Below, one piece after another: positions 1 through 33,034 of a DNA stretch of 33,034 nt. Origin of the DNA: Syntrophomonadaceae bacterium (GTDB taxonomy: Bacteria > Bacillota > Dethiobacteria > DTU022); contig PUKV01000245.1 in assembly GCA_003550645.1 (NCBI GenBank), positions 1 to 33,034 on the forward strand, in the 5' to 3' direction. A program made the translations under genes and the position numbers. Position 1 is the stretch's first letter. Each line of letters starts with the position of its first letter. The notes under the pieces were generated by a model, which worked only from the letters and a program-made list of their open reading frames with translations, was not told where the DNA came from and made no database searches.

Positions 1-1361
1 CGCCTGGTATGAGCTTCCGTTTCAAAACTTTTAGCGGCCAGGGTTTTAAGCAGGGTCTGCAGGACCAGGTTCTTAGCGCTGCGGCTTTCGGTCAACTTCT
101 GTTTAGAAAGGTTGTCTTCTGTTTCGCGGAGGGTCTCAAAAAGGTCTCCCTCCTCCCTTGTTTTCCCTGCCATGGCCAGGGTCATGGATACGGGGATATC
201 TGCGAGGTATTTTTCTTTACAGATCTTATTGATTTTTTTGCATAATTCTACAGCATCATTATGGCCGGCCCCGGGCATCAGGATCACAAATTCATCACCA
301 CCCCAGCGGGCAACCGTATCTTCATCCCGGCAGGACTGCTTTAATATAAGGGCCGCAGCCTTGAGCATTTCGTCACCATAATTACAGCCGTAAGAATCAT
401 TGATCAGTTTAAGGCCGTTTAAGTCTGCCATGACAATCCTGGCAGGCAGCACTTTTTTTACTTCCGGGCTGCTGATCAACTGCTCAAAATAGTAGCGGTT
501 ATAGAGGTTGGTTAAATTGTCATGACGGCTTAAAAATAGCAGTTCCTCTTCTGCTTTTTTCTTTTCGGTAACATCGATGTGTGTACCTACCACTATACCG
601 GTAAATTCACCGCCGGGCTGCCTGATGTTTTGGCCCCTGGACCAGATCCAGACCCAGTGACCGTCCCGGTGGAGCATACGAAAATGGTTTTCATACATCT
701 TTGGAGAACCTGAGGCCAGGTAGTCGGCAAAAGTATTAGCAGCCCTCTCCCGGTCATCCGGGTGCATCAGGTCAATCCAGTTTTCTTTCAGGTTGGGGCT
801 GCCATCCATGGGGTAGTCATCCACGTTTCTGCCGAGCATCTCAAAGTATTCCGGGCTGCACCAGAGATAGGCGGCGCGGGTATGAAACTCCCAGACCCCG
901 GTATTTGATACTTTTATAATCGACCTGTAGCGCTCTTCGTTCTCATGGAGGATATCTTTGGTTTTCTTGTAGCTGGTATAATCACGGGTGATGGCAATCA
1001 GGGCTACGATTTTTTTTCCGGACTGATCAAATTCGGGTATGACCCTGGTGTTTAAGAATTTATTTCCTGCGGGGAGCTGCACGTACTCCTCATACTCTAT
1101 TTCTTCTTTAATCTCCAGGCACTCCTGCAGAATTCTATACCTGCTTATAAACTGCTCCCTGGACATTGTAGATGGAATCAGGTCACGTGCTTCAAGAAAG
1201 GTTTTACCGATAAAGCAGTCGGTAGACATGTCCAAATATTTTCCCAGGGCTTTGTTGCAGTAGGTAATCTGCAGGCCGGGGTTAAAACGAATGATAATAT
1301 CAGGAGAATCTTCAATAACAGACTTATAAAATGCGAGTTGTGCCTTGCTTTCGTTGTCCAC
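1..1361 (-). CDS. PAS-PAS-GGDEF signalling protein, truncated by the left window edge (probably continues into HD-GYP)
   Basis: Minus-strand reading frame open from GTG at 1361 (AAAGGAGG upstream) to the window edge; not in the ORF track because it has no stop in the window. N-terminus VDNESKAQLAFYKSVIEDSPDIIIRFNPGLQITYCNKALGKYL is PAS-like; CRDEDTVARWGGDEFVILMPG is in frame (GGDEF at about 288-302) with an RxxD I-site 5 aa before it. The last residues, LLKTLAAKSFETEAHTRR, resemble the start of an HD-GYP domain. Confidence 0.88.
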   Translation of the reverse strand, partial: MDNESKAQLAFYKSVIEDSPDIIIRFNPGLQITYCNKALGKYLDMSTDCFIGKTFLEARDLIPSTMSREQFISRYRILQECLEIKEEIEYEEYVQLPAGNKFLNTRVIPEFDQSGKKIVALIAITRDYTSYKKTKDILHENEERYRSIIKVSNTGVWEFHTRAAYLWCSPEYFEMLGRNVDDYPMDGSPNLKENWIDLMHPDDRERAANTFADYLASGSPKMYENHFRMLHRDGHWVWIWSRGQNIRQPGGEFTGIVVGTHIDVTEKKKAEEELLFLSRHDNLTNLYNRYYFEQLISSPEVKKVLPARIVMADLNGLKLINDSYGCNYGDEMLKAAALILKQSCRDEDTVARWGGDEFVILMPGAGHNDAVELCKKINKICKEKYLADIPVSMTLAMAGKTREEGDLFETLRETEDNLSKQKLTESRSAKNLVLQTLLKTLAAKSFETEAHTR

Positions 1362-1547
1362 AACATCCTCCTTTCCTGAGGATTGCTGCATTCATGACTA
1401 GAGTGTGCAAAGCTTATAAGAAATAGATATTCTATGCTTATTTGCTAAATCCTGCCTCTAAAGTCGAACTGAGTTCTTGTTCAGCAAAGTTTTTTTCCGC
1501 CACATTTAATCAAAGTGGATGGCTAAAAACGCACCTCGCACCGGTAC

Positions 1548-1853
1548 TTACTTATCTTCAAAAGCGGCATTGCCGCAAACCAGGGTGTTCATCCCGGCCA
1601 CATAGTAGGCCACCCGGAGAGCTTCATTAATTTCTGCATCAGTACCGCCGGCTGCCCGGATCTGCCTGGCCAGGGAAGTGACGCCATGATCAGTGCCGAG
1701 CACGGCATCGAGGGCCAGGGCAATAAGAAGTTTTGTCTTATGATCCAGGGCTTCACCGGCAAAAGCAGTTTCAGAAACTTTGACAATTGCTTCGTAGAGG
1801 AGATGATCACGGTTTTCATATTCCTTGATAAACTGGGGGACTTCTTTTTTCAT
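1548..1853 (-). CDS. Carboxymuconolactone decarboxylase / AhpD-like family protein
   Basis: 101 aa; KTKLLIALALDAVLGTDHGVTSLARQIRAAGGTDAEINEALRVAYYVAGM is typical of the CMD fold; GAGGTG upstream of ATG. Confidence 0.8.
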   Translation of the reverse strand: MKKEVPQFIKEYENRDHLLYEAIVKVSETAFAGEALDHKTKLLIALALDAVLGTDHGVTSLARQIRAAGGTDAEINEALRVAYYVAGMNTLVCGNAAFEDK

Positions 1854-2029
1854 TGTAATACACCTCGCTTTTTTTCAGATCTTACCGCTGCAGGAGCGAT
1901 AAAGCAAGTTTTTGGGGCCCGGCCCCTGAAATATATGCTATAATCTGGTTGATTTCAAGTTATAGTAAACTGCCTGGAGTTATAAAGCAACGCCGGGTGG
2001 AAAAGGTTTTTAAAAAAGGCGGGACAGTT

Positions 2030-2215
2030 TTGAAAAAAAGGGCCACCGCTAAAAAGAGAATCAACTGCCTCAACTGCCGCCACTACTACGTGACCTGGGA
2101 CAGTAATTTTCCCAGGGGCTGCCGGGCGATGGGCTTTAAAACCAGGTATTCTCCGGCGGGCGAAGTTTACCGCTCTTCCGGCCTGCGCTGCCTTTCATAC
2201 AGCCCCAGAAAATAA
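2030..2215 (+). CDS. Small Cys-containing conserved hypothetical protein
   Basis: RINCLNCRHYYVTWDSNFPRGCRAMGFKTRYSPAGEVYRSSGLRCLSYSPRK, a CxxC plus two further Cys. Start uncertain: ORF track gives TTG 1949; GTG 1997 and TTG 2030 are alternatives. Confidence 0.6.
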   Translation: MKKRATAKKRINCLNCRHYYVTWDSNFPRGCRAMGFKTRYSPAGEVYRSSGLRCLSYSPRK

Positions 2216-2277
2216 CCGCAATGAGTTGGTCCCTGCTGATTTGCTAAAACCTTCCTGACAAGGATGTTCAAGTGGTT

Positions 2278-3924
2278 TTACTGCTTAGCTGTTTCCGCCT
2301 GGCCAGCATCATCTCCAGAAGCGGTTTCTTCATATTCACTGGACCTGGGGGCCGGCACCTCGCCATAGGTTTGCCTGGTGAAAGGCGTCCCTTCGAAAAC
2401 CCGGTAAAGATCCTTGCGACGGTCTTTCAAGTGGGTTACGGTGCCGTTAACCCGGTTGCGGCGCAGGATCTCCAGGTCGACGTCACCGATGACCACGGTT
2501 TCGATGTTGGCGCTGCATTCCCCGACAATGCCGTCACGGGAAAAGGCAAAATCGGACGGGGAAAATATGCCCGACTGGGCATACATGGTATCGCTGCGGA
2601 ACACATGGGTCAGGTTGCCGACTGTGCCGGAGATAACGGTGTAGATTTCGTTTTCTACGGCCCGGGCCTGGGCACAGTAACGCACACGCAGGTAACCCTG
2701 GCGGTCGTCGGTACAGAAGGGGACAAAGATGATGCGCGCCCCCTTGTCGGTGGCCATGCGGCACAGCTCGGGAAACTGGCTGTCATAACAGATCATGATA
2801 GCAATCTTGCCGCAGTCGGTATCGAATACTTTTAGTTCATTGCCGGGCTGGATAGCCCACCATTTTCGCTCATCCGGCGTAATGTGCAGTTTGTACTGCC
2901 GGTCGATGGTACCGTCGCGCCGGAACAGGTAGCTGACGTTGTAGAGAAGCTCGTCTTCTTCGACAAAGTGCGAACCGCCGATGATGTTGACGTTGTGCTT
3001 GACGGCAAGCATGCTGAAAAGCTTGATATAGTCCTCGGTGAACTCTGCCAGGCGGCGGACCTGCTTGCCGGGTATGGTTTCATCCAGGAACGACAGCAGC
3101 TGGATAGTGAAGGTTTCCGGGAAAACGACAAAATCGGATTCGTCCAGGGCGGCCACGTCGACGAAATACTCGCACTGCCTGGCGAAATCCTCGAAAGAAT
3201 CGATTTTTTTAAGCATGTACTGCACGGTGCAAATCCGGACCGGGAAGGCGCGCCGGTAGAGCCGTTTGGATCTGGGCATGTAGTCGACATTGTTCCACTC
3301 CAAAAGAACAGCATACTTGCGGGAAGCCTGGTCGTCATCTAAGTAGTTGGGATTGACCCACTTTAGTTTGAACCCACTCAGGAACTGGAAACTCAGGACA
3401 GGATCGTAAATTTTCTGCTGGATCACCTGCTGCACATATTCGTTGGCCGACATCTCGTCGGCATATTTATGGTAATAAGGGATCCGACCTCCGACCAGGA
3501 AGCTTTCTAAGTTCAGGCGCCGGGTCAGGTTTTTGCGCTCTTCATAAATCCTGGTCCCGATATGCAGGCGCCGGAAATCGGGGTGGACCATGATCGAAAT
3601 TCCGTAGAGGTGCTTGCCCTCGGGGTCGTGGTTGGTAATATAGCCGTCATCAGTGATTTCATCAAAGGTATGACGGTCTTCATACTCGTTAAAATCGATG
3701 ATCAGGGTGGAAGAAGCACCGATGATCTTACCGTCGTACTCCACGCAGAACTGCCCTTCCGGGAAGATCTCGATGTGGCTTTTAAGTTGAGCAGGGGTCC
3801 AGGGATCCATGTTCGGAAAGCAGATCTTGGACAGCTCCACGATCTCCTCAATATCTTTCTCCTCCACCTGGCGGATAATTATTCTCTTTTCCATTTTGGA
3901 CAGGTCAATACGGTCTGACATCAA
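2278..3924 (-). CDS. GNAT N-acetyltransferase - carbon-nitrogen hydrolase (nitrilase superfamily) fusion protein
   Basis: 548 aa. N-terminal GNAT (IIGASSTLII...YGISIMVHPDFRRLHIGTRIYEERKNL), C-terminal nitrilase fold with Glu (VVFPETFT), Lys (YKLHITPDERKWW) and Cys (IAIMICYDSQFPE) catalytic positions. Start is TTG 3924 or ATG 3921. Confidence 0.9.
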   Translation of the reverse strand: MMSDRIDLSKMEKRIIIRQVEEKDIEEIVELSKICFPNMDPWTPAQLKSHIEIFPEGQFCVEYDGKIIGASSTLIIDFNEYEDRHTFDEITDDGYITNHDPEGKHLYGISIMVHPDFRRLHIGTRIYEERKNLTRRLNLESFLVGGRIPYYHKYADEMSANEYVQQVIQQKIYDPVLSFQFLSGFKLKWVNPNYLDDDQASRKYAVLLEWNNVDYMPRSKRLYRRAFPVRICTVQYMLKKIDSFEDFARQCEYFVDVAALDESDFVVFPETFTIQLLSFLDETIPGKQVRRLAEFTEDYIKLFSMLAVKHNVNIIGGSHFVEEDELLYNVSYLFRRDGTIDRQYKLHITPDERKWWAIQPGNELKVFDTDCGKIAIMICYDSQFPELCRMATDKGARIIFVPFCTDDRQGYLRVRYCAQARAVENEIYTVISGTVGNLTHVFRSDTMYAQSGIFSPSDFAFSRDGIVGECSANIETVVIGDVDLEILRRNRVNGTVTHLKDRRKDLYRVFEGTPFTRQTYGEVPAPRSSEYEETASGDDAGQAETAKQ

Positions 3925-4054
3925 TATCTTAATACCTCCTGCTAATTAAATTAACACAGGACGGGCGCTGTGACAACTTGTTTTTCCTTGATTCCTTGAT
4001 TCAAAGGGGGAGGCGTTTTTTCGAGAATTGAACAATTATAATACCCCGGTACAG

Positions 4055-4085
4055 AAAAGGGGCCTTGCAAGGCCCCCTCTTTTTA
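4055..4085. terminator. Rho-independent terminator-like hairpin
   Basis: GGGGCCTTGCAAGGCCCC with an A-tract 5' and a T-tract 3'; placed downstream of the minus-strand gene 4154-4987. Confidence 0.75.
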
Positions 4086-4153
4086 GCGGTTTAACTTATC
4101 AGCAATCAGGCAAAACCGGCTTTAATAGCTGCCCGGGTTTTTAACCTTCAGGC

Positions 4154-4987
4154 CTATTTTTCTTTCGGACCGGAAGGGTATACAGGCCCGGGGTTGTACT
4201 CGACGCTCGGGCGGGCGGCACGCGGCTGGGGAAACAGGCTCATCAAGGCATAAACATCAGGGGGCATATCGGTGTTAACGTTAATGCCCATCCCGGCCAT
4301 TTCCCTGACATCGATGGGGTAATCGTGGGTCCAGGTGCCCTGGGTTAACTTTTCTGCTGTTTTGTCGGCCTGCTCATCATCCATGTGCTTGAGCAGGAGG
4401 TTTTTAACGGTTACTTTGATCTGACGCAGGGCTTTGCCGGCAACATCGGCCAGGATAAAAGTCTGGTCTTCAATATCCTTGGCTTCCTTTTTCTCCAAAA
4501 CCTTGATCAATGAGGCTGCCGGGCACTGCCCCAGCTGGGGATCAAGGGGACCGAGGACGGCGTTCTCATCCATGACCACCTCATCTGCGGCCAGGGCCAC
4601 CAGGGTCCCGCCCGACATGGCGTAGTGGGGCACAAAAACAGTGACCTTGCCCGGGTGGCGCAGAAGCGCCTCGGCAATTTGCTCGGAAGCCAGGACCAGG
4701 CCGCCGGGGGTATGCAGGATCAAATCGATGGGCACCTTTTTATCAGTCATACGAATGGCGGTAAGGACCTGCTCTGAGTCCTCGATGTTGATATAGCGAG
4801 TGAGCGGAACCCCCAGGATGTTCAAAGCTTCCTGGCGGTGGATCAGGGTGATCACCCTGCTGCCCCGGGCTTTTTCCAGGTCGGCCATCTTGCGGGTCCG
4901 GGTGGAACGCAGCATCTGCTGCTGCAGGTAGGGCGTCAGGGCAATGATGATAATAAAGACCCAGAACAGCTGTGAAAGATTTTCCAT
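4154..4987 (-). CDS. ClpP-class membrane serine protease (SDH_sah / serine dehydrogenase proteinase family)
   Basis: N-terminal TM; DLILHTPGGLVLASEQIAEAL and PHYAMSGGTLVALAADEVVMDENAVLGPLDPQLGQ (nucleophile-Ser motif). AGGAGG 9 nt before ATG. Confidence 0.85.
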   Translation of the reverse strand: MENLSQLFWVFIIIIALTPYLQQQMLRSTRTRKMADLEKARGSRVITLIHRQEALNILGVPLTRYINIEDSEQVLTAIRMTDKKVPIDLILHTPGGLVLASEQIAEALLRHPGKVTVFVPHYAMSGGTLVALAADEVVMDENAVLGPLDPQLGQCPAASLIKVLEKKEAKDIEDQTFILADVAGKALRQIKVTVKNLLLKHMDDEQADKTAEKLTQGTWTHDYPIDVREMAGMGINVNTDMPPDVYALMSLFPQPRAARPSVEYNPGPVYPSGPKEK

Positions 4988-5028
4988 GATTAAAGACCTC
5001 CTAAATCTATACCTTAACTAAACTAGCA

Positions 5029-5706
5029 TTAACAGTAATCACGCCAGCATTCCCAGAAGGGATCGGCCCGGTAAATACGTTTGGGGCGCATGATCAGGAT
5101 TATAATCAACCCGAGCATGAAACCGCCAATATGAGCCCACCAGGCCACGCCGGGCTGCCCGGAAAGGGCATAAACAAACTGGAGCAAAATCCAGTATCCC
5201 AGGTAGAGGGGGGCGGGGAGCCAGAAGAAAAAGAATATCAGGGGAAATATAACGGTCAAGATCCGGGCCCGGGGGAACAGGATCAGGTAAGCGCCGAGGA
5301 TTCCAGAAACTGCACCGGAAGCCCCGACCATGGGGATATCGCTGGCGGGCATGAAATATCCCTGGGTTAAGGCGGCGGCTACTCCCGAAAGCAGGAAGAG
5401 CAGCATGAAGCGCCTGAACCCGAGCCTGCCCTCAACGGCAGGGCCGAAAACCCAGATAAACCACATGTTACTCAGTAAATGAGTAAAATTACCATGCATG
5501 AACATGCTCGAAAAAATGGTCCAGAATTCACCGGCAGGATCCCGGAAAAAGTCAGAGGGCACAAAGCCAAAGTTCTGAAACAGCAGGGGCATTGCCTGGG
5601 GGCCGAAGGAAAGCTGGTAGAAAAAGGCCAGGGTATTTAAAGTTATCAGGCCGATAGTCGCTACAACAGCGCCGTGGTAGATAATTGTATCGCGCAGTGG
5701 AAACAT
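5029..5706 (-). CDS. Rhomboid family intramembrane serine protease
   Basis: 225 aa, multi-TM; SSMFMHGNFTHLLSNMWFIWVFG, catalytic GASGAVSGILGAYL, and His in WWAHIGGFMLGL. Confidence 0.93.
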   Translation of the reverse strand: MFPLRDTIIYHGAVVATIGLITLNTLAFFYQLSFGPQAMPLLFQNFGFVPSDFFRDPAGEFWTIFSSMFMHGNFTHLLSNMWFIWVFGPAVEGRLGFRRFMLLFLLSGVAAALTQGYFMPASDIPMVGASGAVSGILGAYLILFPRARILTVIFPLIFFFFWLPAPLYLGYWILLQFVYALSGQPGVAWWAHIGGFMLGLIIILIMRPKRIYRADPFWECWRDYC

Positions 5707-5908
5707 CTACTGTATATAAATCTCCCTCCCCCGGCCGGTTTGGGCCGGACTCTAATTATTATATCATATCCCGGTTATGCTTAAAGCAGTTTATGAGGTT
5801 AAATGTGCTCCGGGGTTTAGAGGAAATAATAACGACGGCGTTGAATTATGTTTTATTAGTTGCCGGTTATACCTAACCGGCCAGGTAATAATAGAAGGGG
5901 TGATAGGG

Positions 5909-7012
5909 ATGCGTATAGTCGTTTTAGGCGGGGCCGGCGATATGGGTGCAGAAGCTGTCCGGGACCTGGTCCGGTATTCCAAGGCCACTGAAATCGTCAT
6001 CGCCGACATGAATGAACAGAAAGGAAAGCAGCTGGCCGAAAACATTGGAGATGAGAGGCTTAAGGTGGAAAAGGTCGATGCCAGGTCACATGAAAACCTG
6101 GTTGCGATCATGAATGGAAGCGCCGCCGTAGCTGGAGCCCTGGGGCCCTTTTACCTTTTCGAACGCCCTATAATCGAAGCAGCCATTGAAGCAGGAGCCA
6201 ACTATGTCAGCATCTGTGACGATCACGATGCTGTCGAAGCGGCTTTAGAACTGGACCAGGAAGCGCGGCAAAAAGGCCGCCGCATCCTGACCGGGCTGGG
6301 CTGGACGCCGGGTTTGAGCAACCTGCTCGCCCGCCGGGGCTATGACCGCCTCGATCAGGCCGATACGGTGCGCATCTACTGGGCCGGCAGCGTGGGCGAC
6401 TCGAAAGGCATGGCCGTAATCCTGCACCTGATCCACATTTTCAGCGGCCGGGTTGTATCCTTCCAGGATAAAAAAATAGTGCGCATTAAGGCCGGCTCGG
6501 AAAAGGAAGTAATCCGCTTCCCCGCACCTCTTGATCATGTTAACACTTATCACCTCGGCCACCCGGAACCGATAACGGTACCTTTATACCTGGACGGGCT
6601 GCAAAACGTACTTCTTAAAGGCGGGTTGGTTGAGCATTACCTCAACCTGCTGGCTAAATTAGTTTCCGCTCTGGGTCTGTCCGGAAACCGCTTGACCAAG
6701 CAGGCCATGGGCCGGCTCCTTAAGGTTTTGACTCCAATTTTTCCTGCCGACAAAAGGCGGAGCCTGTCCGGGATCAGGGTCGATATCAGCGGAAGCCGGG
6801 ACAACAAGCCGGTGGTGCTTTCATATGGTGTGGCTGCACCCATGCGCAAGCTGACCGGACTGCCCCTGAGCATAGGTACGATGATGATGGCTGAAAGTAA
6901 AATTAAACGTTATGGCGTCTTTGGACCGGAAGCAGACAGCGCCGTTGACTGCGAATTATTCCTTAAAGAACTGCACCGCCGGGGGATCGAGGTTGAGGAG
7001 CGGGAGTTTTAG
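5909..7012 (+). CDS. Saccharopine dehydrogenase family (Rossmann-fold) protein
   Basis: MRIVVLGGAGDMGAEAVRDLVRYSKATEIVIADMNEQKGKQLAENI...GANYVSICDDHDAVEAAL. ATG 5909 is preferred over the ORF-track start at 5777. Confidence 0.87.
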   Translation: MRIVVLGGAGDMGAEAVRDLVRYSKATEIVIADMNEQKGKQLAENIGDERLKVEKVDARSHENLVAIMNGSAAVAGALGPFYLFERPIIEAAIEAGANYVSICDDHDAVEAALELDQEARQKGRRILTGLGWTPGLSNLLARRGYDRLDQADTVRIYWAGSVGDSKGMAVILHLIHIFSGRVVSFQDKKIVRIKAGSEKEVIRFPAPLDHVNTYHLGHPEPITVPLYLDGLQNVLLKGGLVEHYLNLLAKLVSALGLSGNRLTKQAMGRLLKVLTPIFPADKRRSLSGIRVDISGSRDNKPVVLSYGVAAPMRKLTGLPLSIGTMMMAESKIKRYGVFGPEADSAVDCELFLKELHRRGIEVEEREF

Positions 7013-7059
7013 GCCGGTTTTATTACACAGCTCCACCCCGGGCACGAAGCGGCGCTTGA

Positions 7060-7068
7060 TGTTATAAT
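7060..7068 (+). promoter_or_regulatory. Extended -10 promoter (TGtTATAAT) directly upstream of the AbrB-like gene
   Basis: TG-T-TATAAT at 7060-7068. The expected +1 coincides with the A of the ATG at 7075. No SD is visible. Confidence 0.55.
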
Positions 7069-7074
7069 GCAAAT

Positions 7075-8295
7075 ATGTTCTTTCAAACCCTGTATGATAC
7101 AGCGCTTTTGTTTGGGTTGGGATTGTTTGGCTGGTTTTTGCTCTCCCGGATCCGCGTCCCGGCCCCGGAAATCATGGGCCCCATCGTTTTGATCGGGGTC
7201 TTTCGGGCGTTGCATATCGAGCTTCCTACCGCACCCGGGCTTATGTTTCCCATCGCCCAGATCATCATCGGTATTTTTGTCGGCTCCATGCTGGACAGGG
7301 ATTCAGTCCACCAGCTAAAGACCATGGTCCTCTCCGCCCTGGTCGTCGTAACCTGGGCTCTTGCCATGATTGTTATAATCGGCTTTTTCTTAAACCGCTA
7401 TTCAGCCATGGATCCGCCGACGGCCCTGCTTTCAGCAAGCATGGGCGGACTGCCAGAAATTTCGGTGCTGGCAGTCGCATCCGGGGCCAGCGCCGCCGTA
7501 GTCATAGTGATGCAGATGCTGAGAATGCTCGGCTCGATTGTGCTTTTCCCGGCCATCCTGGAACGGATTAAAAATCGCAACCATTCCAAAAACCGCCCCG
7601 GCGAGAATAAACCGCCCCATCCCGGCAACCTGCCGCCGCTGCATAACGGATCGAGAACAGCTAACAGTTCACTTTATTCGGAACATAATAGTAATAAATC
7701 GGGCAGTCAGGGCGAACTTACATTAAGCAGCCTGGGAAATGGCGTCAAAAAGCTCCTCGATTTATCGAAACTGCGCCGCCTGAACCTGCCGGCCGGGCAA
7801 ACCTGGCTGAAAATATTATCCACAGCGGCCGTGGCGGCAGCGGGAGGATACCTGCTGCACCGCCTGGGGGTCCCGGCCGGGCTTATGGTCGGATCTACCT
7901 TTGCAGTGGCGGCTGCTTCGGTGGCCGGCATGCCGGTAAGTAAAGTCTCCAATCGCCTGCTCAACATCCTGCTGGTAGCAATCGGCATCACCCTGGCCGA
8001 TAATATTACTCCTGAAATGCTGCACACTATGGCCAGGATCAAGTTCCTGGTTCCGATCCTGATTGCCACATCGGTTATGTTTCTCAGCTCATTCGGCGCA
8101 GCCTGGATCATATTTCGCCTCACCGACTGGGATTTACCCACCAGTTTCCTGGCCGCCGCCCCGGGCGGGTTCACCGTGATGACCGCCCTGGCGATCAAGC
8201 ACGGGCTTGATCCATTTAAAGTCTCTATGATCCATCTTTGCCGCCTTTTAGCCATAAAAATGTTTATACCCCTGGTCATTATGCTCATGATGTAG
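7075..8295 (+). CDS. AbrB family membrane protein (AbrB duplication-domain, putative transporter)
   Basis: 406 aa with two similar halves (PAPEIMGPIVLIG...GLPEISVLAVASGASAAVVIVMQMLRML / GVPAGLMVGSTFAVAAASV...LAAAPGGFTVMTALAIKHGLDPFKVSMIHLCRLLAIKMFIPLVI). Confidence 0.87.
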   Translation: MFFQTLYDTALLFGLGLFGWFLLSRIRVPAPEIMGPIVLIGVFRALHIELPTAPGLMFPIAQIIIGIFVGSMLDRDSVHQLKTMVLSALVVVTWALAMIVIIGFFLNRYSAMDPPTALLSASMGGLPEISVLAVASGASAAVVIVMQMLRMLGSIVLFPAILERIKNRNHSKNRPGENKPPHPGNLPPLHNGSRTANSSLYSEHNSNKSGSQGELTLSSLGNGVKKLLDLSKLRRLNLPAGQTWLKILSTAAVAAAGGYLLHRLGVPAGLMVGSTFAVAAASVAGMPVSKVSNRLLNILLVAIGITLADNITPEMLHTMARIKFLVPILIATSVMFLSSFGAAWIIFRLTDWDLPTSFLAAAPGGFTVMTALAIKHGLDPFKVSMIHLCRLLAIKMFIPLVIMLMM

Positions 8296-8450
8296 CTGCT
8301 TAGATTCGGTTTTTAGAATTTTTACTCTTATTACCCCGGGCAGGATTTCATTGAATGGATCGAGAAAATAAATGTGGTTATGTATGAGTAAATTTAGCTA
8401 ATGCTAAACTTTGCCGCAAAATTTAAAGATAATTGAATGGAGGGAAGGAT

Positions 8451-8909
8451 TTGCAGGAACAAACCAGCAAGGCTTTGTCAGGTTTTGAAGGTAAGACTAA
8501 CGAAGTTATCCCCATGCTGCAGGCGGTCCAGGACGAGTTCGGCTATTTGCCGGAGGAAGCGATCCGTGAGATTGCCGACATGATCGGCCTCCCGGAAAGC
8601 AAGGTTTATGGAACCGCCACTTTTTATTCCCAGTTCTATTTCTCCCGCCGGGGAGATCGCACCATAAAGGTCTGCCTGGGAACGGCATGCCACGTGCGCG
8701 GCGGGATGCAGGTTATGGAGGCCTTGGAACGGGAAATGGGGATCAATGCCGGTGATACGACTGAAGATTACAAGTTCAGCCTGGAACGGGTAAACTGCGT
8801 CGGATCGTGCGCACTGGCACCAGTGGTCATGGTTGATGACGATGTTTTCGGGCGGCTAGTCCCGAAACAGGCAAAGGAGGGTCTAGAAAAAAGTGATCCA
8901 GAAGTTTGA
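8451..8909 (+). CDS. NuoE-like / HydA-associated gamma-type [2Fe-2S] thioredoxin-like subunit of formate dehydrogenase
   Basis: AVQDEFGYLPEEAIREIADMIGLPESKVYGTATFYSQFYFSRRGDRTIKVCLGTACHVRGG...VNCVGSCALAPVVMVDDDVFGRL. TTG at 8451 follows GGAGGG; ORF-track start 8433 is upstream of that SD. Confidence 0.93.
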   Translation: MQEQTSKALSGFEGKTNEVIPMLQAVQDEFGYLPEEAIREIADMIGLPESKVYGTATFYSQFYFSRRGDRTIKVCLGTACHVRGGMQVMEALEREMGINAGDTTEDYKFSLERVNCVGSCALAPVVMVDDDVFGRLVPKQAKEGLEKSDPEV

Positions 8910-10809
8910 TGCCATTGAAAAAGAAGCAGTTGCAGCTATGGAAGAAAAGCAAAACAACGATATTCCCCAGATTTACGTCGGCTGTGCCACCTGCGGCAAC
9001 GCTACCGGGGCCCAGTCGGTAGTCCAAACCATAAAAAACAAGCTGGATAAAGAAAACGTCACCGCCGAGATCAAGGAAGTCGGCTGTATCGGGATGTGCT
9101 TCGCCGAAGTCCTGGTTGACGTAATTAAACCGGGGCGACCGCGCATTTCTTACCAGGATGTAACCCCGGAAAAAGCTGAAGAAATTATCGACAGCTACAT
9201 CCTTAACGACGATCACCGCCCGGACCTGGCCCTCGGCTTTTTCGGTGAGGGCGGGCCGGAAGATATCGAGCAGATTGACACCGGCGACGTGTTTAAGAAC
9301 CAGCAGCGCGTTATCTTGAAAAACTGCGGGGTTATTGACCCCGAAAATATTAACGAATACATCGCCAGGGGCGGTTACAAGGGCCTGGCCGAGGCGCTTG
9401 AAATGAAACAGGAAGAAATTATTGGCGTTCTCAAGGATTCAGGGCTGAGAGGCCGCGGTGGCGCCGGCTTTCCGGCCGGGCGCAAGTGGGAGTCCTGTCT
9501 GAAGCCCCAGGCCGATCAAAAGTACGTCATCTGCAACGCCGACGAGGGCGACCCCGGTGCTTTCATGGACCGCTCGGTCCTGGAAGGAGACCCCCATTCG
9601 GTGATCGAGGGCATGATCATCGCCGGGTATACCATCGGCTCATCAAAAGGCTATTTCTACGTCCGCGCTGAATACCCCCTGGCCATCAACCGGCTGCGCA
9701 AGGCCTTAGCCCAGGCCAGGGAGAAAAACCTGCTCGGGGAAAATATCCTGGGCACCGGCTTTGACTTCGACCTGGAAATTTTCCAGGGCGCCGGCGCCTT
9801 TGTCTGCGGCGAATCAACAGCCCTGGTTATGTCCATCGAAGGCAACCGCGGCTGGCCCAAACCACTGCCCCGCCCCAGAACCACCGAACAGGGCCTGTGG
9901 GACAAGCCGACCCTGTTGAACAACGTCAAAACTTTCTCCGTGGTACCCCAGATCCTGAGCAAGGGTGCCGACTGGTTTAAGAGTATCGGCACCGAGGGCA
10001 GCCCCGGCACGGCTGTTTTTGCCCTGACCGGAACGATCAACCGCAGCGGTTTGATCGAGGTGCCCATGGGTATCGAGCTGAAAAAAATTATATATGAAGT
10101 CGGCGGCGGTATCCTGAACGACAGGAAATTTAAGGCTGTCCAGACCGGCGGCCCTTCGGGAGGATGTTTGCCGGAAGATAAACTGCACCTTTCGGTCGAC
10201 TTCGATACCCTCGTCGAAGCCGGGTCGATGATGGGTTCAGGCGGTATGGTCGTTATCGATGAGACCACCTGCATGGTCGACGTGGCCCGCTACTTCCTGG
10301 ACTTCACCTTTGAAGAATCATGCGGCCAGTGCGTCCCCTGCAGGCAGGGCACCCAGCAGATGCTCGAGGTGCTGAACGATATTTGTGAGGGCAGAGGCCG
10401 TGAAGGCGACATCGAGCACCTGCTCGAACTGGGCGATTCAATTATCAAAAGCTCTATCTGCGGGCTGGGCCAAACGGCACCCAACCCGGTCCTGAGCACG
10501 GTCCAGTACTTCCGGGACGAGTATGAAGCCCACATCCGGGATCATGCCTGCCCGGCCCTGGTCTGCAAGAACCTGATCGTGTTTACCATCGACGAAGAAA
10601 AATGCACCGCCTGCGGGCGCTGCCGTAAGGCCTGCCCGGTTGAGGCGATCAGCGGCGAAAAGAAAGTGCCGCATAAGATTGATCAAAGCAAGTGCACCAA
10701 GTGCGGCATTTGCTTCCAGGAATGCCCCGAGCGCTTCAGCGCGGTGGTGCGCCTGACAGGAAAAGAAAATCTGGCTGCTGCGGCTAGAGGGAGGTTGAGT
10801 GATGTTTAA
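8893..10809 (+). CDS. NuoF/HydB-like NADH-binding flavoprotein subunit with N-terminal [2Fe-2S] and C-terminal 2x[4Fe-4S] domains
   Basis: GLRGRGGAGFPAGRKWE, NADEGDPGAFMDRS, ESCGQCVPCRQGTQQMLEVL, C-terminal CTACGRCRKACP...CTKCGICFQECP. GTG start 8893 with AAAGGAGGG upstream. Confidence 0.95.
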   Translation: MIQKFDAIEKEAVAAMEEKQNNDIPQIYVGCATCGNATGAQSVVQTIKNKLDKENVTAEIKEVGCIGMCFAEVLVDVIKPGRPRISYQDVTPEKAEEIIDSYILNDDHRPDLALGFFGEGGPEDIEQIDTGDVFKNQQRVILKNCGVIDPENINEYIARGGYKGLAEALEMKQEEIIGVLKDSGLRGRGGAGFPAGRKWESCLKPQADQKYVICNADEGDPGAFMDRSVLEGDPHSVIEGMIIAGYTIGSSKGYFYVRAEYPLAINRLRKALAQAREKNLLGENILGTGFDFDLEIFQGAGAFVCGESTALVMSIEGNRGWPKPLPRPRTTEQGLWDKPTLLNNVKTFSVVPQILSKGADWFKSIGTEGSPGTAVFALTGTINRSGLIEVPMGIELKKIIYEVGGGILNDRKFKAVQTGGPSGGCLPEDKLHLSVDFDTLVEAGSMMGSGGMVVIDETTCMVDVARYFLDFTFEESCGQCVPCRQGTQQMLEVLNDICEGRGREGDIEHLLELGDSIIKSSICGLGQTAPNPVLSTVQYFRDEYEAHIRDHACPALVCKNLIVFTIDEEKCTACGRCRKACPVEAISGEKKVPHKIDQSKCTKCGICFQECPERFSAVVRLTGKENLAAAARGRLSDV

Positions 10810-13477
10810 AGTTACGATCAACGGTTTAGATATTGAAGTCGAAAAGGGAACAACCGTATTTGAAGCAGCAGAAAAAGCGGGCATTTATATCCCCACCCTC
10901 TGCCACCATCCCGATCTTCCCACTTTTGGCGGCTGCCGCGTCTGCATGGTCGATGCCGACGGCAAAATTGTCACCGCCTGCCGGGCGCCGGTTACAGACG
11001 GCATGGTAGTCAAGACCGATACGGAGGAAGTGAGCAAGGTGCGGCTTTCCAACGTGGAACTGCTCCTGGCCAGCCATAACAAGGACTGCCAGAGCTGTAC
11101 CCGCAATAACAGCTGCCGGCTGCAGGAAGTAAGCGCCTTTGTGGGGATCAACCAGGAACGGATGAGGCAGATCCGCCGCTCTGTCGAGCCGGTTAAGCCG
11201 GACGACAGCAACCCCTTCTTCCACCGCGACTTTACCCGCTGTATTTTGTGCGGGATCTGCATCCGGACCTGCCAGGAAATCAACGGGGTAGCGGCCATCG
11301 ATTTTGCCTTCCGCGGTTTCCACACCAAGGTTTCTGTTTTGGGAGACAAACCGATCAAGGATTCCCATTGCGAATCCTGCGGCGAGTGCCTGGTGCGCTG
11401 CCCAACCGGGGCCCTCTACCTGAGCAGGCCGGAGACCCCGGAGCGTGAGGTGGAAAGCGTCTGCACTTACTGCGGAGTAGGCTGCGGGATCAAACTCGGA
11501 GTGCGCGGAGACCGGGTAGTTCATGTCGAAGGAAACCGGGACAACGAGGTCAACCGCGGCGATCTCTGCGTAAAAGGACGCTTCGGGTTTGATTTTATCA
11601 ACCACCCAGAACGCCTGAAGACACCCCTGATTAAGAAAGACGGGATTTTCGTAGAAGCCAGCTGGGATGAAGCCCTCGATTTCGTTGCCGATAAAATGAG
11701 TGACATCAAGTCCAAGCACGGAGCCGACGCCTTGGGCGGGATCAGCTCAGCTCGCTGCAGCAGTGAAGAGACCTACCTCTTCCAAAAAATATTCCGGGCC
11801 CTGGGCACAAATAACGTAGACCACTGCGCCCGTCTCTGACACGCTCCAACTGTAGCCGGTCTGGCTGCAACATTTGGAGGCGGAGCAATGACCAACAGCA
11901 TCGATGATATCGCCGACGAAGCCAGGGTTTTCTTTATCACCGGGTCCAATACCACCGAAACCCACCCGGTGATCGGTTACCGGATCAGGCGGGCCATCAA
12001 AAACGGCGCCAGGCTGATCGTGGCCGATCCAAGGCGGATCAAGATCGCCGAACATGCAGATGTATTCCTCCAGCTTAAACCGGGCACCAACGCCGCCCTG
12101 CTCCAGGGGATGGCTAAAGTGATCCTTGATGAAAAACTGTATGATGAAGATTTCATCAAAAACCGGACCGAAGGATTCGAGGAATACGCTGAAAAAATAA
12201 GCAGTATCGATTTGAACGAAATGGCCGAAATCACCGGGGTGCCGGCAGAACTTATTGCCGAAGCGGCCCGGCTTTATGCCGGCAGCAACCCGGCAGCCAT
12301 CCTTTATACCATGGGTATCACCCAGCATACAAGCGGCACTGACAATGTCCTGGCCCTGGCCGGCCTGGCTACTTTGACCGGGAACCTGGGCAAGCGCGGC
12401 GGTGGGGTCAACCCGCTGCGGGGCCAGAACAACGTGCAGGGAGCCTGTGATACGGGTGCTTTGCCTAACGTTTTCCCCGGTTACCAGCCGGTCAGCTCAC
12501 CGGAAGCGAACAAAAAATTCTCGGAAGCTTACGGCGCTGAAATTCCGGATAAACCGGGCATGCCCATGACCAGGATGTTCAAAGCGGCCCTGGAGGGTCA
12601 GATCAAGGGTGTCTACATAATGGGTGAAACCCCGGTGGTCAGTGAACCAGATATCTGCAAGATCACAGAAGCTTTAGGGGAACTGGAGCTGGTGATCGTG
12701 CAGGATCTCTTCTTTACCGAAACGGCCGACTACGCCGATGTGGTCCTGCCGGCGGCATCTTTCGCCGAGAAAGACGGCACTTTCGTCAACACCGAGCGCA
12801 GGGTTCAGAGGATCCGCAAGGCGGTTAGCGCCCCCGGCGTGGCAAAAAGCGACCTCGACATCTTCTGCGAACTGGGCCAAAAGCTGGGCCTGAAAGGCTT
12901 TGATTACAGCGGCGCCGCCGGGGTAATGAAAGAAATCGGCGAAATGAACCCGAAGTGGAAAGGGATCACCTACGAAAGGCTCGAAGCAGGCGGCCTGAGC
13001 TGGCCCTGCCCGGATGAAAACCACCCGGGCACACCAATTCTTTACGGTGAAAAATTCCTCACAGCGAGCGGCAAAGCCCAGTTTAAAGCGGTTGATTATA
13101 AACCGCCGGCCGAAGCTCCAGATGATGAATACCCGTTCATCCTCACCACCGGCAGATCACTTTACCATTACCACACCGGAACCATGACCCGCCGGTCCGA
13201 AGGTTTAAGCGATCTTTACGATGTGGAAAAAGCCCTGATTAGTTTGGAAGATGCAGAACGCCTGGGCTTAAGCGAAAACGATCGGGTCCGCCTTAGCTCC
13301 AGGCGGGGCGAAGTCGAAGCTGAAGTGAAGCCGGTTTCGGAATTAAAAGAAGGCACGGTCTTTATGACCTTCCATTTTGCCGAAACCTGCGCCAACCAGC
13401 TGACCAATTCCGAGCTGGATCCGGTAGCAAGCATTCCCGAACTAAAGGTCTGCACCGTCAACATGGAAAAGGTCTAA
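10802..13477 (+). CDS. fdhA: Formate dehydrogenase alpha subunit (molybdopterin/tungstopterin), selenocysteine-containing; TGA 11837-11839 read as Sec
   Basis: ORFs 10799-11839 and 11888-13477 are in the same frame, separated by TGA in the context NNVDHCARL-[TGA]-HAPTVAGLAATFGGGAMTNSIDD, the active-site Sec/Cys motif of formate dehydrogenases. N-terminal [2Fe-2S] (CHHPDLPTFGGCRVC), His-Cys cluster and 2x[4Fe-4S], CTYCGVGCGIKLGV, C-terminal molydopterin-binding domain. Confidence 0.95.
11840..11880 (+). promoter_or_regulatory. Candidate bacterial SECIS element
   Basis: Just after TGA: CTCCAA (11844-11849) pairs with TTGGAG (11874-11879); apical AGCC-GGTCT-GGCT (11854-11866) gives a GGUCU loop 18 nt after the UGA. 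Confidence 0.8.
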
Positions 13478-13496
13478 AACAGGCCTGAACTGACTA

Positions 13497-13539
13497 AAAC
13501 CTGGGACACGGGGACAGGCCCCCTGTTCCAGGTTTTTTT
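13497..13539 (+). terminator. Rho-independent terminator of the formate dehydrogenase operon
   Basis: AAACCTGGGACACGGGGACAGGCCCCCTGTTCCAGGTTTTTTT. Confidence 0.85.
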
Positions 13540-13694
13540 AGAACCAGTTGTAAACCAAACCTGGCCCGCTAAGCCACTGAAGACGGTTCTGCCGCCCCCG
13601 TGGTGCCGCTTATAATTCGACAGGGAAACAGGCTGAATAGCTGCGAATCTTTTGATTAGGACAGAAAACCTGTTCCTGGAAAGTGGGAGTATTA

Positions 13695-13862
13695 ATGCCG
13701 GATTGGGTCCATGCCATTCTTTATATAGCTATCATGACAACAATAATAGCTATAACAGCCTTTTACACCCAGAATATCTTTGCAGTTTTGGTCAGTATCA
13801 TGGCCGGCCATATTTTTGCCACAGCCGTAGTTAAAAGGTTGCCCGGTTTCTGGGGGCAATGA
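13695..13862 (+). CDS. Small (55 aa) predicted membrane protein; not in the supplied ORF track
   Basis: MPDWVHAILYIAIMTTIIAITAFYTQNIFAVLVSIMAGHIFATAVVKRLPGFWGQ*; GTGGGAG 5 nt before ATG; two hydrophobic segments. Confidence 0.6.
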   Translation: MPDWVHAILYIAIMTTIIAITAFYTQNIFAVLVSIMAGHIFATAVVKRLPGFWGQ

Positions 13863-13947
13863 TCCCGGTTAATGCGATTAGGATAGTAGAAATACTGGAG
13901 ATATATGATATAATGTATTACAAAACAAGAGATAGGAGATGAAAAAC

Positions 13948-14454
13948 ATGCTCTCAGAAAAATTGCTGGCGAAATTAAACGAGCAAATTACCCACGAGTT
14001 TTATTCCGCTCACTATTACCTGGCCATGGCTGCCTACTTCAAAAAGGAAGACTTAGACGGTTTTGCCAACTTTTTTATTGTCCAGGCTGAAGAAGAGCGC
14101 TTTCATGCCATGAAATTTTTCAACTTTATTTACGACCAGGGCGAAGAAGCAGTAATAACGGGCTTCAAAGATCCCAGGCGGGATTTCAAATCGGCCGAAG
14201 AGATCTTTACCCTGGCCCTGGAACACGAGCAGCTGGTCAGCAGCCTGATCAATGATTTGATGGCCATTGCCCTGGAAGAAAAGCACTATCCCAGCATCAG
14301 TTTCCTGCAGTGGTTTATCGATGAGCAGGTGGAAGAAGAAGCCACCATGGGCAAGCTGTTGAACCAGGTCAAGCGGGTCGGTGAAGAAGGGCACGGCATC
14401 CTGATGCTCGACCGGGAGCTGGCCGCACGGAGCTTTACCCCGGAGGGAGAGTAA
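13948..14454 (+). CDS. Ferritin (non-heme, FtnA-like)
   Basis: LAKLNEQITHEFYSAHYYLAMAAYFKKEDLDGFANFFIVQAEEERFHAMKFFNFI...SFLQWFIDEQVEEEATM. ATG 13948 (GGAG 9 nt upstream) preferred over ATG 13939, where GGAG directly abuts the start. Confidence 0.93.
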   Translation: MLSEKLLAKLNEQITHEFYSAHYYLAMAAYFKKEDLDGFANFFIVQAEEERFHAMKFFNFIYDQGEEAVITGFKDPRRDFKSAEEIFTLALEHEQLVSSLINDLMAIALEEKHYPSISFLQWFIDEQVEEEATMGKLLNQVKRVGEEGHGILMLDRELAARSFTPEGE

Positions 14455-14477
14455 AGCTAAAGACACAGGCAAATATT

Positions 14478-14522
14478 AAAAGGCCCCTCTTCCTTAAAAT
14501 AAGGCAGCTTGAGGGGCCTTTT
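14478..14522. terminator. Bidirectional terminator between convergent genes
   Basis: AAAAGGCCCCTC ... GAGGGGCCTTTT. Confidence 0.85.
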
Positions 14523-14523
14523 G

Positions 14524-15063
14524 TTATTCCACCATCAGGAAGGCATAGCGGTTCATCTCCTGCTCGTAGCTGTGCAGAACTTCTATGGGATAGCCGACAC
14601 TGCGCACCGTTGAAAAAACATCTACCGCCAGTGATTCAGGCCCGGGACGCGAATCTTCCTTGTTTATGCAGGCTTCCCTCTCACCGGTACAGCTGGAACA
14701 GAGGCGGCATTCATCCATAAAGAGCATGAAAGCCTTGTGATAGCCCATCCAGAACACTTCCCTTTCCACTTTGAGCAGCTCCCTGCTTACTTCCCGGCTC
14801 CAGGATACGCGATCCCCGGGGCGGTCCACTTGTTTGGTGATATGAAATATAACGGCCTGATCGTACTCGCTGAAGAAAGTGCGGCATTCTTCAACAGACG
14901 GAACCTGGGGCGGGCAGGAGCCCTTCTTGCCGTAACTGCTGCAGCCAAACCTGCATTTAAACCGCACCCAGTGGGCAACTTCAATCTGGGACGCATTAAT
15001 CCAGTGGTAATCTTTGAAATTGTAGCGCGCAAAGATTTCTTCCAGCTTACTGTATTCAGAAAT
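14524..15063 (-). CDS. DUF2284-like Cys-rich metal-binding protein; proposed AUU start
   Basis: WVRFKCRFGCSSYGKKGSCPPQVPSVEECRTFFSEYDQAVIFH...CRLCSSCTGEREACINKEDSRPGPESLAVDVF. AAAGGAGG lies 8 nt before ATT at 15063-15061; ORF-track start is TTG 15171. Confidence 0.8.
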   Translation of the reverse strand: MSEYSKLEEIFARYNFKDYHWINASQIEVAHWVRFKCRFGCSSYGKKGSCPPQVPSVEECRTFFSEYDQAVIFHITKQVDRPGDRVSWSREVSRELLKVEREVFWMGYHKAFMLFMDECRLCSSCTGEREACINKEDSRPGPESLAVDVFSTVRSVGYPIEVLHSYEQEMNRYAFLMVE

Positions 15064-15257
15064 GGCTACTTCCTCCTTTACAGGTACTGCATATAAATAT
15101 CTGCCCGGTAGTTTAACCTGGATGAGCAGGATCCCCCCGGCAGGGCTTTTCTGTAAAATAAAGTTCTGCAAGGGAGCCTCAATTCCTGCAGGATTATCGA
15201 TTGAATGAATTGCCTATTTGTTCTATAATATTAATATTGATTTAAGGAGGAATTGTT

Positions 15258-16109
15258 ATGAAAATGATGAAAGGAATGCTCATTGCCTTAACGCCGGTAA
15301 CGCTCTTTGCTATTTACTCTTACGGCCTCAACGCCTTGCTCCTTATTGCCGTCAGCGTAGCAACTGCGGTTGCTTCAGAGGCCCTCTACCAGTACGTGAC
15401 CAAAAAACCTTTAAAAATAAAGGATTTAAGCGCCGTGGTGACCGGCCTGCTCCTGGCTTTAACCGTCTCTCCCACTCTGCCTCTCTATGTTATAGCAGCG
15501 GGAGCGGTTGTGGGAATTGTTGTCGGGAAGCAGCTGTTCGGCGGCTATGGGAAGAATATTTTTAACCCGGCTCTTTTTGGCCGGCTTTTCATTATCTATG
15601 CCTTCCCCGGCACGATGACCCCGTGGCTGGCCCCCTTTGACATGACCACTACGGCAACTCCACTGCAGGTCGTCCGCAGTGAAGGGACTTTAACTCCCCT
15701 GCAGGATCTGTTTTTAGGGACAGTCCCGGGCAGCCTGGGAGAAGCTTCCGCCCTGCTGCTTCTTTTCGGGGGGGCCTGGTTAATTTACAAACGTTACGCC
15801 AACTGGCGGATCCCCCTGAGCTGCCTGGCAGCAGTGGTCCTGGTCTGCCTCGTAACCGGCCAAAACGTATTATTCCACCTTCTGTCCGGAAGTTTGCTCC
15901 TGGGCGCCTTCTTTATGGCTACAGACCCGATCAGTTCACCAAAAACTCAGCCCGGACGCTATATCTTTGGCTTCGGCGTAGGTTTAATCATAATGGCCAT
16001 GCGCCTCTGGGGGTGGCTGCCGGAAGGCACTACCTTTGCCATAATTGGCATGAACCTTTTTGTCCCCATCATCAACCGCTATACCAGGCCCAGGCCAAAG
16101 GCATCTTGA
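15258..16109 (+). CDS. RnfD/NqrB-family membrane flavoprotein (orphan)
   Basis: GGYGKNIFNPALFGRLF, flavinylation-type motif DMTTTATPL (target Thr codon 15657-15659), SGSLLLGAFFMATDPISSPKTQPGR; AAGGAGG upstream. Confidence 0.88.
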   Translation: MKMMKGMLIALTPVTLFAIYSYGLNALLLIAVSVATAVASEALYQYVTKKPLKIKDLSAVVTGLLLALTVSPTLPLYVIAAGAVVGIVVGKQLFGGYGKNIFNPALFGRLFIIYAFPGTMTPWLAPFDMTTTATPLQVVRSEGTLTPLQDLFLGTVPGSLGEASALLLLFGGAWLIYKRYANWRIPLSCLAAVVLVCLVTGQNVLFHLLSGSLLLGAFFMATDPISSPKTQPGRYIFGFGVGLIIMAMRLWGWLPEGTTFAIIGMNLFVPIINRYTRPRPKAS

Positions 16110-16193
16110 TCGGCCGCTTAACATAGCCGCTGCTCTTGTAGCCAGTGTTGCTGCATTAAGCACAGCAGGTCTATTGCCCATCGCACAAATACA

Positions 16194-16223
16194 GCCCGGG
16201 AGCATTAATACCCGGGCTTTTTT
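16194..16223 (+). terminator. Rho-independent terminator downstream of the rnfD-like gene
   Basis: GCCCGGG-agcattaata-CCCGGGC-TTTTTT. Confidence 0.85.
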
Positions 16224-16380
16224 ATGCAAATCGCCGACAGTGCATTTATTTCGCAATTAGTCGATAAGCCTAATAATACCTGCATAAGCGCATAATTGTT
16301 AATTCCCTGTTAATTACAGCCGCATCCTGCCGATAATAACAGCAAGAAGCAAATTGTAAGGAAACAGAGGGATCATAACC

Positions 16381-17571
16381 ATGGAAAAACTAACTACAGG
16401 CATAAAAAGAGCCGCCTTTTTAACCGGGCTGGACCAGCTGGTGAATAAAACCTGTCTTGCCCTGGCGGGGACAAGCCTGAGCCTGCTTATCCTGACCCGC
16501 CTCTCGGGGTGGATTCTGCCTCCAGCCACCATGCAGTTCCTGGTCCCGGCGCTGGCTATTATCTCCATTGTTGCCGTTTTCCTGTTTAAGCATGCCGGCT
16601 TAATTGTGGCCCTGCTTGCAAACTTTACCGGCCTGGGCCTGCTTTATAACCGCTGGTCGGCATCAGGTGAAGAAGCAATCGCAGTCATCATTGCCATGCT
16701 GGTTTACTCTACCCTGGGCTGCCTGATTATTTTCTTTTTCAAAGGTAAGGAAGAAGCCCACCGCCAGAACTTAGAGTGGATATCAACTATCGACTGCCTG
16801 ACCGAGATTTACAACCACCGCTATTTCCAGCAGAGATTAAACGAAGAGGTCGCCCGTTCGAAACGCAGTAGAAGCCCGGTGGCCCTTCTCTTCATCGACC
16901 TGGACAACTTCAAAGCTTATAATGACCAGAATGGACATGTTTTAGGGGATCGCATGCTCAAAATAACGGCGGATTTTCTAAAAAAAGAAGTGCGGATCCA
17001 TGATATTGTTTGCCGTTACGGCGGGGATGAATTTGTTATTATTCTACCGGAAACAGAGGCATTAAAAGCGGACCTGCTGGCTAAGCGCCTGGTCAACACG
17101 TTTACCCTCCTAAAAAAGCCCGGTAAAGCAGGCAGTAAAGCCGCAGTAACCCTTTCTATCGGGGCTTCATCTTACCCGGACCAGAGCAGGGATCTGGCGG
17201 AATTGATCCGTAACGCCGATCATGCCCTCTACCTGGCCAAGGAAGCGGGTAAGAACAAAACCAGGGTCTACGGAAAAAACAATTCAGAACAAGGCAGCAA
17301 AACAGGAGCATTAAAGGGCAGCTTTTGTTATAACTCTTTTAAAACAGCCCTGGTTTCCAATTACCGGATCCTGATGGAGATTACTGCCGGAAAAACGTCG
17401 GCCGGGACACCTGCTTCGGAACAATATTCAAAAGACGGAAACGGCAGTATCGAGAGCAGGCCTGACCAAAAAATCATGATCGGCAGGGCCCTGGGCCTGG
17501 GACACACCGCTTTGAACGAAAACTGGCAAACTGAAAAAAGCATGGAGAGTGTGAAAATAAAAGTGCATTAA
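16381..17571 (+). CDS. Membrane-anchored diguanylate cyclase (GGDEF)
   Basis: N-terminal hydrophobic helices; DCLTEIYNHRYFQQRLNEE...VRIHDIVCRYGGDEFVIILPET with RxxD I-site; DHALYLAKEAGKNKTRVYG; then a ~95-aa tail of unknown function. Confidence 0.93.
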   Translation: MEKLTTGIKRAAFLTGLDQLVNKTCLALAGTSLSLLILTRLSGWILPPATMQFLVPALAIISIVAVFLFKHAGLIVALLANFTGLGLLYNRWSASGEEAIAVIIAMLVYSTLGCLIIFFFKGKEEAHRQNLEWISTIDCLTEIYNHRYFQQRLNEEVARSKRSRSPVALLFIDLDNFKAYNDQNGHVLGDRMLKITADFLKKEVRIHDIVCRYGGDEFVIILPETEALKADLLAKRLVNTFTLLKKPGKAGSKAAVTLSIGASSYPDQSRDLAELIRNADHALYLAKEAGKNKTRVYGKNNSEQGSKTGALKGSFCYNSFKTALVSNYRILMEITAGKTSAGTPASEQYSKDGNGSIESRPDQKIMIGRALGLGHTALNENWQTEKSMESVKIKVH

Positions 17572-17579
17572 TACTTCTT

Positions 17580-18413
17580 TCAGGGCATTTCTTCCAAAAG
17601 CAGATCCAGTTCCCTCACATCAACGGCCAGCCCTTTTACTTCGGACGGGTCTCTGTTGCGCAGGGTGGCAAAAACCACACCTACCACTTCACCTTTTTCA
17701 TTAAACAGCGGACTGCCGCTGCTACCGGGATAGATTGCTGCTTGAACTACCAGCAAGGGAAGGTCCCGGGTAGGATGTTCACGATGTTCTACCAAAAGCC
17801 CCTTGTTGGCGATGCGGGCAAATTGCAGGGGGTTCCCAATTACCAACAGTTCACTCCCCGGTGCAGGAGGATGCCCGGCCAGGGGCACTGCCGGCAAATC
17901 TTCACCTTCTATGTCGATCACGGCCAGGTCCACATGCGGAGATATTTCCCAGTCTCTTGCAATAAAGGTCCCCCGGTTAGGGATGGAAATCCGAATTACA
18001 GCCGCATCCTCCACCAGGTGGCGGTTGGTAACAACCACACCACCGGGATCGATATTGAAACCGGTGCCGCGCCTCTGTCCCCCTGCTGCGCCAGCGGCGG
18101 AATCAATATAGATCACGGCTACCGCATTCCTGGTTTCTTCGACTACCGGGTCATCAGCCAGGGCCCATGATTCCTGCAAAAATTCAAAGGTGGGGCCGGC
18201 CAAAACCTGCAGCCAGCGGGCGGTGATGGAAAATATAAAAATGAAAGCCACGATCAGGGCAGTAGTCCCCAGGATCAACCGCCGCCTCCGGTAGCGGGCA
18301 GCCAGATCCAGGTCTTCCTGCCCTTCCTCGTATTTGCGGTTAATCTCTTCGATTATTTCCCGGTCCAGATCATCTAACTCACTATCCCGGTCATTTCCGT
18401 TTCTGCGCCTGAT
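17580..18413 (-). CDS. Membrane-anchored trypsin-like (HtrA/DegP-type) serine protease without PDZ; proposed AUC start
   Basis: GTGFNIDPGGVVVTNRHLVEDA, HVDLAVIDIEG, IYPGSSGSPLFNEKGEVVGVVFA. ORF track starts at TTG 18278; a coding-like 45-codon upstream extension leads to AAGGAG 9 nt before ATC 18413-18411. Confidence 0.8.
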   Translation of the reverse strand: MRRRNGNDRDSELDDLDREIIEEINRKYEEGQEDLDLAARYRRRRLILGTTALIVAFIFIFSITARWLQVLAGPTFEFLQESWALADDPVVEETRNAVAVIYIDSAAGAAGGQRRGTGFNIDPGGVVVTNRHLVEDAAVIRISIPNRGTFIARDWEISPHVDLAVIDIEGEDLPAVPLAGHPPAPGSELLVIGNPLQFARIANKGLLVEHREHPTRDLPLLVVQAAIYPGSSGSPLFNEKGEVVGVVFATLRNRDPSEVKGLAVDVRELDLLLEEMP

Positions 18414-18761
18414 AGAACTTCACTCCTTGATTAAAGCCCGAACCTGGCTGCAGCCAGGGTGCGCAGCTTTATATACATTTTATTATCGCCGATCTTGCTC
18501 ATTTTATAAACACCATTTTTTTAACACCGCTTAAGACTATGATTGGTATTCTATCAAACCACAGTAACTCCCTGTGCAACAACATCTTGTTACAGTTACA
18601 AAGTGAGGATGGAACGATCACTGCAGCTTATTGTTAACCGTAAATCCTGCTGCTATAATATAAAGAAGCTAAGCCGTTGCAGTTCCAGCCTCATCGATCA
18701 GCAAGCGCAGTTTTCTTAAGCAGGCCGGGCAGATACAAAAAATTAAAGTAAAGGTGAGCAA

Positions 18762-19031
18762 ATGATGAGCAATGATATCAATAAACAGCCTTTTCGTTCC
18801 GGTGAAAAAGAAGCTTTAAAGAAAAAAATCCACCGCGCTTTAGTGGAAGCCCGGAAAGCCCGTTACGAGGGCGATGAGGATAAAGCCCGGGATATTATCC
18901 GGCAGATGATGGCCGAGGCTGCCCCGGCGGCGCACCGGGCCAGCCTCGAAGGCGGCTTCAACTGGGTCGTGGAAGAGCTGAAGCCGCTAGATGAATTTTT
19001 ACTGCCGGACGACGATACAAACGGCTGCTGA
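18762..19031 (+). CDS. Small hypothetical protein (charged, helical)
   Basis: 89 aa, AAGGTGAGCAAATG start region; KKKIHRALVEARKARYEGDEDKARDIIRQMMAEAAPAAHRASLEGGFNWVVEEL. No family recognised. Confidence 0.6.
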   Translation: MMSNDINKQPFRSGEKEALKKKIHRALVEARKARYEGDEDKARDIIRQMMAEAAPAAHRASLEGGFNWVVEELKPLDEFLLPDDDTNGC

Positions 19032-19135
19032 ACACACCCTGCTTTCGCCTGACAGGCCATGCAGCCAAAACTGCCGGCATCACCTTCCACCACCATCCAA
19101 CAAAGATTGTTCAGGAAACTGTTTCACTAATATTA

Positions 19136-19738
19136 TCAGGCAGCAAGAAATACCGCCGCTACAAGGGCAACCGCTATCGCTACCGGAATGGCTATAAGAA
19201 TCACAAAGTGGATTACGTAAGCGCCAATACTGGCCCCGGTTGAAAGGCCGTGGCTTTCCCGCAGGGCAATTACCTGTAAAACAATTACCCATATCGCCAG
19301 CCCGAAGGTAATTAAACCTCCCAGAATAGCTCCCGCTATGCCGGCATAAGCAATAATTAAAGTAACCGGAACGCTTATGATCATGGGAAAATCAGCAAAA
19401 GCATAGGCGCTGAAAAGATTCCAGTAACCTCCCGTACCTCCAAATAGCCTGGCCAACAGGTGCAGCAGGGCAGTTATAATAAAGATGGAGACAACGGCAA
19501 CTATAAGCGAGCCGCTGATCAGGATCGGGGCAGAAATAAAAACACCCAGTTCCGCCATCGATTCCTCCAGGACCACCATGCCTCCATCACCGAAGATGTT
19601 GGAGACCATCACCAGGACAGCTACCCCCAGGTAAACCAGGAAAGCAAGCCCTACCGGTTTCTCCCGGGCAATCTCATTTAAAGTGCGGACCGGGCTGGCC
19701 ATCACTCCAAAAAGCCACTCTAACAGTTTTTCTCCCAT
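19136..19738 (-). CDS. YIP1-domain-like integral membrane protein
   Basis: 200 aa; MASPVRTLNEIAREKPVGLAFLVYLGVAVL followed by several TM segments, ILHLLARLFGGTGGYWNLFSAYAFADFPMI. Confidence 0.75.
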   Translation of the reverse strand: MGEKLLEWLFGVMASPVRTLNEIAREKPVGLAFLVYLGVAVLVMVSNIFGDGGMVVLEESMAELGVFISAPILISGSLIVAVVSIFIITALLHLLARLFGGTGGYWNLFSAYAFADFPMIISVPVTLIIAYAGIAGAILGGLITFGLAIWVIVLQVIALRESHGLSTGASIGAYVIHFVILIAIPVAIAVALVAAVFLAA

Positions 19739-19826
19739 TTAATAGTGCAACCTCCTTTTTGGGATAGCAGGTAAATATTATTAGCTCATTTCCTTCCAAT
19801 TTGAAACTACAGGGGACAGTTCCACT

Positions 19827-20759
19827 TTACCGGACCTGGTAGAGGATCTCGGGTGGAACACCATCGCGCAGTTTTTCGAAAAAAAGCACCTCGGGATCGA
19901 TAAAAGCCCTTTCCAGTGATGACAGGACCCGGTAACCGTAACCAAATAACTGGTCAAAAACTGACGGGGCCGGTAATTCGTAACGGACCGGATGTTCCAG
20001 GTCATTTAATTCGGCCAGGTAATCAATGGCTTCTTCAACCCCGCCCAGGCGATCTACCAGGCCCAGTTCCCTGGCCTGGCTGCCGATAAACAGTTCACCG
20101 GTAGCCAGCTCCCGCACTTCTTCTACGTCCATGTCCCGTCCTTCAGCTACATCATTAATAAACTGCTCGTAAGCCCGGTCCGAAATTTCCTGCATCAGTT
20201 CCCGTTCTTCGTCGGTCAGGCTCCGGCTGAACATATCCTTGTGCTCCCCGGATTTTATGGTTTCTACCCTGATCCCCAGTTTTTCATATAATTCTTCCAT
20301 GTCCATAACACTGCTGATCACCCCGATTGAACCGGTAATCGTTCCCGGCTGGGCCACAATCCCCTGGGCCGGGGCGGAGATGTAGTACCCCCCGGAAGCA
20401 GCCATATCGGCCATGGATACCACGATCGGCTTTTTAAAATCCCGGATTATGGCGGCAATTTCCTGGGAAGCGGCAATCGAGCCGCCCGGACTTTCCACGC
20501 GCAACACCACTCCCTCGATGTAGCGGTCTTCTTTTGCCCGCTGCAGCTGGTTGTAGACATGATCAGGAGAAATACCCCCGCCAAAAAAACCGCCCATGCC
20601 TTCCTGAATTGGGCCCTGTAGCTTGATGACTACGATCCGGTCTTGATCTTTAGGGGGACGCTCCCTTCTCGGGTCGGCCCCATCAATAAAGGGAAGCACT
20701 AAACCCGCCAGCACCGATACGGCAATCAGGGAAATTATAAAGATTTTTCTTTTATTCAT
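19827..20759 (-). CDS. sppA: Signal peptide peptidase SppA
   Basis: VVLRVESPGGSIAASQEIAAIIRDFKKPIVVSMADMAASGGYYISAPAQGIVAQPGTITGSIGVIS. Start moved to MNKRKIF at 20759 (GGAG 9-10 nt upstream). Confidence 0.92.
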   Translation of the reverse strand: MNKRKIFIISLIAVSVLAGLVLPFIDGADPRRERPPKDQDRIVVIKLQGPIQEGMGGFFGGGISPDHVYNQLQRAKEDRYIEGVVLRVESPGGSIAASQEIAAIIRDFKKPIVVSMADMAASGGYYISAPAQGIVAQPGTITGSIGVISSVMDMEELYEKLGIRVETIKSGEHKDMFSRSLTDEERELMQEISDRAYEQFINDVAEGRDMDVEEVRELATGELFIGSQARELGLVDRLGGVEEAIDYLAELNDLEHPVRYELPAPSVFDQLFGYGYRVLSSLERAFIDPEVLFFEKLRDGVPPEILYQVR

Positions 20760-21005
20760 TACCAAACACTCCTTTTGCAATTTCCATGCTGTTCTAGTTT
20801 GACAGCACCGGTCCGATTCCTGCCGCTTTAGCTTTGAAAATAAGCCCGCCCTCTTTTCAAAAGCCGCGATTGCTTCCAAAATATAGCCGGTTTATTTATT
20901 TCACAACCCTGATCAACGGCTGGGAGAGCATGCGATTCCTGGTTGCCTGTACCTCGAATCGCGAAATGGGTTATAATTGAATGTAAATATAATTGATTGT
21001 TGTGG

Positions 21006-21034
21006 TTGTGCACCCCGGCTGCCTGTGATAAAAT
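21006..21034 (+). promoter_or_regulatory. Putative sigma-A-type promoter for cupin-flavodiiron genes
   Basis: TTGTGC - 17 nt - TAAAAT. Confidence 0.45.
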
Positions 21035-21085
21035 ATACTTAACTGATATAGTTATAAATATTTAATCCCCCTGGGAGGTAACATT

Positions 21086-21412
21086 ATGAGCGAAAGTAAC
21101 CTGAACGAAAAAGCCTTAAACTTAAAAACCCTGGTAGAATACCAGGACGGATCGATTGTCAGCAAGGAAGTGATGAAAAAAGATACAGGCTCGGTTACCC
21201 TGTTCGCATTTGACCAGGGCCAGGGATTAAGCGAACATACCGCTACCTTTGATGCCATGGTCTGCATCCTGGACGGTAGAGCGGAGGTAATTATCTCCGG
21301 GCAGCCCTACCAGGTGCGTGAAGGTGAAATGATCATCATGCCGGCCGACAAACCGCATGCCCTTAAAGCCAACGAGCGTTTTAAAATGATGCTGGTGATG
21401 ATCCGGTCCTGA
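21086..21412 (+). CDS. Cupin-domain protein
   Basis: LSEHTATFDAMVCILDGRAEVIISGQPYQVREGEMIIMPADKPHALKANERFKMMLVMIRS; GGGAGG upstream. Confidence 0.9.
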   Translation: MSESNLNEKALNLKTLVEYQDGSIVSKEVMKKDTGSVTLFAFDQGQGLSEHTATFDAMVCILDGRAEVIISGQPYQVREGEMIIMPADKPHALKANERFKMMLVMIRS

Positions 21413-21476
21413 GTGTTTTTTGCCCGGCTGGAGTAATAATTTTTCCGCAAAAATTCTTTTACTGGAGGTTAGATCA

Positions 21477-22673
21477 ATGTCTTTTAAAGTAAATGATAAT
21501 GTGACCTGGGTCGGAAAAATTGACTGGGAACTGCGCAAGTTCCACGGAGAAGAGCTGAGCACCCACAAGGGGACCAGCTATAACTCCTACCTGGTCAGGG
21601 GCAGCGAAAAGACCGTCTTAATCGACACGGTCTGGAAGCCTTTTGCCGAAGAGTTTGTCAAAAATTTGAAAAAAGAAATTGACTTAAATGAAATCGACTG
21701 CATCGTAGCCAACCACGGCGAGGTTGACCACAGCGGCGCTTTGAGAGAACTGCTGCGTGAAATACCGGGCACCCCGGTTTACTGCTCCAAGGCCGCCGTT
21801 AAATCCCTAAAAGGCCAGTACCACGAAGACTGGAATTTCCAGACGGTCAAAACCGGGGATAAGCTGAGCCTGGGCGACCGGGAGCTGGTATTCGTAGAAG
21901 CAAAAATGCTGCACTGGCCGGACAGCATGTTCTGCTACCTGACCGGCGACAATATTCTCTTTCCCAACGACGCTTTCGGGCAGCACTATGCTTCGGAGCA
22001 CATGTTTAACGACCTGGTGGACCAGGACGAACTCTACCGGGAAGCGATCAAGTACTACGCCAACATCCTCACCCCCTTCAGCAAGCTGGTCACCGCCAAG
22101 ATCAAGGAAGTGCTGGACTTAAACCTCCAGGTGGACATGATCTGCCCCAGCCACGGCATCATCTGGCGCCAGGACCCCCTGCAGATAGTCAAAAAGTACC
22201 AGGAGTGGGCCAATGCTTACCAGGAAAATCAGGTCACCATTGTGTATGATACCATGTGGGATGGAACCAGGCGGACTGCTGAAGCGATCGCTGCCGGCAT
22301 CAAGGAAGCTAACCCTGACCTAACGATCAAGCTATATAATGCCGCCCGCTCAGATATTAACGATGTCATTACTGAAATATTTAAATCCAAAGGGGTGGTA
22401 GTGGGTTCTCCTACCATCAACAAAGGTATCCTGCACTCTATCTCCGCTTTAATGGAAATAATCAAGGGCTTAAGTTTCCAGCAAAAGAAAGGGTGCGCTT
22501 TCGGCTGTTACGGCTGGAGCGGCGAATCGGTCAAGCTGATTACCGGTCTGCTTGAAGAAGCCGGGATTGAGCTGATCAACACCGAAGGCCTGCGCATATC
22601 CTGGAACCCGGACGAAGAAGGCGCTGCGGCAGCCAGGACTTACGGGCGGGGGATCGGCACCGCCCTGGCCTGA
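21477..22673 (+). CDS. FprA-family A-type flavoprotein (flavodiiron protein)
   Basis: IVANHGEVDHSGALREL (HxExDH), LHWPDSMFCYLTGDNILFPNDAFGQHYASE, CPSHGIIWR, flavodoxin domain VTIVYDTMWDGTRRTAEAIAAGI. ATG 21477 with GGAGG. Confidence 0.95.
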   Translation: MSFKVNDNVTWVGKIDWELRKFHGEELSTHKGTSYNSYLVRGSEKTVLIDTVWKPFAEEFVKNLKKEIDLNEIDCIVANHGEVDHSGALRELLREIPGTPVYCSKAAVKSLKGQYHEDWNFQTVKTGDKLSLGDRELVFVEAKMLHWPDSMFCYLTGDNILFPNDAFGQHYASEHMFNDLVDQDELYREAIKYYANILTPFSKLVTAKIKEVLDLNLQVDMICPSHGIIWRQDPLQIVKKYQEWANAYQENQVTIVYDTMWDGTRRTAEAIAAGIKEANPDLTIKLYNAARSDINDVITEIFKSKGVVVGSPTINKGILHSISALMEIIKGLSFQQKKGCAFGCYGWSGESVKLITGLLEEAGIELINTEGLRISWNPDEEGAAAARTYGRGIGTALA

Positions 22674-22712
22674 AGCAGTCCGGGTTTATAAAACAGGCAA
22701 AATCTAAACCAT

Positions 22713-22745
22713 GGGGATACGGGTTTAAACCCGGTCCCCTTTTTT
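22713..22745 (+). terminator. Rho-independent terminator of the cupin-flavodiiron operon
   Basis: GGGGATACGGGTTTAAACCCGGTCCCCTTTTTT. Confidence 0.85.
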
Positions 22746-23367
22746 AATGGCCCTGCCAGGGCCGGGCATTGGCGATCCCGTTCCAGTAAATATCAAGAAG
22801 CTTCTTTAAGCGGTTTTCATCTAAATCGACATCATCAAGGATCACCATTTCACCGATTACCATGTGGTTGAGGGCCAGGAAATAACGGCCGGCCAGATCC
22901 GGATCGATATCGGGGCGAATTTCTCCAAGCTTGATCCCTTCCCGGACCAGGCCGGTTATACCCTCCAGCAGTTCCCGGCGCCGCTCAAGAATCCAGGATT
23001 GCAGCTCCTTGAGGCTCTGCGGGCGCTCGTTAAAAAGCAGGTGAAGCTTGTTGCGGTTTTCCTTGACCAGGGCGAGGTGGTTAACCACTATCTCTTCCAT
23101 GGTCTCACGGGCCGAGTTTATTTCCGCCAGATGAGTCTTGAAGAGCTGCAGGTAGGAATCAGCACAGTACGAAAAGCTTTCTTTAAAAAGTTCTTCCTTG
23201 CTGGAAAAGTATTCATAAACGGTCCCTTTACCTACTGCAGCCAGCTCTGCAATTTCGGTTATCGTGACCTGGTAAAAATCCTTTTCCAAAAATTTTTCCA
23301 CAGCTGCAAGCAGGATCTGCTCCCTCTTGGTTCCCGCTTCATTGCTGCGGTGGTTTCCTGCGGGCAT
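22744..23367 (-). CDS. TetR/AcrR family transcriptional regulator
   Basis: TKREQILLAAVEKFLEKDFYQVTITEIAELAAVGKGTVYEYFSSKEELFKESF (HTH). ATG 23367 better spaced from GGGAG than ATG 23373. Confidence 0.93.
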   Translation of the reverse strand: MPAGNHRSNEAGTKREQILLAAVEKFLEKDFYQVTITEIAELAAVGKGTVYEYFSSKEELFKESFSYCADSYLQLFKTHLAEINSARETMEEIVVNHLALVKENRNKLHLLFNERPQSLKELQSWILERRRELLEGITGLVREGIKLGEIRPDIDPDLAGRYFLALNHMVIGEMVILDDVDLDENRLKKLLDIYWNGIANARPWQGH

Positions 23368-23387
23368 TGCCATCTACTCCCTTCCCT

Positions 23388-26300
23388 TTACCGTATTACC
23401 AGCAGAGTTTCCTGGCCGGCAGTGTTAAACAAGAGCAGGATCAGGGCGGCCAGGATCAGGACCAGGACCATGCGCAGAACGATTTTGACCAGGCCGTTTT
23501 TCCGCGGGCGGCCGTACTGATCCTCTTCATAATGTTCTTTGCTATGCTTAAACGGTTTCATAAAACGCCTCCCGGCTCCACTCTCCGGAAGCTGCGCATA
23601 ACCGGTGAACCCTTCTTCGGTGTACCCTGCTTCAAGCGGGCGGTCCCTGGTGACAAGCTTGTATATGGAAGGCACAGCCAAAAGTAGCAGCAGGGTTCCT
23701 GTAAACTGGCCGCCGATGATGGCGATGGCCATCGGGGCCTGCAGTTCGGCCCCTTCTCCAATACCGAGGGCCAGCGGGAAAAGCCCCAGGGCAGTGGTGG
23801 CCGTGGTCATCAGGATAGGGCGCAAACGTGCTGCCGAGCCCTCAACGATTGCCTGCTTCAGGTCCAGGCCGCGCAGCCTGCGCTGCTGGTTGATATAGTC
23901 AACCATGATAATACCGTCGTTAACCAGGATGCCGGATAAAACAATCAGGCCGATCAGGGCGGGAACGCTGATGTTGTTGCCGGTTATCATTAAGGCGATG
24001 ATCGACCCGGCGTAAGCCAGGGGCAGCGTGCAAATGATTATAAAGGGATGCAGCAGCGATTCAAACTGGGCCGCCATAACCAGGTAAACCAGGAGCATGG
24101 CCACAAAGAGGACCAGTTCCAGTTCATCAAGCACCTCGTCCATCATTACGGCGCTGCCGGCCGTGGCAATTTCGTAACCGTCGGGGAGAGCGAGCTCTTC
24201 CAGGGCCTCAAAAGCGATAGACTGGGCCGTACCCATATCCAGGTTTCCATACTGGGCCTCGATCTGGCCGATGATCTCCCGGTTTTCCCGCGGAATACTC
24301 CGGGGGCCAAAAGATTCTTCCAGCTCGGCAACTTCATTGATGCGCACGTACTCACCGCCAGCCGTGTAAAAGCCGACTTCGCCAAGGTCTTCGATGGTCT
24401 TAATCTCACGCTTTTCATAACCGAGGACAATATTCATAATCCCGGTTGAGGTTTCAATCCGGCTTACCGGTATCCCTTCGAGAGATTCCCTGACAGCGCC
24501 GGCCACCTGGGCCAGGGTTACCCCCTTTTGCAGGGCTTCGCTGTGATCGAGGCGGACATGAACCTCGGGGCGGTTTTCTTCCAGGGAAGACTGGACATCG
24601 GTAAACTGGGGATGATCCGATAAAATTTCGGCAGCCTCCCCCGTGATTTCTATGACCCGCTCCAGGTTGTCGCCCCTGACCACCAGATCCAGGCTGGTTT
24701 CCAGCCCGGCAGCATCCAGGACAGTCTGCCTCGAAAAAGTGGTTTGCGCTTCGTAGGGAAGTTTTTCGGCTTCCTGCCTGACCTCCTCGATTACCAGGTC
24801 TATACTTCCAAGGTACTCCGGTGCAATATCCACCCTAAGCCGGCCCTGGTTGGAAGAACCGCCGCCGCCAGGCATGCCCATAAACCCGGATCCGCCCACC
24901 CGGGTTGAATAGCTGTCCACTTCCTCCCTGCCGGCGATAATGTTTTCCAGTTCAGTTATGTAAGCATCAGTTCTTTCAAGCGTGGTCCCGGGAGGCAGGG
25001 TGACATTGATCGAAAAGGACGACTCCTCCGGGTTGGGAAACAGTTCAGTTCCCAGGGTAGTAAAGCCAAAAGCCCCAAAAGCGACAAAAATAAGGGCAAA
25101 AATGATCACCCACCAGGGGTGGTCTACAGCCAGCTTAAGGGAGCGGCGGTATAAGGGGAGGCGGGGTATCTTTGAACGCTCTTCCTGCAGATCTCTTTTT
25201 CTCTGCAGAGAACGGGAAGCAAGCAGGGGGATCACGGTCAGGGCCATGAACAAAGAAGCCAGGATGGCACACCCTACAGTCAAGGCAAATTCCCAGAACA
25301 GCTGGCCGGCCAGACCACTCAGAAAGACCACGGGAAAGAAAACGCTGATCGTGGTCAGGGTAGAAGCAGTGATCGCCCCGGCCACCTCCCGGGCTCCGTT
25401 GATGGAAGCTTCGGCTGGATTTTCGCCCAGCTGATAATGACGGTAAATATTTTCACTGACCACGATAGCATTATCAACCAGCATCCCCGCCGCCAGGGCC
25501 AGACCGCCCAGGGTCATCAGGTTAATGGTAATGTCCGTAAAATAAAGCAGGGTAAAAGTGGCAATGATCGCTGCAGGAATACTGAGGCCGATAAACATGG
25601 TCGTGCGCCAGTTTTTCAAAAACAGGAGCAGGACAATTATAGCCAGGGCGGCCCCGCCGAGCAGCGACCGGGCCAGGTCGGCCAGGGCATGTTCAATTTC
25701 TTCAGCCTGGTCAAAGACGGTATTAAACTGCACCTGGGAAAAGTTACCAACGCTTTCTTCGGAAAGCTCATCTAAGGCCTGGCGCACCTGCCGGGCCACG
25801 GAGACGGTATTGGCATCGCCTTCTTTTTGAATCATCAGGCCGATGCTGGGCTGCATGTTAAACCGGGAAAAGGAAGTCGGTTCATAGGTGTCCTGCACGA
25901 TATCGGCCACCATCCCCAGCGATACCGGGACAATGGGAAAATCGTCACCAAGGTCAATACCGGCAAAGGGGTTGCCTCCGCCAACAGACATATTGCCGCC
26001 GATCATCCCCGCCGCCAGATCGGTAAGAAGGTCTTCCAGGCCGAGCGAGGCATCATCGAGCCCCCGCCTGGTTTCTCTTTCCAGGTCTGAAAAAAAACTT
26101 TCCAGGTCGGGTATGGATATAAGAGGCTCCTGCCGGATATCGGGCCAGTTTTCATGAAAACTGACCAGCAGGTGGTTGGCGCCGGCAGCGGTTATTAGAG
26201 GGTGGCGTTCAACCAGCCTCTCCAGGTCGGTTGAATTGAGCTCATAGTTACCCAGGGCAACCGGGTCCAGGGGAATAATAACCCGGTCGTTATCCCAGGC

Positions 26301-27449
26301 TGCATAATCGATGAGCCAGAGCTGTTCAAGGGTAAGGGGGCCGTCTGCAAGTAGTTCCGAAAAATCCCGGTCCAAATTAACAGGAAGGTTGCCAAGCGAA
26401 TCCATGGAAAGGACCAGGTGCCTGCTACCAGCCTGATAGGTAATTTCCGGATGCGCGGTAAAGATGCGCATACTGCTTTCCAGGTCTACATCTTCATTGC
26501 CGGCAGCTTGATCTGTAACGGGTAAAATAATGCTGCTGCCTGATACAGTGGCGCCGTTGAAATCAAAAATATCATCCCAGTAGAGTTCCCGGACAGGCAG
26601 GCTGCCGGAACCGCCTCCACCGCCGGCAAAACCGGTTGCCTGCTCTTCGATGATGCGGTTTAAGTCAATATTGATTTCCTGCCCGATCAGCCTTTCCAGT
26701 TCGTCCTGGTCGATTTTAAAGCCGACAATCAGGTCTGATAACATATCCGCTTCTGCGTAGCGGCCCAGGAAACGGAGCCGGACCTGGCGATCCTCGAGAT
26801 CAATGATCCCGGCCGGCAGGTCCATCAGGCTGGCCCGGAGCACGTTGGCTACCTGCTCAAAAGAGACTTCATATTCGGCCATCTGCCCCGGCTCAGCCCT
26901 GACAAATATATCTTCTTCCACCCCGCCCTGGACCTGCACCTCGGCCACGCCAAGGATCGATTCCAGCCTGGGAGCGGCCGTTTCTTTCAACCATTCTGTC
27001 AGTCGGGCCGGATCATCGGCCCCCGAGGCTGAAACCTGCATAATCGGCATCAGGGTGGGATCAAACTCAATAATCATGGGCCTCTGGACCTCATCAGGCA
27101 GGTTAACCAGGTCCAGGCGCATCCTGACATCCTCACGCAAACTCTTAACGTCGGCGCCCCAGTCAAATAAAACGATGACCAGGGACATATTTTCCTGGGA
27201 AATGGAGTTGATACCGGTAACCCCACCGACAGTGGATACGCCTTCCTCAATGGGCCTGGTGACCAGCTCCAGCGATTCCTGGGGAGAACTGCCGGGAAAT
27301 GCAGTAATCACGGCCAGCACCGGGGCTTCAATGTCCGGCAGCAGGTCGAGTGGGCTCTGGGACAGGCTTACCAGCCCGATCACCAGGATCAAGATTAATA
27401 TGGCCCCGGTCGCAACGGGGCGTTTAACTGCCAGTCTTGACAGGTTCAT
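23388..27449 (-). CDS. RND (AcrB/SwrC-type) efflux permease, 1353 aa, with large periplasmic-loop insertion and C-terminal extra TM
   Basis: MNLSRLAVKRPVATGAILILILVIGLVSLSQSPLDLLPDIEAPVLAVITAFPGSSPQE...GGLALAAGMLVDNAIVVSENIYRH...GIIMVDYINQQRRLRGLDLKQAIVEGSAARLRPILMTTATTALGLFPLALG; AGGAG 9 nt before ATG. Confidence 0.95.
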   Translation of the reverse strand: MNLSRLAVKRPVATGAILILILVIGLVSLSQSPLDLLPDIEAPVLAVITAFPGSSPQESLELVTRPIEEGVSTVGGVTGINSISQENMSLVIVLFDWGADVKSLREDVRMRLDLVNLPDEVQRPMIIEFDPTLMPIMQVSASGADDPARLTEWLKETAAPRLESILGVAEVQVQGGVEEDIFVRAEPGQMAEYEVSFEQVANVLRASLMDLPAGIIDLEDRQVRLRFLGRYAEADMLSDLIVGFKIDQDELERLIGQEINIDLNRIIEEQATGFAGGGGGSGSLPVRELYWDDIFDFNGATVSGSSIILPVTDQAAGNEDVDLESSMRIFTAHPEITYQAGSRHLVLSMDSLGNLPVNLDRDFSELLADGPLTLEQLWLIDYAAWDNDRVIIPLDPVALGNYELNSTDLERLVERHPLITAAGANHLLVSFHENWPDIRQEPLISIPDLESFFSDLERETRRGLDDASLGLEDLLTDLAAGMIGGNMSVGGGNPFAGIDLGDDFPIVPVSLGMVADIVQDTYEPTSFSRFNMQPSIGLMIQKEGDANTVSVARQVRQALDELSEESVGNFSQVQFNTVFDQAEEIEHALADLARSLLGGAALAIIVLLLFLKNWRTTMFIGLSIPAAIIATFTLLYFTDITINLMTLGGLALAAGMLVDNAIVVSENIYRHYQLGENPAEASINGAREVAGAITASTLTTISVFFPVVFLSGLAGQLFWEFALTVGCAILASLFMALTVIPLLASRSLQRKRDLQEERSKIPRLPLYRRSLKLAVDHPWWVIIFALIFVAFGAFGFTTLGTELFPNPEESSFSINVTLPPGTTLERTDAYITELENIIAGREEVDSYSTRVGGSGFMGMPGGGGSSNQGRLRVDIAPEYLGSIDLVIEEVRQEAEKLPYEAQTTFSRQTVLDAAGLETSLDLVVRGDNLERVIEITGEAAEILSDHPQFTDVQSSLEENRPEVHVRLDHSEALQKGVTLAQVAGAVRESLEGIPVSRIETSTGIMNIVLGYEKREIKTIEDLGEVGFYTAGGEYVRINEVAELEESFGPRSIPRENREIIGQIEAQYGNLDMGTAQSIAFEALEELALPDGYEIATAGSAVMMDEVLDELELVLFVAMLLVYLVMAAQFESLLHPFIIICTLPLAYAGSIIALMITGNNISVPALIGLIVLSGILVNDGIIMVDYINQQRRLRGLDLKQAIVEGSAARLRPILMTTATTALGLFPLALGIGEGAELQAPMAIAIIGGQFTGTLLLLLAVPSIYKLVTRDRPLEAGYTEEGFTGYAQLPESGAGRRFMKPFKHSKEHYEEDQYGRPRKNGLVKIVLRMVLVLILAALILLLFNTAGQETLLVIR

Positions 27450-27626
27450 TTAACCAGTCTCCTGCAGGGTATCCTGGGGGCGCTGCTTTATTGCTTCCGC
27501 AATGTCGTGGTGTTTCTGCAGCTGCTACCAGGCTGTTAAATTTTTCCCCTTGGTTTTTATTTCAAGCTTGCCATGCATATTGAATTATTTGTAATTACTT
27601 TAATTATGCCAGCTATTGTTTACCTG

Positions 27627-27660
27627 TTAGACCAACCGGCCGACCGGTCAGTCGGTCTAA
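27627..27660. promoter_or_regulatory. Candidate TetR-family operator
   Basis: TTAGACCAACCGGCCGACCGGTCAGTCGGTCTAA: 34-bp inverted repeat with 13 of 17 symmetric pairs, including ACCGG-n4-CCGGT. Confidence 0.7.
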
Positions 27661-27663
27661 ACT

Positions 27664-27691
27664 ATTATAACATAAAATGTTAACATAACAA
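27664..27691 (-). promoter_or_regulatory. Promoter of the RND-TetR operon
   Basis: Minus strand TTGTTA (27691-27686) - 16 nt - TATAAT (27669-27664), immediately upstream of the operator palindrome. Confidence 0.65.
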
Positions 27692-27902
27692 GTGCAAATG
27701 TAAAGTTTGTATTTTCTGACTTGTGACTATTCAGCCTGAGTCGCCAGGAACTGCATAGCACTAAAGGCGAAAATATAGCGTGAATAAGGGCCTGCCGGGG
27801 TTCGCTAAGCCTGCGGGTAAGCCAGGGGGACGATTCCATTGTCTCCCCATCGGCCTGCACTGCTCCGTGGGACGCTTGCTCGAGCCGCCCCCGCAGCGCC
27901 GC

Positions 27903-29309
27903 TTAAAGCAGCGCCGCCTTTTCAGAGATCAAGTCCCAGGCTGCACGGACATGCCGCTCTGCCGTGGTCCTCTGGCCAATAGCCATGCGGATGGTGTAGC
28001 GGCCTTTTAATGTAGTGTGGGTTAAAAAAACTGTGCCGGCCTCGTTAACCTTTTCCAGCAGGGCGGCATTTAATGAGTTCAACTCCTCCTCGGAAACGCC
28101 GTCTTTCCTGTACCGGAAACAGACCAGGCTGAACTGGACCGGGGCCATCAGTTCAAAACGGCTGTCTGCTTCCACCCACTCTTTGAACAGGCCGGCCAGG
28201 TGAAGGTGCTCCCGGACCATTTCCTTTAATCCTTCCACCCCGTAAGTGCGGATCACAAACCACAGCTTCAGGGCCCGGAAGCGGCGGCCCAGCTGGATCC
28301 CCCAATCCCGGTAATTTTTAACTTCAGCATCCCGCTCGGTTTTCAAATACTCGGGGTGGATTTCGAAAGTACGGACCAGCGCTTCTTCGTCCCTGACAAA
28401 GTAAGCGGAGCAGTCGAAGTTAGTCAGCATCCACTTGTGGGGGTTGAAAACAAAGGAGTCAAAGAACTCTGAGCCGTCTAACAGGTGCTTCTTTTCCTCA
28501 AGCAGGGCGGCAGTCCCGCCAAAGGCGGCATCAACATGGAACCAGAGGCCGTGGCGGCGGCAGATCGGCCCAATCTCGGCCAGGGGATCGACTGCGGTTG
28601 ATGAAGTAGTGCCGATGGTGCCGATTACGCAAGCCGGTCCAAACCCGTCATCCCGGTCTTTTTCAATAGCTTTTTCCAGCTCTTCGGGGATCATGGCAAA
28701 ATTTTGGTCGGTAGGAATATGGCGCAGGTGTTCAATGCCGTAACCGGCAATTTTAACGTCCTTGTCGATACTGGAATGTCCCTCTTCGGAAGTATACACA
28801 CACAAAGGGCGGCGCAGGCCGCTGCGGTTGGACTCATAATTGGTCGCTTTTTCCCGGGCTGTAAGGAGAGCACAAAGGGTGGCCGTGGAGGCGGTATCCT
28901 GGATCACCCCGCTCATCACCTCAGGCAGACCAAGCATGCGGCCGAGCCACTGCATGACCACTTCTTCCAATTCTGCCGCTGCAGGTGAAGTCTGCCAGAC
29001 CATACACTGCGCCCCAAGGCCGGCGGTTAAAAGCTCGGCCAGCACCGAGGCGGGGCTGTTGTTGGCCGGAAAATAGGCAAACCAGCCCGGATGCTGCCAG
29101 TGGGTAATGCCGGGAATAATTATTTCCCGGAAGTCGCTAAATATTTTCTCCATCGGTTCTCCGGACTGAGGGGGCTGATCAGACAAGGCCTCCTTTATTT
29201 CACCCGGGTTTACAGTCGAACGGACCGGATATTTTTCTACTTCCTCAAAATAGTCTGCTACCCAGTCGATAAACTCGTAACCATAACGGCGGAATGTTTC
29301 TTTATCCAT
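27903..29309 (-). CDS. PLP-dependent (aromatic-L-amino-acid type) group II decarboxylase
   Basis: HPGWFAYFPANNSPASVLAELLTAGLGAQCMVWQTSPAAAELEEVVMQWLGRMLGLP, LWFHVDAAFGGTAAL, FVFNPHKWMLTNFDCSAYFVRD (PLP Lys). Confidence 0.92.
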   Translation of the reverse strand: MDKETFRRYGYEFIDWVADYFEEVEKYPVRSTVNPGEIKEALSDQPPQSGEPMEKIFSDFREIIIPGITHWQHPGWFAYFPANNSPASVLAELLTAGLGAQCMVWQTSPAAAELEEVVMQWLGRMLGLPEVMSGVIQDTASTATLCALLTAREKATNYESNRSGLRRPLCVYTSEEGHSSIDKDVKIAGYGIEHLRHIPTDQNFAMIPEELEKAIEKDRDDGFGPACVIGTIGTTSSTAVDPLAEIGPICRRHGLWFHVDAAFGGTAALLEEKKHLLDGSEFFDSFVFNPHKWMLTNFDCSAYFVRDEEALVRTFEIHPEYLKTERDAEVKNYRDWGIQLGRRFRALKLWFVIRTYGVEGLKEMVREHLHLAGLFKEWVEADSRFELMAPVQFSLVCFRYRKDGVSEEELNSLNAALLEKVNEAGTVFLTHTTLKGRYTIRMAIGQRTTAERHVRAAWDLISEKAALL

Positions 29310-29314
29310 AATCC

Positions 29315-30145
29315 TCAGGGCCTCCTTATAAGATTATAGGCAGCGGTGCCCGGGTAAGCAAAAAGAGCAGGGTAGAGCATCACCAGGGCGATGCTGCCTT
29401 TGAGGTAAAAATCGGCAACCATGAATAGAGCCAATACAACCTGGGCCAGGCGTATACGGCGGGTATCAAGGGCTTCATCACTGTTATCTCCGCTGACCTG
29501 CCCCTTCCCGGCCCGGAGAACCAGGACGATAGTAAGAATAGCCAGGGCCAGGGCGGCTATCCCGGTATAAATGCTAAACCCGGGGAAGTAGTAGTGCTGC
29601 GGGTAAAAAAAGATGAACATAACTATAAACAGGGCCAGGGAAATAAATGCATACCAGCCATATTTGCGCCCGGCAGGCGCCGGCACATGGAGGATACCGA
29701 CAAGCCCGAAAGCAGCGGCCGAGAAAGGTAAGGCAATCAAGGTCCCACCGGTAAACAGCACCGCTCCCAGAATAGTGATCAGGGCTGCATCGATAGGTGT
29801 AGCCTGAAGCCCGGTCGAGCCGTTGATCAACCTGCCCAGAAGCAGGATAAAAAACAGCGTGGCCAGGGCCGGCGGCCCGTAGAGCAGGAAGGCGGCGAAG
29901 GTAAAGGGCAGGGAGATAAAGGCAGACCAGTCATGCACCGGATCTATTTCCCGGCCGATCGCCCAGCTGAGAAAAACAGCAACTGCTGCTGCCCCGGCTG
30001 TGCCCAGTGCTTCCAGGAAGGGTACCCCCAGGGCCAGGTGGTATATGAATAATATTGCCAGGACAGCCAGGGTCACGAACACTATGGCCCGGTTGGTAAT
30101 GTAACAAAAATCAATCGGCCGGCCAAGTGCCGTTATTTTTGTAAT
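29315..30145 (-). CDS. Multi-TM membrane protein of unknown function; proposed AUU start
   Basis: ORF track begins at GTG 30082 (no SD). In-frame extension TKITALGRPIDFCYITNRAIV leads to ATT 30145-30143 with AAGGAGG 8 nt upstream. 5 nt separate its end from the decarboxylase start. Confidence 0.65.
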   Translation of the reverse strand: MTKITALGRPIDFCYITNRAIVFVTLAVLAILFIYHLALGVPFLEALGTAGAAAVAVFLSWAIGREIDPVHDWSAFISLPFTFAAFLLYGPPALATLFFILLLGRLINGSTGLQATPIDAALITILGAVLFTGGTLIALPFSAAAFGLVGILHVPAPAGRKYGWYAFISLALFIVMFIFFYPQHYYFPGFSIYTGIAALALAILTIVLVLRAGKGQVSGDNSDEALDTRRIRLAQVVLALFMVADFYLKGSIALVMLYPALFAYPGTAAYNLIRRP

Positions 30146-30316
30146 TTAAACCCCCTCCTTTTCCATCCAAGCTTATACTTTTCCATACTTACAGGCACAG
30201 CCCTAAGATAAAAGAGCCGTTTATCATTCAAGAATAACATTACCAGGTAACACAGGCTGAACAATAACAAAGCTTATATCAAGCTCAAGTGGCCAAAAAC
30301 CCAAACCAAACCCTTG

Positions 30317-31957
30317 TTAATTTTTCTGCTCACCCCTGCTGTAAACAATCCTGCCGTTAACCACGGTGAGATCGGCTTTTAAATCCGCTATAGCGGACGG
30401 TTCTACTGTAGTTATATCTTCTGAAAGCACCACCAGGTCGGCCAGCTTCCCTTCGGCAATACTGCCTTTTTCGTTTTCTTCGTAGGTACAGTAAGCAGAA
30501 CCCATAGTATAAATGTAAAGGGCTTCCTGCAGGCTGAGGCACTGGTCGGGGTTCCACCCGCCGGGAGGATTGCCGTACCGGTCCTGCCTGGTTACAGCGG
30601 CATGGATTCCTTCCAGGGGCTCGTAAGTCTCCACCGGGCAGTCGGATCCGCCGGCCAACCGGATCCCCCGGTCCATAAAATCTTTCCAGCGGTAGGTCCA
30701 GACCGCTCTTTTGGGACCGAGATGCCTGTCTACCAGGATATAATCCGAGGAAATAAAGGAGGGCTGGATATCGGCAATTACTCCCTGGTTTTCAAACCGG
30801 TCCAGGATCTTAGGGCCGGCCATCGATGCATGGATAACCCGGAACCGGGGATCGGAGTGCGGGTAACGCCTGGCCGCATCCTGGTATATTTCGAGGACCA
30901 TCTTTACCGCCGCATCTCCGATAGCATGGACAGCGCACTGCATCCCCTGCCCGGCAGCCATATTGACCAGCTCTTCCACTTCTCCGCGGGCCAGGACAGA
31001 TACCCCGCAGGTTTCAGAGCTACCCTCGTAAGGAGCAGAAACCAGGGCAGTTTTGCCACCGATAGAGCCATCAGTCAACAGCTTCAGTGGTCCGATCTTA
31101 AAATATTGGCCTCCCTGACCGGTGCGGTACCCACGGGCAAGGAAATTGCCAAGCAGGGAGGGTTCCGGCAGGAGGGCTTGCAGGTTCACCCGCAGCGGTA
31201 ATTCACCGGCCGCCTCAAGTTCGTAGTAAGTATCGATCAGCATCGAGGTACATTCTCCTCCCACGCTGGAAAGATCATCGGTTTGAACCGAGGTCAACCC
31301 GGCCGCCAGGAAATCCCCGGCTGCCGACTTAATTAATTTTTTGAGCTTGGCCTTGTCCAGCGGGGGTTGGAGGTTTGTAAGGATGCTCATAGCCTTTTCT
31401 TCAAGTAATCCGGTGGGAATTCCCCTGTCATCAACTTCAATCTTACCGCCTTCTACTGAAACCGCTTTCCGGTCTATCCCGGCCGCTTTCAGGGCGGCAG
31501 AATTGGCCACCATGACATGGCAGCAGGTGCGCATAATGGCCACGGGGTGATCGGGGGCAGCCCGGTCTAAATCCTGCCGGTTAGGGATACGTTTGTCCCT
31601 GAAAAGCGCCTGGTCCCATCCCCAGCCGAGGACCCACTGCCCTTTTCCCACTTTATTATTGCTAACATAAGCCCTGATAGCATCCACTATTTCATCGACC
31701 CCCCGGCAGCGGCGCAGGTCTACTTTTTCCGAGGTCAGGGCGTAGCCGACCAGGTGCATGTGGCTGTCGTTAAATCCGGGCAGGAGAGCCCGGCTCCTTA
31801 AATCAACCAGGGTGGTATGATCTTCCTGCAGGTTTAAAATATCGGCCGCAGGCCCAAGAGCTTTAATCCGCCCTCCTTCTACCGCCACGGCTTCCACTTC
31901 GCCCAACTTTTCTTCCATGGTAATAATCCGGCCGTTATAAAATATCAAATCACTCAA
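30317..31957 (-). CDS. Amidohydrolase family protein (YtcJ-like)
   Basis: LIFYNGRIITMEEKLGEVEAVAVEGGRIKALG, LLPGFNDSHMHLVGYAL, WVLGWGWDQALF, LLTDGSIGGKTALVSAPY, AVHAIGDAAV, LAGGSDCPVETYEPLEGI. TTG 31957 follows GGAGGG; ORF-track start 31993 lies upstream of that SD. Confidence 0.92.
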   Translation of the reverse strand: MSDLIFYNGRIITMEEKLGEVEAVAVEGGRIKALGPAADILNLQEDHTTLVDLRSRALLPGFNDSHMHLVGYALTSEKVDLRRCRGVDEIVDAIRAYVSNNKVGKGQWVLGWGWDQALFRDKRIPNRQDLDRAAPDHPVAIMRTCCHVMVANSAALKAAGIDRKAVSVEGGKIEVDDRGIPTGLLEEKAMSILTNLQPPLDKAKLKKLIKSAAGDFLAAGLTSVQTDDLSSVGGECTSMLIDTYYELEAAGELPLRVNLQALLPEPSLLGNFLARGYRTGQGGQYFKIGPLKLLTDGSIGGKTALVSAPYEGSSETCGVSVLARGEVEELVNMAAGQGMQCAVHAIGDAAVKMVLEIYQDAARRYPHSDPRFRVIHASMAGPKILDRFENQGVIADIQPSFISSDYILVDRHLGPKRAVWTYRWKDFMDRGIRLAGGSDCPVETYEPLEGIHAAVTRQDRYGNPPGGWNPDQCLSLQEALYIYTMGSAYCTYEENEKGSIAEGKLADLVVLSEDITTVEPSAIADLKADLTVVNGRIVYSRGEQKN

Positions 31958-31982
31958 AACCAGTTCCCTCCCCGCTGAAAAA

Positions 31983-33034
31983 TTACAGCTCAAAAAGCTC
32001 GCTGTGGATTGCTGCCGGTGTTACGTTTATTTGCTTGAGCTCACTTATCACAGCCCTGCTCATAGCCGGTGGGCCGCAGACATAAAACTCCTTGTTTTCA
32101 AGGGTGTCAATGTAATTCATGATCATCGGCCCCTTGATATGGCCTTTTTCTCCCTCCCAGTCGGGCTGATCGGACATGACCGGGATCACCTGCAGGCCGG
32201 GCATTTCTTTTTCCATATTTTCCAGCTCCTCGTGAAAGCAGAGGTTCTTCTCGCTGCGGTTGGCCCAGAAGAGAGTGACTTTTTGATCCAGCTTCCGCTC
32301 ATACATATAGCGAAGCATACTCATGAAAGGTGTAATGCCGATCCCCCCGGCAATGAAAACCGGTTCTTTACCGCTGTAATTAAGAAAGCTAAAGACTCCA
32401 TAGGGAGCATCGATAAAAGCCCGGTCTCCCACGCTGGTATCTTTAATGGTCATGGTAAAATCACCAAGTTTTTTAGGAGTTATAGAGAGGTGTTCAGCCG
32501 TGGGGCTGGAAGAAATGGTAAAAGGATGCGGGGATGAAAGCTGCCCGTCCCTTAAAAGCTGGATGAACATAAACTGCCCCGGTTTATAATCCAACCGGGG
32601 GCCTTTAAAGAAAAGGCTCCAGATATCCTCCGCTTCCTGCCGGACCTCGACCACTTCATAGGGACTGCGGCGGACAGAAGCTATTTTTACCAGGCGGTAA
32701 ACAGCTACGGCCAAAAATAGCAGGCCCAGTAAAACCAGGTAGTAGAAGAGCAGTGATTCGGGTGGGGCATGATAAAGAGCATGGCCCATGGCTACCGGAA
32801 ACAGGACATAGTTGACCAGGTGAATGTTGCGCCAGGTTTCGTAAGCCAGGCCAATTTTTTTGTAAGTGGAAGCCACCCCGGCTGTCACCATGAAACCAAG
32901 CAGGGCCAATACACCGCCCAGGATGAACAGGTCAAGGAAAGTTTCACCGAACTGCTGCAGGCGGAAAGCGATGATCAGCGCCGCATGAAATGTAACCATG
33001 ATCAGGCCGATGCGGCCAAAAACACGGTGCCGGC
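31983..33034 (-). CDS. Ferric-reductase-like transmembrane / ferredoxin reductase-type FAD-NAD(P) oxidoreductase, truncated by right window edge
   Basis: Frame stays open to the edge (RHRVFGRIGLIMVTFHAALI...); NIHLVNYVLFPVAMGHALYH heme-type His; HPFTISSSP FAD motif; AGGIGITPFMSMLRYMYE and VCGPPAMSRAV NAD-binding. Confidence 0.9.
   Translation of the reverse strand, partial: RHRVFGRIGLIMVTFHAALIIAFRLQQFGETFLDLFILGGVLALLGFMVTAGVASTYKKIGLAYETWRNIHLVNYVLFPVAMGHALYHAPPESLLFYYLVLLGLLFLAVAVYRLVKIASVRRSPYEVVEVRQEAEDIWSLFFKGPRLDYKPGQFMFIQLLRDGQLSSPHPFTISSSPTAEHLSITPKKLGDFTMTIKDTSVGDRAFIDAPYGVFSFLNYSGKEPVFIAGGIGITPFMSMLRYMYERKLDQKVTLFWANRSEKNLCFHEELENMEKEMPGLQVIPVMSDQPDWEGEKGHIKGPMIMNYIDTLENKEFYVCGPPAMSRAVISELKQINVTPAAIHSELFEL

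Follow-up and report, generated by a model that had tools for sequence, protein, structure and literature searches.

In AcrB, an RND pump of the HAE1 type (PF00873), to which MdtB and MexB also belong, the b1 hairpin, including D256, docks TolC (PMC2292822). The way in which RND pumps operate in bacteria that have no outer membrane, often with no partners, is an open question (PMC5417439). In the Gram-positive pumps YerP/SwrC of B. subtilis and BC5435 of B. cereus, an extended docking loop has been noted, in the region that corresponds to the TolC docking domain of AcrB, and this loop is rich in Gln, Ser, and Ala in BC5435 (PMC5417439). In the mycobacterial MmpL5, which works with the partners MmpS and AcpM, a coiled-coil insert of 196 aa in the PD2 is needed for efflux, and has been modelled as an exit tube (PMC12501195).

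The window analyzed here, that is, the whole stretch of 33,034 nucleotides, contains on its minus strand (23388-27449) an ORF of 1353 aa that encodes an RND permease. The PF00873 profile matches both halves of this protein (E 3.3e-220), in two stretches with the break at an insert, the match to the family being interrupted at residues 243/508, and the closest solved relative is MdtB (E 1.3e-107). The permease is a member of the known RND family. The first TM4 aspartate of the proton relay, D659, is invariant, and both the second TM4 aspartate and the TM10 lysine position are occupied by asparagine, as in most of the insert-free relatives compared. The pump shares the 12-TM core, the porter and docking subdomains, and the first TM4 aspartate with the HAE1-type permeases, but differs from them in the two putative extra docking modules nested in its N-terminal docking subdomain (DN), in its 13th TM helix, and in the lack of an adjacent adaptor gene. 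The original prediction had the protein at 1353 aa, instead of the ~1050 aa typical of the family, and this is the length read here, including an insert of 263 aa. The features of the locus are the following:

22744-23373, minus strand: TetR-family regulator, 14 bp downstream of the permease gene
23388-27449, minus strand: RND (HAE1-type) permease gene, 1353 aa, with putative nested docking modules and a C-terminal 13th TM helix
23424-23492, minus strand: 13th hydrophobic helix, in the C-terminal extension, confined to the two-module clade
25896-25940, minus strand: native DN strand VPVSLGMVADIV, residues 504-518, where the RND fold resumes
25932-26720, minus strand: whole insert, residues 244-506, 263 aa, between DN a2 and the native VPVSLGMVADI strand (MdtB 257/261)
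25941-25991, minus strand: Gly-rich return linker, residues 487-503
25992-26105, minus strand: C-arm, a long amphipathic helix, residues 449-486
26106-26339, minus strand: candidate extra docking module 2 (unit 2), residues 371-448, with a VxLxDVA-like strand, b1, a1, hairpin, and a2-like helix
26340-26600, minus strand: candidate extra docking module 1 (unit 1), residues 284-370, with a VxLxDVA-like strand, b1, a1, hairpin, and a2-like helix
26601-26633, minus strand: Gly-rich linker GFAGGGGGSGS, residues 273-283
26640-26720, minus strand: N-arm helices, residues 244-270, conserved in the long (two-unit) and short (one-unit) forms of the insert
26721-26915, minus strand: native DN b1-a1-hairpin-a2, residues 179-243, the likely template of the duplication, based on sequence matches and secondary structure

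From the N- to the C-terminus, the insert opens with two helices and a Gly-rich linker, continues with units 1 and 2, and closes with a long helix and a second Gly-rich linker. The original prediction, which placed it at residues ~244-505, with helical segments and Gly-rich linkers flanking the units, was accurate in its coordinates, sequences, and arrangement. In the alignment with MdtB, residues 257 and 261 flank the insertion point, which is in the hairpin after DN helix a2, and the insert is located at the tip of the upright hairpin of this subdomain; the b1 hairpin of AcrB was equated with this site by eye, through alignment on the conserved VxLxDVA strand. The arms of the insert are better conserved than the modules. 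The idea that the insert is a known domain was rejected, given that no match to it was found in Pfam or NCBIfam, and no significant match among the PDB sequences.

The two monomer models obtained are of modest confidence. The insert-only model has a mean pLDDT of 69 and a pTM of 0.50, with most of the ten-residue blocks of the units at 74-88, and the other model has a mean pLDDT of 68. The predicted secondary structure of unit 2 follows the DN order, E-H-H-E-E-H-E. The search of the PDB folds with the insert-only model returned no match below E 1e-3, and the search with the model of the whole N-loop returned only RND pumps among the matches listed. The insert lies in the first half of the protein and its units are alpha/beta, and the long antiparallel PD2 coiled coil of the MmpL type is not found here.

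The interpretation of the units as degenerate copies of the docking module, in register, is well supported by the sequence comparisons for unit 2 and the short form, and indirectly for unit 1. The units are similar to one another, as had been predicted, with a BLOSUM62 alignment score of 65, compared with a maximum of 47 in 2000 shuffles, a BLASTP E of 4e-7, and a profile-profile E of 8e-4 over 70 columns. The 84-column core of the short form was run against a profile built from 14 insert-free RND pumps (1034 positions), and matches both DC (701-771, E 2.8e-4, score 34.6) and DN (184-246, E 7.9e-4, score 31.8), whereas the best score reached in 200 permutations of its columns was 19.9. This same core matches unit 2 (E 6e-10) and unit 1 (E 7e-4). 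The HMM of the short insert, when run over 399 genomes, also matches RND genes that lack this insert, at DN and weakly at DC, with one ordinary RND being matched at DN 185-257 (E 3e-6), and weakly at DC, and another at DN (E 8.7e-6).

Unit 2 alone finds DN first in the RND profile, followed by DC and the VRLGDVA strand, with a score that was reached by 0-1 of 100 permutations. In both unit 2 and the short form, the b1-a1 segment has DN as its best match and the pseudo-symmetric DC as the second best. Both units and the short form start with a VxLxDVA-like segment, and for all three of these segments the native VRLGDVA strand ranks at the top of ~1025 profile windows, which agrees with the earlier observation that the units begin like the native PVxLxxVADI strand. 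Unit 1 alone does not rise above the permuted controls against the RND profile, and its b1-a1 part is too diverged to find DN; its link to the docking module is provided by unit 2 and the short form. The profiles of the units have no match to the native PN1 or to the segments that follow the junction. The tandem duplication of an RND element at the junction, as originally proposed, is thus upheld, although the duplicated element would be larger, corresponding to the whole docking module; the helical arms and the Gly-rich linkers of the insert are additions, external to the duplication. As the insert model has no PDB fold match below E 1e-3, the case for this homology is built on the sequence, the register, and the secondary structure.

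The gene is present in 11 of the 12 genomes of the genus, including that of the window, and is missing from G004, which is 71% complete. Several of the copies end at contig ends, with only the C-terminal part being present in G008, for example, but the insert is found, in frame, in every copy in which the contig covers this region of the gene, in the genus and in most of the family. In comparison with four close relatives, the dN/dS is ~0.15-0.25 in the insert and ~0.06-0.11 in the core, which shows that the insert evolves faster than the core, yet is clearly constrained by purifying selection. A misassembly or frameshift was rejected on the basis of this conservation, reading frame, and selection. 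The two doubts raised with the original prediction were resolved in its favor, given that the close homologs, across the genus and most of the family, carry the same insert rather than being of standard length, and that no such RND subdomain was found in the domain libraries or the open-access papers searched.

The named records that carry the gene are mostly MAGs denominated “Syntrophomonadaceae bacterium”, with sample labels that we take to refer to soda lakes. The short insert, of ~173-190 aa with one unit, is found in other members of the order, as well as in two genomes from a different class, and this one-module form also occurs in records with labels of other types. No match was found in the plasmid records. 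Two sequences included initially by their length, L029 and L030, were rejected as members, as they carry an unrelated coiled coil. The RND gene of one MAG titled Chloroflexota (L066) is identical to the one found in a Bacillota MAG (L065), which probably reflects a binning error.

In a tree of the RND core, from which the insert was excluded (a quick method with no bootstrap, rooted at the midpoint), the insert-bearing pumps form a single clade, within which the long forms group together, nested among the short ones (SH-aLRT 100 for both groupings); two sequences in this tree, L019 and L021, are labelled “None” only because they are C-terminal fragments. Given the single clade and the nested position of the long forms, the simplest history is that of a single gain of one module, followed by a single doubling in the lineage from which the long forms descend. 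The order [VxLxDVA]-b1-a1-hairpin-a2 is present in one copy in the short insert, and in two copies in the long insert. Judging from this order of the elements, the insert may have originated by the in-frame tandem duplication of the DN block b1-a1-hairpin-a2-[VxLxDVA], which would have placed a [VxLxDVA]-b1-a1-hairpin-a2 unit between a2 and the final strand.

The C-terminal extension with the 13th hydrophobic helix was gained by the long clade alone. The sole intermediate, L020, which groups with a short form, has an insert of ~235 aa and a C-terminal extension that lacks the hydrophobic helix. The same extension with a 13th helix as that of the window permease, seen only in the two-module clade, was observed in L043, L044, L047, L051, L054, and L062, and it often terminates in a conserved GQExLxVIR-like motif.

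The presence of an adaptor gene beside the pump separates the different forms of RND gene. An adaptor of the HlyD_D23/HlyD_3 family, which was confirmed on three representatives and used to search all the RND neighbors again with the adaptor HMM, adjoins all 13 of the insert-free RND genes with a readable context, 12 in the class and one outside it, with one further gene, at a contig end, being left out of this count. No adaptor gene adjoins any of the 22 loci with a docking-module insert (some of which are cut on one side), nor any of the three loci with unrelated coiled-coil inserts in DN. This contrast corresponds to some three evolutionary events, rather than 25, given a single origin of the insert and probably two origins of the coiled coils. 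The absence of an adaptor, suggested originally, was confirmed at the locus itself, but not for the genome of the window as a whole, in which HlyD_D23 was matched at C100 and C66, and OEP at C66. The search for Omp85 found none in this genome or in 39 relatives, with positive controls, which fits cells that have no outer membrane. Genes similar to OEP/TolC were observed near the insert-free RND-adaptor pairs (L122, L123, L124, and L125), in a lineage in which Omp85 was not found.

The absence of an adaptor beside the pumps with the docking-module insert suggests that the exit piece is built into the pump itself. The anatomy of this pump is well supported, and its function can be proposed by inference. 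It seems somewhat probable that the insert serves as an integral extension of the exit funnel, which stands in for the adaptor in a cell with no outer membrane. The two degenerate module copies, on their helical arms, lie at the tip of the DN hairpin, where AcrB meets TolC, and in the trimer, six extra modules (two per protomer) would sit on or beside the native ring of six (three DN and three DC), lengthening or capping the exit funnel. The extra modules may thus take on the adaptor’s tasks of sealing and guiding, in a pump formed by a single polypeptide, which would pick up amphiphiles in the outer leaflet of the membrane and carry them out beyond it, with no outer membrane involved. With twelve docking modules per trimer, instead of six, there would be room for a second ring, and it is conceivable, if rather speculative, that a second pseudo-hexameric ring, of six native and six extra modules, replaces the hexameric adaptor in a one-gene, self-adapted RND pump. 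If so, this would be an RND polypeptide that has twice duplicated its own docking domain inside itself. The natural series of pumps with no, one, or two modules, in which an adjacent adaptor gene and an enlarged docking domain are mutually exclusive, would allow the role of the adaptor to be tested separately, and points to a simple evolutionary route, whereby the in-frame duplication of a module within one gene could permit a protein to take over the function of its partner.

It is unlikely that the modules instead bind a partner, such as a cell-wall polymer, an S-layer, or another envelope protein, to anchor or position the pump, with no extension of the duct. The helical arms and Gly-rich linkers do resemble a mobile stalk, the arms are the better conserved parts, and the 13th TM helix and conserved outer C-terminus gained by the two-module clade make new contacts plausible, but the units appear to be self-derived docking modules, rather than a known wall-binding domain, with no match in Pfam, and the insertion site is the exit crown. 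A quite improbable reading is that the modules form an exit lid or valve, which limits back-flow, at high salt or high pH, for example, rather than substituting for the adaptor. While the position at the exit tip and the soda-lake-type labels of many of the carriers are compatible with this, the one-module form is not restricted to soda lakes, given its occurrence in a second class and under labels of other types, and the link with the absence of an adaptor would be left unexplained.

The adaptors encoded elsewhere in some carrier genomes, including that of the window, could act in trans, and the pump might use one of these, the insert merely altering the docking surface. The hits at C100 and C66 are in line with this idea, but three near-complete carriers, G013 (97%), G015 (96%), and G018 (97%), have no HlyD_D23 hit at all. 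This reading is as improbable as that of the valve. The least credible proposal is that the insert is unrelated to the docking module, and is a separate repeat domain that converged on a similar pattern. The lack of a fold match for the insert model and the failure of the RND profile to recognize unit 1 alone are what would be expected in this case, but the match involves several elements, aligned in the correct register, exceeds the permutation controls, and has DN and DC as its two best places. The preferred reading is still that of a duplicated docking module that extends the exit funnel.

In comparison with the systems described previously, the window pump resembles YerP/SwrC and BC5435 in having its extension in the region of AcrB’s TolC docking domain, in bacteria with no outer membrane (PMC5417439), but the insert appears, from its sequence, to be a duplicated folded module, rather than a Gln/Ser/Ala-rich loop as in BC5435 (PMC5417439). 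As in MmpL5 (PMC12501195), a periplasmic domain of this RND pump carries a large insert, but the pump is of the HAE1 type, with the docking modules in DN, whereas MmpL5 has the MmpL coiled coil in PD2, and its MmpS and AcpM partners (PMC12501195). The RND family, the extended docking loops of the Gram-positive pumps, and the exit coiled coil of MmpL5 are thus already known, and what appears to be new is the nested duplication of the docking module, no description of which was found in the limited open-access literature searched.

Other pumps of the same phylum also have an enlarged DN and no adjacent adaptor gene, but differ in the unrelated coiled-coil sequence of their inserts. These pumps include the RND permeases L132 (G012) and L133 (G022), of ~1240-1293 aa, with a long coiled-coil insert at another point in DN and no adaptor gene nearby. 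In L150:4850-8197, on the minus strand (G214), the coiled-coil insert, of ~120 aa, is at the same DN hairpin as the window insert, and there is also no nearby adaptor gene.

The TetR-family regulator, which is on the same strand as the permease, is probably in one operon with it. The gene order around the long-form RND recurs (27903-29309, minus strand, and 21086-22673, plus strand, in the window; L136-L139, and L116-L119), often with a pyridoxal-dependent decarboxylase (PF00282) upstream, and with TetR downstream, followed by a flavodiiron-type protein and a cupin. The presence of this decarboxylase beside the long-form RND might hint at an amine substrate.
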